Source: Streptomyces tuirus (GTDB lineage Bacteria > Actinomycetota > Actinomycetes > Streptomycetales > Streptomycetaceae). Taken from it: 64,000 nt of DNA. A model generated the notes under the pieces. That model made no database searches, was not told where the DNA came from, and worked only from the letters and a program-made list of their open reading frames with translations. The stretch is taken from contig NZ_AP023439.1 in assembly GCF_014701095.1 (NCBI RefSeq), forward strand, positions 3,274,001 through 3,338,000, given 5' to 3'. A program made the position numbers and the translations under genes. Of the stretch, positions 1-64,000 are shown piece after piece (position 1 is the stretch's first letter; each line of letters opens with the position of its first letter).

Positions 1-637
1 CACCGGCCGCGAGGTGGGTGGCGACGAGCGGCCCGGGCACCAGAGCCCGCCCCGCCTCCTCGAACAGCAACACCGCCTCCGGCAGCCCGAGTCCGACCCC
101 ACCGTGCGCCTCCGGCAACCGCAGCGAGAAGAACCCGAGGTCTCCGAGGACCCGCCACAACGCCCGGTCGAGCCGCGGCGACTCGACCGTACGACAGGCC
201 CCCGCAGCGCCCCCGCCCCTCTCGGCAAGCCCTGCCGACCGGCCACGGGCCCCTGCGCGGCCCACGCGTTCGTCGTCGGCCCCTGCACGGCCCACCCGTT
301 CGCCACCGGCCCCGGACCCATCCGCCCGGGCCCCGGCCGAGGCGGAACGGCTCGGCCTGCCTCCGCCCTTCCCGGAACGGACCATCCCGTCACCGTCCGC
401 CCCGCCTCGGCCCTTCCCCGACCGGACCGCCCCATCACCGTCCGACCCGCCTCCGGTAGGACGCGCCCCCGCCGTACGCTCCGTGCCTCCACCGCCCGAC
501 CGGGGACGGCCCGTCCCCGCGTCCTCCGGGCCTGCCGCCAAGGCCGACCGCAGGGCGTCCGGGCCGAAGCGCCGGACCAGTGCCTCGCGCAACCCGTCCC
601 GCAGTGCCCGCTGATCGTCCGTCAGGCGGAACCGCAC
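1..637 (-). CDS. Acyl-CoA dehydrogenase, C-terminus cut by window edge, with long low-complexity insertion
   Basis: GTG start at 637, 7 bases after the stop of the next acyl-CoA dehydrogenase, so the two are probably co-transcribed. About 212 codons lie inside the window. Residues 1-40 (MRFRLTDDQRALRDGL...) and residues from about 150 on (LDRALWRVLGDLGFFSLRLP, then EAHGGVGLGLPEAVLLFEEA) are the N-terminal helical domain of an acyl-CoA dehydrogenase. Between them, residues 41-147 are a Gly/Arg/Asp-rich stretch with no counterpart in the family. It contains two copies of a VRSGKG-type unit and two copies of an ERVGRAGA unit, so it looks like an in-frame repeat expansion. No stop interrupts it. 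The tandem pairing suggests that the two dehydrogenases form a heteromeric enzyme, as in mycobacterial FadE pairs; that is inference. Confidence 0.85.
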   Translation of the reverse strand, partial: MRFRLTDDQRALRDGLREALVRRFGPDALRSALAAGPEDAGTGRPRSGGGGTERTAGARPTGGGSDGDGAVRSGKGRGGADGDGMVRSGKGGGRPSRSASAGARADGSGAGGERVGRAGADDERVGRAGARGRSAGLAERGGGAAGACRTVESPRLDRALWRVLGDLGFFSLRLPEAHGGVGLGLPEAVLLFEEAGRALVPGPLVATHLAAG

Positions 638-643
638 GGCGCC

Positions 644-1777
644 TCACCGTCCCTTCGGCAGGCCGAGGATGCGCTCGGCGATGATGCTGTGCTGCACCTG
701 CGAGGTGCCGGCCGCGATCGTGTACGACAGGGAGCTCAGCCGTTCGAGGGCCCAGGGCCGGTCCAGGTCGAGGCAGTCGGGGCCCAGCACCTGCGCGGCG
801 GCGTCGTAGAGCTCCTGGCGGGCGTGTGAGTAGCGGAGCTTGAAGACCGAACCGCCGGGGCCCGGTACCCCGCCCGATGCCTCCGCCGCGCTGACGTTCC
901 ACTGGGTGAGCCGCCACAGCGCCCGGAACTCGGCGTTGAGCCTGCCCAGTCGGCGCCTGAGGGCCGGGTCGTCCCACCGGCCGTTCTTGCGGGCCTCGAC
1001 GGCCAGTTCGCCCAGGACGCGCCGGCAGGCGACGACCTCGCCGGCGAAGGCCGTGCCCCGCTCGAAGGACAGCGTCACCATGGTCACGCGCCAGCCGTCG
1101 TTCTCGTCCCCGACCCGGTTCGCCACCGGCACCCGCACCTCGTCGAGGAACACCTCGGCGAACTCGGCCGACCCGGAGAGCGTGCGCAGCGGACGTACGG
1201 TGACGCCGGGCGCGTCCATGGGCAGGGCGAGCCAGGTGATGCCCCGGTGCTTGGGCGCGCCGGGGTCGGTGCGGACCAACAGCTCGCACCAGTCGGCGAC
1301 TTCCGCGTGGGAGGTCCAGATCTTGGAGCCGGTCACCACGTAGGCGTCGCCGTCGCGCCGCGCGCGGGTGCGCAGGGCCGCGAGGTCGGATCCGGCGTCC
1401 GGCTCGCTGAAGCCCTGGCACCAGACCTCCTCGCCGCGCAGGATCGGCGGCAGCCAGCGGGCCCGCTGCTCCGCCGTGCCCTCGGCGGCGATGGTCGGAC
1501 CGGCGTGCAGCAGGCCCACGAAGTTGGCGCCCACGTAGGGCGCGCCCGCCCGCTCGGTCTCCTCCAGGAAGATCAGCCGCAGGGTCGGGGAGGCGTCCCA
1601 GTGGACGTCGGCGTATCCGGCGTCGTGGAGCCGGCGCTGCCAGCCGAGGTCGTAGGCCCGCCGCCCAGGCCAGTCGTCGGGCGACGGCTTGGGCGGGAGA
1701 GCGGGGAGCACCCGCGCGAGCCAGTCCCGCAGCCGGGCCCGGAAGTCCTCCTCCTCGGGCGTGTACGACAGGTCCAT
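644..1777 (-). CDS. Acyl-CoA dehydrogenase
   Basis: 377 aa, a full-length FAD-dependent acyl-CoA dehydrogenase that would introduce an alpha-beta double bond into an acyl-CoA. The N-terminal helical domain is followed by the beta-domain motif CQGFSEPDAGSDLA (about residues 120-133) and YVVTGSKIWTSHA (about 146-158), both typical of the FAD/substrate cleft. The C-terminal motif reads AAGTSQVQHSIIAERILGLP; the Glu that serves as base at that place in medium-chain enzymes is absent. A Glu at about position 239 (LSFERG) can serve instead, as in long-chain and isovaleryl-CoA enzymes. It lies between an amidohydrolase (9 bases upstream) and a second acyl-CoA dehydrogenase (6 bases downstream). The substrate cannot be read from sequence. 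Confidence 0.93.
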   Translation of the reverse strand: MDLSYTPEEEDFRARLRDWLARVLPALPPKPSPDDWPGRRAYDLGWQRRLHDAGYADVHWDASPTLRLIFLEETERAGAPYVGANFVGLLHAGPTIAAEGTAEQRARWLPPILRGEEVWCQGFSEPDAGSDLAALRTRARRDGDAYVVTGSKIWTSHAEVADWCELLVRTDPGAPKHRGITWLALPMDAPGVTVRPLRTLSGSAEFAEVFLDEVRVPVANRVGDENDGWRVTMVTLSFERGTAFAGEVVACRRVLGELAVEARKNGRWDDPALRRRLGRLNAEFRALWRLTQWNVSAAEASGGVPGPGGSVFKLRYSHARQELYDAAAQVLGPDCLDLDRPWALERLSSLSYTIAAGTSQVQHSIIAERILGLPKGR

Positions 1778-1786
1778 CCGCGGGCC

Positions 1787-2995
1787 TCAGCGATCCCGGC
1801 CCATGTCGAGGTCGAGGTCGAGCATCCGGATGGCGTTGCCCCGCATCAGCTTGTACACCGTCTCGTCGTCGAGGCCCTTGACGTGGTCGAGGGCGACCTC
1901 CTTGGTGTGCGGGAAGGTCGAGTCGACGTGCGGATAGTCGGTCTCGAAGGTGGCGTTGTCCCGGCCGACCACGTCCAGCGACGCCACGCCGTGCTTGTCG
2001 CGGAAGAAGCAGCAGTACATCTGCCGGTAGTAGTACGTCGACGGCGGTTCGGGGATCGTCTCGCGCACCCCGCCCCAGGCGCGGTGCTCCTCCCACACGT
2101 CGTCGGCGCGCTCCAGGGCGTACGGAACCCAGCCCATCTGCCCTTCGGAGTAGGCGAGTTTGAGGCGCGGGAAGCGCACCAGGACCCCGCTGAAGAGGAA
2201 GTCCATCATCGAGGCCATGGCGTTGTTGAAGCTGAGGGAGGCCTGGACGGCGGGCGGGGCGTCGGGGGAGGCGGCGGGCATCTGGGAGCTGCTGCCGATG
2301 TGCATGTTGACGACCGTGCCGGTCTCCTGGCAGACCGCGAAGAACGGGTCCCAGTAGCCGGAGTGGATGGACGGCAGCCCGAGGTGGGTGGGGATCTCGG
2401 AGAAGGTCACGGCCTTCACCCCGCGCGCGGCGTTGCGGCGGATCTCCTCGACGGCCAGGCCGACGTCCCACAGCGGGATCAGGCACAGCGGGATGAGCCG
2501 CCCGCCGCTGTCGCCACACCACTCCTCGACCATCCAGTCGTTGTAGGCGCGCACGCAGGCGAGGGCGACCTCCTTGTCGTGCGCCTCGGCGAAGGTCTGC
2601 CCGCAGAAGCGGGGAAAGGACGGGAAGCAGAGGGACGCCTCCACGTGGTTGAGGTCCATGTCCTCCAGGCGGGCCTTCGGGTCCCAGCAGCCGCGCCGCA
2701 TCTCCTCGCGGGTGATGCCCTCCAGGGTCATCTGGTCGCGGTCGAAGCCGACGGCTGCGATGTTGCGCTTGTACGGGAACTTCAGGTCCTCGTAGATCCA
2801 CCAGTCGGTGGGCTGGCCGTCGGGGTCCATGGTGATCCGGTACTTGCCGCCGACGTAGGCGAGTTCGCCGATTCCCGCGGTCAGGGCCCTCGGTCCGCGT
2901 TCGCGGTACCTGGCCGGCAGCCAGGTGTCGAAGAGGTGGGCGGGCTCGATCACGTGGTCGTCGACGCTGATGATGCGGGGCAGTTCGGTCGCCAT
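1787..2995 (-). CDS. Amidohydrolase family (PF04909-type) metal-dependent hydrolase
   Basis: 402 aa from the ATG at 2995. That start has a good GGAGG six bases upstream, whereas the in-frame ATG at 3022 has none and lies beside a palindrome. The protein belongs to the amidohydrolase-2 / ACMSD-like TIM-barrel family. The N-terminal ISVDDHVIEP motif supplies the first metal ligands, followed by NMHIGSSS and a late TDYPHVDSTFPH segment with the conserved Asp. Family members are hydrolases or decarboxylases, and actinobacterial homologues often sit with acyl-CoA dehydrogenases in steroid or terpenoid degradation clusters. Here the gene heads a three-gene leftward unit with two acyl-CoA dehydrogenases. 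The actual substrate is unknown. Confidence 0.9.
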   Translation of the reverse strand: MATELPRIISVDDHVIEPAHLFDTWLPARYRERGPRALTAGIGELAYVGGKYRITMDPDGQPTDWWIYEDLKFPYKRNIAAVGFDRDQMTLEGITREEMRRGCWDPKARLEDMDLNHVEASLCFPSFPRFCGQTFAEAHDKEVALACVRAYNDWMVEEWCGDSGGRLIPLCLIPLWDVGLAVEEIRRNAARGVKAVTFSEIPTHLGLPSIHSGYWDPFFAVCQETGTVVNMHIGSSSQMPAASPDAPPAVQASLSFNNAMASMMDFLFSGVLVRFPRLKLAYSEGQMGWVPYALERADDVWEEHRAWGGVRETIPEPPSTYYYRQMYCCFFRDKHGVASLDVVGRDNATFETDYPHVDSTFPHTKEVALDHVKGLDDETVYKLMRGNAIRMLDLDLDMGRDR

Positions 2996-3022
2996 GGGTC
3001 CCCTCCGCCGGACGGTACTCAT

Positions 3023-3064
3023 CTGATGCAGCGTCAGCTAGCATCCCACCTGACGACCCGTCAG
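3023..3064. promoter_or_regulatory. Two palindromic operator candidates in divergent promoter region
   Basis: CTGATGCAGCGTCAG (3023-3037) and CTGACGACCCGTCAG (3050-3064) are two copies of one 15-bp palindrome, CTGAYG-N3-CGTCAG, with centres 27 bp apart. They fill the gap between the divergent amidohydrolase and acyl-CoA synthetase genes. The second copy is perfect and the first has one mismatch. The size and symmetry suit a TetR-family repressor controlling both directions. No regulator gene is adjacent in the window. Confidence 0.6.
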
Positions 3065-3096
3065 CCAAGCAGCTCTCCGAGGAGCAGGGGGCAGCC

Positions 3097-4599
3097 GTGA
3101 ACGAGACCCCGCACGCCCTGAGTTCGTCCCGCACCCTGTGGGAGCTGGTCACCCGCCGTGCCGCCCTCACGCCCGACCGCCCGCTGTTCCTCCAGGACGA
3201 CCGGACGCTGACCTTCGGGGCTCTCCACGCCCGTGCCGAGCGGGTCGCGGCCGGGCTCTACGGCATGGGCGTACGCCCCGGCACGGTGGTCGCCTGGCAG
3301 TTGCCCACCCGCATCGAGACGGCCGTGCTGTCCTTCGCCCTGGCCCGGCTCGGCGCCGTGCAGACCCCGGTGATCCCCTTCTACCGGGACCGCGAGGTCG
3401 GCTTCGCGCTGCGCGAGTCGAGGGCCGGGTTCTTCGCGGTGCCGGGCACCTGGCGCGGCTTCGACCACACGGAGATGGCCCGGCGCCTCGGCGCGAAGGG
3501 TGTCTTCGAGGCCTACGACGACCTGCCCGAGGGCGATCCGTCCGTGCTCCCGCCCCCGCCCGGCGACGGCACGGCCGTCCGCTGGATCTACTGGACGTCC
3601 GGCACGACCTCCGACCCCAAGGGCGTGCTGCACACGGACCGTTCGCTGCTCGCGGGCGGCTCCTGCCTGGCGCACGCGCTGCGCCCCTCGGCGCGGGACG
3701 TGGGCTCGATCGCCTTCCCCTACGCCCACATCGGCGGGCCGGACTACACGGTGATGCTGCTGCTGTACGGCTTCCCGGCGGTGCTGTTCGAGCAGTTCGC
3801 GCTGCCGGAGGCGCTGGCGGCGTACCGCGCGCACGGGGTGACCATGGCGGGCGGGTCGACGGCGTTCTACTCGATGTTCCTCGCGGAGCAGCGCAAGCGG
3901 CCGGGCGAGCCCGTGGTGCCGACCCTGCGGCTGCTGGCGGGCGGCGGGGCACCCAAGCCGCCGGAGCTGTACCGCGCCGTCGTACGCGAGATGGGGGTGC
4001 GACTCACCCACGGGTACGGCATGACCGAGGTGCCGATGATCACCATGGGGGCGCCGGACGACACCCCCGAGCTGCTCGCGACGACGGAAGGGCGTCCGCC
4101 GCGGGGCATGGAGATCCGGATCGTGGACGGCGAGGTACGGCTGCGCGGGGAGGCGGTGTGCCGCGGGTACCTGGATCCGGGGCAGACGGCGGAGGCGTTC
4201 GACGAGGACGGGTTTCTGCGCACCGGTGACCTCGGGCGGCTCACGGACACCGGGCACCTGGTCCTCACCGGCCGGCTGAAGGACGTGATCATCCGCAAGG
4301 GCGAGAACATCTCGGCCCAGGAGATAGAGGACCTGCTGCACCGGCATCCGGCGGTCGGCGACGTGGCGGTGATCGGCCTGCCGGACACGGCACGCGGCGA
4401 ACTGGTGTGCGCGGTGGTGGAACAGCCGCCCGGGGCAGACCCCTTGACGCTCGCCGACGTGACCGCCTTCCTCCGCACGGAGGGCCTGTCGGTACACAAA
4501 CTGCCGGAGCGCCTGGAGCTGATGGCCGCCCTACCACGGGGCGAAACCCTCCGAAAGATCCTGAAGTACAAACTCCGCGAGCGCTACACGGCCACATGA
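3097..4599 (+). CDS. AMP-forming acyl-CoA synthetase
   Basis: 500 aa, GTG start preceded by a purine-rich stretch. It is an ANL-superfamily ligase that activates a carboxylic acid to acyl-CoA through an acyl-adenylate. Visible motifs are the phosphate loop YWTSGTTSDPKGVLHT (about residue 167), YGMTEVP (about 308), LRTGDLGRL, and the hinge GRLKDVIIRKGENIS. The C-terminal lysine segment is GETLRKILKYKLRERY. Length and motifs fit cyclohexanecarboxylate/medium-chain type ligases. It is transcribed divergently from the dehydrogenase/amidohydrolase unit across the paired palindromes, which suggests a common pathway and common repressor. Specificity cannot be read from sequence. Confidence 0.92.
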   Translation: MNETPHALSSSRTLWELVTRRAALTPDRPLFLQDDRTLTFGALHARAERVAAGLYGMGVRPGTVVAWQLPTRIETAVLSFALARLGAVQTPVIPFYRDREVGFALRESRAGFFAVPGTWRGFDHTEMARRLGAKGVFEAYDDLPEGDPSVLPPPPGDGTAVRWIYWTSGTTSDPKGVLHTDRSLLAGGSCLAHALRPSARDVGSIAFPYAHIGGPDYTVMLLLYGFPAVLFEQFALPEALAAYRAHGVTMAGGSTAFYSMFLAEQRKRPGEPVVPTLRLLAGGGAPKPPELYRAVVREMGVRLTHGYGMTEVPMITMGAPDDTPELLATTEGRPPRGMEIRIVDGEVRLRGEAVCRGYLDPGQTAEAFDEDGFLRTGDLGRLTDTGHLVLTGRLKDVIIRKGENISAQEIEDLLHRHPAVGDVAVIGLPDTARGELVCAVVEQPPGADPLTLADVTAFLRTEGLSVHKLPERLELMAALPRGETLRKILKYKLRERYTAT

Positions 4600-4612
4600 C
4601 CCACAGCGCCCC

Positions 4613-4890
4613 CAGGGGCGCGGGGAACTGCGCGAACAACCACCCCCCAGGGCCGCCGGGACCGGCGCGAACAACCACCCCCTAGGGGCGCGGGGAACTG
4701 CGCGAACAACCACCGACGGCCCGCAGCCGCCCGACCGTGAACGCCCCCAACGGCGAAGGGGCGCCCACATCCCACGGACACGTGACCCACAGCGGGCAGC
4801 CCCCCAGGGGCGCGGGGAACTGCGCGATCAACCACCGACGGCCCGCAGCCGCCCGCCCGCGAACAACCCCTACGGCGAAAGGGCGCCGAC
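4613..4890 (+). repeat. Three copies of a dispersed Streptomyces intergenic repeat
   Basis: The 309-bp gap between the acyl-CoA synthetase and the EF-hand gene holds no gene. It carries three copies of a repeat beginning AGGGGCGCGGGGAACTGCGC, at 4613-4645, 4684-4732 and 4805-4859. The longer copies continue with CAACCACCGACGGCCCGCAG. A second unit around GGCGAAGGGGCGCC (4740-4769) recurs at 4861-4890, so the region arose partly by tandem duplication. Related copies lie at 15796-15851 and 51739-51786. Confidence 0.85.
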
Positions 4891-4908
4891 GGGCCCGGCC
4901 GCGTGGCC

Positions 4909-5421
4909 CTACTCGGGCACCGTGAAGTAGCGGGCGAAGGCCGGAACAACCTCGGCCTCGCCGACCTTGCCGTCACCGTCCTCGTCGAGCGCCGCGGCGG
5001 CCGGACCCGCGAGCTCCTCAGGAACGCCGAGGCACTTCAGCACGCGCCCGGCCTCCTCGGTCGTCGCGGCGCCGTCACCATCGGTGTCGGCGACATCCAG
5101 GGCCGCGTGCAGAAACGGGCGGGCGATCTCGGCGAACCGGTCGGGGTTGTCACGCAGGCGCTTGACCGCGCCGTTGACGAACTCCTCGCGCGTGATGCGC
5201 TGATCGCCGTCGCGGTCCGCTATCCCGGCCATGCCCTGCCAGAAGGCCTCGGCGCCGCCGTACAGCGCCTGTCCCTTGTCGGAGCGGGCCGCCACCGCGA
5301 ACTCGGAGAGCAGCGCCTTGGCCGCACCGTAGAAGTCCTCGCGGTCGATGTAGCCGTTGCCGTCCTGGTCGAAGGTGGCGAACCGGGCGGCGATCCTGCG
5401 CTCGTACTCGCTGCTGACCAT
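4909..5421 (-). CDS. EF-hand calcium-binding protein
   Basis: 170 aa from the ATG at 5421; longer readings upstream are not supported by a ribosome site. It has four EF-hand loops: DQDGNGYIDRED (residues 18-29), DRDGDQRITREE (69-80), DTDGDGAATTEE (112-123) and DEDGDGKVGEAE (146-157). Loops 1, 2 and 4 have good Ca2+ ligands at positions 1, 3, 5 and 12; in loop 3 the hydrophobic position 8 is weak. No signal peptide or membrane segment is present, so it is probably a cytosolic calmodulin-like sensor of the CabB/calerythrin type. It lies beside a STAS anti-anti-sigma factor on the same strand. Confidence 0.92.
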   Translation of the reverse strand: MVSSEYERRIAARFATFDQDGNGYIDREDFYGAAKALLSEFAVAARSDKGQALYGGAEAFWQGMAGIADRDGDQRITREEFVNGAVKRLRDNPDRFAEIARPFLHAALDVADTDGDGAATTEEAGRVLKCLGVPEELAGPAAAALDEDGDGKVGEAEVVPAFARYFTVPE

Positions 5422-5589
5422 GTCTCTTTCAGGCCGCCTTACGTCGGGTGGGGTGCGTCTCGGTCGGAGCGTACGACGGGGGGCGCCGTTCGGGCGCGGG
5501 AAAACGTCACTTGTGCCAAGACCGGGGGAATTCCGGGACAACGGCGTGCCGGAACGGCAACACTCGGTCTACCGTGCGTCATCGGGCGG

Positions 5590-5970
5590 TCACGCGGACA
5601 GGGGTTCGCCCTCGTCACCGAGAGCCGCGCCCACGTCGCCGTACACGTCGAACAGCCTGCGCACACCCAGCGCGCCGAGGACCCGGTTGACATGCGAGCC
5701 GTCCGCCGCGCCGCGGGCGGGCAGCACGAGGCGCAGCCGGCCCTGGCAGGAGCGGATCAGCCGGCGGGCCGCGATGAGCACACCGACGCCGCTGGAGTCG
5801 CAGAAGAACACCTCGGACAGGTCCAGGACGAGACAGTGATGCCCCTCGGCCACCACGTCGTGCACGCGCTGACGCAGCACCGGCGACGTCACCAGATCCA
5901 GCTCGCCCGACACCTGGAGCACGGCCCATTCGCCCTGCTCGCCGCCGGTCACTTTGAAGGTCACCACCAC
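5590..5970 (-). CDS. STAS-domain anti-sigma factor antagonist
   Basis: 126 aa, a single STAS domain of the SpoIIAA/RsbV type. The core reads LQVSGELDLVTSPVLRQRV, and the phosphorylation motif FFCDSSGVGVL places the usual regulatory serine at about residue 59/60. In this family the unphosphorylated form binds an anti-sigma kinase and frees the sigma factor. No anti-sigma kinase is adjacent; the nearest partners are the divergent sigma factor at 6333 and its anti-sigma protein, which is of the zinc type and not an obvious STAS partner. Cytosolic. Confidence 0.92.
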   Translation of the reverse strand: MVVTFKVTGGEQGEWAVLQVSGELDLVTSPVLRQRVHDVVAEGHHCLVLDLSEVFFCDSSGVGVLIAARRLIRSCQGRLRLVLPARGAADGSHVNRVLGALGVRRLFDVYGDVGAALGDEGEPLSA

Positions 5971-6332
5971 GCCCCTCGCTCGCCAAACCGGAAGCAGACC
6001 CTACGCTTCCTTGCAGCGCGGCTGCCCAGCGGCCGTTCCCTGAAACACAACCCGAAAAACCGATCTCCCGCGAAAGAGGCTTGTTTTAGTCGACTTCGAT
6101 CCTGTTCGATCCTCTTCAGTCAGGCCTGATCCTTGGCCGGCGGGGTAGGCGCGAGCCCAAAGGCAACCGGTGCGAGCGCCGGTGGCCCCCTACCACCTGC
6201 GGCCGGTCAGGGGGCGCACATTGCCACAAAGGGGCGTGCGCTACCGGACGTGCCGACTACATTCGAGGAGAGGTCGGCCACAGGCTGGACAGAACAAGGG
6301 CGCGGAACACGAGCAGGGGGTGAGGGGGCCGC
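5971..6332. other. Divergent intergenic region upstream of STAS and sigma-factor genes
   Basis: 362 bp without a gene. It is less GC-rich around 6040-6125 and contains a short tandem repeat, TTCGATCCTG followed by TTCGATCCTC, near 6095-6114. Promoters for both divergent genes must lie here. I could not identify a convincing -35/-10 pair or a sigma-B-type site. Confidence 0.5.
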
Positions 6333-6914
6333 ATGGCGAAAAAGGACGTACCGCTTCGCTGGGACCGCAAGATGCAGCAGCGGCTCGCCCGCGGGGAAGC
6401 CGCCGCGCTCGGTGAGCTCTACGACCGGTTCGCCTCCCTCGTGCACGGCCTCGCCCACCGCGTCCTCGGCGACGAGCGCGCCGCCGACGCCATCACCCGC
6501 GAGGTCTTCATCCACGTCTGGGAACACCCCGACTCCTACGACCCCCGGCAGGGCCCGCTACGCACCTGGGTCGCCACCCTGACCCACCGGCTCGCCGTAC
6601 AGCGGCTGCGCGCCACCGAGACCGCCGCCCTCGCCCGCGAAGGCTCCGGCCCCACCGAGGAACTGGAGCACAAGGTGCGCCTCGCCTCGGTCGCCGCCCG
6701 CGCCGACTACATCGTCCAGTCCATGCCCGTCCCGCTGCGCTCGGCCCTGGAGCGGGCCTACTTCCAGCGCCGCGACTACCGCCAGACCGCCGCCGACCTC
6801 GGCATCACCGAGGACGAGGCCCGCCGCCGCCTGCGCCTGGGCCTGCAACTGCTCTCCACCGCCCACGACACCGAGGCACCGGGCGCACCGCCCGGGTACG
6901 GGGGTGCGGTGTGA
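6333..6914 (+). CDS. ECF-type RNA polymerase sigma factor
   Basis: 193 aa. Region 2 covers about residues 24-85 (LGELYDRFASLVHGLAHRVL, then TWVATLTHRLAVQRLR). Region 4 covers about 130-180, with a recognisable helix-turn-helix (YRQTAADLGITEDEARRRLR). Regions 1 and 3 are absent, as in group IV (ECF) sigma factors. The stop overlaps the GTG start of the next gene by four bases, the usual arrangement for an ECF sigma factor and its cognate anti-sigma factor. Target promoters are unknown. Confidence 0.93.
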   Translation: MAKKDVPLRWDRKMQQRLARGEAAALGELYDRFASLVHGLAHRVLGDERAADAITREVFIHVWEHPDSYDPRQGPLRTWVATLTHRLAVQRLRATETAALAREGSGPTEELEHKVRLASVAARADYIVQSMPVPLRSALERAYFQRRDYRQTAADLGITEDEARRRLRLGLQLLSTAHDTEAPGAPPGYGGAV

Positions 6915-8281
6915 ACGGCCCGGACCGGTTCGAGGCGTACGACGGCGACGAGGGGGAGAACGACCACGAGGGGAAGGGCAACACCCGGGACGAAAGCGGC
7001 ATTCGCGATGACGGCGGCGAGGGTGGGCGCGGTGCCGGCCCGCCCGGTGACGCCACGGAGCGCGGGCGTCCGCCGCGGATACCCATGCCCCGGGCCTCCG
7101 TCGAGGACAGCGGACTGCCGCTGCCCGCGCCGGCCGGCTCCGGCGCCACCCCGCCGCCGCCCGCCCCGCCCGTCTTCGAGCACCCCGTGCTGAAGGCCCT
7201 GCTCGGCGCCTGGGCGCTGGCCGCGTGCTCGGCCGAGGAGGCCACGGCCGTCGAGGAGCACCTCGGCGCGTGCGGCTCCTGCGCCGACGAGGCCCGGCGG
7301 CTGCGCGAGGCGGTCGGTCTGCTGCAACGCCCCGAGACCCTCGACCTGGACCCGGGGCTGCGCACCCGCGTCCTGGACACCTGCCTGGAGCGGCGCCCGC
7401 CACGCATCCCGGTACCGGACTGGGCCGCCGCCTATGACGCCGAGACCGCGCGCCTGGACGCCCTGCTGCAGGACTTCGGCGACGCCGAGTGGCACGCGCC
7501 GGTACGGCTGCGCTGGTTCCGGTCCGACGGGTCGACGAGCCGCCGCACCACCGTCGCCGGGGTCATCGCCCACCTGCTCAGCGTCGACGGCCTGGTCGCG
7601 ATCGCGCTCGGCCTGGACGACCCGCTGGGCGACGTCCCGTCCCGGCGGCCGACGCCGGCGGCCCGCACCGAGGCCCTCTGGCGCGCCTCCCACTTCCCGC
7701 CGACCCGGTTCGTCCGCGCGCCCTGGCGCGAGCAGAGCCACAGCCTCGTGCGCACGGTGTCCTTCACGGGCGGCGGCGCCGGGAAGATGCCGGTGTCGTA
7801 CGGCGACTTCGAGCTGCCCCTGCACGACGCGATGCTCGACCGCGCCTTCGAGTGCTGGGTGCACGCGGAGGACATCGCCGACGCGGTCGACTACCCCTAC
7901 GACCCGCCCTCGCCACGCCATCTGCACCGCATGATCGACCTGGCGGCCCGGATGCTGCCGACGGCCCTGGCCCACCGCCGCCGCGCCGGCCTCGCCTCCC
8001 CCGCCCACCACCGGCATCTGGTCGCGGCGGGCGAACCGGGCCGCAGCCTCCGGCTGGAGATCGAGGGCTCGGGCGGCGGCGAGTGGCTGATCCCGCTGGA
8101 CTCCCCCGCGGCGAAGGGCTCCGCCGAGCACGAGGTGGCCCACGTGGCCCTGGACGGCGTCGAGTTCTGCCGCCTGGCCGCCGGCCACGTCCCTCCGCAG
8201 GAGGCGGCGGCGGGCCAGGTGGGAGACAGGGAGGCGATCAGAGACGTCCTGTTCGCGGCGGCTTCACTGAGCAGGATGTAG
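6911..8281 (+). CDS. Zinc-finger anti-sigma factor fused to an MDMPI-like domain
   Basis: 456 aa, GTG start overlapping the sigma-factor stop. Residues 1-90 are acidic and Pro/Gly-rich, without a fold I recognise. A ZAS-type motif, HLGACGSC (H-x3-C-x2-C, about residue 117), identifies the anti-sigma domain. The remainder (about 165-456) resembles the mycothiol-dependent maleylpyruvate isomerase-like (DinB) fold. The candidate metal ligands are present: a His in GVIAHLLSVD, and Glu and His in FECWVHAEDI. No transmembrane segment is visible, so this should be a cytosolic anti-sigma factor. The MDMPI-like part may sense a thiol or metal state; that is inference. Confidence 0.87.
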   Translation: MNGPDRFEAYDGDEGENDHEGKGNTRDESGIRDDGGEGGRGAGPPGDATERGRPPRIPMPRASVEDSGLPLPAPAGSGATPPPPAPPVFEHPVLKALLGAWALAACSAEEATAVEEHLGACGSCADEARRLREAVGLLQRPETLDLDPGLRTRVLDTCLERRPPRIPVPDWAAAYDAETARLDALLQDFGDAEWHAPVRLRWFRSDGSTSRRTTVAGVIAHLLSVDGLVAIALGLDDPLGDVPSRRPTPAARTEALWRASHFPPTRFVRAPWREQSHSLVRTVSFTGGGAGKMPVSYGDFELPLHDAMLDRAFECWVHAEDIADAVDYPYDPPSPRHLHRMIDLAARMLPTALAHRRRAGLASPAHHRHLVAAGEPGRSLRLEIEGSGGGEWLIPLDSPAAKGSAEHEVAHVALDGVEFCRLAAGHVPPQEAAAGQVGDREAIRDVLFAAASLSRM

Positions 8282-8306
8282 AACCCGACCTCGGGGACGC
8301 GCCCTC

Positions 8307-8363
8307 AGGGGCGCGGGGCTCTGTCTGATATGCGGCTCCGCCGCGTGGGCGCGAACAACCCCC
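8307..8363 (+). repeat. Second subtype of dispersed intergenic repeat
   Basis: Starts AGGGGCGCGGGGCTCTGTCT, continues through a GCGGC-TCC-GCCGC hairpin and ends GGGCGCGAACAACC. It lies 26 bp after the anti-sigma stop. A reverse-oriented copy lies at 31049-31100, directly after the carboxylase alpha-subunit stop. In both cases the AGGGGCGCGGGG end faces the upstream stop codon. Confidence 0.8.
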
Positions 8364-8403
8364 ACACAGCCGCACCCGCCACCAAACGGGACGAACCGAA
8401 CTC

Positions 8404-9285
8404 TCAGGCGAAAATCACAGTCCGCCGCCCATTGAGCAGAATCCGCCGCTCGGCATGCCACTTGACCGCCCGCGCCAGCGCCTGGCACTCCACGTCCCGC
8501 CCGATCGCAACAAGCCCCTCCGGCGTCACATCGTGCCCGACCCGCTCGACCTCCTGCTCGATGATCGGCCCCTCGTCAAGATCAGCCGTCACGTAGTGAG
8601 CGGTCGCACCGATCAGCTTCACACCCCGGGCGTGCGCCTGGTGGTACGGCTTCGCACCCTTGAAGCTCGGCAGGAACGAATGGTGGATATTGATGATCCG
8701 CCCGGAGAGCGCCTTGCAGAGGTCGTCCGACAGCACCTGCATGTACCGGGCGAGCACGACCAGTTCGACGCCCTCCTCGCGCACGATGTCGAGCAGCCGC
8801 CCCTCGGCCTCGGACTTGGTGTCCTTCGTGACCGGAATGTGGTGGAAGGGAATGTTGTACGACTTCACCAGCTCGGCGAAGTCCGTATGGTTCGACACCA
8901 CTCCGGCGATCTCCACCGGCAGCGCCCCGGTCCGCGCCCGGAACAGCAGGTCGTTCAGGCAGTGCCCGAACTTGCTGACCATGAGCAGGATGCGCATCTT
9001 CTGGTCGGCCCGGTTGATCTGCCAGTCCATCTGGAACGAGTCACCGATCGCCGCGAAGCTGGCCCGCAGCTTCTCCACGGTCACCGGGGCGTCCGCGGAG
9101 AAGTGGACCCGCATGAAGAACAGTCCCGTGTCGTGGTCGCCGAACTGCTGGCTGTCCTCGATGTTGCACCCGGTCATGAACAGATAGCTCGACACGGCGT
9201 GCACGATGCCCTTCCTGTCCGGGCAGGAAAGGGTGAGGACGTACTGATCGGCCGGGACCGCGGCGCTGGAGGACTGCTCGTTCAT
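8404..9285 (-). CDS. purU: Formyltetrahydrofolate deformylase PurU
   Basis: 293 aa. An N-terminal ACT domain (about residues 12-95, YVLTLSCPDRKGIVHAVSSY) precedes a formyltransferase-like catalytic domain. That domain has the family signature IINIHHSFLPSFKGAKPYHQ, with the conserved Asn and His, and TADLDEGPIIEQEV with the conserved Asp. The enzyme hydrolyses 10-formyl-THF to formate and THF and so balances one-carbon pools for purine synthesis. Length matches the family. The gene is convergent with the anti-sigma gene and followed by an intergenic repeat. Confidence 0.96.
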   Translation of the reverse strand: MNEQSSSAAVPADQYVLTLSCPDRKGIVHAVSSYLFMTGCNIEDSQQFGDHDTGLFFMRVHFSADAPVTVEKLRASFAAIGDSFQMDWQINRADQKMRILLMVSKFGHCLNDLLFRARTGALPVEIAGVVSNHTDFAELVKSYNIPFHHIPVTKDTKSEAEGRLLDIVREEGVELVVLARYMQVLSDDLCKALSGRIINIHHSFLPSFKGAKPYHQAHARGVKLIGATAHYVTADLDEGPIIEQEVERVGHDVTPEGLVAIGRDVECQALARAVKWHAERRILLNGRRTVIFA

Positions 9286-9357
9286 GCAGGACAGGTTCCC
9301 ACAAGGGACGACACCCCCGGCAATCGTCCCGCAGGGCGGACCGCACCGCGCAAACCG

Positions 9358-9879
9358 CTAGGCGGACCTCGTCATGATCCGCAGCACTTCCAGGCTGCGC
9401 GGCGCCGCGTCCGGCTCCTCGCCGTCACTCGTCGCGAGCTGCACGTGCGCGTCCCGGGCCGCCTGGACCGCCTCCGGCCACGCCTCGTGCTCGAGGTAGG
9501 CGGCGACCGGCGCGTCCGGCCCGACCTGGTGCATGATCCGCAGCACCCGCAGCACCGCACTGTCGACCAGGGCGGCCTCCTGCGCGTCGCGGAAGATCGT
9601 GCCGACGTACTTCTCGGCGGACCAGTGGTCCAGCCAGGTGTCCTCGACCAGCCGGTACACGGCGTCGGTCACGTCGCCGAAACCGTCCGCACCGGCCAGC
9701 CAGACGTCCCGCTGGAATCCGGGATCGGAGAGCATGTGCAGCGCCGAGCGCACATTGCTGCGCCAGCGCCACCACGGCATGTCGTTGACAGGCATGCCGC
9801 CCATGGTGGATGAGCGACGGCCACGACGGGAAGAGTTCTCCGAAGCTTGCACGGTCATCGATCGTACGTTCCCCTCCAC
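9358..9879 (-). CDS. Conserved Streptomyces hypothetical protein (SCO4402-like)
   Basis: Up to 173 aa from a GTG at 9879. An ATG eight codons in (MTVQASENSS) and another at MGGMPVND are alternatives, and the ribosome site does not decide. The conserved part starts at PWWRWRSNVRSALHMLSD and is a compact, mostly helical acidic protein without transmembrane segments or catalytic motifs that I can name. I believe it belongs to a family named after S. coelicolor SCO4402, of unknown function. It is transcribed divergently from a solute-binding lipoprotein and lies 72 bp upstream of purU on the same strand. Confidence 0.8.
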   Translation of the reverse strand: MEGNVRSMTVQASENSSRRGRRSSTMGGMPVNDMPWWRWRSNVRSALHMLSDPGFQRDVWLAGADGFGDVTDAVYRLVEDTWLDHWSAEKYVGTIFRDAQEAALVDSAVLRVLRIMHQVGPDAPVAAYLEHEAWPEAVQAARDAHVQLATSDGEEPDAAPRSLEVLRIMTRSA

Positions 9880-9975
9880 ATCGGTTACACCAGCCCCCGT
9901 AATTCACCTGTGCGTCACCAAGCGTTGACCCGAGATCACACACCGGTTAGCCCTGTGGCGGAATCGTGCAGACCC

Positions 9976-11286
9976 ATGACCGGCAGGCGACGCACCCGCA
10001 GCACATTCCTCCCCGGCCTCCTCACCCGTCACGCCAGACACGGCGTCCTCTCCGCGGGCACGGCGGTCGCATGCGCGTCCCTCCTCGCCGGCTGCGGGGT
10101 CGTCCCCGGCACCGCGGGGGATGTCGGGGACGACACCATCACCGTCATGACCTGGGCCCCGCAGGACACCAAGGCCACCAACAAGCCCGGCATGCCCGCC
10201 TTCGCCGAGGCCTACGCCCGCTGGATCAACGCCGCGGGCGGGATCAACGGCCGCAAGCTCAACGTGCTGACCTGCAACGACCACAACGACAGCGTGGACG
10301 CCGCCAAGTGCGCCCGGCGGGCCGCCAAGGAGAACGCGGTCGCGGTCGTCGGATCCTACAGCCAGTACGCGGACTCCTTCTTCCCGTCGCTGGAGGGGGC
10401 CGGCATCCCCTACATCGGCGGCTACGGCATCACCAACGCCGAGTTCACCAGCCCCCTGTCCTACCCCGTCAACGGCGGCCAGCCCACGCTGCTCGCCGGT
10501 CTCGGCAGCGCCCTCGCCGACTGCGGGCCCGTCGCGCTGATCCGGCCCGACACCCTCGCGGGCGACCAGCTGCCCCCGCTGCTCGACTCCGGTCTGAAGG
10601 CCGGCGGCCACCGCCCCTCGACCGACCAGCGGGCGGCGGAGGACGCCACCGAGTACGACGGCCAGGCCGGGCGGGCGCTGCGCACGACGACCCGCGGCGC
10701 GGCGGAGGACGGGTGCGTGGTGCCCGCGCTGGGGGACCGCAACAGCACCTTCATGGACTCCTTCCGGCGAGCCCGCGAGGACTACCCCGAGGTGCGGACG
10801 GCCACCGTGCTGGGCAGCGTCGACCAGACGGTGATCGACGCGACCGGCGGCGCGTCGGGGCCCTACGAGGGCTCGTACATCACCGGCTGGTACCCGGTGG
10901 CGAGCGACCCGCGCTGGAACGGCATGAAGCGGGTGATCCGGGAGCAGGCCTTCGGCGACAACCGCATCGACCCCGCGGACGCCGGAGTGCAGACCACGTG
11001 GATCGCCTACACGGTGTTCCGGCAGATCGTCGAGTCGCTCGGGGACGGCGGGGTGAGCGCCGACACGGTGACGGAGGCCCTCGACGACGGCCTGGAGGTC
11101 GGCACGGGCGGGCTCACGCCGACACTGCGCTGGCGGTTCCAGGACAAGCTCGCCTCCGTGGGCTTCCCGCGCCTGGTCAATGCGAACGTGACCCTCCAGG
11201 TGGTGCGGGACGGGCGGCTGGTGTCGGCGCGCAAGGGCTTCGTCGACACGACGAAGACGCTGCAGGACGCCGACGTGAACTACTGA
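9976..11286 (+). CDS. ABC transporter substrate-binding lipoprotein (branched-chain amino acid type)
   Basis: 436 aa from the ATG at 9976, chosen because a Lys/Arg-rich signal sequence follows. The lipobox SLLAGC places the lipidated Cys at about residue 42. The mature part is a type I periplasmic-binding fold of the LivJ/Leu-Ile-Val-binding class, with WINAAGGINGRKL near the N-terminus and a region aligned with the usual VVGSYSQ and YIGGYG loops. No permease or ATPase gene is adjacent, so it is an orphan binding protein; the ligand is unknown. A TTGACC hexamer at about 9924 could be the -35 element. Confidence 0.9.
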   Translation: MTGRRRTRSTFLPGLLTRHARHGVLSAGTAVACASLLAGCGVVPGTAGDVGDDTITVMTWAPQDTKATNKPGMPAFAEAYARWINAAGGINGRKLNVLTCNDHNDSVDAAKCARRAAKENAVAVVGSYSQYADSFFPSLEGAGIPYIGGYGITNAEFTSPLSYPVNGGQPTLLAGLGSALADCGPVALIRPDTLAGDQLPPLLDSGLKAGGHRPSTDQRAAEDATEYDGQAGRALRTTTRGAAEDGCVVPALGDRNSTFMDSFRRAREDYPEVRTATVLGSVDQTVIDATGGASGPYEGSYITGWYPVASDPRWNGMKRVIREQAFGDNRIDPADAGVQTTWIAYTVFRQIVESLGDGGVSADTVTEALDDGLEVGTGGLTPTLRWRFQDKLASVGFPRLVNANVTLQVVRDGRLVSARKGFVDTTKTLQDADVNY

Positions 11287-11319
11287 GCGGCCCCGCGGGT
11301 CAGTAGTCCACGCCCCGCG

Positions 11320-13212
11320 TCACAGCTGGGTCGGCTGGCGCTCGGTCAGGCCGTACTTCTTCGCGATCCCGTTCCACAGCCCGGCCGCCTTGGCCTTCTC
11401 GGTGCTGGCGACGCCGCTGGCCCGGTTGCCGGCCTGGGTCTGGTTGGTGGCGCGCGCCTGGCCCTTCTTGCAGCCCTTCTTGCCGGCGGTCTGGTCCGCC
11501 CACGCCGCGTAGTGGTTGTCGGCCGAGGCAGAGGCCTGCCAGGCCTTGGTGAGGGCGGTGGTCAGCGCGGCGTGGTCGGGCAGCAGGTCGACCTTGATGC
11601 CGGAGAGCCGGGTGACCAGCTGGTTGCGCTGCTTGGCCGCGTCGCGCAGGTCCTTGGCGGCGCCCGGGAGGTTGTCGCAGCCCTTGACGTCGGCGACCGC
11701 GTTGATCACGGTGCTGCGGCTGTCGCCGCTGTCGGCGAGCAGCTTGTCCAGCTCGACCGCCTGGGCCCGGGCCGGGTCGGCGGACGGGGAGGGGGAACCG
11801 TCCGTCGCGGGTGCGGAGGCGGCCACGGTCTTCTTGTCGCCGCTGTCGTCGTCACCGCCGCCCCCGCCGCCCGCGAGCAGCGCGCCCGCGCCGACGCCGA
11901 GGACGGCGATGCCGATGCCGACGGCGGCGATGACGGGCACGCGCGAGCCGGTACGGCCGCCGCGCGACCGGCCGCCGCCGGGCGGGGCGTGGGAGGGCTG
12001 GGGAGCGCCGTACGAGGCGGGGGGCTGCTCGATGCGGGGCATCTGCTGGGTGGCCCCGGCCGGGCTCTGTGCGCCCTGGTCGCTGCGGAAGAGGTTGTCG
12101 AACTCGGCGGGCGGCTGCTTGTCGCCGCCGGGCACCGGCGGTATGTACTGCGTCGCCTCGGCGTCCGGGTGCGCGGCGGGCGGCAGCGGTCCGGCCCCGG
12201 TGCGGGGCCCGGTCCCGAGGAACCGCGTCGCTTCGGGATCCTCCCCGGCGGGCATCTCGGGCGGCAGGGCCCCCGGGGCCACCGGGGGTATGTACTGGGT
12301 CGCGCCCTCGTCGGCGGACGGCGCGACGGGCGGCAGATACTGCGTGGCCGCGGCGGCCCCGTCACCCGTGACGGGCGGTATGTACTGGGTCGCGCCCTCG
12401 TCGGCGGCGGGGGGCAGGGGGGCACCCCCTGCGGGCCCGTAGCCGCCCGGGGCCTGCGACAGTGCACCGCCGTACGCATCGGAAGCCGGCGGCAGGCCGC
12501 CCCCGTAGGCGTCGGCACCCGGCTGCTGCGGGGCGCCCCCACCGGCTGCGCCGTACGCACCGGCGGCGGGCGGCAGACCGGCCCCGTGCGGATACCCGTA
12601 CCCGGAGCCGCCCTGCGACGGCTGCCCGCCGGCCTCACCGGCCCCGGGCGCGCCGGAGCCCGGCTGCGGCTGGGCGCTGCCGGCCGCGGCGCCGTAGGCA
12701 CCGGCGGCCGGCCCCTGCGGATATCCGTACCCGGAGCCTGCCTGTGCCTGGCCGGAGCCCTCCGGAGGCAGCGGGGCCGCACCGGGGGTGCCGTACGGGT
12801 CGTACCCGGCGCCGCCCGCGGGCGGCCGGCCCGTGCCGTACGGGTCGGGGGTCGCGGGTGTGCCGGCGTAGGGGCCCGGGGACGGGGTGCCGTCCGGGGG
12901 GAGCGCTCCCTGCGCGTCCCACGCGGGCTGCTCCGGAGTGCTCCACTGCTCGGGCTGGGCCTGCCAGGTCTGGCCCGGCGCGGGCGGGGCCTGCTGCCGG
13001 TCGGGGCCCCACGGCTGGCCCCAGGTCTGGCCCTCCGCGGGGGCCGAGGCCTGCGGCCCGGCCGTCGCCGGCGGGGCGGGCCGGCGGCCGGGGGCGTCGG
13101 CGGGTCCGCCCGTCATGCCCGGCAGCAGGGGTTCGCCACCGTCGGAGGGCAGCACGATGCCTTCGCGCGCGGGGCGCGCCGAGGGCTCCTCGCCCTGTCC
13201 ACTCTGCGTCAC
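11320..13212 (-). CDS. Single-pass membrane protein with long Pro/Gly/Ala repeat domain
   Basis: 630 aa. Residues 1 to about 420 are a cytoplasmic low-complexity region rich in Pro, Gly, Ala and Gln. It has several copies of an ATQYIPPV / ATQYLPPV motif and repeated AYGAA/YGYPQG units. One transmembrane helix follows (VPVIAAVGIGIAVLGVGAGA). It is followed by a Gly/Asp linker and an extracellular domain of about 150 residues with two Cys (VKGCDNLPGA and GKKGCKKG) that could form a disulfide. The domain ends YGLTERQPTQL. No enzymatic motif is seen. The architecture resembles other actinobacterial proteins with disordered proline-rich cytoplasmic regions and small extracytoplasmic sensor domains. 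Function unknown. Confidence 0.85.
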   Translation of the reverse strand: MTQSGQGEEPSARPAREGIVLPSDGGEPLLPGMTGGPADAPGRRPAPPATAGPQASAPAEGQTWGQPWGPDRQQAPPAPGQTWQAQPEQWSTPEQPAWDAQGALPPDGTPSPGPYAGTPATPDPYGTGRPPAGGAGYDPYGTPGAAPLPPEGSGQAQAGSGYGYPQGPAAGAYGAAAGSAQPQPGSGAPGAGEAGGQPSQGGSGYGYPHGAGLPPAAGAYGAAGGGAPQQPGADAYGGGLPPASDAYGGALSQAPGGYGPAGGAPLPPAADEGATQYIPPVTGDGAAAATQYLPPVAPSADEGATQYIPPVAPGALPPEMPAGEDPEATRFLGTGPRTGAGPLPPAAHPDAEATQYIPPVPGGDKQPPAEFDNLFRSDQGAQSPAGATQQMPRIEQPPASYGAPQPSHAPPGGGRSRGGRTGSRVPVIAAVGIGIAVLGVGAGALLAGGGGGGDDDSGDKKTVAASAPATDGSPSPSADPARAQAVELDKLLADSGDSRSTVINAVADVKGCDNLPGAAKDLRDAAKQRNQLVTRLSGIKVDLLPDHAALTTALTKAWQASASADNHYAAWADQTAGKKGCKKGQARATNQTQAGNRASGVASTEKAKAAGLWNGIAKKYGLTERQPTQL

Positions 13213-13413
13213 CGGGACTCCTACTAATGGGGGACCTTGTGAATCGTCGGGTCACGCTACCGGGTCCCCAGAGCCCCGTGCCACGCAGCACAGGGCGCGA
13301 CCTCATGCCCTGTGAGCGCGGTAACACCACCGGCTCACGGCGCGCTGTTCATGTCACCTCCTGCGCACCGAGCCGTTGTTTCCCGCACGTTCACGCATCC
13401 GCGGACCCCGTGT

Positions 13414-14799
13414 TCACGCCGCCGCCTGCAGGTCGAGCCGCGCCCCGAACTCCCTTACCACCGCCTCGTCCCGGTACGGCTCCAGCCGCTGCTGGAAGTC
13501 CTCCAGGTACTCGGCGCCCCGGTTGGAGCGCAGTCCCTCCAGCAGTTCCACCGCCTTCATGCCTGTGGCGCACGCCTCTTCGATGTCGCGCTGCTGCACC
13601 TGCGCCGTGGCCAAGAGCACATATCCGATGGCCCGGCGGCGCGCCCGCGTCTCGGGGTGCCCGGCCAGCGACTCCTGCGCACACCGGGCCGCCGCCTCGG
13701 CCTGCCCGAGATCGCGGTGGCAGTGCGCCAACTCGTCGGCCAGATAGGCCTCGTCGAAGTGCGCGATCCACACCGGGTCGTCCCCGGCGGCCGGGTCGGC
13801 CGCCTCCAGGGCGCTCACCGCGCGCCCCGCCGAGGACTGGGCGGCGCGCACGTCGCCCATGAGGGCGTGCCCGCGCGCCTCCGCCGCCAGGAACATCGAC
13901 TCCGCCCGCGGCGACACGCGCCCCCGCGCCCCTTCCTGCGCCGCCCGCGCCAACTGCGCGATCTCCCGCGGGTTTCCGAGCTGCGCGGCGAGATGGCTCA
14001 TGGACGCGGCGAGGACGTACCCGCCGTAGCCGCGGTCCCCGGCGGCCTGCGCCAGGCGCAGCGCCTGGATGTAGTAGCGCTGGGCCAGGCCGGGTTGCCC
14101 CGTGTCGACGGCCATGTACCCGGCGAGCTCGGTCAGCCGGGCCACCGCGGCGAACAGGTCCCGCCCGACCGCCTCCCGGTAGGAGCCCGCCAGCAGCCCC
14201 GAGACCACACTGTTGAGGTAGTGCACGACGACCGGCCGCACATGCCCGCTGCCGTACTGGTGGTCGAGCTCCACCAGCGCCTGCGTCATGGCCTGGACCG
14301 CCTGCACGTCGGACTGCCCCACCCGCGGCCCCGCCGAGCGCGAGACCTGCGAGTCGGGCGAGGAGATCAGCCAGTCGCGGCTGGGCTCGACCAGTGCGGA
14401 CGCGGCGACGGAGGAGCCGGACAGGAAGTCCCGCCGCCCCACGTCGCTGCGCCACAGCTCGCAGACCTGCTCGATGGCCCCCAGCACGGTCGGCGAGAAC
14501 TGCAGGCCCACGCCAGAGGCGAGGTTCTTGCCGTTGGCCATGCCGATCTCGTCGATCGTGACCGTACGGCCGAGTTTGCGGCCCAGGGCCTCGGCGATGA
14601 TCGCCGGCGCCCGGCCCCGTGGCTGCTGTCCGCGCAGCCACCGCGCCACCGAGGTCTTGTCGTAGCGCAGGTCGAGACTGTGCTCGGCACCGCACATGTT
14701 GACCCGGCGGGCCAGGCCGGCGTTGGAGCATCCGGCTTCCTGGATGAGCGCCTGGAGCCGTTCGTTCGGCTGCCGGGCGACGAGCGGCCTTGCGGCCAT
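13414..14799 (-). CDS. NsdA-like transcriptional regulator with TPR-type repeats
   Basis: 461 aa from the ATG at 14799, preceded by AGGGGG. An N-terminal helix-turn-helix domain of about 75 residues (LQALIQEAGCSNAGLARRVN ... SVARWLRGQQPRG) is followed by a long all-helical region with TPR-like repeats, including LFAAVARLTELAGYMAVDTG and YYIQALRLAQAAGDRGYGGY. This layout matches NsdA and related streptomycete regulators that affect sporulation and antibiotic production. The residue numbering is close to NsdA, but I cannot say whether it is the orthologue or a paralogue. The 291 bp upstream hold no other gene. Confidence 0.88.
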   Translation of the reverse strand: MAARPLVARQPNERLQALIQEAGCSNAGLARRVNMCGAEHSLDLRYDKTSVARWLRGQQPRGRAPAIIAEALGRKLGRTVTIDEIGMANGKNLASGVGLQFSPTVLGAIEQVCELWRSDVGRRDFLSGSSVAASALVEPSRDWLISSPDSQVSRSAGPRVGQSDVQAVQAMTQALVELDHQYGSGHVRPVVVHYLNSVVSGLLAGSYREAVGRDLFAAVARLTELAGYMAVDTGQPGLAQRYYIQALRLAQAAGDRGYGGYVLAASMSHLAAQLGNPREIAQLARAAQEGARGRVSPRAESMFLAAEARGHALMGDVRAAQSSAGRAVSALEAADPAAGDDPVWIAHFDEAYLADELAHCHRDLGQAEAAARCAQESLAGHPETRARRRAIGYVLLATAQVQQRDIEEACATGMKAVELLEGLRSNRGAEYLEDFQQRLEPYRDEAVVREFGARLDLQAAA

Positions 14800-15090
14800 G
14801 GCGTACCCCCTGTGGCTGCGGTGCCTGCCCACGCACCGAGTTGACGTGTCTTCCGCGGCCGAGCCCCTCACGTCCCAGCGAAAAGATCCGGCCGTGAAGA
14901 TCAATGCCCCGCCCACCAGGTGAAAATGCGAGGCATGTGAGGAATGCCGGGGTAACGGCTGGTGCCGGCCCCACTCGTGGCTACCCAGCTCCGGCCACGG
15001 TTCCTCCTGCGCGCCCCCGCACATGCACCCATGCGCCCCGGGAACAGGGGCGATGCTCTCCCCCGCGCACGCGGGCGGGCGTAACCCCTG

Positions 15091-15768
15091 GTGACGACCA
15101 GAGTTGTGTTCATCGTGGAAGAGACGATCGCCGGCACCGAAGCCGCTCAGATCCCGAAGCAGCGCGGGGAATCGCTGCTGGAGACCGCTGTTCGCTACGC
15201 CGAGGAGCGTCACTGGGACGTGTTCCCCGGCACCTGGCTGGAAGCCGTCGACGGGAGTCAGCGCTGCTCCTGCGGTGACGCGGCGTGTCCGGCGCCGGGG
15301 TCGCACCCGGCGCGTCCGGACTGGGCGACGCAGGCGACGGGCAGTGCGACGGTCGCGCGGCGGATGTGGCAGAAGCAGCCGACCGCGTCGATCCTGCTGC
15401 CGACGGGGCGGACGTTCGACGCGATCTCCGTGCCGGAAACGGCGGGGTTCCTGGCGCTGGCGCGGATGGAGCGGATGGAGCTGACGCTCGGGCCGGTGAC
15501 GCTCACGCCGGATCGGCGGATGGAGTTCTTCGTGCTGCCGGGGGCCGCGGTAAAGGTGCCCGACCTGGTGCGGAAGCTGGGGTGGGCGGTGTCGTCGCTG
15601 GATCTGACGGTGCTGGGTGAGGGGGCGTACGTGGCTGCGCCGCCTACGCGGTTCGGGTCCCGTGGGGCTGTGCAGTGGGCCTGCCGGCCGACGCCTGCGA
15701 ATCGGTGGTTGCCGGATGCGGAGGAGTTGATCTCGCCGTTGGCCTATGCGTGTGGGCGGGATCGGTAG
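15091..15768 (+). CDS. Degenerate bifunctional DNA primase/polymerase-like protein
   Basis: 225 aa from the GTG at 15091; an in-frame GTG at 15115 (reading EETIAGTEAAQIPK) is an equally plausible start. The fold resembles the N-terminal prim-pol domain of replication proteins (PF09250): AVRYAEERHWDVFPGTWLEA at the start, then GSHPARPDWATQAT and ILLPTGRTFDAISV. In active members the segment after the TG motif holds two catalytic Asp in a DxD arrangement; here it reads DAIS, so the second acid is missing. The conserved His further on is not evident either. No helicase domain follows. It may be a nucleic acid-binding relic with another role. Its neighbour is an ABC exporter. Confidence 0.8.
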   Translation: MTTRVVFIVEETIAGTEAAQIPKQRGESLLETAVRYAEERHWDVFPGTWLEAVDGSQRCSCGDAACPAPGSHPARPDWATQATGSATVARRMWQKQPTASILLPTGRTFDAISVPETAGFLALARMERMELTLGPVTLTPDRRMEFFVLPGAAVKVPDLVRKLGWAVSSLDLTVLGEGAYVAAPPTRFGSRGAVQWACRPTPANRWLPDAEELISPLAYACGRDR

Positions 15769-15795
15769 CGCCTGATCGTCCGCGTGGTTGCCGTT

Positions 15796-15851
15796 GTCCG
15801 GCGGCTGCGGGTCGTCCGTGGTTGATCGCGCAGTTCCCCGCGCCCCTGGGG
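15796..15851 (-). repeat. Dispersed intergenic repeat, inverted copy
   Basis: Reverse complement of the family at 4613-4859, containing GCGCAGTTCCCCGCGCCCCT and the GATCAACCAC and CGCAGCCG segments. It lies between two rightward genes and is the only copy here whose AGGGGCG end does not face a preceding stop codon. Confidence 0.8.
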
Positions 15852-15876
15852 CATCACCGAAACCGTAGGGTGCACG

Positions 15877-16668
15877 GTGACGGAGGGAGGCGCGGTGGGA
15901 TCCAGCGCTGTGCGTGTGGAAGGGCTCTGGAAGCGGTTCGGGCAGCAGGTCGCTGTTGCCGGGGTCGATCTCGAGTTGCCCGCGGGCAGGTTCATCGGGC
16001 TCGTCGGACCGAACGGGGCCGGGAAGACCACCACCTTGTCGATGGTGACCGGGCTGCTCCGGCCCGACCACGGGACCGTCGAGGTGGTCGGGCACGACGT
16101 GTGGCGGGACCCCGTCGAGGTGAAGGCCCGGATCGGGGTGCTGCCGGAGGGGCTGCGGCTGTTCGAGCGGCTGTCGGGTCGGGAACTGCTGGCGTACACG
16201 GGGCGGTTGCGCGGGCTGCCCGGTGCCGAGGTCGACAAGCGGGCCACCCAGCTCCTCGACGTCCTCGACCTGGCCGGCGCCCAGCACAAGCTGGTCGTCG
16301 ACTACTCGACGGGCATGCGCAAGAAGATCGGGCTCGCCGCCGCTCTCCTCCACAATCCCGAAGTGCTGTTCCTGGACGAGCCGTTCGAGGGCGTCGACCC
16401 CGTCTCCGCGCAGACCATCCGGGGCGTCCTGGAGCGGTACACGGCCTCCGGCGCCACGGTCGTGTTCTCTTCCCACGTCATGGAGCTCGTCGAGTCGCTG
16501 TGCGACTGGGTCGCCGTCATGGCCGCCGGGCGGATCCGCGCCACCGGCACGCTCGCCGAGGTGCGCGGGGACGCGCCGTCGCTGCAGCGGGCGTTCCTCG
16601 AACTCGTCGGCGCGCAGAGCCGGGACGCCGGGTCGGACCTGGACTGGCTGGGCGGCGGGGCGCGGTGA
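15877..16668 (+). CDS. ABC transporter ATP-binding protein
   Basis: 263 aa from the GTG at 15877. A GTG at 15895 (reading GSSAVRVEGLWKRF) has the better GGAGG spacing and is a likely true start. Motifs are Walker [10 protein letters not shown] (about residue 45), signature YSTGMRKKIGLAAAL, Walker B VLFLDEPFEGVD and switch His in VVFSSHVMELV. This is a CcmA/drug- or lipid-exporter type ATPase that pairs with the permease whose GTG start overlaps its stop by four bases (16665). The substrate is unknown. Confidence 0.93.
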   Translation: MTEGGAVGSSAVRVEGLWKRFGQQVAVAGVDLELPAGRFIGLVGPNGAGKTTTLSMVTGLLRPDHGTVEVVGHDVWRDPVEVKARIGVLPEGLRLFERLSGRELLAYTGRLRGLPGAEVDKRATQLLDVLDLAGAQHKLVVDYSTGMRKKIGLAAALLHNPEVLFLDEPFEGVDPVSAQTIRGVLERYTASGATVVFSSHVMELVESLCDWVAVMAAGRIRATGTLAEVRGDAPSLQRAFLELVGAQSRDAGSDLDWLGGGAR

Positions 16669-18257
16669 GCGCCCCCGCGATCACCCCGGTCTTCGTACGG
16701 CTGAAGCTGTCGCTGCTGCGCAACGGGCTGCGGCAGTCCGGCGGGCGGAAGGCCGCCTACATCACCTCGGCCGTCTTCGCCCTGCTGGTCGCCGCGCTCC
16801 AGCTGATCGGCCTGATCGCGCTGCGCGGGCACGCGCACGCCGAGTCGGTGGTCGTGCCGGCGGTGGCGGTGCTGGGGCTCGGCTGGGCGGTGATGCCGCT
16901 GTTCTTCCCCAGCGGTGACGAGACCCTCGACCCGACGCGGCTGGTGATGCTGCCGCTGCGGCCCCGGCCGCTGGTGCGGGCGCTGCTCACGGCCTCGCTG
17001 GTGGGCATCGGGCCGCTGTTCACGCTGTGCCTGCTGGTCGGGTCCGTGGCCGCGGTGGCACGGGGCGGGGCGGCGTTCGCCGTCGCTGTCGTCGCCGTCG
17101 TCCTCGCGCTGCTGGTGTGCGTGGCCCTCGCGCGGACCGTCGCCGCCGCCAACGTACGGCTGCTGACCAGCCGCAAGGGGCGGGACCTCGCGGTGCTCAG
17201 CGGGCTCGTCATCGCCATCGGGGCGCAGATCGTCAACTTCGGCGCGCAGCGGCTCGGGGCGTCCGGGCTGGGCGAGCTCGACCCGGCGGCCGAGGTGCTC
17301 CAGTGGGTGCCGCCCGCGTCGGCGATCGGGGCCGTGCACGCGGTGAGCGAGGGCTCCTACGGCGTCGCCGTCGCGCAACTGGCGCTGAGCGCGGGTGCGC
17401 TGGCGGCACTGCTCGCGCTCTGGTCGCGGCATCTGACCCGGCTGATGACCTCGCCCGACGGCTCCACCCTGCCGAGCGCCGAGTCGGCCGCGAAGGAGCG
17501 CTCGTCGACCGGGCTCGCGCGGCTGCTGCCGGCCGGCCGTACGGGCACGGTCATGGACCGCAGCCTGCGGTACATCTGGCGCGACCCGAAGACCAAGGCC
17601 GCGTGGGTGACGTCGCTGGCCATCGGGCTGATCGTGCCGGTGTTCAACGCCTGGCAGGGCACCGGTTCGGTGTACTTCGCGTGCTTCGCCGCCGGGATGC
17701 TCGGCATCCAGATGTACAACCAGTTCGGGCAGGACACCTCGGCGTTCTGGATGGTCGCGACGACGATCTCCTCGGCCCGTGACGCCTACGTCGAACTGCG
17801 CGCGCGGGCGTACGCCCTGCTGCTGATCACCCTGCCGTACGCCACGCTCGTGACGGTCCTGACGACGGCCATGCTGGGCGACTGGCGGCGGCTGCCCGAG
17901 GCGCTGGGGCTGTCCTTCGCGCTGCTCGGCGCGATGCTCGCGACCGGGGCGTGGACGTCCGCCCGCTTCCCCTACTCCATCCCGCAGGAGGGCTACAAGA
18001 ACGTCGCCCCCGGGCAGACCGGGCTCGCCTGGATCTCCATCTTCGGCGGGATGATGGCGGCCGCCCTGCTCTGCGCGCCCGTCATCGCGCTCACGATCTG
18101 GCTGAACGTGAGCGCGGAGGGCGACGACTGGACGTGGCTGCTGCTGCCGGCGGGCACGGCCTACGGGGCGGCGCTCACGGCGGCGGGGCTGAAACTGGCC
18201 GCACCGCCGACGGCCCGGCGGCTGCCGGAGATCCTGGCGGCGGTCAGCAAGGGGTGA
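16665..18257 (+). CDS. ABC transporter permease
   Basis: 530 aa from the GTG at 16665, overlapping the ATPase stop (GTGA). About twelve hydrophobic segments are visible, for example KAAYITSAVFALLVAALQLI, VVAVVLALLVCVALARTVAA and LGLSFALLGAMLATGAWTSA. A hydrophilic stretch near residue 275-300 separates two halves. Length and topology fit the large membrane subunit of an ABC-2 type exporter. The last codons (AAVSKG) and stop form the first, divergent copy of a tandem repeat that continues into the intergenic region. Confidence 0.9.
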   Translation: MSAPAITPVFVRLKLSLLRNGLRQSGGRKAAYITSAVFALLVAALQLIGLIALRGHAHAESVVVPAVAVLGLGWAVMPLFFPSGDETLDPTRLVMLPLRPRPLVRALLTASLVGIGPLFTLCLLVGSVAAVARGGAAFAVAVVAVVLALLVCVALARTVAAANVRLLTSRKGRDLAVLSGLVIAIGAQIVNFGAQRLGASGLGELDPAAEVLQWVPPASAIGAVHAVSEGSYGVAVAQLALSAGALAALLALWSRHLTRLMTSPDGSTLPSAESAAKERSSTGLARLLPAGRTGTVMDRSLRYIWRDPKTKAAWVTSLAIGLIVPVFNAWQGTGSVYFACFAAGMLGIQMYNQFGQDTSAFWMVATTISSARDAYVELRARAYALLLITLPYATLVTVLTTAMLGDWRRLPEALGLSFALLGAMLATGAWTSARFPYSIPQEGYKNVAPGQTGLAWISIFGGMMAAALLCAPVIALTIWLNVSAEGDDWTWLLLPAGTAYGAALTAAGLKLAAPPTARRLPEILAAVSKG

Positions 18258-18466
18258 CACCGGCTTCCGGACTCCGGGGGCCGGGAGCCGGGGGCCGGGA
18301 GCCGGAGGCGGTCAGCGAGGGCTGAGCCGGCCTGCGGCGACCCGGAGGTGGTCAGCGAGGGCTGAGCCGGCCTGCGGCGACCGGAGACGATCAGCACGGC
18401 CTGACAAGGCCCGAACCGGCCCGCGGAGACCGGAGGCGGTGGGCAGGGGCTGACCCGGACCTGGGA
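18238..18466 (+). repeat. 40-bp tandem repeat derived from the end of the permease gene
   Basis: The period is 40 bp. Two near-identical copies (18302-18341 and 18342-18381) contain GGTCAGCGAGGGCTGAGCC and CGGCCTGCGGCGACC. Two degenerate copies follow at 18381-18429 and 18430-18466. The last bases of the permease gene, GGCGGTCAGCAAGGGGTGA, match the unit, so the array looks like duplicated gene end plus stop codon. Confidence 0.8.
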
Positions 18467-18473
18467 GCCGGTG

Positions 18474-19373
18474 TCAGCTGTCGGCCAGCGAGTCCAGGAA
18501 GGGTTCGATGGCGGCGCGCCAGGCCTCCGGCTGGTCGTAGTGCACCAGGTGGCCGGCGTCGGCGACCTCCGCGTACTGGCCGCGGGGCAGGACCCGGACC
18601 ATCTCCTGGGCCTCGGCGCGGCCGAGCTCGCCGTCCAGGCCGCGCAGGACCAGGGCGGGGCAGCGGACCTGGGCCAGCTCCTCCCAGTGCGCGTCGTAGA
18701 CCCAGGTCTCGCGGGAGCGGAGCATCTGCTCCGGTTCGAAGACCGGGCGCCAGCCGTCCGGGGACTCGGCCATCACCTCGGCGTAGAACTCGCCGCGGGC
18801 CGGATTGGGCCGCTCCACCCAGGGATCGTCCTCGCCGAACCACTTGCGGACGTCGGCGAGGGTGGCGAAGGGCAGCGGCCAGGACTCGAACCACTGGCCC
18901 CACTCGCGCTGGGAGGCGGCGCCGAGCGCGGACGCCCGCATGTCGCAGATGATCAGCCCGCGCACCAGGTCGGGACGCCTGGCGGCGAGCTGCCACGCGG
19001 TCAGCGCGCCCATGGCGTGGCCGATGAGGACGACCGGGGCGAGGCCCAGCTGCTCCAGGGCGGCCTCGGCGTCGTCGACGTAGGCGTCACGTGTGAAGGA
19101 GCCCCGCGGGGGTTTGTCGCTGCGGCCGTGCCCGCGCTGGTCGAGGGCGACCGCCCGGTAGCGCCCGGAGAGCCAGCGGGCGGTGGACGCCCAGTGCGAG
19201 GCGCGGCCCATGAGGCCGTGCAGTAACAGCACGCCCGGGGAGCCCTCCGGTGCGGTGTGCCCGGCGTGCGCCCCCTGGCCGTCCTGCGCCGGATCGGTCT
19301 TGGGCGGGTCGCCGAACTCCCAGGCCGCCAGGCGTACGCCGCCCGTCCCGGTCACGTCGATGCGTCGCGCCAT
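18474..19373 (-). CDS. Alpha/beta hydrolase-fold protein with Ala at the nucleophile position
   Basis: 299 aa from the ATG at 19373. It shows clear alpha/beta-hydrolase features: oxyanion loop LLLHGLMGRASHW (about residue 55), VALDQRGHGRSDKPP, the nucleophile elbow, and the C-terminal AGHLVHYDQPE with the catalytic-type His. At the elbow the sequence reads VVLIGHAMGAL: the usual Ser of GHSMG is Ala (codon GCC). A candidate acid (GLDGELG) and the His remain. No Ser, Cys or Asp nucleophile is available at that place, so it is either not a hydrolase or a very unusual one. Soluble; it is followed by the 40-bp tandem repeat. Confidence 0.88.
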   Translation of the reverse strand: MARRIDVTGTGGVRLAAWEFGDPPKTDPAQDGQGAHAGHTAPEGSPGVLLLHGLMGRASHWASTARWLSGRYRAVALDQRGHGRSDKPPRGSFTRDAYVDDAEAALEQLGLAPVVLIGHAMGALTAWQLAARRPDLVRGLIICDMRASALGAASQREWGQWFESWPLPFATLADVRKWFGEDDPWVERPNPARGEFYAEVMAESPDGWRPVFEPEQMLRSRETWVYDAHWEELAQVRCPALVLRGLDGELGRAEAQEMVRVLPRGQYAEVADAGHLVHYDQPEAWRAAIEPFLDSLADS

Positions 19374-19973
19374 GTCCTGGCACCCCCAAGCTTCGCGCGG
19401 ACCACGGCTCCCTCGAGCCGTCCGGTCCTGTGAACCGTGTTCTGCCTGCTGTGCCTTCTGCCGTGCTCGTTGCCGTATCCGTCGGTGCAAGTGTGCCGTG
19501 CGCCGCCCGCAGACTATCGAAAGCGCATTCGAGAATCGGGCTTCCGCGGGCAACACCCCTCGTTCGGGTGACCACCCCCGGGGATTGATCGCCGCTGCCG
19601 AGGGGAGATCTTCAGCGGGGGGCGGACCGCTCGGGGAAACCGGTCCGCGGGGAATGACCCTGAGAGCTCGGGGCTCCGGGTCAGCACAGGGGAGGACAGG
19701 CCCCGGCGCCGCACGGCGCCGGGGCCCTCCGCATCTCCGCGGCACATCCTCCCGCCCCCTCCCCGGCCGGGCGACATCGCTGTCGAGCCGCGGCCCAGAG
19801 CCCCTCAGGTCATATGCCTCACGCGACAGCGTCGCACGGGAAGCGTGCGGGCGCTGCCATTCGGCGGACTGGATCCCGGATCCGGTCCGGATCGCGCCAA
19901 GAGCCCACCGGCGCCACAAATACCGCCTACACCAAGGGAGTTGACGCCAGTCCTGGCGCGGTGGCCGACCGGT
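19374..19973. other. 600-bp intergenic region between alpha/beta hydrolase gene and dmdR1
   Basis: I see no convincing gene here. It holds a strong GC hairpin (19699-19726, listed separately), a 15-bp palindrome GATCCGGTCCGGATC (19879-19893), and TGACCC...GGGTCA near 19655-19685 that could fold. The sequence from about 19490 to 19640 is less GC-rich. The length suggests regulatory content or a small RNA, but I cannot define one. Confidence 0.45.
19699..19726. terminator. GC-rich hairpin, probable terminator of dmdR1
   Basis: GGCCCCGGCGCCG and CGGCGCCGGGGCC form a perfect 13-bp inverted repeat around CA; in practice the innermost pair opens to a four-base loop. It lies about 250 bp beyond the dmdR1 stop, with no T-run, as is common for Streptomyces terminators. 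Confidence 0.65.
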
Positions 19974-20666
19974 TCAGGGCTTGGCGACGAACACGTGGGA
20001 GGCGACGTCCGACTCCAGCTCGGCCGCCTCGCCACCGCTGCCGACCAGCACCCCGCCCGCTGACTCGGTCACGCTCACCACCGAGCCGGGCTGCACGCCC
20101 GCCCGCCGCAGCGTGTACATCAGCTGCGCGTCCGTCTGGATCGGCTCGCCGATCCGGCGCACCACGACCGTCTTGCCCTCGGCGCCCGGGTCGAGGCTGG
20201 CCAGCGAGACCATGCCCTCGTCCAGGAACGGGTCGGCGCCGTCCTTCTCGCCGAGCTCCTCGAGACCCGGGATGGGGTTGCCGTACGGCGACTCCGTCGG
20301 GTGCCGCAGGAGCTCCAGGACGCGGCGCTCCACGGCCTCGCTCATCACGTGCTCCCAGCGGCACGCCTCCGCGTGGACCTGCTCCCACTCCAGACCGATC
20401 ACGTCGACGAGCAGGCACTCGGCGAGGCGGTGCTTGCGCATCACGCGCGTGGCCAGCCGGCGGCCCTCGTCGGTCAGCTCCAGATGCCGGTCGCTGGCGA
20501 CGGACACCAGGCCGTCACGCTCCATCCGCGCCACGGTCTGGCTGACGGTCGGCCCGCTCTGGTCCAACCGCTCGGCGATACGGGCGCGCATGGGGACCAC
20601 ACCCTCTTCCTCCAGCTCGAGGATGGTGCGGAGATACATCTCCGTGGTGTCGATCAGTCCGGACAT
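19974..20666 (-). CDS. dmdR1: DtxR/IdeR-family iron-dependent repressor
   Basis: 230 aa. An N-terminal winged helix (about residues 3-70, TYPE: RIAERLDQSGPTVSQTVARM) is followed by the dimerisation/metal domain and a C-terminal SH3-like domain (about 150-230). All DtxR metal ligands are present at DtxR numbering: Met10, Cys102, Glu105 and His106 for the primary site, and His79, Glu83 and His98 for the ancillary site. With Fe2+ bound, such regulators repress siderophore and iron-uptake genes. The symbol follows the S. coelicolor orthologue as I recognise it. No iron box of the TTAGGTTAGGCT type is apparent in the window. A long open frame runs antisense to this gene; see findings. Confidence 0.95.
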   Translation of the reverse strand: MSGLIDTTEMYLRTILELEEEGVVPMRARIAERLDQSGPTVSQTVARMERDGLVSVASDRHLELTDEGRRLATRVMRKHRLAECLLVDVIGLEWEQVHAEACRWEHVMSEAVERRVLELLRHPTESPYGNPIPGLEELGEKDGADPFLDEGMVSLASLDPGAEGKTVVVRRIGEPIQTDAQLMYTLRRAGVQPGSVVSVTESAGGVLVGSGGEAAELESDVASHVFVAKP

Positions 20667-20810
20667 ACGTGCCCCTCGAATGAGATCTGCCGGAGGCTGG
20701 ACGGCTCACCGGCGTGTGCGCTGGCCCTGCACCCAATTCTGCCGGATACCACCGACAACCGGGCCTCGGGAGGGAAAGCCGGGGATTACCCGGCCCGGCG
20801 CAAGGGTACG

Positions 20811-20858
20811 GACTTCCCTTTCGGCGACTTCCCCGGACTTCCCCCAGGGCGACTTCCC
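20811..20858. promoter_or_regulatory. Four GACTTCCC direct repeats in divergent promoter region
   Basis: GACTTCCC occurs at 20811, 20826, 20836 and 20851, that is with 15, 10 and 15 bp between starts, a mirror-symmetric spacing. The array lies in the 294-bp gap between dmdR1 (leftward) and the SIS gene (rightward). It may be a cooperative binding array; no regulator is assigned. Confidence 0.5.
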
Positions 20859-20960
20859 CGGGCTCGGCGCGCGGCACCCACGCGTATTGACACCGCACTG
20901 GTCCAGACCGCACCGTGATGCGCGACACAAGCCGCCCAGGCCAGCCCGAAGGGACCCCGT

Positions 20961-21716
20961 ATGAGCGACCGCGTGCCGGCCGGACAGTTCCTCGACGCCG
21001 CGATCGGCCTGCTGGAGCGGCTCCGCGACGAGGAGGCCGACAGCATCGCCGCGGCCGGGACGCTCCTCGCCGACACCGTCGCCGACGGGGGCCGGCTCTT
21101 CGCCTTCGGCGCCGGGCACTCCTCCCTCGCCGCGCAGGACCTGGTCTACCGCGCCGGCGGTCTCGCGCTGATGAACCTCCTCGTCGTGCCGGGTGTGGTC
21201 GGCGTCGACGTCATGCCGGCACCGCTCGGCTCCGCCCTGGAGCGCGTCGACGGCCTTGCGAGCGCCGTCCTCGACAGCTCCCCGCTCCGCGAGGGCGACG
21301 CCCTGCTGATCATCTCCCTGTCGGGGCGCAACGCCCTGCCCGTGGAGATGGCCATGAACGCCCGCGCCCTGGGCGTGAAGGTGATCGGCGTGACCTCGGT
21401 GGCCTACGCCTCGCAGACGAAGTCCCGGCACGCCTCCGGCACGTATCTGAAGGACCACTGCGACCTCGTCCTCGACTCGAAGATCGCGGTCGGCGACGCG
21501 GAACTCACCCACGTCGACATCCCGGCCCCGTTCGCCCCGGCCTCCACGGTCGTCACCTCGGCCGTCCTCCAGGCCGTCATGGCGACGACGGCCACCACCC
21601 TCGCCGACCGCGGCATCGAACCGCCCCTGCTGCGCTCCGGGAACGTCGACGGCGGCCACGACTGGAACACCCGGGTGATGGAGCGGTACCGCGACCGGAT
21701 CTTCTACCGGCACTGA
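20961..21716 (+). CDS. SIS-domain sugar-phosphate-binding protein
   Basis: 251 aa, ATG preceded by GAAGGGACC. A SIS (sugar isomerase) domain fills most of the protein: LFAFGAGHSSLAAQDLVYRA (about residue 45) and ALLIISLSGRNALPVEMAMN (about 115) with the phospho-sugar loop. The C-terminal NVDGGHDWNTRVMERYRDRI is typical of the UPF0309 group. Such proteins bind or isomerise N-acetylated or phosphorylated sugars; the exact reaction is unknown. It is divergent from dmdR1, which may place it under shared control. Confidence 0.9.
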   Translation: MSDRVPAGQFLDAAIGLLERLRDEEADSIAAAGTLLADTVADGGRLFAFGAGHSSLAAQDLVYRAGGLALMNLLVVPGVVGVDVMPAPLGSALERVDGLASAVLDSSPLREGDALLIISLSGRNALPVEMAMNARALGVKVIGVTSVAYASQTKSRHASGTYLKDHCDLVLDSKIAVGDAELTHVDIPAPFAPASTVVTSAVLQAVMATTATTLADRGIEPPLLRSGNVDGGHDWNTRVMERYRDRIFYRH

Positions 21717-21791
21717 GCGGGCCGGGGCGGGGCCCGCGACGGCCCGGGCTGCCGCAGCCCGGCGAGGAGTACGGCGGGCGGGCCCGGCCCC

Positions 21792-23249
21792 TTACGCCTC
21801 GTCCGGCATCCCCGCGAGATCCAGTGACGCCGCGATCCGTACCGCCACGTCCTCCGCGTACATCGCGTCGGACCGCTCGAAGGCGCTGCGGCCCGCGCCC
21901 CGCAGGAACGTCACGACACCCAGGGTCCGGCCCCGGCTGCGCAGCACCGCGCACAGGGCGTGCACCGCGTCCGGCGGCCACTGGCGGGCCAGGGCCCACT
22001 CACGGGCCGCCTCGGGCGGGGCCGCGCCCGCGCTCGCGCGCAGGGCCCCCAGGCGCTCCACGCACTGCAGGGCCGGGTGCCCCTCGGCGTAGCGGACGGG
22101 CAGGCCCGCCAGGTCGGCCAGCTTGCTCGGGCCCGGTGCGCCGGACGGAGTGGCGGCCACCCGGACCAGCCGGACGGGCCCCTCGGCCTGTGTGTCGGTG
22201 AGCGCGCCGCCGACGACCCGGTCGATCACCGCGTGGTCCGCGAAACCGGCCAGGGCGAAGTCCAGGTGGGTCGTCGCCGCCTCCGCCGGGTCCTCGCACT
22301 CGGCCGCGGCCCGCGACGCCCGGTGCAGCTGCTGCATACGGAAGCGCAGCAGGGACGCCTCCTGCTCGGCCTGCTTGGCCTCCGTCACGTCCTGGAACAG
22401 CCAGCCCACACCCAGCGGAACCGGTTCTTCCGCGAGCGGCGAGGCCAGCCGCAGGAAGCCGCTGCGCCAGCACCGGCGCTTCTCGCCCTCCGACGCGCGC
22501 ACGGTCACCCACACCTCGGCGGGCGCGGGCGGCGCGCCCTCCGCCAGCACATGCTGCAGCGCGCTCTCCAGTTCCTCCACGCCCTGCGACAGGAGCTCGC
22601 CGAGCGGCCGCCCGAGCACCGACGTACGGCCCGTGCCCAGCGCCCGGGCCGCGTGCGCGTTCACCACGGCCGGACGCAGATCCACGTCGACCAGCACGAC
22701 ACCCCAGCTGGCGTCCTCGAACAGCGCCTCGCTCAGCGCGATCGAACGCTCCAGATCGATCTGCGCGTGCACCTCGCTGAACGCGCAGTACACCCCGGCC
22801 GGTTTTCCGTCGGGCCCGCGCACCGCCGCCGACTGCGTCCGCACGAGCACCCGTCCGCCGTCCTTGGTCAGCAGGGCGAACTCGTGCACCTGCCGCCCGG
22901 GCGCGTGCATGACGGACAGCAGCCGCCCCTCGACCTCCTCGGCGTCCGCGGCGCGCAGGGCCCACCCGGCCAGGCCGCGCCGCCCCACGGCCTCGTCCGC
23001 GCTCCATCCGAGGATCCGCTCGGCCTCGCGGTTCCAGTGCGTCACGACCCCGTCGGCGTCGAACGCGCACAGCGCCGCGTCCATCCCGTCCAGCAACGCG
23101 GCAAGCAGATCCGAACCATCCGAGTTCTCCCGCTCGGGCTCGTCCGGCCCCAGCTCGTCGGTGGTCCCACTACGCCGGGAAGCACTCACCTGGACCCCCT
23201 GCAGGCTGCGTCCGCACGTCGGGCACGTCGGTTCGCTCCTTGCAATCAT
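21792..23249 (-). CDS. PAS-domain sensor protein without an output domain
   Basis: 485 aa. The N-terminus has a CPTCG knuckle (residues 9-13) with only one Cys pair. A PAS domain follows at about 50-165 (LLDGMDAALCAFDADGVVTH, GWSADEAVGRRGL), then a second PAS-like domain at about 170-290 ending WLFQDVTEAKQAEQEASLLR. A short helical linker and a GAF-like segment run to the end (ALCAVLRSRGRTLGVVTFLR). Related streptomycete proteins usually end in a PP2C/SpoIIE phosphatase or kinase; here nothing follows. It may act by binding a partner. The ATG at 23249 has no clear ribosome site. Confidence 0.87.
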   Translation of the reverse strand: MIARSEPTCPTCGRSLQGVQVSASRRSGTTDELGPDEPERENSDGSDLLAALLDGMDAALCAFDADGVVTHWNREAERILGWSADEAVGRRGLAGWALRAADAEEVEGRLLSVMHAPGRQVHEFALLTKDGGRVLVRTQSAAVRGPDGKPAGVYCAFSEVHAQIDLERSIALSEALFEDASWGVVLVDVDLRPAVVNAHAARALGTGRTSVLGRPLGELLSQGVEELESALQHVLAEGAPPAPAEVWVTVRASEGEKRRCWRSGFLRLASPLAEEPVPLGVGWLFQDVTEAKQAEQEASLLRFRMQQLHRASRAAAECEDPAEAATTHLDFALAGFADHAVIDRVVGGALTDTQAEGPVRLVRVAATPSGAPGPSKLADLAGLPVRYAEGHPALQCVERLGALRASAGAAPPEAAREWALARQWPPDAVHALCAVLRSRGRTLGVVTFLRGAGRSAFERSDAMYAEDVAVRIAASLDLAGMPDEA

Positions 23250-23359
23250 TCAACTGGAACGTGACCCAGCGCACACCGGGTTCCCACAACATTGAAGGAA
23301 TCGTTGTACGGCGGCAATCCCCACGTCAACGCCACGGAGCCCGCCCGGCCGGACAGATC

Positions 23360-23378
23360 GTCGGCCGATCGCCGACGT
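23360..23378. promoter_or_regulatory. Perfect 19-bp palindrome upstream of a strong promoter
   Basis: CGTCGGC-CGATC-GCCGACG is a perfect 7-bp inverted repeat with a five-base centre. It lies 18 bp upstream of the -35 element at 23397, a position suited to an activator or a second repressor site. Confidence 0.55.
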
Positions 23379-23396
23379 CCGTCGATAAAAACCGGT

Positions 23397-23426
23397 TGAT
23401 CCGAAGCCGAACGGCTTCTTAGGCTC
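23397..23426 (+). promoter_or_regulatory. Housekeeping-type promoter with a palindrome filling the spacer
   Basis: TTGATC (-35, 23397-23402), an 18-bp spacer, and TAGGCT (-10, 23421-23426), close to the HrdB consensus. The spacer contains GAAGCCG-AA-CGGCTTC (23404-23419), a perfect 16-bp palindrome centred between the two hexamers. A protein bound there would cover the promoter or, MerR-like, distort it. Predicted start of transcription is about 23433. Confidence 0.7.
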
Positions 23427-23458
23427 CAGGTACACGAGAGAGGAGGTGGTTCGGCAGA

Positions 23459-23497
23459 TGTATGAGAACCGGACGCGTGAGGTGGCTGCGGGCTAGC
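23459..23497 (+). CDS. Possible 12-residue leader peptide
   Basis: ATG at 23459, 11 bases after AGGAGG, would give MYENRTREVAAG and stop at 23497. A second ATG four bases on (23463) opens a different 25-residue frame. The good ribosome site right after a strong promoter makes translation plausible. The peptide has no runs of one amino acid that would suggest classical attenuation. Confidence 0.35.
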
Positions 23498-23577
23498 GGC
23501 CCGTCACCACACACAGTGCGGTGCCGGACCAGCGCGTGAGCGAACGCGCAGCCGGCCCAATCTCCAGCAGTCACCCG

Positions 23578-23651
23578 ACCCGCGAGTCGCCGGCACGTCC
23601 GGCCGGCTCCTCCCCAGGAGGAACCAGACTCGCGGGTCGTCTGCGTTTTTC
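23578..23651 (+). terminator. Long stem-loop with T-run
   Basis: GACCCGCGAGTC (23578-23589) and GACTCGCGGGTC (23628-23639) pair perfectly over 12 bp, enclosing a 38-base loop with a further CTCCT/AGGAG hairpin. GTTTTT follows at 23646-23651. It terminates the small transcript just before the HIT-like gene. Confidence 0.7.
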
Positions 23652-23669
23652 TGCGGCTTCCCGGGGGCG

Positions 23670-24146
23670 ATGACGGTGGGTGCGTGGCGTGAGGACCGGA
23701 TCGGGAGCGCCCTGCGGGGTGAGAACCCGGCCGTGATGCGGCGGCTGGGCTCGGGGTTCGCGGTGATCGGGGATGTGCAGTTCCTGCCCGGCTACTCGGT
23801 GCTGCTGACCGATGATCCCGCGGTGCAGCGGTTGTCCGAACTGCCGCGCAGCGGGCGGCTGGCGTTCCTGGCCGACATGGACCGGCTGGGGGAAGCCGTC
23901 GAGCGGGCCTGCGGGCGGATGGAGCCGGGGTTCCGCAGGGTCAATCTGGAGATCCTCGGGAACGCCGACGGGTTCCTGCACGCGCATGTGTGGCCACGCT
24001 ACGACTGGGAGCCCGAAGAGCTGGTGCGGCGGCCCGTGTGGCTCTATCCGCGACAGCGGTGGAGCGAGGAGCGGTACGCGCTCGGGCCCCGGCACGACCG
24101 GCTGCGGGAGGCCATCGGCGAGGAGCTGGACCGGCTCGCGGGGTGA
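23670..24146 (+). CDS. HIT-like protein (diadenosine tetraphosphate hydrolase-like) with altered triad
   Basis: 158 aa, ATG at 23670 after GGGGGCG. The central segment GFLHAHVWPRYDWEPEEL (about residue 100-117) resembles the HIT motif His-x-His-x-His, but the third His is Trp (HAHVW). Upstream, RLGSGFAVIGDVQFLPGYSV and LLTDDPAVQRLSEL fit HIT/GalT-type strands. HIT proteins hydrolyse or transfer nucleoside monophosphates from dinucleotide substrates. With two of three His, activity is uncertain. It follows a structured transcript and is convergent with a citrate synthase gene across a hairpin terminator. Confidence 0.82.
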   Translation: MTVGAWREDRIGSALRGENPAVMRRLGSGFAVIGDVQFLPGYSVLLTDDPAVQRLSELPRSGRLAFLADMDRLGEAVERACGRMEPGFRRVNLEILGNADGFLHAHVWPRYDWEPEELVRRPVWLYPRQRWSEERYALGPRHDRLREAIGEELDRLAG

Positions 24147-24157
24147 GACGTGCAAAC

Positions 24158-24183
24158 GGCCCCACCCCGGGTCGGGTGGAGCC
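24158..24183. terminator. Bidirectional hairpin between convergent genes
   Basis: GGCCCCACCC and GGGTGGAGCC around CGGGTC form a 10-bp stem with one G-T pair. It lies between the stops of the HIT-like gene (24146) and the citrate synthase-like gene (24201). Confidence 0.7.
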
Positions 24184-24200
24184 GTTCCGGGGCCGTTGGG

Positions 24201-25301
24201 TCAGTGGGCGATGTCCTCGTAGCCCTCGATCTCGCGGGGGTTGCGGGTGCCCGGGCCTACGTAGCGGGCCGAGGGGCGGACCAGGCGGCCCGTGCGCTTC
24301 TGCTCCAGGATGTGGGCGGACCAGCCGGCGGTGCGGGCGCAGGTGAACATGGACGTGAACATGTGGGCCGGGACCTCGGCGAAGTCCAGGACGATGGCCG
24401 CCCAGAACTCGACGTTCGTGGCGAGGACGCGGTCGGGGCGGCGGGCGTGGAGTTCCGCGAGGGCGGCCTTCTCCAGGGCCTCGGCGACCTCGAAGCGGGG
24501 GGCGCCCAGCTCGCGGGCCGTGCGGCGCAGGACCCTCGCCCTCGGGTCCTCGGCGCGGTAGACGCGGTGCCCGAAGCCCATGAGGCGCTCGCCCTTGTCG
24601 AGCGCGTTCCTGACGTAGGCCTCCGCGTCGCCTGTGCGCTCGATCTCCTCGATCATGCCGAGGACGCGCGAGGGGGCGCCGCCGTGCAGCGGGCCCGACA
24701 TCGCGCCGACCGCGCCGGAGAGCGCCGCCGCCACGTCCGCGCCGGTGGAGGCGATGACCCTCGCCGTGAACGTGGACGCGTTCATGCCGTGCTCCGCGGC
24801 GCTCGTCCAGTACGCGTCCACCGCCGCCACGTGCTTGGGGTCCGGCTCGCCGCGCCAGCGGATCATGAACCGCTCGACGACGGACTGCGCCTTGTCGATC
24901 TCCCGCTGCGGAACCATGGGCAGGCCCTGGCCACGGGCGGACTGGGCGACGTAGGAGAGCGCCATGACGGCCGCCCGGGCCAGGTCCGCACGGGCCTGCT
25001 CGGCGTCGATGTCGAGGAGGGGTTTGAGGCCCCAGACGGGCGCGAGCATGGCCAGGGCGGACTGGACGTCCACGCGGATGTCGCCGGAGTGCACGGGGAT
25101 GGGGAACGGCTCGGCGGGCGGCAGCCCGGGATTGAAGGCGCCGTCGACGAGCAGGCCCCAGACGTTGCCGAACGAGACGTGGCCGACCAGGTCCTCGATG
25201 TCGACGCCCCGGTACCTGAGTGCGCCGCCCTCCTTGTCCGGTTCGGCGATCTCCGTCTCGAACGCGACGACTCCCTCGAGCCCGGGTACGAAGTCGGACA
25301 T
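24201..25301 (-). CDS. Citrate synthase homologue (citrate synthase 2)
   Basis: 366 aa, the length of short type I citrate synthases. Active-site His are present: AAEHGMNASTF (His171), GPLHGGAP (His206) and the substrate His in MGFGHRVYRAEDPRA (His245). The third catalytic residue, an Asp in the usual NVDFY motif, is Glu here (NVEFW, residue 298). The Arg ligands around 252-257 and near the C-terminus are kept. It would condense oxaloacetate or another 2-oxo acid with acetyl- or propionyl-CoA. The Asp-to-Glu change may be normal for this subgroup but leaves the reaction uncertain. It is divergent from pdxH. Confidence 0.9.
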   Translation of the reverse strand: MSDFVPGLEGVVAFETEIAEPDKEGGALRYRGVDIEDLVGHVSFGNVWGLLVDGAFNPGLPPAEPFPIPVHSGDIRVDVQSALAMLAPVWGLKPLLDIDAEQARADLARAAVMALSYVAQSARGQGLPMVPQREIDKAQSVVERFMIRWRGEPDPKHVAAVDAYWTSAAEHGMNASTFTARVIASTGADVAAALSGAVGAMSGPLHGGAPSRVLGMIEEIERTGDAEAYVRNALDKGERLMGFGHRVYRAEDPRARVLRRTARELGAPRFEVAEALEKAALAELHARRPDRVLATNVEFWAAIVLDFAEVPAHMFTSMFTCARTAGWSAHILEQKRTGRLVRPSARYVGPGTRNPREIEGYEDIAH

Positions 25302-25586
25302 CAGGCGGCTCCTCGTGATGTAAGTGACAGATGGTGTGATGTGGGGTGGGGCGAACGAACCATGTGTCAGTCAGCTTGCGAAGCGGGCGGCCGTCCGGGG
25401 GATCCGCGGTCGTCTGCGCGACTCGCGGTCCTGGCCGGTCTCCCCCTGTGATGCCCCGAACGGTCGGCGGTCACCCAACCGATACGGCACCGAAACGATA
25501 TCCTCGAGTGCCACATTTGGGGAGGGTCCACGGCACTGAGTGCCACGCAGTGACGAAGGACACCGTCCGTACGGCAAGATGACCGG

Positions 25587-26255
25587 GTGACCGACCGCGA
25601 CGACGTCCCTATCGATCTGGCCTCGATGCGCAAGCACTACCGGGCCGAGGGGCTCTCCGAGACCGAGCTGGCCGCCTCGCCCGTCGAGCAGTTCGCGCGC
25701 TGGTTCAAGCAGGCCGCGACGGACGGCGGGCTGTTCGAACCGAACGCCATGATCGTCTCGACGGCCGACGCCGAGGGGCGGACGAGCGCCCGTACGGTGC
25801 TGCTGAAGCACTTCGACGAGCAGGGCTTCGTCTTCTACACGAACTACGACTCCCGCAAGGCCCGTGACCTGGCGGAGAACCCGTACGTCTCGCTGCTGTT
25901 CCCCTGGCACCCGATGGCCCGGCAGGTCATCGTGTCGGGCGTCGCCCGGCGCACGGGCCGGGACGAGACGGCCGCCTACTTCCGCACCCGGCCGCACGGC
26001 TCACAACTGGGGGCGTGGGCCAGCGCCCAGTCCTCGGTGATCTCCACCCGCGCCGACATCGACGCGGCGTACGCCGAGCTGGCGGCCCGCTACCCGGAGG
26101 GCGAGCAGGTGCCGGTGCCGCCGCACTGGGGCGGCTTCCGGGTGGCCCCGCAGACGGTGGAGTTCTGGCAGGGCCGCGAGAACCGGCTGCACGACCGGTT
26201 GCGGTACGTGGAGCGACCGGACGGCAGCTGGCGGGTGGAGCGGCTCAGCCCGTGA
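25587..26255 (+). CDS. pdxH: Pyridoxamine 5'-phosphate oxidase
   Basis: 222 aa, GTG start at 25587. It is the FMN-dependent enzyme that oxidises PNP or PMP to pyridoxal phosphate. Family signatures include [40 protein letters not shown] (FMN and phosphate contacts), [20 protein letters not shown] and the C-terminal [15 protein letters not shown] with the PLP-contacting Arg residues. Upstream, GGCACTGAGTGCC (25532-25544) is a perfect palindrome, and GAGTGCCAC occurs twice (25506 and 25538), so the gene may be regulated. The start codon lies close to a CAAGAT -10-like element, so the mRNA may be leaderless. Confidence 0.96.
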
Positions 26256-26258
26256 GGC

Positions 26259-26657
26259 TCACATGCCGATGAGCCGGACGCGGTCGCCGCACAGCCGCGC
26301 CATGTCGTCGACATCGGACGTCAGCACGGCCACCGGGCCCGGCTGGCGCAGTGCCACCTCGGCGACGGTCGCGTCGATCGCGTACTTGTGGCCGTGCAGC
26401 CCGGCGGCCTTCAGCAGTTCCGCGGATGCTTTCGCGGCGGCCTCGGTCACCGGCTCGACCTTGACCCGCGAGAGCGCCCACTGCAGTCGAGGCATGTTCA
26501 CCCGCGCATGGCTGACTTCCACGATGGTGTTGGCGCCGATGACGAAATCGGCGCCCGTGGCGTGCAGTACCTGGAACATGGCCAGGATCTTGCGGTCCTG
26601 GGCGATCCAGGCGGAGAGCCCCTGAGAATCCAGGACCACCGTCTCGACGTGCTCCAT
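26259..26657 (-). CDS. PIN-domain ribonuclease, VapC-type toxin
   Basis: 132 aa from the ATG at 26657, whose first base is the last base of the antitoxin stop codon (TGATG). PIN-domain acids are present: Asp10 (VVLDSQGLSAW), Glu47 (NTIVEVSHARVN), Asp95 (KYAIDATVAEV) and Asp115/118 (VLTSDVDDMARL). These bind Mg2+ in VapC toxins, which cleave tRNA or rRNA. The partner antitoxin lies directly upstream. The pair lies between pdxH and the TetR gene that ends the large catabolic operon. Confidence 0.9.
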   Translation of the reverse strand: MEHVETVVLDSQGLSAWIAQDRKILAMFQVLHATGADFVIGANTIVEVSHARVNMPRLQWALSRVKVEPVTEAAAKASAELLKAAGLHGHKYAIDATVAEVALRQPGPVAVLTSDVDDMARLCGDRVRLIGM

Positions 26658-26905
26658 CAGGCAGCACTCGCCGATCCGCCGGCATCCGTCGTGCCGAAGA
26701 TCCTGGAGCGGGCCTCGGCCAGTTCCTCCTCGGTGAAGGCCCCGTACTCCTCCTGGTGACGCATCAGGTCGGCGCCGAGCAGCTGATGCCGCAGCTGGCG
26801 TGCCACCGCCTCGGCGACATAGCCGGAGACGTTGTCGGTGAGCTTCCTGAGTTCGGCGACCTGGTCGGCCGGCAGTGTCACCGTGATGCGTGTCGTGTCC
26901 GCCAT
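26657..26905 (-). CDS. Ribbon-helix-helix antitoxin, VapB-type
   Basis: 82 aa from the ATG at 26905; an in-frame ATG at 26932 would add nine residues but overlaps the palindrome. The N-terminus TRITVTLPADQVAELRKLT is a ribbon-helix-helix strand plus helix, followed by VSGYVAEAVARQLRHQLL. The acidic C-terminus (EEYGAFTEEELAEARSRIFG) is the usual toxin-wrapping tail. Dimers normally repress their own promoter, and a palindrome lies at the expected place (26913-26928). Confidence 0.88.
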   Translation of the reverse strand: MADTTRITVTLPADQVAELRKLTDNVSGYVAEAVARQLRHQLLGADLMRHQEEYGAFTEEELAEARSRIFGTTDAGGSASAA

Positions 26906-26911
26906 GCTCCG

Positions 26912-26928
26912 AGCATACTGCGGTATGC
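26912..26928 (-). promoter_or_regulatory. Palindromic operator overlapping the toxin-antitoxin -10 element
   Basis: GCATAC-TGCG-GTATGC (26913-26928) is a perfect 16-bp inverted repeat. On the minus strand its end forms TATGCT (26917-26912), a good -10 hexamer. Transcription would start at or next to the ATG at 26905, giving a leaderless mRNA. This suits autoregulation by the antitoxin. Confidence 0.65.
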
Positions 26929-26959
26929 GCATCCCGCGTCCGCGCTGACAGCTGCTTCC

Positions 26960-27562
26960 TCAGCCCAGCGACTCCTCCAGCAGCCCCGCCCACTGCGCGA
27001 CCACCCGTTCCCGGCGGGCCGCGTCGTCCGTGAGGAGGTTGGCGAGGCCCAGGCCGCGGGCCATGTCGAGGAGGCCCTGGACCGTTTCGCGGACGCCGGG
27101 GAGGGATTCGTCGGCGGAGAGGAGCTCGACCGCGATGCGGTGGGTCTCGCGGCCGACGCGGGATTCCAGTTCGGTGACGCGGGGCCGGAGCTGCTCCTCG
27201 TTGGAGGCGGCGACCCAGAGGTGGAGGGCGGCACGGAACAGCGGACCGGTGTAGAGGTCGACCAGGGCGGCGACGACGGCGTGGCGGTCCCCGGCCGCGC
27301 CGTCGGGGAACAGGTCGCGCAGGGCGGTGGAGCGTTCCTCGGCGACGTACTCGACGGCCGCCGTGAAGAGGTCCTCGCGGGTCGGGAAGTGGTGCTGGGC
27401 GGCGCCGCGGGAGACTCCGGCGCGTTCGGCGACCACGGAGACGGTGGACCCCGCCCAGCCGTGTTCGGCGAGGCAGGACACGGCGGCCTCGAGGAGCCGC
27501 TGCCGGGTGGCCCGGCTGCGGTCCTGCTTGGGGACTCTCTCCGCACGGTCGACCGTGCTCAC
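26960..27562 (-). CDS. TetR-family transcriptional regulator, last gene of catabolic operon
   Basis: 200 aa from the GTG at 27562, which overlaps the hydratase stop by four bases; an ATG at 27571 is an alternative. The N-terminal TetR helix-turn-helix (about residues 15-60) reads RQRLLEAAVSCLAEHGWAGS, then VVAERAGVSRGAAQHHFPTR. The C-terminal ligand-binding part is helical and includes AALHLWVAASNEEQLRPRVT. Placement at the end of the operon suggests that it senses a pathway acyl-CoA and represses the operon, most likely at the palindrome 37103-37114; that is inference. Confidence 0.9.
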   Translation of the reverse strand: MSTVDRAERVPKQDRSRATRQRLLEAAVSCLAEHGWAGSTVSVVAERAGVSRGAAQHHFPTREDLFTAAVEYVAEERSTALRDLFPDGAAGDRHAVVAALVDLYTGPLFRAALHLWVAASNEEQLRPRVTELESRVGRETHRIAVELLSADESLPGVRETVQGLLDMARGLGLANLLTDDAARRERVVAQWAGLLEESLG

Positions 27563-28293
27563 ACCACCCATGCCGGATCCCGTCGTTCGAGGAAGGCCGT
27601 CATCCCCTCGCGGGCCTGCGGGGAGGAGAACAGCCGGGCCGAGAGCGCGGTCAGGTCGGCGGCGTCCCGGTCGAAGGCTTCCAGCACCCTAGCCGTGAGC
27701 AGCCGTTTCGTCTCGGCCAGGGCGTCGGGGGCGGACTTGCGCAGACCGTCCAGGATGGGCTCCAGGGCCGTGTCGACGTCGTCCGCACAGGTGGTGACCA
27801 GGCCTGTCGCCTGCGCTTGCGCCGCGTCGAAGCGCTCGCCGGTGAGGCAGTGGCGGGCCAGGGCGCGCGGGTTCGTGCGGGGCAGGAGGGGGAGGGAGAT
27901 GACCGCGGGGGCGACGCCGATGCGGACCTCCGTGAAGGCGAAGGTGGCGTCCGTGGCTGCGGCCGCGATGTCGCAGGCGGCCAGGAGGCCGAGGCCGCCC
28001 GCGCGGACGTGGCCGGTGACCCGGGCGACGACCGGCTTGGGCAGCTCGATGATCTGCCGCAGCACGGCGACCAGCGCCTCGGGCGGCGGCGGGTCCTTGA
28101 GGTCGGCGCCCGCGCTGAACGTGTTGCCGGTGTGGGTCAGGACGATCGCGCGGACGCCGGGGTCCTTCCCGGCGTCGGTGAGCGCGCCGGCCAGTTCGCC
28201 GACGAGGGCCGCCGACAGGGCGTTGCGGTTGTGCGGCGCGTCGAGGGACAGGGTCTCCACGGCACGCGTGCGGGTACGGGCGATCAGCGTCAT
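27559..28293 (-). CDS. Enoyl-CoA hydratase/isomerase, methylglutaconyl-CoA hydratase-like
   Basis: 244 aa from the ATG at 28293; the ATG overlaps the stop of the CoA ligase. It has a crotonase fold with the first oxyanion-hole motif NTFSAGADLKD (about residue 58) and the second at VTGHVRAGGLGLLAACDIAA (about 95). In classical hydratases a Glu lies in that second motif; here the place is Gly (GGLGL), as I recall for LiuC/AtuE-type methylglutaconyl-CoA hydratases. The other Glu is kept (TEVRIGVAPAV). It would hydrate a branched 2-enoyl-CoA made by the adjacent carboxylase. Confidence 0.9.
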   Translation of the reverse strand: MTLIARTRTRAVETLSLDAPHNRNALSAALVGELAGALTDAGKDPGVRAIVLTHTGNTFSAGADLKDPPPPEALVAVLRQIIELPKPVVARVTGHVRAGGLGLLAACDIAAAATDATFAFTEVRIGVAPAVISLPLLPRTNPRALARHCLTGERFDAAQAQATGLVTTCADDVDTALEPILDGLRKSAPDALAETKRLLTARVLEAFDRDAADLTALSARLFSSPQAREGMTAFLERRDPAWVV

Positions 28294-29858
28294 GCGCTCT
28301 CCCTGAGCTGTCGGCGGAGGATCTTGCCGGAGGCCGCGCGGGGGACGCCGACGATGAAGGTGACGCGGCGGATCCGCTTGTAGGGGGCCACGCGCTCGGC
28401 GACGTACATCATGATCTCCGCCTCGGTGAGCTCCCCGGCGGACGGCTGGCGGACGACGTAGGCGTGCGGGACCTCGTTGCCGTCGGCGTCGTACCGGCCG
28501 ATGACGGCGGCGTCGGCGATGCCCGGGTGGGTCAGGAGCAGGGCCTCCAGCTCGGCGGGGGCCACCTGGAAGCCCTTGTACTTGATGAGTTCCTTGACGC
28601 GGTCGACGACGAACAGCCAGCCTTCGCCGTCCACATGGCCCACGTCGCCGGTGTGCAGCCAGCCGTCGGGGTCGATCATGGCGGTGGTGGCGTCGGGGCG
28701 GCCGAGGTAGCCCTTCATGATCTGGGGGCCGCGGATGAGGATCTCGCCGGATGCGCCGGCGGGGAGGTCCTTGCCGGGGTCGTCGAGGGAGACGATGCGC
28801 ATCTCGGTGCCCGCGATGAGCTTGCCGACGGTGCCGGGCGGGGCGTCGTTCATGGCGTCCAGGGGGACGACGTGGGTGCCGGGCGAGAGTTCGGTCATGC
28901 CGTAGGCCTGGCCGACGGGCGGCAGGCCGAGGCGCTTGGAGCAGGCGGCGGCGAGGCGGGCGTCCAGGGGTGCGGCGGCGCTGATGATGTACCGCAGGGA
29001 CGACAGGTCGTACTGGGCGACGGCCGGGTGCTTGGCGAGGGCCAGGACGATCGGCGGGGCCACGTACAGGGCCGTGATGCGGTGGTTCTGGATGGCCGCG
29101 AGGAACTGCTCCAGATCGAAGCGGGGCAGGACGACGACGGTGGCGCCCTGCCGCAGAGGCGCGTTCATCAGGGCCGTGAGGCCGTAGATGTGGAAGAAGG
29201 GGAGGACCGCCAGGACGCGCTCTCCCGGGCCGGCGGGGACCGCCGGGTGGAGCTGGGCGAGGTTGGTGGCGATCTGCCGGTGCGTGAGCATCACGCCCTT
29301 GGGGATGCCGGTGGTCCCGGAGGAGTACGGCAGTGCCGCGACGTCCTCGGCCGGGTCGATGGCGATCCGCGGCTCGGGCGCGGCGGAGGCCAGCATGTCG
29401 ATCAGGGAGCGGTGTCCGCTCGCGCTGTCGCACACGAATATCTCGCGTATGCCGCCCGCGAGTTCGGCGGCCCGGCGGGCGACGTCCAGCAGCGGTGACA
29501 CGGAGACGATCCAGCGGGCTCCGGAGTCCCGCAGTTGCTTGGCGAACTCGTCGGCCGTGGCGAGCGGGTGCACGGTGGTGACGGTGGCACCCGCGCGCGT
29601 CGCGGCGTAGAAGGCGGTCGGGAAGGCGATGGTGTTGGGGCTGTGCAGGGCGAGGACGTCGCCCTTGCGGACACCGGCCTCGGCGAGCGCGGCGGCGACG
29701 CGCCGGTGGAACCGGTCCACCTGCTCGTACGAGAGGGTGGTGCCGTCGGTGCCGTCGATCAGGGCGGGGGTGTCGCCGAACTCGGCGGCCCGGGCCAGCA
29801 CCGCGTCGTGGATGGGCAGGTCGACGGGCGGGACGTCTGCGTACTCGCTGCGGAACAT
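28290..29858 (-). CDS. 4-coumarate/cinnamate:CoA ligase-type acyl-CoA synthetase
   Basis: 522 aa. It has the ANL-ligase motifs in order: LPYSSGTTGIPKGVMLTH (about residue 165), QAYGMTELSPGTH (about 315), GWLHTGDVGHVDGEGW (about 400), VDRVKELIKYKGFQVAPAEL (about 420) and the catalytic lysine segment PRAASGKILRRQLRE at the C-terminus. It resembles the streptomycete cinnamate/4-coumarate:CoA ligase, which I know from S. coelicolor. Within this operon it probably activates the pathway's starting acid. The stop overlaps the hydratase start by four bases. Confidence 0.92.
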   Translation of the reverse strand: MFRSEYADVPPVDLPIHDAVLARAAEFGDTPALIDGTDGTTLSYEQVDRFHRRVAAALAEAGVRKGDVLALHSPNTIAFPTAFYAATRAGATVTTVHPLATADEFAKQLRDSGARWIVSVSPLLDVARRAAELAGGIREIFVCDSASGHRSLIDMLASAAPEPRIAIDPAEDVAALPYSSGTTGIPKGVMLTHRQIATNLAQLHPAVPAGPGERVLAVLPFFHIYGLTALMNAPLRQGATVVVLPRFDLEQFLAAIQNHRITALYVAPPIVLALAKHPAVAQYDLSSLRYIISAAAPLDARLAAACSKRLGLPPVGQAYGMTELSPGTHVVPLDAMNDAPPGTVGKLIAGTEMRIVSLDDPGKDLPAGASGEILIRGPQIMKGYLGRPDATTAMIDPDGWLHTGDVGHVDGEGWLFVVDRVKELIKYKGFQVAPAELEALLLTHPGIADAAVIGRYDADGNEVPHAYVVRQPSAGELTEAEIMMYVAERVAPYKRIRRVTFIVGVPRAASGKILRRQLRESA

Positions 29859-29888
29859 GGGCGGTTCCTCCTCGCGGCGCGGGCCGTC

Positions 29889-31016
29889 TCAGTACGACTT
29901 GGGCAGGCCCAGGGTCTGGTGGGAGACGTAGTTGAGAATCATCTCCCGGCTCACCGGGGCAATACGAGCCACGCGCGCGGCCGTTATGAGCCGGGCCAGG
30001 CCGTACTCGCGGGTGAGGCCGTTGCCGCCGAGGGTGTGCACGGCCTGGTCGACGGCCTTCACACAGGCTTCCCCGGCCGCGTACTTCGCCATGTTGGCGG
30101 CCTCTCCGGCGCCGATGTCGTCGCCCGCGTCGTAGAGGGCGGCGGCCTTCTGCATCATCAGTCGGGCGAGTTCGAGGTCGATGTGCGCCTGGGCCAGGGG
30201 GTGGGCGATGGCCTGGTGGGCGCCGATGGGGGTGTTCCAGACCGTGCGGTCGCGGGCGTACTCGACGGCCTTGGCGAGCGCGTGGCGGCCCATGCCGATC
30301 GCGAAGGCGGCGGTCATGATGCGTTCGGGGTTGAGGCCGGCGAAGAGCTGGAGGAGTCCCGCGTCCTCGTCGCCGACCAGGGCGTCGGCGGGCAGCCGTA
30401 CGTCGTCCAGGACCAGCTCGAACTGCTTCTCCGCGGCGTTCAGTTCCATGTCGATGGGGCGGCGGGTGAAACCCGGGGTGTCGCGCGGGACGATGAACAG
30501 GCAGGGCTTGAGGCGGCCGGTGCGGGCGTCCTCGGTACGGCCGACGATGAGGGTCGCGTCGGCGATGTCCACGCCGGAGACGAAGACCTTGCGGCCGGTG
30601 AGGAGCCAGTCGCCGGAGTCCTGGTCGCGGCGGGCCGTGGTGGTGATGCGGTGGCTGTTGGAACCGGCGTCTGGTTCGGTGATGCCGAAGGCCATGAGGC
30701 GGGAGCCGTCGGCGAGGGCGGGGAGCCACTGTTGTTTCTGTTGTTCCGTGCCGAAGCGCGCTATCACCGTGCCGCAGATGGCCGGGGAGACGATCATCAT
30801 CAGCAGGGGGCTGCCCGCGGCGCCGAGTTCTTCGAGGACGAGGGAGAGTTCGGTGATGCCGCCGCCTCCACCGCCGTATGCCTCCGGCAGGTTGACGCCG
30901 ATGTAGCCGAGCTTGGCTGCGTCGGACCAGAGTTGGAGGGGGTCGGTTTCCCGGCCGTGGCGTTTGCCGAGTGCGGATACGGCTTCTCGTAGGGCCTTGT
31001 GGTCTTCGGTTTCCAT
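29889..31016 (-). CDS. Acyl-CoA dehydrogenase
   Basis: 375 aa from the ATG at 31016, which has AAAGGAC in front. The N-terminal helical domain contains AAKLGYIGVNLPEAYGGGGG. The flavin-cleft motifs are GITEPDAGSNSHRITTTARR (about residue 120-139) and WLLTGRKVFVSGVDIAD. The C-terminal domain includes VHTLGGNGLTREYGLARLIT. A Glu in NPERIMTAAF (about 225) may be the catalytic base. It probably makes the 2-enoyl-CoA that the carboxylase then uses. It lies 30 bp upstream of the CoA-ligase gene. Confidence 0.93.
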   Translation of the reverse strand: METEDHKALREAVSALGKRHGRETDPLQLWSDAAKLGYIGVNLPEAYGGGGGGITELSLVLEELGAAGSPLLMMIVSPAICGTVIARFGTEQQKQQWLPALADGSRLMAFGITEPDAGSNSHRITTTARRDQDSGDWLLTGRKVFVSGVDIADATLIVGRTEDARTGRLKPCLFIVPRDTPGFTRRPIDMELNAAEKQFELVLDDVRLPADALVGDEDAGLLQLFAGLNPERIMTAAFAIGMGRHALAKAVEYARDRTVWNTPIGAHQAIAHPLAQAHIDLELARLMMQKAAALYDAGDDIGAGEAANMAKYAAGEACVKAVDQAVHTLGGNGLTREYGLARLITAARVARIAPVSREMILNYVSHQTLGLPKSY

Positions 31017-31048
31017 GGTCGTCCTTTCGGGTGCGGGCCGGATGTGGC

Positions 31049-31100
31049 TTGTCGCGCTCACGCGGCGGAGCCGCATATCAAGACAGCCCCGCGCCCCTTA
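31049..31100 (-). repeat. Dispersed intergenic repeat within the catabolic operon
   Basis: Reverse-strand copy of the 8307-8363 subtype: AGGGGCGCGGGGCTGTCTTG, then a GCGGC-TCC-GCCGC hairpin. It starts at the TAA stop of the carboxylase alpha gene and fills most of the 81-bp gap before the dehydrogenase. It could cause partial termination or RNA processing inside the operon. Confidence 0.75.
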
Positions 31101-32942
31101 CGGGGCTTGCTTCACCACTGCCAAGAGCGCGCCCGGCTCGACCTGTTGGCCTGGTACAACGCACAGCTCGGTCAGCGTTCCCGTCACCGGGGCGATGATC
31201 TTGTGCTGCATCTTCATCGCCTCCAGCCAGAGGAGGGGGTCTCCCTCCTTCACGGCCGTCCCTACGGCTAGGCCGTCCACCACTCGGACCACCGTGCCCG
31301 GCATGGGGGCCAGGAGGGAGCCGGGGGCGTGCTGGGGGGTGGGGTCGGGGAAGCGGGGCAGGGCGGTCAGGGTCGTGGTGTTGACGTAGACCTGGTCGCC
31401 GTGGCGGGCCACCTCGTACGTCCGCCGCATCCCGTCCACGTCGAGGATCACGCGCCGCGCGTCGGCGTGCACCACCCGCACCCCGTCCGCCTCCAGGCCT
31501 TCCCTGCCGTGCCGGTAGCGGGCCTCGTGCTCCTCGCCCGCCATCAGGTACCGCTTGGTCTGCGGCTGGGAGGGAACGTTGCGCCAGCCGCCGAAGCGGG
31601 AGCGGCCGTGGGCGTCGGCGAGGGCGGCGGCCAGGGGCGCGAGCGGGTCGGGGACCGGCTCGGTGAGGTCCGGCAGGTGGCGGTCGTAGAAGCCGGTGTC
31701 CATGCGGGCCGCGGTGAACTCGGGGTGACGCAGGGAGCGGACCAGGAGGTCGCGGTTGGTGACGGGGCCGTGGATCACCGCGCGGTCGAGGGCGGCGGCC
31801 AGCTTGCGGATCGCCTCGGCGCGGGTGGGGGCGTGGGCGACGACCTTGGCGAGCATGGGGTCGTAGTGGACGCCGATGTCGTCGCCGTCCGCGTAACCGG
31901 TGTCCAGGCGCACGGCGTCGGGGACCGCGAGGCGGTGCAGTCGGCCGGTCTGCGGTGCCCAGCCCTTGGCCGGGTCCTCGGCGTAGAGGCGGGCCTCGAC
32001 GGCGTGGCCCCGCGCGCGTGGGGGTTCGTCCGCGAGGGCGTGACCCTCCGCGACGCGGATCTGCTCGGCGACGAGATCGACTCCGAACACCGCCTCCGTC
32101 ACGGGGTGTTCCACCTGGAGGCGGGTGTTCATCTCCAGGAAGTGCGCCCTGCCGTCGGCGACGAGGAACTCGACTGTGCCGGCGCCCACGTAGTCCACGG
32201 CCCGGGCGGCGCGTACGGCGAGGGCGCGGACCTCCTCGTCGAGGGCGGCGGGCAGTCCGGGCGCCGGGGCCTCCTCGATCACCTTCTGGTGACGGCGCTG
32301 GAGGGAGCAGTCGCGGGTGCCGAGCGCCCACACGGTGCCGTGCGTGTCGGCGAGCACCTGCACCTCGACGTGCCGGCCGCCCTCCACGTACGGCTCGACG
32401 AACACCTCGCCGTCGCCGAAGGCGCTCACGGCCTCGGCCCGGGCGGCGGCCAACTCGGCGTCCAGGTCGGCGAGGTGCCGTACGACGCGCATGCCGCGGC
32501 CGCCGCCGCCCCCCGCCGCCTTCACCAGCACCGGCAGATCGGCCTCGGTGACCTCCCGCAGGGGCTCGATGCCCAGCAGCTCCTTGGCGCGCGTCTTGGA
32601 CGCCATCGCCTCGATCGCCTCCGGGGGCGGCCCGATCCACACCAGGCCGGCGTCCCGGACGGCCCGCGCGAACCCGGCGTTCTCGGAGAGGAAGCCGTAG
32701 CCGGGGTGTACGGCGTCCGCGCCGGCGGCGAGGGCGGCCTTCACGATCAGGTCGCCGCGCAGATAGGTGTCGGCGGGCGCCGATCCCGGCAGCCGTACGG
32801 CGGTGTCGGCCACGCGCGCGTGCAGGGCGTTCGCGTCGGCGTCCGAGTGCACGGCGACCGTCCGGATTCCCGCCGCACGGCAGGTGCGGACGACACGGCA
32901 GGCGATCTCGCCCCGGTTCGCGACAAGTACTGAAGTGATCAT
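31098..32942 (-). CDS. Acyl-CoA carboxylase alpha subunit (biotin carboxylase plus biotin carrier)
   Basis: 614 aa. The N-terminal biotin carboxylase has ANRGEIACRVVRTCRAAGIR, the HPGYGFLSENAGFA motif and the ATP-grasp loop KAAGGGGGRGMRVV (about residue 150). It also has the catalytic FLEMNTRLQVEHPVTE segment. The C-terminal biotinyl domain carries EAMKMQHKI, with biotin on the Lys. A middle BT-like linker separates them. It carboxylates biotin with ATP and bicarbonate for the carboxyltransferase encoded 5 bp upstream. Domain order matches MCC, geranyl-CoA and propionyl-CoA carboxylase alpha subunits. Confidence 0.95.
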   Translation of the reverse strand: MITSVLVANRGEIACRVVRTCRAAGIRTVAVHSDADANALHARVADTAVRLPGSAPADTYLRGDLIVKAALAAGADAVHPGYGFLSENAGFARAVRDAGLVWIGPPPEAIEAMASKTRAKELLGIEPLREVTEADLPVLVKAAGGGGGRGMRVVRHLADLDAELAAARAEAVSAFGDGEVFVEPYVEGGRHVEVQVLADTHGTVWALGTRDCSLQRRHQKVIEEAPAPGLPAALDEEVRALAVRAARAVDYVGAGTVEFLVADGRAHFLEMNTRLQVEHPVTEAVFGVDLVAEQIRVAEGHALADEPPRARGHAVEARLYAEDPAKGWAPQTGRLHRLAVPDAVRLDTGYADGDDIGVHYDPMLAKVVAHAPTRAEAIRKLAAALDRAVIHGPVTNRDLLVRSLRHPEFTAARMDTGFYDRHLPDLTEPVPDPLAPLAAALADAHGRSRFGGWRNVPSQPQTKRYLMAGEEHEARYRHGREGLEADGVRVVHADARRVILDVDGMRRTYEVARHGDQVYVNTTTLTALPRFPDPTPQHAPGSLLAPMPGTVVRVVDGLAVGTAVKEGDPLLWLEAMKMQHKIIAPVTGTLTELCVVPGQQVEPGALLAVVKQAP

Positions 32943-32947
32943 GGGCC

Positions 32948-34546
32948 TCACATCCGGAAGACGCCGAAGCCGCCGCGGGCGCCCTCGTAGGGGGCGGTGT
33001 GGATCGCGGACAGGCACAGGCCGAGGACGGTGCGGGTGTCGCGCGGGTCGATGACGCCGTCGTCGTAGAGCCGCCCGGACAGGAACATCGGCAGCGACTC
33101 GGACTCGATCTGCTGCTCCACCATGGCGCGCAGCGCGGCGTCCGCCTCGTCGTCGTAGGGCTGCCCCTTGGCTGCGGCCGACTGGCGGGCGACGATCGAC
33201 AGCACGCCGGCGAGCTGCTGCGGCCCCATGACGGCGGACTTGGCACTGGGCCAGGCGAAGAGGAAGCGGGGGTCGTAGGCGCGGCCGCACATGCCGTAGT
33301 GGCCGGCGCCGTACGACGCCCCCATGAGGACCGAGAGATGGGGAACGCGGCTGTTGCTGACCGCGTTGATCATCATCGCCCCGTGTTTGATGATGCCGCC
33401 CTGCTCGTACTCCCGGCCGACCATGTAGCCGGTGGTGTTGTGCAGGAAGAGCAGGGGGATGTCGCGCTGGTTGGCGAGCTGGATGAACTGGGCGGCCTTC
33501 TGCGACTCCTCGCTGAACAGGACGCCCCGGGCGTTGGCAAGGATGCCGACGGGGTAGCCGTGCAGGGCGGCCCAGCCGGTGGTCAGGCTCGTCCCGTACA
33601 GCGGCTTGAACTCGTCGAAGTCGGAGGCGTCGACGATCCGGGCGATGACCTCGCGCGGGTCGAAGGGGCTCTTGAGGTCGCCGGGGACGATGCCCAGCAG
33701 CTCCTCCGGGTCGTACTTGGGCGGCTCGGCGGGGCCTGGATCCCCGTACGCCTTGCGGTGGTTGAGGCGGGCGACCACGCGGCGGGCCTGCCGGAGCGCG
33801 TCCGGCTCGTCGACGGCGAAGTAGTCGGCGAGGCCCGAGACGCGGGCGTGCATCTCGGCGCCGCCCAGGGACTCGTCGTCGCTCTCCTCCCCGGTCGCCA
33901 TCTTCACCAGCGGCGGGCCGCCGAGGAACACCTTCGCCCGCTCCTTGACCATGATCACGTGGTCGGACATGCCGGGGATGTAGGCGCCGCCGGCGGTGGA
34001 GTTGCCGAAGACGACCGCGACGGTCGGGATCCCGGCGGCGGACAGCCGGGTGAGGTCGCGGAAGATGGCGCCGCCGGGGATGAAGATCTCCTTCTGCGAC
34101 GGCAGGTCGGCGCCGCCGGACTCCACCAGGCTGATGCAGGGCAGCCGGTTGGCGAGGGCGATGTCGTTGGCGCGCAGGGCCTTCTTCAGCGACCAGGGGT
34201 TGCTCGCTCCGCCGCGCACGGTCGGGTCGTTGGCGGTGATCAGGCACTCCACGCCCTCCACCACCCCGATCCCGGTGACGAGCGACGCGCCGACGGTGTG
34301 GTCGCTGCCCCAGGCCGCCAGCGGGGACAGCTCCAGGAAGGGTGTGTCGGGGTCGAGGAGCAGCTCGATACGCTCACGGGCGAGGAGCTTGCCGCGCTTC
34401 CGGTGCCGTGCGACGTACTTCTCGCCGCCCCCCGCGAGGGCCTTGGCGTGCTCGGCGTCGAGTGCGGCGAGCTTGGCGAGCATCTCCTCGCGGTTGGCCC
34501 GGTGGTCGGGGCCGGCGGGGTCGAGCGCGGAGGTCAGGACGGTCAA
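32948..34546 (-). CDS. Acyl-CoA carboxylase beta subunit (carboxyltransferase)
   Basis: 532 aa. The likely start is TTG at 34546, overlapping the AtuA-like stop (TTGA); the first residues then read [20 protein letters not shown], as in homologues, and no better start follows. Two crotonase-like halves are seen, with KRGKLLARERIELLLDPDTP, LPCISLVESGGADLPSQ, AVVFGNSTAGGAYIPGMSDH, and in the second half LFLHNTTGYMVGREYEQGGI and MGASYGAGHYGMCGRAYDPR. Length and motifs are closest to methylcrotonyl- or geranyl-CoA carboxylase beta subunits, judged by recall. It transfers CO2 from biotin to the acyl-CoA. Confidence 0.94.
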   Translation of the reverse strand: MTVLTSALDPAGPDHRANREEMLAKLAALDAEHAKALAGGGEKYVARHRKRGKLLARERIELLLDPDTPFLELSPLAAWGSDHTVGASLVTGIGVVEGVECLITANDPTVRGGASNPWSLKKALRANDIALANRLPCISLVESGGADLPSQKEIFIPGGAIFRDLTRLSAAGIPTVAVVFGNSTAGGAYIPGMSDHVIMVKERAKVFLGGPPLVKMATGEESDDESLGGAEMHARVSGLADYFAVDEPDALRQARRVVARLNHRKAYGDPGPAEPPKYDPEELLGIVPGDLKSPFDPREVIARIVDASDFDEFKPLYGTSLTTGWAALHGYPVGILANARGVLFSEESQKAAQFIQLANQRDIPLLFLHNTTGYMVGREYEQGGIIKHGAMMINAVSNSRVPHLSVLMGASYGAGHYGMCGRAYDPRFLFAWPSAKSAVMGPQQLAGVLSIVARQSAAAKGQPYDDEADAALRAMVEQQIESESLPMFLSGRLYDDGVIDPRDTRTVLGLCLSAIHTAPYEGARGGFGVFRM

Positions 34547-36210
34547 AGGAGGGCCTCCGGTATCTCCAGGTGGCGGGAGCGCAGCCATTCGCCGAGGGCT
34601 TTGGCCTGCGGATCGAAGCGGTGCTGCGCGGCGACGCCGGCGCCGAGGATGCCCTCGACGACGAAGTTGAGGGCGCGCAGGTTCGGCAGCGCGTGCCGTA
34701 CGACGGTCAGTTCGCGGCTTTCGGGGATCAGCTCCCGGAACCGGTCGGCGGTCAGTTCGTGCGCGAGCCACCGCCAGGCGTCGTCCGTGCGCGCCCACAC
34801 GCCGACGTTGGCGTTGCCGCCCTTGTCCCCGCTGCGGGCACCGGCGACGAGCCCGAGGGGGGCGCGCCGGGTGGGCCCGGGCGCCGGCGGCTCCGGCAGG
34901 GGCGGCTGCGGCACCGCCTCGAGTACGGCCGTGTCGTGGGCCGGTGGCACGGGGATCCGGCGCCCGTCGTGGAGGACGGCCACATGGTCGACTCCCCCAT
35001 GGGGCACATACACATCCTCGAAGACCCCATAGGGCGAGCCCTTTCCGGGTGGGGCCAGCACATGGAACCCGGGGTAACTGGCCAGCGCCAGCTCCACGGC
35101 CGCCCCGCTCAGCGCCCGCCCGACGGCCCCCTGGTCGGGGTCCCGTACGACGAGCCGCAGCAGCGCGCTCGCCGTCTCCTCGGTCGGGGCGTCGGGGCGG
35201 TCGGTGCGGGCCAGCTCCCAGCGCACGTCGGCGACCTTGCCGAGGGCCGGTTCCATCTGGTCGCGCACCAGGGCGGCCTTGGCTTCGATGTCGAGTCCGG
35301 TGAGCACGAACACGACCTCGTTGCGGAAGCCGCCGAGCCGGTTGAGCCCGACCTTGAGGGTGGGCGGCGGCGCCTCCCCGCGCACGCCCTCGATCCGCAC
35401 CCGGTCGGGCCCGTCCTGGCTCAGCCGTACGGTGTCCAGCCGGGCGGTGACGTCCGGCCCCGCGTACCGGGCACCGGCCGTCTCGTACAGCAGCTGCGCG
35501 GTGACCGTGCCGACGTCGACGAAGCCGCCGGTGCCGGGGTGCTTGGTGATGACGCAGCTGCCGTCCTCGTGCAGCTCGGCGAGCGGGAAGCCGGGGCGGC
35601 GGGCGTCGCCGTCCCGGAAGAAGGCGTAGTTGCCGCCGGTGGCCTGCGCCCCGCACTCCAGGACGTGCCCGGCGACCACGGCGCCCGCGAGCCGGTCGTA
35701 CTCCGTCGCGCTCCACCCGAAGTGGGCGGCGGCGGGCCCGGTGACCAGGGCCGCGTCCGTCACCCGCCCAGTGACGACGACGTCGGCGCCCGCCCGCAGG
35801 CACTCTGTGATGCCGAAGCCGCCGAGGTAGGCATGGGCGGCGAGGGAGCCCGGGTGCGCGGCGGTGAGGTCGTCTCCCGCCACATGGGCGACGCGTACGG
35901 GGATGCCCAGCCGGTCGGCCAACCGCCCTACGGCGTCCGCCAGTCCGGCCGGGTTGAGCCCGCCCGCGTTGGTGACGATCCTGACGCCCCGCTCGTGCGC
36001 GAGCCCGAGGCACTCCTCCAACTGCCGCAGGAAGGTGCGCGCGTATCCGGCGGCGGGGTCCTTCAGGCGGTCCCGGCCGAGGATCAGCATGGTCAGTTCG
36101 GCGAGGTAGTCGCCGGTGAGGACGTCGAGTTCGCCGCCGGTCAGCATCTCGCGCATCGCGTCGAAGCGGTCGCCGTAGAAGCCGGAGGCGTTGCCGATGC
36201 GGAGGGTCAC
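34543..36210 (-). CDS. AtuA-like protein (DUF1446 plus C-terminal AtuA-like domain)
   Basis: 555 aa from the GTG at 36210, which overlaps the stop of the TIGR03084 gene. The N-terminal DUF1446 region begins [20 protein letters not shown] and includes [40 protein letters not shown] and a Gly-rich [19 protein letters not shown] separate C-terminal domain (about 450-555) starts [20 protein letters not shown]. AtuA is essential for citronellol/geraniol use in Pseudomonas, but its reaction is not known. Its position beside carboxylase genes matches the atu arrangement. Confidence 0.9.
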
Positions 36211-37001
36211 GAGGCGGACTCCTTCGGCGGGCGTCCGCCCCCCGGCGGTCCGGCGAAGGCCTGGGCGATGTCCAGCCAGCGGTCGGCGTCGGGGCCGTCG
36301 GCGCGCAGGGCGAGGTCGGTGCGGTGGGCGCGCTGGGTGACCAGCAGACAGAAGTCGAGGGCGGTCCCGGTGAGGCGCTGCGTGGCGTCCTCGGGTCCGT
36401 AGGTCCACAGGTCGCCCGAGGGGGCGCGCAGTTCGACGCGGAAGGGGTCGGCGGGCGGGGTGAGGCCGTGCACGCCGAAGGCGAAGTCACGGGTCCGTAC
36501 GCCGAGCCAGGCCACATGGCGCAGCCGGTCGGTGGGTGGGCTCACCACACCCAGGGCGTCGGCCACGTCCTGCCCGTGGGCCCAGGTCTCCATCAGGCGG
36601 GCCGTCGCCATGGAGGGGGCCGACATGGGCGGGCCGTACCAGGGGAAGCGCGCCCCGGGCGGAGCGGCCCGCAGGGCCTCCTCCAGTGCCGCTCGGCCCC
36701 CGCGCCACCGGGCGAGCAGCTCGCCGGGCGGGAGTCGCGCGCCCTCCTCGGCGCCCTCGTCGACGAAGGAGCCGGGCGCGGCGAGGGCCTTCTCGACCAG
36801 CGTGTGGAAGCCGTCGGGGTCCGTGAGGGCGAGCAGGGACGAGCGGTCCGTCCAGGCGAGATGGGCGATCTGATGGGCCACGGACCAGCCGGGCGCGGGG
36901 GTCGCGAGCGACCAGCGTTGCGGGGCCAACCCGGCCACGAGGCGGTCGAGTTCCTCGCTCTCCTCGCGCAGATCGTCGATCACGGACGTCGGATCGGACA
37001 C
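36207..37001 (-). CDS. TIGR03084-type metal-binding (MDMPI-fold) protein
   Basis: 264 aa from the GTG at 37001, which has GAGGGG in front. The reading begins [20 protein letters not shown]; longer upstream readings are low-complexity. The MDMPI/DinB fold shows metal-ligand candidates: His in [13 protein letters not shown] (about residue 45) and Glu/His in [17 protein letters not shown] (about 145). Mycothiol-dependent isomerases have this fold. It is the first gene of the eight-gene catabolic operon and probably acts on a pathway intermediate or in thiol chemistry; inference only. Confidence 0.87.
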
Positions 37002-37028
37002 GGGACGCTCCCCTCGGGGCACGGCGGT

Positions 37029-37062
37029 GTGCGGGGTGGTGCGGCGTGCGGGGTGGTGCGGT
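37029..37062 (-). repeat. 17-bp tandem duplication in the operon leader
   Basis: GTGCGGGGTGGTGCGGC (37029-37045) is followed by a copy ending in T (37046-37062). It lies 28 bp upstream of the first gene's GTG, in the presumed 5' untranslated region. Confidence 0.65.
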
Positions 37063-37102
37063 GTGGCGTGCTGAGGAGCATGGCAGCGGCGCCGGAAACA
37101 AT

Positions 37103-37114
37103 CAAGCATGCTTG
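37103..37114 (-). promoter_or_regulatory. Palindromic operator and promoter of the catabolic operon
   Basis: CAAGCATGCTTG is a perfect 12-bp palindrome about 100 bp upstream of the first gene. On the minus strand it overlaps TTGATT, which with CATGCT 17 bp on would form a promoter. The 307-bp gap 37002-37308 otherwise holds only the 17-bp duplication and a short unassigned frame. The TetR protein encoded at the operon's end is the obvious candidate ligand. Confidence 0.6.
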
Positions 37115-37308
37115 CATGAAAAGCGGACCCACCAGGGGCCCGCACCGCCGCAGGCGTTGTTCAGACGGCCTCGCCCGCCTCCCGCGCAGCCGCCTCAAGC
37201 CGCTGCTGATGGGCCTGCCACATGGTCAGGTCGCCCACAAAGGGGCCGGGCCGGACAGCGGCCGCTCCCCTCGGCGGGCCGGACGGGGCCACTTCGCTCG
37301 CGGCCCGC

Positions 37309-38277
37309 TCAGCCCTCCAGGCCCGTGCTCTCCAGTGCCGCCTGCTTCTTGCGGCCCCGGCCCACCTGGGTGCGCACCGCGCCCATGCTCGCCGCGACGA
37401 CGAGGGCGATGGCGGCGGCCTCGGCGGCGCTGAGGGCCTGGTCGAGGATGAGGAACCCGGCCGTGGCGGCGATGGCCGGTTCGAGGCTCATCAGGATCGC
37501 GAAGGTGGAGGCGGGCAGGCGGCGCAGGGCGAGGAGTTCGAGGGTGTAGGGCAGCACCGAGGAGAGCAGGGCGACCGCCGCGCCCAGGCCCAGCGTCACC
37601 GGGTCGAGCAGCTTGGTCCCCGACTCGGCGATGCCCAGGGGCAGGAACAGCACCGCTCCCACCGCCATGGCCAGGGCCAGCCCGTCCGCCTGCGGGAAGC
37701 GGCGGCCCGTACGGGCGCTGAAGACGATGTAGGCGGCCCACATGGCGCCCGCACCCAGAGCGAAGGCCGCTCCTGTGGGGTCGAGCCCGCTGAAGCCTCC
37801 CCCGCCGAGGAGGAACACACCGGCGAGGGCGAGCGCCGCCCAGACGACGTTGATCGCGCGGCGGGAGGCGAAGACCGAGAGGGCGAGGGGGCCGAGCACC
37901 TCCAGCGTGACCGCGGGGCCCAGCGGGATGCGCGCGACGGCCTGGTAGAAGAGGCCGTTCATCGCGGCCATGGTGATGCCGAAGACGACGACCGTGCCCC
38001 AGTCGGTGCGCGAGTGGCCGCGCAGCCGCGGGCGGCAGACCAGGAGCAGGACGACGGCCGCGACCAGCAGTCGCAGGGCCACCACCCCGAGGGCGCCCGC
38101 CCTGGGCATCAGCGTCACGGCCAGGGCGCCGCCGAACTGCACGGAGATCCCGCCGGCCAGCACCAGGCCCACGGGTCCGAGGGAGCCGAGCCGGCCCGGG
38201 CCGGAGCCCGGCGCGGTGCCGTCGGGGGCGGCGGCGGTCGCGGGCTGGGGCGTGGTGACGCTGTCGGGGGTGGTCAC
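37309..38277 (-). CDS. EamA/RhtA-family drug/metabolite exporter
   Basis: 322 aa from the GTG at 38277 (AGGAC in front). After about 30 polar residues there are ten hydrophobic segments in two EamA halves: GLVLAGGISVQFGGALAVTL, VALRLLVAAVVLLLVCRPRL, VVFGITMAAMNGLFYQAVAR, and later TLGLGAAVALLSSVLPYTLE and AAAIALVVAASMGAVRTQVG. It is an inner-membrane exporter of amino acids or small metabolites, as for RhtA. The upstream region is unusually AT-containing around 38380-38405. It is not part of the operon to its left, whose promoter lies downstream of it. Confidence 0.9.
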   Translation of the reverse strand: MTTPDSVTTPQPATAAAPDGTAPGSGPGRLGSLGPVGLVLAGGISVQFGGALAVTLMPRAGALGVVALRLLVAAVVLLLVCRPRLRGHSRTDWGTVVVFGITMAAMNGLFYQAVARIPLGPAVTLEVLGPLALSVFASRRAINVVWAALALAGVFLLGGGGFSGLDPTGAAFALGAGAMWAAYIVFSARTGRRFPQADGLALAMAVGAVLFLPLGIAESGTKLLDPVTLGLGAAVALLSSVLPYTLELLALRRLPASTFAILMSLEPAIAATAGFLILDQALSAAEAAAIALVVAASMGAVRTQVGRGRKKQAALESTGLEG

Positions 38278-38448
38278 GGGCGGTCCTGTGCTCGTCGGCG
38301 CTGGGTCGGGGGCTGTGCGTACATCCGCGTGCACTCCATGTACACCCCGATGCACTTGCCAGTCCAGAGTAGTGGACTCGGTCAGGTGCGTAAACACCTT
38401 TTACCTCTGTCCCGTCCCGTGAGACACCGGACGCCCCGGCCGGTTTCC

Positions 38449-39585
38449 TCAGCGGCGCGAGAGGTACAGGTCGAACGCCTTGTAGAGCAGCCGGTTGAGC
38501 GGGTAGTCCCATTCGCCGAGGTACTCCACGGCCTCGCCGCCGGTGCCCACCTTGAAGCGGAGCAGGCCCAGCAGATGGCTGGACTCCTCAAGGGTGTCGG
38601 TGATGCCGCGCAGGTCGTAGACGGCGGCGCCGAGTTCGTGTGCGTCGGTCATCATGCGCCACTGCACGGCGCTGCTCGGCTGGACCTCGCGGTGGCGGCC
38701 GGTGGAGGCGCCGTAGGAGTACCAGACGTGGTCGCCGACGGTCAGCATGGTGGCCGCGGCGAGCACCTCGCCGTCGTGGTAGGCGAGGTAGAGCCGCATC
38801 CGGTCGGGGTGTTCGGCGGTGAGCGCGCTCCACATGCGCTGGAAGTACGGCAGCGGGCGGGGGATGAACTGGTCCCGTTCCGCTGTCTCCCTGTACAGCT
38901 CGTGGAAGGCCGGCAGGTCCTCCAGGTCGCCGCGGACGACCTTCACCCCGGCCTTCTCCGCCTTCTTGATGTTGCGGCGCCACTGCTGGTTCAGGCCGTT
39001 GTGGATGTCCTCCAGCGACCGGCCGGCGAACGGCACCTGGAAGACGTACCGGGGCTGGCCCGCGGCGAAGCCGTCCTCGCCGGAGGCCTCGGACTGCCGC
39101 CAGCCCATGCGGCGCAGCGCGTTGGCGACCTGGCCGGCGCGCGGTTCGTACGACGTCGCCCGCACGTCGCGCAGCCGCCGGGCGGCCGGGTCCGCGATCG
39201 CCGCCTTGACCACGTCGGCGCTCCAGCGGCGCACCACCACGGGCGGGCCCATGCGCACCGCGAAGGCGCCGCGCCGTCTCAGGTGCGCGAGCATCGGCTC
39301 CAGCAGGCGGTCGAGGCCGGGCTCGTGCCAGTCGAGGAGCGGGCCCTCAGGCAGGTACGCGAGGTAGCGCGGCAGCCCGGGCACCCGCGGCCCGGGCAGC
39401 GGGCGCAGCAGCACCAGTCCCGCGCCGACGAGCTGCCCGCCGTCGTCGAACCAGCCGAGGCTCTCCGCCTGCCAGTCGGGCTTCACCTCACCCCAGGAGG
39501 GCACCTGGGTATGGCTGGCGGAGGGGCGGGCCGTGACGAACGCGAGGTGCTCGTCACGGGTGATCGGCTGGACGCGGACGCTCAT
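38449..39585 (-). CDS. FemX/FemAB-family aminoacyl-tRNA-dependent peptidyltransferase
   Basis: 378 aa. It contains the FemAB double-GNAT fold: SHTQVPSWGEVKPDWQAESL near the N-terminus, YLAYLPEGPLLDW (about residue 75), the basic helix NQQWRRNIKKAEKAGVKVVR (about 205), and in the second half YLAYHDGEVLAAATMLTVGD and RHREVQPSSAVQWRMMTDAH. The C-terminus VGTGGEAVEYLGEWDYPLN is typical of the family. Streptomyces FemX adds Gly to the LL-diaminopimelate-containing stem peptide; this could be that enzyme or a paralogue. Cytosolic, membrane-associated. The upstream region is a 36-bp tandem repeat. Confidence 0.92.
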   Translation of the reverse strand: MSVRVQPITRDEHLAFVTARPSASHTQVPSWGEVKPDWQAESLGWFDDGGQLVGAGLVLLRPLPGPRVPGLPRYLAYLPEGPLLDWHEPGLDRLLEPMLAHLRRRGAFAVRMGPPVVVRRWSADVVKAAIADPAARRLRDVRATSYEPRAGQVANALRRMGWRQSEASGEDGFAAGQPRYVFQVPFAGRSLEDIHNGLNQQWRRNIKKAEKAGVKVVRGDLEDLPAFHELYRETAERDQFIPRPLPYFQRMWSALTAEHPDRMRLYLAYHDGEVLAAATMLTVGDHVWYSYGASTGRHREVQPSSAVQWRMMTDAHELGAAVYDLRGITDTLEESSHLLGLLRFKVGTGGEAVEYLGEWDYPLNRLLYKAFDLYLSRR

Positions 39586-39732
39586 GCGCGGGCTCCTTCG
39601 AGCAGCGGCCCTCGACGGGCCTCGACTGGTCCCGCGAGCCTAGGAGCGACGTCGACCCTCCCCGGCTCAGACACTCGGGTCCGCCGGCCTCGTGGCCCGA
39701 ACGCCTCACCCAGGGGCCAGCCCGTTCCACGG

Positions 39733-39912
39733 CCCGTAGGCCTCACCCACGGTCCGGCCGACGCATAGCCCGCAGGCCTCACCCACAGCCCGCCCGACCC
39801 ACGGCCCGTATGCCTCACCCACAGCCCGCCCGACCCACGGCCCGTATGCCTCACCCACAGCCCGCCCGACCCACGGCCCGCGCAGGCCTCACTCCCTTTC
39901 GTGCCCGACCCC
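39733..39912. repeat. 36-bp tandem repeat, five units
   Basis: Units start at 39733, 39769, 39805, 39841 and 39877. The third and fourth are identical (CCCGTATGCCTCACCC, then ACAGCCCGCCCGACCCACGG). The second differs by a few bases, and the first and last are divergent; a partial older copy precedes at about 39690. The array fills most of the 375-bp gap between the FAD/Fe-S oxidoreductase stop and the FemX start. No gene is seen there. Confidence 0.85.
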
Positions 39913-39960
39913 GTGGCCGACGCACCACCCCCCGTCGTGCCCGACCCGCGTCCCGACCCC

Positions 39961-44039
<4,079 letters not shown>

Positions 44040-44058
44040 CCTTCTCGCGTGCGTGACC

Positions 44059-44090
44059 GAGGGGCGCCCCGCTCGTGCGGGGCGCCCCTC
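44059..44090 (+). terminator. Intrinsic terminator of serC
   Basis: GAGGGGCGCCCCGC and GCGGGGCGCCCCTC form a perfect 14-bp stem with a four-base TCGT loop, followed by TTGTT. It lies 20 bp after the serC stop. Confidence 0.92.
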
Positions 44091-44192
44091 TTGTTCATGC
44101 GCTCCCCCATGGCCGCACAGCCTAGGGGCGCCCGGCGCACAGCACCGGACGCCCCCTGTCGTCCCCTCAGGTCTGCGGGGTCAGCGAGGCGC

Positions 44193-45800
44193 TCAGCGCC
44201 CGGACCCCAGGATCCCGCGCAGGCTGTCACCGACCGCCGCGACGGCCGGCTGCGTCGCGCCCGTCGCCTTCTGCGCCGCCGGCTGCGGCTTGGGGTCGGG
44301 GTTCTTCTTGCACACCGCGTCGGCCACACCGCTGCCGTGCGGGACCTTGCCGCTGGTGAGGTACGTCGCGAGGTGCTTGTCCAGGCAGGCGTTGCCGCTC
44401 AGCGTGATGCCGTGGTTGCCGCCGCCCTGCTCCACCACCAGGCTGGAGCCCTTCAGCAGCCGGTGCATGGTCACACCGCCCTGGTAGGGAGTGGCCGCGT
44501 CGTCCGTCGCCTGGAACAGCAGCACCGGCGGGAGCTTGGTGTTGGCGACGTTCACCGGCTTCAGCGTCTTCGTCGGCCAGAACGCGCACGGCGCGTTGTA
44601 CCAGGCGTTGTTCCACGCCATGAACGGCGCCTTCTCGTAGACCGCCCAGTTGTCCTTGCGCCACTGCTTCCAGTCACGCGGCCAGGACGCGTCACGGCAC
44701 TGCACGGCGGTGTAGACGCTGTAGCCGTTGTCGCCGGAGGCGTCGATCGCCGCGATGTTGTCGTAGGCCTTGACCAGCGCCGCGGTGTCGTGGTTGTTGA
44801 CGTACGCGGCGAAGGTCTGGGCGAGCGTGGGCCAGTAGGCGTTGTTGTAGCCGCCGGGTATGAAGATGTCCTCCAGCTCGGAGGCGCCCACCTTGCCGCC
44901 GGCCGGCTTCTTGGCCAGGGCCGCCCGCATGGCGTACCACTTGGCCTCGATCTTCTTCGGGTTCGTGCCGAGCTTGTACGTGGAGTCGTATGTGGCGATC
45001 CACGCCATGAGCGCCTTGTGGCGCTTGTCGAAGGCGTAGTCCTGCTGGATGTTGTCGTCGTACCAGACACCGGTCGGGTCGACGATCGAGTCCAGCACCA
45101 GGCGCCGCACCCGCTCGGGGAACAGCTTGGCGTAGACGGAGCCGAGGTAGGTGCCGTACGAGTAGCCGAAGTAGTTGATCTTCGACGCGCCGAGGCCCTT
45201 GCGGATCGAGTCCATGTCCTTCACGGCACTGACCGTGTCGATGTACGGCAGGACGTCCGCGTACTTGGTGCCGCAGGCCTTGGCGAAGGCTTTGGCACGG
45301 TCGAGGTTGGCCTTCTCCAGCGCCGGGGTGCTCGGCACGGAGTCGGGACGCACGGGGTCGAAGTGGCCCGGCTTGCAGTCCAGGGCGGGCTGGCTCTCGC
45401 CCACGCCGCGCGGGTCGAAGCCGATGACGTCGTACTGGGCTGCGACGGCCTTGGGCAGGGAGGACGCGACGAACTCGGCCAGGGACAGGCCGCTTCCGCC
45501 GGGGCCGCCGGGGTTGACGAGCAGCGGGCCCTGGGACTTCGGCGCGGTGTGCGGCACGCGGGAGAGAGCCAGCGTGATCTGCTTCCCTCGCGGCTTCGCG
45601 TAGTCGAGCGGCACCTTGACCGACCCGCACTGGAGCGTCGGGGTGTCGTCCGTCGCGCACTTCTTCCAGGTGATCTTCGCGGCGGCGGTCGTCAGGGCAG
45701 TGGTCGCGGATGGCGACGCGCTGGCGTTGGCGGGGACGGCGGTGAGTGTCCCGGCCAGGACGACCGTGGCGCCGCACAGTACGGCTGCGCTTCTTCTCAT
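44193..45800 (-). CDS. Secreted alpha/beta hydrolase, tripeptidyl aminopeptidase family
   Basis: 535 aa from the ATG at 45800. A signal peptide (MRRSAAVLCGATVVLAGTLT, cleavage after AVPANASA) leads to a mature enzyme of the SlpD/SlpE/Tap type. The oxyanion segment is LLVNPGGPGGSGLSLAEF, the nucleophile elbow NYFGYSYGTYLGSVYAKLFP. A C-terminal TAP-like domain has VLLFQATDDAATPYQGGV with the acid and GGGNHGITLSGNACLD with the His. Several Cys suggest disulfides. The last 40 residues are Pro/Ala/Lys-rich. These enzymes release tripeptides or act on hydrophobic esters outside the cell. Confidence 0.94.
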   Translation of the reverse strand: MRRSAAVLCGATVVLAGTLTAVPANASASPSATTALTTAAAKITWKKCATDDTPTLQCGSVKVPLDYAKPRGKQITLALSRVPHTAPKSQGPLLVNPGGPGGSGLSLAEFVASSLPKAVAAQYDVIGFDPRGVGESQPALDCKPGHFDPVRPDSVPSTPALEKANLDRAKAFAKACGTKYADVLPYIDTVSAVKDMDSIRKGLGASKINYFGYSYGTYLGSVYAKLFPERVRRLVLDSIVDPTGVWYDDNIQQDYAFDKRHKALMAWIATYDSTYKLGTNPKKIEAKWYAMRAALAKKPAGGKVGASELEDIFIPGGYNNAYWPTLAQTFAAYVNNHDTAALVKAYDNIAAIDASGDNGYSVYTAVQCRDASWPRDWKQWRKDNWAVYEKAPFMAWNNAWYNAPCAFWPTKTLKPVNVANTKLPPVLLFQATDDAATPYQGGVTMHRLLKGSSLVVEQGGGNHGITLSGNACLDKHLATYLTSGKVPHGSGVADAVCKKNPDPKPQPAAQKATGATQPAVAAVGDSLRGILGSGR

Positions 45801-46215
45801 GGAGTTCTCTCGCAACGGTAAGGGGGGTCGCGCCCGCGAGTGACGCGGGCCGTGCCGCATCGTTTCGGAAGAGCGCACCGCGTATGTACGAATTCGAGCA
45901 AGACTTGACCAAATCGAGGCACAGCCAGCTCCCAGGAAGCCCCCGGAAACGGGGTGTTCCGGCAATTCCGGACAGGCGGATCAGGCCGTCGGGCCGGGCA
46001 GCGGGCGCCCGGCGAACACCGGGCGCCCGCCCCGCCTCACTCCGTCCTCACGCAGCCGCGCAAATCACCCTCGGCACGGCCCCGCCCCCGGGCGCACCGC
46101 CCAGGCCGAAGCTCGCCGAACCGCCCCCCGGCACACTCCCGTTGTGCACCGCGTTCACAACTGACGCAGCCTGGGCACGCCATGGCTCTGGGAGGTGTTG
46201 CCGGGGCCGGGACGG
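45801..46215. other. 415-bp intergenic region upstream of the aminopeptidase
   Basis: Contains a lower-GC segment (45880-45925) where the aminopeptidase promoter probably lies: on the minus strand TTGGTC, 18 bp, TACATA. A strong hairpin at 46001-46030 is listed separately. No other gene is seen. Confidence 0.5.
46001..46030 (-). terminator. Terminator of the DrrAB-like operon
   Basis: GCGGGCGCCCGG and CCGGGCGCCCGC form a perfect 12-bp stem with a six-base loop. It lies 186 bp beyond the permease stop. Confidence 0.75.
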
Positions 46216-47037
46216 CTATCGGCTCAGCTTCCGGAACCGCCGTACGGCCAGCGGCAGGAAGATCGCCGTCAGGATCACCGGCCACACTCCGGCCATCAGC
46301 AACGCGTGCTGCTCCACCCAGGAGTCGCCGCCCCCGACCGGCGTCCCGAACAGCTCGCGGGTCGCCGCCGCCGTGGAGGAGATCGGGTTCCAGGCCGCCA
46401 CCCAGCCCAGCCAGTCGGGCATGAGCTGGGGCGCGACGAAGATGCTGGAGATCATCGTCAGCGGGAAGGCGACCGCGAACAGGCCGCCCGCCGCCTCCGG
46501 GTTGGGCACCAGCAGGCCGAGCCACACGCCGATCCAGATCAGCGCGAACCGCAGCCACAGCAGGAGAGCGAACGCGGCGAGGAAACCGAGGCCGCCGTCC
46601 GGACGCCAGCCCATCGCCAGGGCCGTCAGCATCATGATGGCCAACTCGGCGCAGGCGACGATCAGATCGGTGACCCCGCGCCCGGCCACGACTGCCGAGG
46701 ACGCCATCGGCATGGAGCGGAAGCGGTCGATGACGCCCTTGGTGGAGTCGTAGACCACGACGGTCGCGGTGTTGATGAAGCCGAAGGCCATGGTCATCAC
46801 GAACATCCCGGGCATCAGGAAGTCCTTGTAGTCCCCGCCGCCCGGCACCGTCATCGCGCTGCCGAAGACATAGCCGTAGAGCAGCACCGACAGGATCGGG
46901 AAGCCCAGCTGCCAGGCGATGTTGACCGGCTGGCGCTGGTAGTGGGTCAGGCCGCGGCGGACGATGTTCCAGCAGTCGGCGAGCAGCCAGTACGTGCCGC
47001 TCCGGCGGCTCGGGGTGGTCAGGTCGGTGACGCTCAT
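46216..47037 (-). CDS. ABC-2 type exporter permease (DrrB-like)
   Basis: 273 aa. Six hydrophobic segments are seen, including [60 protein letters not shown] and [20 protein letters not shown]. The cytosolic loop [20 protein letters not shown] is the coupling region typical of DrrB-like antibiotic exporters. Its ATG overlaps the stop of the ATPase gene, with which it forms the transporter. Probable role: efflux of a lipophilic compound. Confidence 0.92.
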
Positions 47038-47993
47038 GCCGCGGACTCCTTCTCGGTGCGGTGTCCGGTCAGGCGCAGGAACACGTCGTCGAGGCTCGGC
47101 CTGCGCAGCCCGATGTCCTCGACGCGGACGCCCTCGTCCTGAAGGGTCCGTGCGACCTCGGTGAGGGCGGTGACCCGGTCCGCGACCGGGGCGTGCACCC
47201 GCAACTCGGTCTCGTCCGCCTCCGGTTCGCCGTCCGTGACCCGGGCGACGACCTTCACCACCCGCGGGATCTCGGACCGCTCGGCGACCACGACCTCGAT
47301 GCGGTCGCCGCCGACCAGGTTCTTCAGGCCGTCCGGGGTGTCGTCGGCGATGGAGCGCCCCTGGTCGATGACGGTGATGCGCGAGGCCAGCTTGTCGGCC
47401 TCCTCCAGGTACTGCGTGGTCAGCAGCACGGTCGTGCCGCTCGCCACCAACGCCCGTACGGACTCCCAGACTTCGCCCCGGCTGCGGGGGTCGAGACCGG
47501 TCGTCGGCTCGTCGAGGAACAGGACGGCCGGGGCGAGGATCATCGACGCGGCGAGGTCGAGGCGGCGCCGCATGCCGCCGCTGTACTTGCCGACGCCCTT
47601 GTCGGCGGCGTCGGTCAGGTCGAACTGCTCCAGCAGCTCGGTCGCCCGGAGCCGGGCCCGCTTGCCGCCCAGGTGGAACAGGCGGCCGAACATCTCCAGG
47701 TTCTGCCGGCCGGTGAGCACCTCGTCAACCGCCGCGTACTGGCCGGTGAGGCCGATCCGGGCCCGCACCTCACGCGCCTGCCGGGCGACGTCGAGGCCGG
47801 CGACCGTCGCACTGCCCCCGTCCAGCCGGACCAGCGTGGACAGGATGCGGACGGCGGTGGTCTTGCCCGCGCCGTTCGGCCCGAGCAGGCCGTGCACCGT
47901 GCCCTCGCGCACCTCCAGGTCGAAGCCGTCGAGGGCGCGTTTCTCGCCGTACCTCTTCTCCAGCGCCTCGGCGCGTACCGCGTATCCGTCCAT
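47034..47993 (-). CDS. ABC exporter ATP-binding protein (DrrA-like)
   Basis: 319 aa from the ATG at 47993, with GGGAGGGG in front. Motifs are Walker [10 protein letters not shown] (about residue 40), the DrrA-type Q-loop [20 protein letters not shown], signature [16 protein letters not shown], Walker [17 protein letters not shown] and the switch segment [14 protein letters not shown]. The C-terminal extension ends [20 protein letters not shown], as in DrrA. It is divergent from a TetR gene across tandem operator-like repeats, the usual layout for repressor-controlled efflux. Confidence 0.94.
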
Positions 47994-48038
47994 GGCGTCC
48001 CCTCCCGTACCGCCCGTGCCACCTCGGCACCGAACTGA

Positions 48039-48072
48039 GTACACCGTACCCGATTGCGCGTACGCCGTACCC
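48039..48072. promoter_or_regulatory. Two direct repeats GTACNCCGTACCC, TetR operator candidate
   Basis: GTACACCGTACCC (48039-48051) and GTACGCCGTACCC (48060-48072) start 21 bp apart, two helical turns. Each contains GTAC twice, so each is nearly symmetric. They lie in the gap between the DrrA-like and TetR genes. Confidence 0.65.
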
Positions 48073-48102
48073 AGTTTTTTGCGTGGCACCTAAGCTGGCC
48101 CC

Positions 48103-48876
48103 ATGATGAGCGGGACGAGTGGCACGGGCGGTACGGAGACCAGCGGCAGCGGCGACATCGCCCGCACCCTGGAACTGCTGTGGGAGACCGGCCGCCGCCC
48201 CAGCCGGGGTCCCAAACCGACCCTGACGCTGGACCGGATCGTGGAAGCGGCCATCCAGGTGGCGGACACCGAGGGGCTGGAAGGCCTCTCCATGCGCCGC
48301 GTCGCCGCGGAGCTGGGCACCGGCACCATGTCGCTGTACCGATACGTGCCCGGCAAGGGCGAGCTGCTCGACCTGATGCTGGACCGGGTGCAGCGCCCCT
48401 CCGAGAACCCGGCCGACCTCGCCGACGACGGCTGGCGGGCGGCCCTGGAGGCACTGGGCCGCGCCACCCTCGCCCTCTACCGCCGCCACCCCTGGCTGCT
48501 CCAGGTCAACCAGACCCGCCCGATCCTCGGCCCGAGCGCCCTCGACGGGATGGAGAAGGTCCTCACCCGGATCCGCCCGATGGGGCTGACCGACCCCGAA
48601 CTGGTCTCCGCGATCATCATGATCGACGGATACGTCGTCGGGGCCGCGCGCACGCAGCTCTACGAGCAGGAGGCGGAGCGCCGGACGGGCCTGACGGACG
48701 CAGAGTTCTGGCAGGCGCAGGTGCCGGCCCTGGAGAAGGCCATGACCTCGGGCCGCTACCCGGTGCTGGCGTCCCTCTCCGAGGACGCCTTCGGCTCGGA
48801 CTTCGACCACTTCGAGTTCGGACTGCAGCGGATCCTGGACGGGTTGGAGGTGCTGGTGAACGCCCGCAGGGCCTAG
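48103..48876 (+). CDS. TetR-family regulator of the adjacent exporter
   Basis: 257 aa. A polar N-terminus of about 35 residues precedes the TetR helix-turn-helix (TLDRIVEAAIQVADTEGLEG, then MRRVAAELGTGTMSLYRYVP, residues about 43-90). The C-terminal domain (about 105-250) is of the TetR_C_1 type, with LYRRHPWLLQVNQTRPILGP and MIDGYVVGAARTQLYEQEAE. Divergent orientation to the DrrAB-like genes and the repeated GTAC operator point to repression of the exporter, relieved by its substrate. Start could be either of two adjacent ATG codons. Confidence 0.92.
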   Translation: MMSGTSGTGGTETSGSGDIARTLELLWETGRRPSRGPKPTLTLDRIVEAAIQVADTEGLEGLSMRRVAAELGTGTMSLYRYVPGKGELLDLMLDRVQRPSENPADLADDGWRAALEALGRATLALYRRHPWLLQVNQTRPILGPSALDGMEKVLTRIRPMGLTDPELVSAIIMIDGYVVGAARTQLYEQEAERRTGLTDAEFWQAQVPALEKAMTSGRYPVLASLSEDAFGSDFDHFEFGLQRILDGLEVLVNARRA

Positions 48877-48904
48877 AAGCGGGGGGCGGCCCCGCCGCGG
48901 GGCG

Positions 48905-49879
48905 CTACCCCCGCCGCCTCATCCCCCGCACCCCCAGGACGACCACCAGCAAAACCCCCGCGGCGATCGCACCCGTCTTGAGAGTGCCGGTCAGACCGTC
49001 TCCGCCGCTCTCGGACGCCGCCGAACTCCCGCTGCCGGAGGAGGAGTCGGAGTCCCCGCCCCCCGGGGCGTCCTGGGGCTCCACCGGGCTGTCCGCGCCC
49101 TCGGCGCCGTACATCAGCTTCTTGCCGTCCGCGGTGTACGTGACAGACTCGCCCTGCCCGAGGAACGGCACGCCGAGACGTTCCCTCTTCTTGACCTTCC
49201 CGCCGTTCCAGTCGTACGCGATCGCGCCGAAGTAGCTGCGTACGACGAGGTGTTCGCCGTCCGGGGAGAGCGTGGCGTCGGTGGCCTCCAGGTCGGGGAC
49301 CGCGGCGACCGGGCGGAAGACGTTGGAGCCGGACGGGGAGAGCTCCGCCGGGCCCTCGAAGAGGTGCCCGCCCTTCTCGTTCTTGTCGACGATGTAGACA
49401 CGGCCGGTCTTCGGGTGCACGACCAGGGACTCGGCGTCCCGCGCGCCGCCGGAGTACTTCACCACGTACTGCGTGGCCTTGATCGTCTGGTCGCGCAGGT
49501 TCTTCGGCTCGGGCAGCCGGTAGATCCAGACGTAGGGCCAGGTGCCGCCGAGGTTGTCGCCGATGTCACCGACGTAGAGCTGGTTGTCCGGGCCGATGGA
49601 GATGGCCTCGACGTCGCGCGGGCTGCCGACGCCGGACATGGTGATCGTGGCGACCGTCTCGCCCGTCGAGCTGTCGACGGCGTAGAGGTACGCCCCGTCG
49701 TCGCTGTCGTTGTGCGTCCAGTAGATGCCGGGGTGCTGCCGCGAGGCCGCCAGGCCGCTGGACTCGGTGATGCGCGGGTCCTTGATCGTGAACTTCTCGT
49801 CGCCGTCGGCGGCGGAGGCGGGCACGGCGAGGGCACCCGTGAGGAGGGCCGCGGCGAGAAGGGCGAACGGTCTGCGCAT
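48905..49879 (-). CDS. Secreted, C-terminally anchored beta-propeller-like protein
   Basis: 324 aa from the ATG at 49879. It has a signal peptide (MRRPFALLAAALLTGALAVP, then ASA). The mature domain (about 30-255) has repeats resembling beta-propeller blades, such as GIYWTHNDSDDGAYLYAVDS, DVEAISIGPDNQLYVGDIGD, DAESLVVHPKTGRVYIVDKN and ATDATLSPDGEHLVVRSYFG. A Ser/Gly/Glu linker follows, then one transmembrane helix (TGAIAAGVLLVVVLGVRG) and MRRRG. It is anchored outside the membrane. Ligand or enzymatic role unknown. Confidence 0.87.
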   Translation of the reverse strand: MRRPFALLAAALLTGALAVPASAADGDEKFTIKDPRITESSGLAASRQHPGIYWTHNDSDDGAYLYAVDSSTGETVATITMSGVGSPRDVEAISIGPDNQLYVGDIGDNLGGTWPYVWIYRLPEPKNLRDQTIKATQYVVKYSGGARDAESLVVHPKTGRVYIVDKNEKGGHLFEGPAELSPSGSNVFRPVAAVPDLEATDATLSPDGEHLVVRSYFGAIAYDWNGGKVKKRERLGVPFLGQGESVTYTADGKKLMYGAEGADSPVEPQDAPGGGDSDSSSGSGSSAASESGGDGLTGTLKTGAIAAGVLLVVVLGVRGMRRRG

Positions 49880-50002
49880 GCCCCAAGCCTGCCATCCGGC
49901 CCGGCGGTTCACCGGCGTAATGGATCACTGGGCCGGCGGCGGGACGTGGGGCGTGTCCCGGCTCACACCCCGTCGGCCGCCGAGATCGTTCATCATGAGC
50001 GG

Positions 50003-50677
50003 ATGCTCAGGTTCATGCCCGTCGGTGACTCCATGACGATCGGGAGCACGGGCGAACACACATGGCGCTACCGGCTGTGGCAGCACCTGTGCCGTTCCTA
50101 CGCCGGTCCCTGCACGCTCGTCGGCCCGCGCGAGACGCTCTACGACAAGCTCGCCGACGCCCCGGTGTCGTACGCCTACGCCGAACCGGACTTCCCGCGC
50201 TCCCACCTGGCCGGCTGGGGCGAGGGCTGGCAGCACATGGCGCCGCTGATCGGCGACGCGGTGCGGTCCTGCCGCGCGGACGTGCTGCTGGTCTCCCTGG
50301 GCCTGATCGACCTGGGCTTCTACACGAACGCCGAGCAGACCGCCGAGAACGTCCGGGCCTTCACGGCCGAGGCCCGGGCGGCGAACCGCCGGGTGCGGAT
50401 GGTCTGGCTGCCGGTCACCCCGAACGTGCGCGCCCAGTCGGACGCGGCCTTCGCCGGCGAGGTCACCCGCTTCAACGAACTCCTCGCCAAGACGGCCGCC
50501 GACCTCGACGAACCCGGCTCCCCCGTCCTCCTGGCCTCACCCCCGCCCGCGTACGACGTCGCCACCGACACCTACGACGGCACCCACCCCAACGCCAGCG
50601 GCGAGCACAAGATCGCGGCGGCCTTCGCGGCGGCGATGCACCAGGGCTGGGACCTGGCCGGCCCCTACGAGGGCTAG
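50003..50677 (+). CDS. SGNH-fold hydrolase with altered block III
   Basis: 224 aa from the ATG at 50003 (GAGCGG in front). Block I is FMPVGDSMTIGS with the nucleophile Ser, and block V is YDGTHPNASGEHKIA with the catalytic Asp and His. Block III, normally GxND, reads VSLGLIDLGFYTN, so the oxyanion Asn is Ile. No signal peptide is visible, so it is intracellular. GDSL/SGNH enzymes deacylate esters of sugars or lipids. The substitution may reduce or alter activity. Confidence 0.88.
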   Translation: MLRFMPVGDSMTIGSTGEHTWRYRLWQHLCRSYAGPCTLVGPRETLYDKLADAPVSYAYAEPDFPRSHLAGWGEGWQHMAPLIGDAVRSCRADVLLVSLGLIDLGFYTNAEQTAENVRAFTAEARAANRRVRMVWLPVTPNVRAQSDAAFAGEVTRFNELLAKTAADLDEPGSPVLLASPPPAYDVATDTYDGTHPNASGEHKIAAAFAAAMHQGWDLAGPYEG

Positions 50678-50699
50678 GGCCTGTCGCCCCGGTACGTGC

Positions 50700-50730
50700 T
50701 TGCCTGGAGCGCACTCCAAGACGTTGGCTT
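50700..50730 (+). promoter_or_regulatory. MerR-type promoter of the aldo/keto reductase gene
   Basis: TTGCCT (50700-50705), a 19-bp spacer, and TGGCTT (50725-50730). The spacer contains TGGAG-CGCA-CTCCA (50705-50718), a perfect inverted repeat. A 19-bp spacer with an internal palindrome is the hallmark of MerR-family activation. The ATG at 50738 lies about where transcription should start, so the mRNA is probably leaderless. No MerR gene is in the window. Confidence 0.65.
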
Positions 50731-50737
50731 GGACACC

Positions 50738-51730
50738 ATGAAGTACACGCAGCTCGGACGCACGGGACTCAAGGTCAGCCGGCTCGTCCTCGGCACCATG
50801 AACTTCGGCCCGCAGACCGACGAGGCCGACAGCCACGCCATCATGGACGCGGCGCTGGACGCGGGCATCAACTTCTTCGACACCGCCAACGTCTATGGCT
50901 GGGGCGAGAACAAGGGCCGTACCGAAAGCATCATCGGCAACTGGTTCGCCAAGGGTGAGGGACGGCGCGACAAGGTCGTCCTCGCCACGAAGGTGTACGG
51001 CAACATGGGCGCCGACGGCCCGGCCTGGCCCAACCACGACAAGCTCTCCGCGGTCAACATCCGGCGGGCCGTGGACGCCAGCCTGAAGCGGCTCCAGACG
51101 GACCACATCGACGTCTACCAGTTCCACCACGTCGACCGGAACACCCCCTTCGACGAGATCTGGCAGGCGATCGACGTCCTGGTCCAGCAGGGCAAGATCC
51201 TCTACGTCGGATCGTCGAACTTCCCCGGCTACAAGATCGCCCAGGCCAACGAGATCGCCGCCCGGCGCGGCGGGACCATCGGCCTGGTCAGCGAGCAGTG
51301 CCTGTACAACCTCGCCGAGCGGCGCGCCGAGATGGAGATCATCCCGGCTTCGCAGGAGTACGGGCTGGGCGTCATCCCGTGGTCGCCGCTGCACGGCGGT
51401 CTGCTGGGCGGTGTCCTCAAGAAGGAGGTCGAGGGCGGCCGCCGCGCCTCCGGCCGCGCGGCCGACGCACTCGCCGACCCCGCCACCCGCGCACAGATCC
51501 AGTCCTACGAGGACCTGCTCGACAAGCACGGCATCGAGCCCGGTGAGGCCGCCCTGGCCTGGCTGCTCACCCGCCCCGGCGTGACCGGCCCGATCGTCGG
51601 CCCGCGCACCGCGGAACAGCTCGCCTCCGCCGTCCGCGCGTCCGAGCTGGACCTCTCCGAGGACCTCCTGACCGCCCTGGACGAGATCTTCCCGGGCCCG
51701 GGCCCGAGCCCGGAGGCTTTTGCCTGGTAG
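50738..51730 (+). CDS. Aldo/keto reductase
   Basis: 330 aa. It has the (beta/alpha)8 NADPH-dependent AKR fold with the catalytic tetrad Asp48, Tyr53 (FFDTANVYGWGENKGRTE), Lys85 (VLATKVYGNM) and His in VYQFHHVDRNTP. Other typical segments are GKILYVGSSNFPGYKIAQAN and the nucleotide-binding RPGVTGPIVGPRTAEQLASA. It resembles the YghZ/Kv-beta-like group (AKR14/AKR11). The substrate is unknown; control by a MerR-type regulator suggests detoxification of reactive aldehydes (inference). Confidence 0.94.
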   Translation: MKYTQLGRTGLKVSRLVLGTMNFGPQTDEADSHAIMDAALDAGINFFDTANVYGWGENKGRTESIIGNWFAKGEGRRDKVVLATKVYGNMGADGPAWPNHDKLSAVNIRRAVDASLKRLQTDHIDVYQFHHVDRNTPFDEIWQAIDVLVQQGKILYVGSSNFPGYKIAQANEIAARRGGTIGLVSEQCLYNLAERRAEMEIIPASQEYGLGVIPWSPLHGGLLGGVLKKEVEGGRRASGRAADALADPATRAQIQSYEDLLDKHGIEPGEAALAWLLTRPGVTGPIVGPRTAEQLASAVRASELDLSEDLLTALDEIFPGPGPSPEAFAW

Positions 51731-51738
51731 GCGCCTGT

Positions 51739-51786
51739 CAGGGGCGCGGGGAACTGCGCGACCGGCCCCCACCGGCCCGCAGCCGG
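51739..51786 (+). repeat. Dispersed intergenic repeat, first subtype
   Basis: CAGGGGCGCGGGGAACTGCG followed by CGACCGGCCCCC and CGGCCCGCAGCCGG. It begins 9 bp after the aldo/keto reductase stop, with the same orientation to the stop as the 4613 copy. Confidence 0.8.
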
Positions 51787-51826
51787 AGAACGGCCGTCAG
51801 CCGCAGTTCCCTCGCCGCCCCCTGCC

Positions 51827-51916
51827 CTACTTCCCGATCACGGAAGCGAGGGCGACGACGAGAAACATCAGCACGAGCACACCGGCCATGATCCGGTTGC
51901 GGGTTTTCGGGTCCAC
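51827..51916 (-). CDS. 29-residue single-helix membrane protein
   Basis: A GTG at 51916 opens a 29-residue frame reading MDPKTRNRIMAGVLVLMFLV then VALASVIGK. A short positively charged N-terminus is followed by a continuous hydrophobic helix and a terminal Lys. It lies 10 bp after the stop of the RNA phosphodiesterase gene on the same strand, so it is probably co-transcribed. The composition (one clean transmembrane helix, positive-inside) makes chance unlikely. I think similar small proteins exist in other streptomycetes but cannot verify it. Function unknown. Confidence 0.6.
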   Translation of the reverse strand: MDPKTRNRIMAGVLVLMFLVVALASVIGK

Positions 51917-51926
51917 GGCATCGAGC

Positions 51927-52499
51927 CTAACCGGCGCCCCCGAGTGCCCAGCGCCCGACCGCCTCGTACCGGGGCTGCTCCCCGGGGACCCCGGACGTCG
52001 GCAGACTGCTCCGTACCAGGCAGAGCTCCCGCACCGTCCAGGTCCGGCCCGTGAAGCCCGCGAGGGTGTCCAGGAAGGCCCGCACGTCCCCCGCCGCCCG
52101 GTTCCGCGCCACGGTCAGATGGGCCTTGTACCGCCGGTGCTCCCCCATCGGCACCCCCGCCTTGCGCGCCGCCGCCTCGGCCCGCTCGGCCAGCAGCCGC
52201 AGGGCCGCCAGGTCCCCCTCGGCCCCGGCCCACAGCGCCTTCCCGTGCCCGAACTGCCCACCACCCCGTACGGCCAGCGGAAACGGCTCGGTACGGCGCG
52301 CGGCCCGCTCCAGCCGCTCCGACAGCGCGGGGACGAGCGCGTCGTCGACCTCGCCGTAGAAGGCGAGCGTGAAGTGCCAGCCGGGCCGGCCGGTCCAGCG
52401 CATGCCGTCGGCACCGGGCTGCCTGCGCAACTCGTCGACCACGGCGCCGAGTTCACGGCACACTTCGTCCGGGGGCAGCAGGGCAGCGAAGAGTCTCAT
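51927..52499 (-). CDS. thpR: RNA 2',3'-cyclic phosphodiesterase (2H family)
   Basis: 190 aa. The two HxTx motifs of the 2H phosphoesterases are present: WHFTLAFYGEVDD (His42, Thr44) and YKAHLTVARN (His127, Thr129). The N-terminus MRLFAALLPPDEVCRELGAV is typical of the LigT/ThpR group. These enzymes open 2',3'-cyclic phosphate ends of RNA and were first known as 2'-5' RNA ligases. It is divergent from a GNAT gene, with only 25 bp between start codons. Confidence 0.93.
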   Translation of the reverse strand: MRLFAALLPPDEVCRELGAVVDELRRQPGADGMRWTGRPGWHFTLAFYGEVDDALVPALSERLERAARRTEPFPLAVRGGGQFGHGKALWAGAEGDLAALRLLAERAEAAARKAGVPMGEHRRYKAHLTVARNRAAGDVRAFLDTLAGFTGRTWTVRELCLVRSSLPTSGVPGEQPRYEAVGRWALGGAG

Positions 52500-52524
52500 G
52501 GGGCCAGCCTGGCACCATGGGCCG

Positions 52525-53046
52525 ATGCGGATCACCATCCGGGACGGCGGGCCCGACGACATTCCCTCGATACTCGGCATGCTCGACAGCTGCGTGGAGT
52601 GGCTGGTCTCCCAGGGGCGCACGGGGCAGTGGGGGACGAAGCCGCTGTCGCGGAGCCCGAAGACGGTGGAGTCGGTCGGCCGGTACATGGCGGAGGGCAG
52701 CGTGTTCATGGCCGACGTCGACGGCGTCCCCGCCGGCACCCTCACCCTCACCGGCTCGGCGGGCGCCTACCTGTCCCACCTCCCGCAGCCCGGCGAACCC
52801 GAGCGCTACATCCACTGGCTGGCCTCCGACCGCCGCTTCAAGGGCCACGGCGTCGGCAGCGCCCTCCTCGCGCACGCCGCCGAGGAGACCCGCCGCGCCG
52901 GCGTCTCCCTCCTCCGCGTCGACTGCTACGCCGGCGACGACGGCAAACTCGTCCGCTACTACGAGTCCAACGGCTTCACCCGCACGGAGGCCTTCACGGT
53001 CGGCGAGAACACCTGGCCGGGGCAGCTGCTGGCGCGGAGGGTGTAG
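52525..53046 (+). CDS. GNAT-family N-acetyltransferase
   Basis: 173 aa. The GNAT fold is recognised by MRITIRDGGPDDIPSILGML at the start, the acetyl-CoA loop RFKGHGVGSALLAHAAEETR (about residue 110) and VRYYESNGFTRTE near the C-terminus. Acceptor unknown. There is no ribosome-binding site before the ATG, and the first codon lies 25 bp from the divergent thpR start; the promoter must lie partly inside thpR, and the mRNA may be leaderless. Confidence 0.9.
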   Translation: MRITIRDGGPDDIPSILGMLDSCVEWLVSQGRTGQWGTKPLSRSPKTVESVGRYMAEGSVFMADVDGVPAGTLTLTGSAGAYLSHLPQPGEPERYIHWLASDRRFKGHGVGSALLAHAAEETRRAGVSLLRVDCYAGDDGKLVRYYESNGFTRTEAFTVGENTWPGQLLARRV

Positions 53047-53146
53047 GCACGGGTCCCGCGGACCCGGGCGTGTCCTGGTCACCGTACGTATCGTTGTACT
53101 GCTCGGCCGGATTCATCCACGGGTGCGGCCGGGGAGGAGCGCCACG

Positions 53147-53734
53147 ATGACCGTCCTTGACGACAGGATCGAGATGGCCGAAAGCAGCGGCGAACTCACC
53201 CTCGACATGATGTTCGAGTGGGTGGAGACGATGCCCGTCCCCGAGGGTTACAAGGTCGAGATCGTCGGGGGGAACATCTTCATGGCGCCTCAGCGGGACA
53301 CCCACTGGGACATCATCGCGGACATCTACGACCAGCTGCGCAGCAAGTATCCGCGCAAGCGCGTGAAGTCCGACGTCCGTGTCGACTACCCGGGCCACCT
53401 CAACGGCTTCGCCTCCGACATCACCGTGATGGCGGAGAACTCGACGAAGAACGCCAAGGGCCTGTGGCGCTACCAGGACGTCGAGTTCGTCGCCGAGGTG
53501 ATCTCCAGGAAGACCGGCGCCAACGACTACGGCCCCAAGAAGGACGCCTACGCCGCCGCCGGTGTGCCGGTGTACCTGATCGTGGATCCGTACACCGGCC
53601 GCTGGCATCTGCACACCAAGCCCAAGGACGGCGAGTACCGGGGCGAGCTGAGCCTCGACTTCGGGGACGAGATCGACCTGACGGGCACCGCGGTCGGGCT
53701 CGTCCTCGAGACCGGCGAGTTCCCCCGGGACTGA
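53147..53734 (+). CDS. Uma2-family (DUF820) putative endonuclease
   Basis: 195 aa from the ATG at 53147, which has GGGGAGGAG in front. It has the PD-(D/E)xK-like DUF820 fold: YKVEIVGGNIFMAPQRDTHW, the Asp of FASDITVMAE, FVAEVISRKTGANDYGPKKD with the E-x-S arrangement, and AAGVPVYLIVDPYTGRWHLH. Streptomycetes carry many copies of this family. A nuclease role is predicted from fold but is not shown for most members. No partner gene is adjacent. Confidence 0.9.
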   Translation: MTVLDDRIEMAESSGELTLDMMFEWVETMPVPEGYKVEIVGGNIFMAPQRDTHWDIIADIYDQLRSKYPRKRVKSDVRVDYPGHLNGFASDITVMAENSTKNAKGLWRYQDVEFVAEVISRKTGANDYGPKKDAYAAAGVPVYLIVDPYTGRWHLHTKPKDGEYRGELSLDFGDEIDLTGTAVGLVLETGEFPRD

Positions 53735-53751
53735 CACCGCACTACCCCGCA

Positions 53752-55128
53752 CTACGCCGCCGGAGCCAGCGCCTCCTGCTGCTCCCGGGGCACGAACCGC
53801 ACCCGGGGATGTCCGCCGTGCCAGCCCACCGACAGCCGTAGGTTGCCGACCCGGGCCAGGACCAGGCCGATGACGGCCGCGGCGAGTGCCGCCACCGCGC
53901 CGCCGGCCGCGAGGCCGACCCGGGCGCCGTAGGTGTCGGTGACCCAGCCGACGATCGGGGCGCCGACCGGCGAGCCGCCGAGGAAGATCATCATGTAGAG
54001 AGCCATGACCCGGCCGCGCATGGCGGGGTCCGTGGACATCTGGATGCTGGTGTTCGTGGTGACGTTGACCGTCATGCCGAACAGCCCCAGCGGGACCATG
54101 AGCAGGGCGAACATCCACAGCGTGGGGGTCGTCGCCGCCACGATCTCCAGGGCGCCGAAGGCCATGGCCGCCACGATCAGCAGCCGCAGCCGGGCCGTGC
54201 CCCGCCGCGCCGCGAGCAGCGCGCCCGCGACCGAGCCGACCGCCATCAGCGTGTTGAACATGCTGTACGCGCCCGCCCCGGCGTGGAACACGTCGTCCGC
54301 GAACGCCGAGAGGTACACGGGGAAGTTGAAGGCGAACGTGCCGACGAAACCGACCAGGACGATCGGCCAGATCAGCTCCGGGCGGCCGGTGACGTACCGC
54401 ACGCCCTCCCGCAGCTGCCCCTTGCCGCGCGGGGCGCGCTCCACGACGTGCAGCTCACGGGCGCGCATCAGCAGCAGGCCGGTGAGCGGCGCGATGAAGG
54501 ACAGGCCGTTGAAAAGGAAGGCGTAGCCGGTGCCGACGCCGGTGATGAGTATGCCCGCGACGGCGGGGCCGACCAGGCGGGCGGACTGGAAGTTCGCCGA
54601 GTTCAGGCTGACGGCGTTCTGCAGCTGCCCCGGGCCGACCAGCTCGGAGACGAAGGACTGCCGGGCCGGGTTGTCCACGACGGTGGCGAGACCGACCGCG
54701 AAGGCGGCAACGTAGACGTGCCACACCTGGACGTGCCCGGTGAGGGTGAGGACGGCCAGGGCGATCGCCGTGAGCGCCATCGACGACTGCGTCACGAGCA
54801 GCGTGGGCCGCTTGCGCAGCCGGTCGACGAGGACACCGCCGTAGAGGCCGAACAGCAGCATCGGCAGGAACTGCAGGGCGGTGGTGATGCCGACGGCGGC
54901 GGCGGAGCCGGTGAGGCTGAGCACCAGCCAGTCCTGGGCGATGCGCTGCATCCAGGTGCCGATGTTGGAGACGACCTGCCCCATGAAGAACAGGCGGTAG
55001 TTCCGCACCGAGAGGGAGGAGAACATCGAGGACTTGCGGGCGGGCCGGGCGGCGGGTGCGTCGGAGGTGGGCGGGGAATCGTGGGGGTCAGGTGCGGGGG
55101 CGGAAGCTGCTCCGGGTCCCGAACTCAA
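53752..55128 (-). CDS. MFS transporter (EntS-like exporter)
   Basis: 458 aa with TTG at 55128 as the likely start; GGAGG lies eight bases upstream and no ATG or GTG fits better. Twelve transmembrane helices are visible. The first loop contains LSVRNYRLFFMGQVVSNIGT then WMQRIAQDWLVLSLTGSAAA, and the loop between helices 2 and 3 has GGVLVDRLRKRP. The type matches MFS_3 exporters such as EntS. The N-terminal 30 residues are Pro/Ala-rich and cytosolic. The MarR gene lies 27 bp upstream on the same strand and probably controls it. Confidence 0.92.
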   Translation of the reverse strand: MSSGPGAASAPAPDPHDSPPTSDAPAARPARKSSMFSSLSVRNYRLFFMGQVVSNIGTWMQRIAQDWLVLSLTGSAAAVGITTALQFLPMLLFGLYGGVLVDRLRKRPTLLVTQSSMALTAIALAVLTLTGHVQVWHVYVAAFAVGLATVVDNPARQSFVSELVGPGQLQNAVSLNSANFQSARLVGPAVAGILITGVGTGYAFLFNGLSFIAPLTGLLLMRARELHVVERAPRGKGQLREGVRYVTGRPELIWPIVLVGFVGTFAFNFPVYLSAFADDVFHAGAGAYSMFNTLMAVGSVAGALLAARRGTARLRLLIVAAMAFGALEIVAATTPTLWMFALLMVPLGLFGMTVNVTTNTSIQMSTDPAMRGRVMALYMMIFLGGSPVGAPIVGWVTDTYGARVGLAAGGAVAALAAAVIGLVLARVGNLRLSVGWHGGHPRVRFVPREQQEALAPAA

Positions 55129-55155
55129 AGGGTTCGCCTCCTTGCGACCTACTGA

Positions 55156-55593
55156 TTACAGATGCGCGAGCTTCTCCAGCACGGGGGCGGCGGCGCGCAG
55201 TTTCGCCCACTCGTCCTCGTCGAGGTTCTCCACCAGCGTGGCCAGGAACGCGTTCCGCTTGGCGCGGCTCTCCTCGAGCATGGCCTCGGCCTGCTCGGTG
55301 CGCGTGACGACCTTCTGGCGCCGGTCCTCGGGGTGCGGCTCCAGCCGGACCAGCCCCTTGGCCTCCAGCAGCGCCACGATGCGGGTCATCGACGGCGGCT
55401 GGACGTGCTCCTTGCGGGCGAGCTCGCCCGGCGTGGCCTTGCCGCACAGCGACAGGGTGCCCAGCACCGACATCTCGGTGGGGCTGAGCGATTCGTCGAC
55501 CCGCTGGTGCTTGAGCCGACGGGACAGCCGCATCACTGCGGAGCGGAGGGAGTTCACGGCGGCTACGTCGTCGCCATGGCTGAGGTCCGGCAT
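55156..55593 (-). CDS. MarR-family regulator
   Basis: 145 aa. The winged helix-turn-helix (about residues 35-105) includes SPTEMSVLGTLSLCGKATPG, ELARKEHVQPPSMTRIVALL and the wing HPEDRRQKVVTRTEQ. Flanking helices form the dimer interface. It is the first gene of a two-gene unit with the MFS exporter. The ATG lies right behind a perfect inverted repeat and a -10-like TACGCT, so it is probably leaderless and self-regulated. Confidence 0.93.
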   Translation of the reverse strand: MPDLSHGDDVAAVNSLRSAVMRLSRRLKHQRVDESLSPTEMSVLGTLSLCGKATPGELARKEHVQPPSMTRIVALLEAKGLVRLEPHPEDRRQKVVTRTEQAEAMLEESRAKRNAFLATLVENLDEDEWAKLRAAAPVLEKLAHL

Positions 55594-55596
55594 GTT

Positions 55597-55626
55597 CTTT
55601 AGCGTAACTCATTACTCTCGCTAAAG
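55597..55626 (-). promoter_or_regulatory. Inverted-repeat operator of the marR-MFS unit
   Basis: CTTTAGCG (55597-55604) and CGCTAAAG (55619-55626) form a perfect 8-bp inverted repeat with a 14-base AT-richer centre. On the minus strand it includes the -10 candidate TACGCT, six bases before the ATG. Suits MarR autorepression. Confidence 0.65.
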
Positions 55627-55742
55627 ACCAGTGGGAACGCGCAGGAACGGCCGTGACCCCCGCCACTGAACCGTGACATCACTCATATGGGTGACGTCAC
55701 GGCGAAACCACGCCCACCGCACCGAAGGCTGCCGCGACCCTC

Positions 55743-55976
55743 ATGCCCATGGGGACCAGCGTGCTCAGCCTGCGAATAGACCACGACCTGCTCGAACGGC
55801 TCAGGCACCATGCCGCGAAAAGGGGAATGAGCGTCCAGGACTATGTCGTCCGGACGCTCATTCGAGATGACTTCGACCAGCGGTTCCAGGCCGCGGTGGA
55901 GGAGACGGAGAGGTTCTACGGCTCACCCGACTCCGGTGACGAGGATCAGGTCAGACCCAGCGCCGGCATCAGGTAG
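55743..55976 (+). CDS. Small ribbon-helix-helix protein
   Basis: 77 aa from the ATG at 55743 (a second ATG at 55749 and a GTG at 55761 are alternatives). SVLSLRIDHDLLERLRHHAA then KRGMSVQDYVVRTLIRDDF is a ribbon-helix-helix (Arc/CopG) motif; the rest is an acidic helix (VEETERFYGSPDSGDED). It is probably a DNA-binding dimer or antitoxin-like protein, but no toxin gene is adjacent. Its last 31 bases overlap the convergent end of the NCS2 permease gene. Confidence 0.82.
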   Translation: MPMGTSVLSLRIDHDLLERLRHHAAKRGMSVQDYVVRTLIRDDFDQRFQAAVEETERFYGSPDSGDEDQVRPSAGIR

Positions 55977-57397
55977 TAGAACGCGAACACCGCCGACACC
56001 ACGTACATCGCCACCGGCACCTCCCGGCCCCGTCCGGCCGCCAGCCGCAGCACCGCGAAGGTGATGAAGCCCATGCCGATGCCGTTGGTGATCGAGTAGG
56101 TGAACGGCATCATCACCATCGTCACGAAGGCCGGGATCGCGATCGTGTAGTCGGCCCAGTCGATCTCCTTGACCGACCCGGCCATGATCAGGAAGCCGAC
56201 CGCGACCAGCGCGGGGGTCGCCGCCTGGGACGGGACCATGGTGGCGACCGGCGTCAGGAAGAGCGCGACGGCGAAGAGGCCACCGGTGACGACGTTCGCC
56301 AGACCGGTCCGGGCACCCTCGCCGACACCCGCCGTGGACTCCACGAAGGCGGTCGTCGCGGAGGAGGAGCTGGCGCCACCGGCGGCGACCGCGAGGCCGT
56401 CGACGAACAGCACCCGGTTGATGCCGGGCATCTGCCCCTCGCCGTCGGTCAGCTTCGCCTCGTCGGAGACGCCCATGATCGTGCCCATCGCGTCGAAGAA
56501 GCACGACAGCAGCACGGTGAAGACGAAGAGCACGCCGGTCAGCACACCGACCTTGCCGAAGCCGCCGAACAGGCTGACCTGCCCGATCAGCCCGAAGTCC
56601 GGGCTCGCGACCGGGTTGCCGGGCCACGTGGGCGTGGTCAGGCCCCAGCTCGGCACCTTGGCCACCGCGTTGATGATCACGGCGAGGGCCGTCATGGCGA
56701 CGATCGAGATCAGGATCGCGCCGGAGACCTTGCGCACGATCAGCGCGAAGGTCAGCAGCACGCCGAGCACGAAGACCAGCACCGGCCAGCCGTTCAGGTG
56801 ACCGTCACCGCCCAGCTGGAGCGGGACGGTGGTCTGGGCGGCGTCCGGGATCCGGGAGACGAAGCCCGCGTCCACGAGCCCGATCAGCATGATGAACAGG
56901 CCGATGCCGATGGAGATGGCCTTGCGCAGCCCGAAGGGCACGGCGTTCATGACGCGCTCGCGCAGTCCGGTGGCGACCAGCAGCATGACCAGGAACCCGG
57001 CGAGGACCACCATGCCCATCGCGTCCGGCCAGGACATGCGCGGGGCGAGCTGGAGGGCGACGACGGAGTTCACGCCGAGACCGGCGGCCAGGGCGATCGG
57101 GACGTTGCCGATGACGCCCATGAGGAGGGTGGTCAGCGCGGCGGTGAGGGCCGTCGCGGTGACCAGCTGCCCGTTGTCGAGCTGGTGACCGTACATGTCC
57201 TTGGCACTGCCGAGGATGATCGGGTTCAGCACGATGATGTAGGCCATCGCGAAGAAGGTGGCGAGACCGCCGCGGACCTCACGGGGCAGGGTGCTGCCCC
57301 GCTCGGAGATCCGGAAGAAGCGGTCGAGTGCGCCGAACATGGGCCCGGCTCCCGGCTGCTGAGGGGCGGGGGCCTTGGCGGGAGCCGAGGAGGACAT
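55946..57397 (-). CDS. NCS2-family purine permease (AzgA/GhxP-like)
   Basis: 483 aa from the ATG at 57397. About 12-14 transmembrane segments are seen, with the NCS2 signatures TFFAMAYIIVLNPIILGSAK, LAAGLGVNSVVALQLAPRMS, SCFFDAMGTIMGVSDEAKLT and SSSATTAFVESTAGVGEGAR. It matches the adenine/guanine/hypoxanthine branch (AzgA-like, proton symport). The first 30 residues are Ala/Pro-rich and cytosolic. I looked for a purine riboswitch in the leader and saw none. The gene's 3' end overlaps a convergent ribbon-helix-helix gene. Confidence 0.95.
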   Translation of the reverse strand: MSSSAPAKAPAPQQPGAGPMFGALDRFFRISERGSTLPREVRGGLATFFAMAYIIVLNPIILGSAKDMYGHQLDNGQLVTATALTAALTTLLMGVIGNVPIALAAGLGVNSVVALQLAPRMSWPDAMGMVVLAGFLVMLLVATGLRERVMNAVPFGLRKAISIGIGLFIMLIGLVDAGFVSRIPDAAQTTVPLQLGGDGHLNGWPVLVFVLGVLLTFALIVRKVSGAILISIVAMTALAVIINAVAKVPSWGLTTPTWPGNPVASPDFGLIGQVSLFGGFGKVGVLTGVLFVFTVLLSCFFDAMGTIMGVSDEAKLTDGEGQMPGINRVLFVDGLAVAAGGASSSSATTAFVESTAGVGEGARTGLANVVTGGLFAVALFLTPVATMVPSQAATPALVAVGFLIMAGSVKEIDWADYTIAIPAFVTMVMMPFTYSITNGIGMGFITFAVLRLAAGRGREVPVAMYVVSAVFAFYYLMPALGLT

Positions 57398-57514
57398 GTT
57401 TTGGTGTTTCCTACGAAGAGAAGTGGTCAGACACAAACCGTTTCAGTATGAACATATAAGGCCCCGATCGGCCATCTCCGCGCGTAGACCTGATCGCCTC
57501 GTAAGCTGTTCCCC

Positions 57515-57790
57515 ATGGCGAAATGGACCCCCAGACACGAGGCGCCGGAGCCCCTTGAGGGCCCCGTGGTCGCCACCATCACCGGCGGCACCATCCTGTG
57601 GTTCGTCCTCTTCCTGGTCCAGCTCCCCTTCTACGGCTGGTTCGACGAACACGGCCACACCTGGTGGGTGTGGACATGCCTGGCCGGCGGCGGCCTCGGC
57701 CTGATCGGCATCTGGTACGTCCGCAAGCGCGACGCCGCGATCAAGCGCGCGGCGGTGCAGGACCCGACGGCGACTCGCGCGGCCCAGTAG
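57515..57790 (+). CDS. DUF2530 small membrane protein
   Basis: 91 aa. Two transmembrane helices (TITGGTILWFVLFLVQLPFY and WWVWTCLAGGGLGLIGIWYV) lie between short charged ends; EPLEGPVVATITGG precedes the first and RKRDAAIKRAA follows the second. It matches the DUF2530 family, often found next to NCS2 permease or MarR genes in actinobacteria, as I recall. A TAAGCT element just upstream of the ATG suggests a leaderless mRNA. Function unknown. Confidence 0.87.
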   Translation: MAKWTPRHEAPEPLEGPVVATITGGTILWFVLFLVQLPFYGWFDEHGHTWWVWTCLAGGGLGLIGIWYVRKRDAAIKRAAVQDPTATRAAQ

Positions 57791-57953
57791 GCGGAACCGA
57801 GCCACGACGCGCCCGCACCCGCGTACGGCGAGAAGGGGCCGTGTCGGGGGGTGTCCGCCCGCAGCGGTTGGCGCGTCAACGCCAGTCAGTCGGTATGAAG
57901 CTCCATCGCGCCGTTCCGAGGACGGACACCCCCCGGCGCGGCCCCGACCCCCA

Positions 57954-58025
57954 CCCCACGCGAAGGCGAAACGAACACCCCACGCGAAGGCGAACCGGAC
58001 ACCCCACGCGAAGGCGAACCGAACG
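57954..58025. repeat. 24-bp tandem repeat, three units, in a 382-bp gene-free region
   Basis: Units at 57954-57977, 57978-58001 and 58002-58025 share CCCCACGCGAAGGCGAA and differ at a few bases after it. The gap 57791-58172 between DUF2530 and the methyltransferase otherwise holds nothing that I can support. The 24-bp period keeps frame in both directions, which explains the open frames across it. Confidence 0.85.
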
Positions 58026-58172
58026 CGCACCCCCACCCGGCGTCGCGCGAAGCACAGCCCCGCACCCTCCGACGAGACACCCGCCCGCCCCCTCCCTACG
58101 CTCAGGAGATGGCGGCGAAACGCTCGAAACCGTCGGCGCGAAACCGCCGTCCGACCGGTGAGGAGCGCAGCG

Positions 58173-59012
58173 ATGACGATGCAGAACAGCGTGACCGAGG
58201 CCGACCGCGCCCTGAAGACCAAGCACCGGGCGATGTGGGCCCAGGGCGACTACCCCTCCCTGGCCGCCGAGGTCATCCCCGAGCTCGGATCGGTCCTGGT
58301 CGAAGCGTGCGGAGTGCGCTCCGGCCAGCGGGTGCTGGACGTGGCCGCCGGCTCCGGGAACGCCGCGATCCCCGCGGCCCTGGCCGGCGCGGACGTGGTG
58401 GCCTCCGACCTCACGCCGGAGCTGTTCGAGGCCGGCCGGGCGGCGGCCGAGCAGCAGGGCGCGCACCTCACCTGGCAGGAGGCCGACGCCGAGGCCCTGC
58501 CGTTCGGCGACGCCGAGTTCGACACCGTGCTGTCCTGCGTCGGCGTGATGTTCGCCCCGCACCACCAGCAGGCCGCGGATGAACTCGTCCGGGTCTGCCG
58601 TCCCGGCGGCACCATCGGGCTGCTGAACTGGACGCCCCAGGGCTTCATCGGCCGGATGTTCGCCGCGATGAAGCCGTACGCGCCCCCGCCCGGCGCGCAG
58701 CCGCCCCCGCTGTGGGGGGACGAGGACCATGTGCGCGCCCTCCTCGGCGACCGGGTCACGGACGTCCGCGCCGAGCGCCGCACGGTCCGGGTCGACCGCT
58801 TCGAGACGCCCGAGGCGTTCCGCGACTACTTCAAGGAGCGCTACGGCCCGACCATCAGCGTCTACAAGAACATCGCCGACGACCCCGAACGCGTCGCGGC
58901 CCTGGATGCCGCCCTGGTGGACCTCGCCCGCGACGGCGACCTGGGCACGGGCTCGGGCGGAACGGTCCTGGAGTGGGAGTACCTGCTGCTCACCGCCCGC
59001 CGGGCGGACTGA
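58173..59012 (+). CDS. Class I SAM-dependent methyltransferase
   Basis: 279 aa from the ATG at 58173 with GAGGAG eight bases upstream. SAM-binding motif I is VLDVAAGSGNAAIPAALAGA (about residue 60), followed by VVASDLTPELFEAGR with the acidic ribose ligand, EADAEALPFGDAEFDTVLSC and a post-motif VCRPGGTIGLLNWTPQGF. It belongs to the UbiE/COQ5-like group (Methyltransf_11). The C-terminal half has FETPEAFRDYFKERYGPTIS. Acceptor unknown. Confidence 0.92.
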   Translation: MTMQNSVTEADRALKTKHRAMWAQGDYPSLAAEVIPELGSVLVEACGVRSGQRVLDVAAGSGNAAIPAALAGADVVASDLTPELFEAGRAAAEQQGAHLTWQEADAEALPFGDAEFDTVLSCVGVMFAPHHQQAADELVRVCRPGGTIGLLNWTPQGFIGRMFAAMKPYAPPPGAQPPPLWGDEDHVRALLGDRVTDVRAERRTVRVDRFETPEAFRDYFKERYGPTISVYKNIADDPERVAALDAALVDLARDGDLGTGSGGTVLEWEYLLLTARRAD

Positions 59013-59064
59013 CACCGGGACGCGGAACCGGGGCCTGGCACCGGGACGTGGCACCGGGGCCCGG
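59013..59064. repeat. 26-bp tandem duplication right after the methyltransferase stop
   Basis: CACCGGGACGCGGAACCGGG plus GCCTGG (59013-59038), then a copy with few changes (59039-59064). The first base follows the TGA directly. Confidence 0.75.
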
Positions 59065-59171
59065 CGGCCTACAACTGCCGTACGACCACGGCACGAAGTC
59101 CGTCCTTCCCAGGTCGGATCTTCGCCGCATTCAGCGGGTGAACCGGCAAATCCGCACGTACCGTCGGATGC

Positions 59172-61565
59172 ATGACGCATCTCGACGCGGGTGCCCGGCC
59201 CGACTCCGCGCGGCCGGCGACGGTCACCTCCCGCGAGACCGGCCTGACCGCCGCTCAGGTCGCCGAACGGGTGGCGCGCGGGCAGCGCAACGACGTGCCG
59301 GTGCGCAGCAGCCGCTCCACCGCCGACATCGTCCGCGCGAACGTCTTCACCCGCTTCAACGCGATCATCGGCGTGCTGTGGCTGATCATGCTGGTGGTCG
59401 CGCCGATCCAGGACAGCCTGTTCGGGTTCGTGATCCTCGCCAACACCGGCATCGGGATCGTCCAGGAGTGGCGGGCGAAGAAGACGCTGGACTCGCTCGC
59501 GCTGATCGGCGAGGTCAGGCCGACCGTGCGGCGCGACGGGACCGCCGCGCAGGTCAGCACGTCCGAGATCGTGCTGGACGACCTGATCGAGATCGGGCCC
59601 GGGGACAAGGTCGTCGTCGACGGTGTCTGCGTCGAGGCGGACGGGCTGGAGATCGACGAGTCGCTGCTCACCGGTGAGGCCGACCCGGTCGTCAAGCAGC
59701 CCGGCGGCCACGTCATGTCGGGCAGCTTCGTGGTGGCGGGCGGCGGGGCCTTCCAGGCGACGAAGGTCGGCCGTGAGGCCTACGCCGCCCAGCTCGCCGA
59801 GGAGGCCTCGCGCTTCACCCTCGTCCAGTCCGAGCTGCGGTCGGGCATCTCGACCATCCTCAAGTACGTCACGTGGATGATGGTCCCGACCGCGATCGGC
59901 CTGATCATCAGCCAGCTGGTCGTGAAGGAGAACGCCTTCGACGACTCCGTCGCCCGCACGGTCGGCGGCATCGTCCCGATGGTCCCCGAGGGGCTGGTCC
60001 TGCTCACCTCGGTCGCCTTCGCCATCGGTGTGATCCGCCTGGGCCGCAAGCAGTGCCTGGTGCAGGAGCTGCCCGCGATCGAGGGGCTCGCCCGGGTCGA
60101 CACGGTCTGCCTGGACAAGACCGGCACCCTCACCGAGGGCGGCATGGACGTCACCGAACTGCGGTCGCTTAAGGGCGCCGACGAGACCTACGTACGGAAG
60201 GTGCTCGGCGCGCTCGGCGAGTCGGACCCGCGGCCGAACGCGTCCCTGAAGGCGATCATCGACGCCTACCCCGCCGTCGACGGCTGGCGCTGCACCGAGG
60301 CCCTGCCGTTCTCCTCCGCCCGCAAGTACAGCGGCGCCGCGCTCAGCGAGGGCGACGGGCAGACCGGCCGGTGGCTGCTGGGCGCGCCCGACGTACTGCT
60401 CGCGGACGACGATCCGGCCCTGGCCGAGACCGGGCGGCTGAACGAGCAGGGCCTCAGGGTGCTGCTGCTGGTGCGGGTCGCGCGGGACCTGGACGATCCG
60501 GAGGTGACCAGGGGGGCGAAGCCCACCGCCCTGGTCGTGCTGGAGCAGCGGCTGCGGCCGGACGCCGCGGACACGCTGCGCTACTTCGCCGACCAGAACG
60601 TGCGGGCCAAGGTCATCTCCGGCGACAACGCGGTGTCGGTCGGGGCGGTCGCCGCCAAGCTCGGGCTGTCCGGCACGACCGTGGACGCGCGCCGGCTGCC
60701 CGCCGAGCAGGACGGCATGGCCGACGCCCTCGACGACGGCACGGTGTTCGGGCGGGTCACCCCGCAGCAGAAGCGGACCATGGTGGGGGCGTTGCAGTCC
60801 CGCGGGCACACGGTCGCCATGACGGGCGACGGGGTGAACGACGTCCTCGCCCTGAAGGACGCCGACATCGGCGTGGCGATGGGCTCCGGCTCGGAGGCGA
60901 CCCGGGCGGTGGCGCAGATCGTGCTGCTGAACAACAGCTTCGCGACGCTGCCGTCGGTGGTCGCCGAGGGGCGGCGGGTCATCGGCAACATCACGCGGGT
61001 GGCCACGCTGTTCCTCGTCAAGACGGTCTACTCGGTGCTGCTGGCCGTCCTGGTGGTCTGCTCGCAGGTGGAGTACCCGTTCCTGCCGCGCCATCTGACC
61101 CTGTTGTCGACGCTGACCATCGGCATCCCGGCGTTCTTCCTCGCGCTCGCCCCCAACAAGGAGCGCGCGAGGCCGAATTTCGTACGGCGGGTCATGCGGT
61201 ACGCGATCCCGGGCGGGGTCGTGGCGGCGCTGGCGACGTTCGCGACGTATCTGCTCGCCCGGGAGCACTACACGGGGCCCGGGGCGCTGGACGCGGAGAC
61301 CAGCGCGGCGACGCTCACGCTGTTCCTGATCTCGATGTGGGTGCTGGCGATCATCGCCCGGCCCTACACGTGGTGGCGGATCGCGCTGGTGGCGTCCATG
61401 GCCGGGGCGTTCGTGCTGGTGCTGGTCGTGCCGTGGTTGCAGCACTTCTTCGCGCTGAAGCTGGTGGGGGTGACGATGCCGTGGACCGCCGTCGGCATCG
61501 CGGCGGTGGCGGCGGCCACCCTGGAACTCCTGTGGAGGTGGGTGGACCGCCGCTTTCCCGCTTAG
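59172..61565 (+). CDS. P-type cation ATPase, CtpE-like
   Basis: 797 aa. Motifs in order: actuator-domain LTGEADPV (166-173), transmembrane MVPEGLVLL (PEGL 272-275), phosphorylation site VCLDKTGTLTEGG (Asp315), nucleotide-binding SSARKYSGAAL and hinge MTGDGVNDVLALKDADIGVA. About ten transmembrane helices are seen, with no N-terminal metal-binding domain and no CPC motif, so it is not a heavy-metal pump. Its PEGL segment and size match mycobacterial CtpE, a Ca2+ importer important for envelope integrity; transport of Ca2+ here is inference. Confidence 0.93.
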   Translation: MTHLDAGARPDSARPATVTSRETGLTAAQVAERVARGQRNDVPVRSSRSTADIVRANVFTRFNAIIGVLWLIMLVVAPIQDSLFGFVILANTGIGIVQEWRAKKTLDSLALIGEVRPTVRRDGTAAQVSTSEIVLDDLIEIGPGDKVVVDGVCVEADGLEIDESLLTGEADPVVKQPGGHVMSGSFVVAGGGAFQATKVGREAYAAQLAEEASRFTLVQSELRSGISTILKYVTWMMVPTAIGLIISQLVVKENAFDDSVARTVGGIVPMVPEGLVLLTSVAFAIGVIRLGRKQCLVQELPAIEGLARVDTVCLDKTGTLTEGGMDVTELRSLKGADETYVRKVLGALGESDPRPNASLKAIIDAYPAVDGWRCTEALPFSSARKYSGAALSEGDGQTGRWLLGAPDVLLADDDPALAETGRLNEQGLRVLLLVRVARDLDDPEVTRGAKPTALVVLEQRLRPDAADTLRYFADQNVRAKVISGDNAVSVGAVAAKLGLSGTTVDARRLPAEQDGMADALDDGTVFGRVTPQQKRTMVGALQSRGHTVAMTGDGVNDVLALKDADIGVAMGSGSEATRAVAQIVLLNNSFATLPSVVAEGRRVIGNITRVATLFLVKTVYSVLLAVLVVCSQVEYPFLPRHLTLLSTLTIGIPAFFLALAPNKERARPNFVRRVMRYAIPGGVVAALATFATYLLAREHYTGPGALDAETSAATLTLFLISMWVLAIIARPYTWWRIALVASMAGAFVLVLVVPWLQHFFALKLVGVTMPWTAVGIAAVAAATLELLWRWVDRRFPA

Positions 61566-61594
61566 CGTGGAGCGGGGGTGGAGCGGGGGGCGCT

Positions 61595-62503
61595 CTACTT
61601 CACGTCGACGAAGTCACCCGTGGCGTTGACGGCCGGGGTGGTCGTGGTGCCCGCGAAGGAGTAGCGGAAGTAGCCGTCCGTCGAGGCCGTGACGGTGGTC
61701 TTCAGCTCGCCCGTGGAGTTGGACTTGATGGTCTTCACGGTGGTGTAGGTGTTGGAGCTCTTCTTGCGGAACTGCAGCTTCACCGACTGGTTGGTATAGC
61801 CGTGGTACTTGTTGTCGTCCCAGTTGGCGCGCGACAGCTTGCCGGTGACCGTGATGGTCTTGCCCTTCTTCACCGGCTCCGGCGAGGCGTTGACCGTCAG
61901 CTTCGAGTAGCGCTGGAGCTTGAAGGAGTTCGTCGGGTCCTTCAGCGCGACACCGACGTTGTCCAGGTTCGGGTCCTCGGGGTCCTCGCCGTTGAACGCG
62001 ACCGCGAACGCGGCCGCCTTCCAGGAGCCGGCGTCCTCGTTCAGCAGCGCGAACGGGTCGATCTCGACGGTGGCCTTGCAGCTCGCGACGGTCGCGGACG
62101 AGTCCGTGCAGGTCGCGTCGTTGCTGTCGAAGAAGAAGATCGCCTCCTCGAACGAGGCACCGCGGTACAGCTCGACGCCCGCGAAGAAGTCCGCGGCGTG
62201 GATGTTCACTTCCTTGCCGTGGGTCAGCGTGAAGGACACGGGGACCTTGACCACGTTGGTGGTGCCGACGGCGATGTTCTTGCCGTTGTTGACCTTGACC
62301 GAGGAGAAGGTCGCGTTCAGGACGGTCGGCTCGCCGTCCACGGCGCCGACGTAGGCCGAGCGGCCCGAGTCGGCGTGGACGACCTCGCTGGCGGCGGCGA
62401 TGTCCGCGGGAACCTTCGGCTCCGTGGCCTGCGCGGCCGGCACGGCGAGGGCGGAGAGGGCCAGGGCGCCGGTGACGGCGGCCACGGTGGCTCGGATACG
62501 CAT
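61595..62503 (-). CDS. Secreted protein of unknown function with Ig-like C-terminal domain
   Basis: 302 aa. A signal peptide (MRIRATVAAVTGALALSALA, cleavage near AAQA) is followed by a domain rich in beta-strand with one Cys pair (DATCTDSSATVASCKATVEI). A linker precedes a C-terminal Ig/fibronectin-like repeat with SKLTVNASPEPVKKGKTITV and KLQFRKKSSNTYTTVKTIKS. The latter resembles a domain common in streptomycete secreted proteins. No catalytic motif or LPXTG. Convergent with the P-type ATPase. Function unknown. Confidence 0.85.
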   Translation of the reverse strand: MRIRATVAAVTGALALSALAVPAAQATEPKVPADIAAASEVVHADSGRSAYVGAVDGEPTVLNATFSSVKVNNGKNIAVGTTNVVKVPVSFTLTHGKEVNIHAADFFAGVELYRGASFEEAIFFFDSNDATCTDSSATVASCKATVEIDPFALLNEDAGSWKAAAFAVAFNGEDPEDPNLDNVGVALKDPTNSFKLQRYSKLTVNASPEPVKKGKTITVTGKLSRANWDDNKYHGYTNQSVKLQFRKKSSNTYTTVKTIKSNSTGELKTTVTASTDGYFRYSFAGTTTTPAVNATGDFVDVK

Positions 62504-62567
62504 GCGTTCTCCAGGTGGAGAGGGGCCCCGGTGCTCGTCGTCGGCTCTCGGGACCCAAGTGATCGTG

Positions 62568-62581
62568 GAGTCTGTTGACTC
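62568..62581 (-). promoter_or_regulatory. Palindrome upstream of the secreted-protein gene
   Basis: GAGTC-TGTT-GACTC, flanked by the direct repeat GTGATC / GTGATC a few bases outside. It lies about 70 bp upstream of the ATG at 62503, where operators usually lie. Confidence 0.45.
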
Positions 62582-62672
62582 AGGTGATCAGATTCCTCAG
62601 CCATACGGATGGTTGTACGACGGGTGAAAAATATGTGCGGAATCCTTCACGAGCGGTCGCACGGCGCCGCCG

Positions 62673-62716
62673 ACTCGGTCGCGCATCACCGCCGGCTCGG
62701 TCGCACATCACCGCCG
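62673..62716. repeat. 22-bp tandem duplication next to a stop codon
   Basis: CTCGGTCGCGCATCACCGCC plus GG (62673-62694) and a near-identical copy (62695-62716). The second ends two bases before the stop codon of the leftward gene that begins beyond the window edge. Confidence 0.7.
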
Positions 62717-62718
62717 GA

Positions 62719-64000
62719 TCAGTCGAACCACCGGTCCCGTGCCAGTTCGTCCGTGCGTGACGGGTCCTCCAGGAGGGCCGCCACCTCGAACCTCCGCGGC
62801 CACTGCCCCGCCGCCCAGGCGAGCCCCGCGGCGACGCCCTCCAGGGTGGCGGCGTGCAGGACGCCGTCGTCGGTGAGCCGCCAGTCGATCTCCACGCCGT
62901 CGACGACGAGTTCCTCGTGCTCGACGTAGTAGGACGGGGTGTTGCGGCCGAGGAGCACCCGCACCGGCTCGGGCACGTCGTGCTCGGCGCCCTCGGAGGT
63001 GACCTTCCCGGTGACGGACTCGCTCAGCCGCCGCACCTGGAACAGCTCGGCCAGGTCGGCGGCGCGCGACGGCCGTACGGGAAGCAGCGGGACGCCCTCG
63101 GTGAACGGCAGCAGGTCGGGCGAGTCACACACCACGGCGTCGGCCGCGTCCACGACCTCCACCCGGCCGTCGGTGACGGCCCGCAGGTCGTCCGGCAGGG
63201 TCACCTGCTCGGGGTCCAGCTCCGCCAACGACCCGTACAGGGCGTGCAGCTGAGCGCCCGTCACCTCGCGGTCGGGGTCGGCGAGCCGCTCCAGCAGTTC
63301 GGCGGCGCCGCCGGGCTCGTCCAGCAGCGCGGCGACGGACGTCCGCACGCCCAGCGCCCGCAGCACCTGCTCGTCCTCGAACCCGGTCGCGTCGGCCTCG
63401 TCGTAGAGCCCGCGCAGCAGCGGGTCGCCGCCGGCGGCCCGCAGACCGGCCGGGCGGCGGCCGTCGAGCACCGGGTTCCCGCGCAGCCACCAGGCGGTGT
63501 ACGGCCGGACGACCTCGTGCGTCCCGTCCGGCAGCAGGATCCGCACGGGCTGCACGATGGCGTCCCTGAGCGGCGGCCGGGACAGCAGCGCCAGCGCCTG
63601 CGCCCACTTGTCCTCGTCGACGAGGTCCAGGTCCCGTACGGCGACGATCTCGGTGGCGACCGGCGGCACCGGGCTGTCCGGGAAGCGGTCGAGGATGTCC
63701 TCGCACCACACGTCGACGGCGTCCAGCAGGCCCGCGTCGTCGGGCTCGGCGAAGTCGCCCTCGCGGGGCTCCAGTTCGTCGGGGTCGAGGACGACGTCGG
63801 TGGCGCGGACGAGCGCGAAGTTCACCAGGACACCGCAGGCGGCCAGCGGCTGCTCGCCCCACTTGGCGGCCAGCTCGGCGTCCACGGCGGCGAGTTCGCC
63901 CTCGCGCATGACCTGGGCGAAGGGGCTGCCGGGGTAGACGAGTTCGCAGGCCGGGGCCGGTTCGCCGTCCTCGTCGGGCAGGGCGAGCGCGCCGAGCCAG
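62719..64000 (-). CDS. C-terminal part of a large ATP-binding/chaperone-like protein, start beyond window edge
   Basis: About 427 codons lie in the window, and the frame stays open to the right edge. The in-frame Met at 63909 is internal, since the upstream codons read YPGSPFAQVMREGELAAVDA without a stop. The visible part is acidic, rich in Ala, Asp, Leu and Pro, with segments such as LDPDELEPREGDFAEPDDAG and RPYTAWWLRGNPVLDGRRPA. I recall this C-terminus from long streptomycete proteins annotated as Hsp90- or sacsin-like ATPases, but that domain would lie outside the window. No transmembrane segment is seen. Function uncertain. Confidence 0.75.
   Translation of the reverse strand, partial: WLGALALPDEDGEPAPACELVYPGSPFAQVMREGELAAVDAELAAKWGEQPLAACGVLVNFALVRATDVVLDPDELEPREGDFAEPDDAGLLDAVDVWCEDILDRFPDSPVPPVATEIVAVRDLDLVDEDKWAQALALLSRPPLRDAIVQPVRILLPDGTHEVVRPYTAWWLRGNPVLDGRRPAGLRAAGGDPLLRGLYDEADATGFEDEQVLRALGVRTSVAALLDEPGGAAELLERLADPDREVTGAQLHALYGSLAELDPEQVTLPDDLRAVTDGRVEVVDAADAVVCDSPDLLPFTEGVPLLPVRPSRAADLAELFQVRRLSESVTGKVTSEGAEHDVPEPVRVLLGRNTPSYYVEHEELVVDGVEIDWRLTDDGVLHAATLEGVAAGLAWAAGQWPRRFEVAALLEDPSRTDELARDRWFD

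Follow-up and report, generated by a model that had tools for sequence, protein, structure and literature searches.

The small-RNA gene at positions 23432 to 23645 on the plus strand of the window (the whole 64,000-nucleotide stretch of Streptomyces tuirus DNA analysed here) belongs to the Rfam family RF02471 (Ms_IGR-5), and on balance we favor the view that its product, an RNA of about 215 nt, is a stand-alone, ribosome-engaging and translation-sensing RNA in which the start codon, the position of the stop codon, and the fold are conserved, rather than the encoded peptide. The cmscan match scores 89.5 bits, about twice the gathering score of 45 bits, and covers model positions 1 to 184, the full length of the model, with a predicted 5′ end at the sequence ACAC (23432). 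The family itself is already known, and the original prediction, which had described a small RNA of unknown identity from the letters of this DNA, was mistaken on that point. What had been known by a catalogue name only becomes a specific, testable RNA that is kept across Actinomycetota.

RF02471 nearly always occurs once per genome. A covariance-model search across relatives, which had been proposed as a check on the original prediction, returns a single match in the S. tuirus genome and matches in 54 of 61 relatives. Samples of the class and of the phylum gave matches in 192 of 296 and 70 of 396 genomes, respectively, with 35 of these 70 falling below the gathering score; 14 control genomes gave none. 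Two genomes (G047 and G516) carry two matches; the second, weak match in the former (L056, G047:C377; 27.6 bits) could represent a degenerate copy or chance. A DNA pattern search of named genomes yielded at least 120 stretches, and among the 80 listed, 79 bear actinobacterial names, with Streptomyces, Mycobacterium, Nocardia, Nocardioides, Cellulomonas, Geodermatophilus, and Acidimicrobiia among the groups listed. One Acidimicrobiia-like copy (L156) lies on a contig labelled as an Acidobacteriota MAG, which is probably a binning error.

Our homolog set (n = 134) combines the 54 covariance-model hits with the 80 listed named loci; the pattern behind the latter fixes GGAGGTG, GGAY, GAGGTGRCTG, and GCT, and only its free letters are taken as evidence. 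Counts over 131 rows omit two loci with N in the sequence (L105 and L129) and one duplicate (L158), and all homolog counts are inflated by related sequences. Two additional samples were used: 20 further model hits (28 loci less 8 that repeat a known ORF) and 37 loci from other classes, taken from 40 phylum hits lacking a locus, with G299, G430, and G214 left out. These 37 loci score mostly under the cut-off and still keep the 16S complement described below.

Transcripts of the family have been reported before. RNA-seq validated Ms_IGR-5 in S. lividans TK24 (PMC8079986), a study of S. avermitilis places it among sRNA transcription units (PMC8780764), and the M. smegmatis sRNA ncMSMEG15794c overlaps it (PMC10454040); the accessible text of these reports gives no function for it. 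PMC3765725 yielded nothing on Ms_IGR-5, and PMC6418233 mentions only another family, Ms_IGR8. As a name for the RNA in S. coelicolor, scr2736 is a doubtful candidate, having its own Rfam family, RF02831, according to the accessible text of PMC8079986; a literature search on scr4389 gave nothing useful. The conserved frame, the clamp, and the 16S complementarity set out below are not described in the searchable literature on Ms_IGR-5.

The leader of the RNA contains a 16-nt segment (23437 to 23452, plus strand), including the Shine–Dalgarno (SD) sequence, that is complementary through Watson–Crick and G–U pairs to the 3′ tail of 16S rRNA from the same genome (GGATCACCTCCTTTCT). It pairs with all 16 tail bases, three of them as G–U, and is the only complementary run longer than 11 within the window; the duplex is calculated at −27.1 kcal/mol, compared with −21.4 kcal/mol for the best of 212 long frames in the window. 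This pairing is conserved in the 131 homologs. Counted from the G of GGAGGTG, positions −4 to +6, +8, and +9 pair in 131 of 131, +7 in 126, and +10 in 124, with purines at all 131 of the leader positions −3 to −1 that stand opposite a 16S U, and pairing drops at the edges of the segment (94 at −5, then 108, 76, and 43 at +11, +12, and +13). GGAGGTG is present in the 54 model hits too, where the pattern did not fix it. A complementary run of at least 14 is found in all 20 further model hits, and one of 15 or 16 in all 37 loci of other classes, which were likewise not chosen by the pattern. Within the S. tuirus genome by itself, a 14-nt version of the complement gave no fewer matches than the reversed pattern did (12, five of them antisense to 16S itself, versus 11); with the pattern being this common, the argument for a dedicated 16S complement draws on its conservation.

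As the original prediction had it, an AGGAGG SD sequence is followed by a 12-codon frame, and this frame proves to be conserved in the class and beyond. The micro-ORF (MYENRTREVAAG plus TAG) occupies 23458 to 23496 on the plus strand, with its ATG at 23458 to 23460 and its TAG at 23494 to 23496. An NTG codon stands at codon −12 in 129 of the 134 homologs (53 of 54 model hits and 76 of 80 listed named loci), as ATG in 65, TTG in 48, GTG in 15, and CTG in 1; the five others comprise one locus with an ATG one codon earlier and four Acidimicrobiia-like loci with a CTG further upstream. The stop is kept in every homolog (54 of 54 and 80 of 80), as TAG in 104, TAA in 15, and TGA in 15, with no TGG, a codon that independent changes would be expected to yield (Fisher 6e-12, with relatedness ignored). 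The distance from start to stop remains 12 codons, codons 2 to 4 vary freely, and residues 7 and 12 are variable as well, whereas 119 of 134 homologs have threonine at codon 6. All 54 model hits encode E-V at codons 8 and 9, and a second SD-like hexamer, GAGGUG (23479 to 23484, plus strand), lies 9 nt before the stop in the same 54 of 54; for the remaining 80 loci, the pattern itself dictates both features. Among the 20 further model hits, 18 have an NTG start and all 20 have the stop.

In the other classes, 36 of the 37 loci carry a frame whose stop lies 12 to 13 nt past an internal GGUG, in a search that allowed 11 positions and near-cognate codons. Eight of these 36 use ATC or ATT at the place of the start codon (L216, L218, L221, L222, L224, L225, L233, and L241), near-cognate codons of a sort that initiation factor 3 selects against. 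Two loci among the 20 further model hits that also come from other classes, L084 and L086, are without NTG at codon −12 and without GGAY. Three of the 37 loci, L228, L229, and L232, set their frame differently with respect to GAGGUG but retain an NTG start and have their stop 12 nt beyond GGUG; L225 also has a differing frame, and there start and stop are kept only by way of an ATT start. Because the peptide differs in L228, L229, and L232 and the NTG start and stop remain, we conclude from this comparison of sequences that translation and the site of termination, not the peptide, appear to be under selection. Ribo-seq reads have been reported on Ms_IGR-5 for two mycobacteria, M. abscessus and M. 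smegmatis, and in the accessible part of that report, the authors warn that non-coding RNPs give reads as well (PMC4974804). Translation of the frame would also be expected in S. tuirus.

Two predicted long-range pairings, which covary within the class, join the micro-ORF to the 3′ domain of the RNA. The first, helix P2, is formed from a 5′ arm inside the ORF (GGUGGCUGC, 23481 to 23489, plus strand) and a 3′ arm, B′ (GCAGUCACC, 23567 to 23575, plus strand), a conserved block before the terminal stem whose registers in the 131 homologs were set by alignment. All nine pairs of P2 are formed in 116 of 131 homologs. Its pair 9 is intact in 125 (C-G in 82, U-G in 19, U-A in 19, G-C in 4, and A-U in 1) and mismatched in 6. 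The second pairing, a loop contact that we refer to as PK, joins the GGAY of codons 5 and 6 (GGAC, 23471 to 23474, plus strand) to the RUCC loop of the terminal hairpin (GUCC, 23597 to 23600, plus strand). It is seen as GGAC-GUCC in 116, GGAU-AUCC in 13, and GGAU-GUCC in 2 of 131 homologs, with no mismatch; when the partner is slid by 1 to 3 nt, none of the 131 keeps all four pairs. Both Streptomycetaceae and Nocardioidaceae-named loci include the GGAU-AUCC form. Among the 20 further model hits, 16 have a complete P2 (3 with the reversed control) when B′ is taken to be the site that pairs best, and 18 have the loop; L063, L065, and L068 among them show additional matching double changes within P2.

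A pair counter run on 45 of the 85 distinct rows, picked for variety, found 20 cells changed on both sides, where shuffles gave 5.1, and a paired share of 96.8% of cells, where shuffles gave 93.3% and slid partners 23–65%. Two of its five measures did not separate clearly from shuffles, namely pairs changed on both sides (2 versus 1.8, with 363 of 500 shuffles as high) and further pair types (12 versus 10.5, with 44 of 500 as high). In the 37 loci of other classes, P2 is undetectable (13 of 37 versus 13.9 in shuffles), and the loop 4-mer matching PK, found in 29 of 37, is likely to occur by chance there. The original prediction had tied its case to covariation in related genomes: P2 and PK show it within the class, but the palindromes that it had emphasized are unconserved in relatives.

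Neither pairing is represented in Rfam, which types Ms_IGR-5 as an sRNA gene: its consensus leaves B′ and the GUCC loop unpaired, hence includes neither P2 nor PK, and pairs the 3′ part of the ORF locally, with several non-standard pairs in the window sequence. When the lone window sequence is folded at minimum energy, P2 is likewise absent and B′ pairs with the 3′ end. This extension is possible in 71 of 131 homologs versus 52 with shuffled tails (46 of 54 model hits and 25 of 77 named loci), and a two-state terminator built from B′ and the 3′ end was discarded, the pairing not being general. Also set aside was a hairpin, P1, between RUCC in the leader and GGAY, which forms at least four of six pairs in 130 of 131 homologs, but has its pair 1 mismatched in 31 of 131; it is weaker than PK and explained in part by the 16S pairing.

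Through its near-complete complement of the 16S tail, RF02471 may thus be able to engage ribosomes and, within the class, to fold onto its own micro-ORF, and we propose that Ms_IGR-5 RNA probably senses or holds ribosomes. The leader, antisense to the 16S 3′ tail, would capture 30S subunits, and the captured ribosomes would read about 12 codons and stop just beyond the GAGGUG hexamer, which could pair with the same anti-SD as the leader. A ribosome at the stop codon would cover both ORF arms of the clamp; when no ribosome is present, the 3′ domain would clamp the frame via P2 and the GGAY–RUCC contact. Judging from this geometry, occupancy and clamp would be mutually exclusive, giving a two-state RNA, and the RNA would therefore report, or hold, ribosomes. 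Candidate outcomes of such a switch are a change in stability, the exposure of B′ as a seed, and the holding of ribosomes.

A more far-reaching reading takes RF02471 as a phylum-wide trap for 30S or 70S ribosomes, with capture by a hyper-strong SD, holding by the second SD, and release on closure of the 3′ clamp; we regard this as a doubtful proposition. If it were true, masking of the anti-SD would move translation away from SD-led mRNAs and toward leaderless ones. Leaderless mRNAs are common in Actinobacteria, accounting for 21% of primary transcription start sites in S. coelicolor, where 31 sRNAs are ribosome-occupied (PMC4895711, accessible text). Should either the trap or the sensor prove true, Actinobacteria would have in RF02471 a ribosome-directed counterpart to 6S/Ms1, one that connects the supply of ribosomes with leaderless translation. 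Independent of both, the annotation of the family is corrected by the conserved frame, P2, and PK.

The conservation described above could also be read without translation, as that of a plain non-coding regulatory RNA in which the P2/PK fold is what matters and conserved nucleotides just happen to spell the start and stop codons. The best-conserved codons (5 and 6, and 9 to 11) are indeed those held in PK and P2, and P2 persists in L068 though codons 10 and 11 change. Such a reading is nonetheless unlikely given how the frame varies: only the first letter of codon −12 changes in the 129 loci, the stop changes only among stop codons, codons 2 to 4 vary freely at constant length, and L228, L229, and L232 shift the frame yet keep an NTG start and a stop, as L225 does only via ATT. 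The opposite emphasis, a functional micropeptide whose 12-aa product acts in trans, might be suggested by the threonine at codon 6 and by the E-V at codons 8 and 9. These residues are, however, largely explained by RNA pairing or by the second SD, residues 2 to 4, 7, and 12 vary, and L225, L228, L229, and L232 encode an entirely different peptide, which leaves this explanation quite improbable.

The genomic context bears on a further reading, that of a cis-acting leader or attenuator of a downstream gene. In the window, the RNA gene is flanked by genes for a PAS-domain protein (other strand), a 158-aa protein without a Pfam match, a citrate synthase, and a PNPOx-family oxidase, and a same-strand ORF begins at 23670, about 20 nt past the T-run, as an attenuated gene might. 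An ORF family shared with the PAS protein is found at 43 of 134 loci, mostly upstream and on the other strand, and an ORF family of 23 loci lies on the other strand at a median of +286. The ORF clustering mixes real genes with shadow frames, and we therefore sampled 12 loci and scanned their frames against Pfam; 11 had frames, and L088 gave none. A recognized downstream gene lies on the other strand in five of the 11 (citrate synthase in L098, heme-binding THAP4-like in L108, L110, and L120, and DUF559 in L122). It lies on the same strand in two (an acetyltransferase in L115 and a peptidase M24 in L154), with a partial citrate synthase match in L107, and the Pfam scan recognized no downstream gene in L128, L104, and L099. 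The same-strand genes are unrelated to each other, and no same-strand gene directly downstream, of the kind that a leader attenuator would control, is shared among the 11 sampled loci. Because of this, and because the accessible text of PMC8780764 counts the S. avermitilis RNA among sRNA units, a cis-acting leader peptide is highly improbable; the limited occurrence of the B′–3′ end extension (71 of 131, given above) also speaks against an attenuator with a two-state terminator. Where the original prediction had offered a small RNA or a leader peptide gene, the part that holds is thus a dedicated small RNA with a short frame.

Upstream of the RNA, the promoter consists of TTGATC (23396 to 23401), an 18-nt spacer, and TAGGCT (23420 to 23425), all on the plus strand, and 123 of 134 homologs have TTG-17/18-TANNNT in the corresponding position, immediately preceded by an A-rich stretch (32% A versus 14% across loci). 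The RNA would be transcribed from this conserved promoter of the housekeeping type. The two elements earlier described as near-consensus are present; a simple sigma-70 scan reported no promoter, and TAGGCT matches the −10 consensus at three of six positions by inspection. The original prediction further held that this promoter was tightly regulated through perfect palindromes of 16 and 19 bp. Each of these is a 7-bp inverted repeat with a non-palindromic center, AA in the former and CGATC in the latter. The repeat in the spacer (23403 to 23418, without strand) has counterparts with arms of at least 7 in 5 of 123 homologs, compared with 0.6% of random 24-mers at 66% GC, which could be taken to favor control by a dedicated regulator; the five repeats, however, all differ in sequence, and the window's own repeat is absent from close relatives. 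Since close relatives do not have the inverted repeats, palindrome control is unsupported, and we consider it scarcely credible. The inverted repeats are probably due to chance, though 5 of 123 exceeds the simple random model.

At the other end, the RNA closes with a terminal hairpin (23576 to 23639, plus strand) comprising a 13-bp outer stem and an inner hairpin. The arms of the outer stem span 23576 to 23588 and 23627 to 23639, with at least 10 bp retained in 126 of 131 homologs, and are followed by TTTTT (23646 to 23650, plus strand), likely the tail of a terminator. The stem with T-run had been anticipated correctly except in its length, which was given as 12 bp. The RNA as a whole folds better than shuffles of its sequence (z = −4.3, with 0 of 200 as good). 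A CTCCTC segment that had been put forward as a possible anti-SD was rejected, as it can pair locally with GGAGGAACC and is missing in many of the 54 printed homologs.

Among known RNAs, the trp-type leader-peptide attenuators carry an SD and a short ORF ending in a stop, and this ORF pairs with RNA further downstream. The same elements are found in Ms_IGR-5, with the difference that its predicted pairing lies inside a stand-alone RNA, and no shared downstream gene was found. Dual-function sRNAs of the SgrS/SgrT type carry a small frame as well. Ms_IGR-5 has the micro-ORF with an SD and conserved start and stop codons that would mark an RNA of that type; unlike in those RNAs, the peptide of Ms_IGR-5 is unconserved, and it is the start, the position of the stop, and the ORF pairing that are conserved. 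Ms_IGR-5 also resembles Ms1 (scr3559) and 6S RNA in being an actinobacterial sRNA of 200–300 nt, and differs in its locus. According to the accessible text of the respective reports, S. coelicolor Ms1 lies between SCO3558 and SCO3559, adjoining a HAD hydrolase (PMC9130861), 6C RNA flanks this hydrolase on its other side (PMC8539372), and RIP-seq identified two RNA polymerase–associated RNAs, scr3559 and scr0792 (PMC11077062). In S. tuirus, a 6C match (45.9 bits, cut-off 47) and a HAD hydrolase lie together at 4.14 Mb, and the Ms_IGR-5 RNA at 3.30 Mb, where the Ms1-type synteny with a HAD hydrolase is absent. Identity with Ms1 was rejected because these neighbors are 0.85 Mb away. The 6C match beside the hydrolase (L031, G000:C1:4141437-4144513) marks the expected place of Ms1/scr3559 in this genome.

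A search for plasmid matches gave none. Elsewhere in the window, the minus strand at 26259 to 26932 carries a small gene pair, of which one encodes a 91-aa protein with a weak match to the CcdA antitoxin (21.3 bits, cut-off 22.4), and the frame just downstream resembles a PIN-type toxin by its appearance; this pair is possibly a toxin–antitoxin module.
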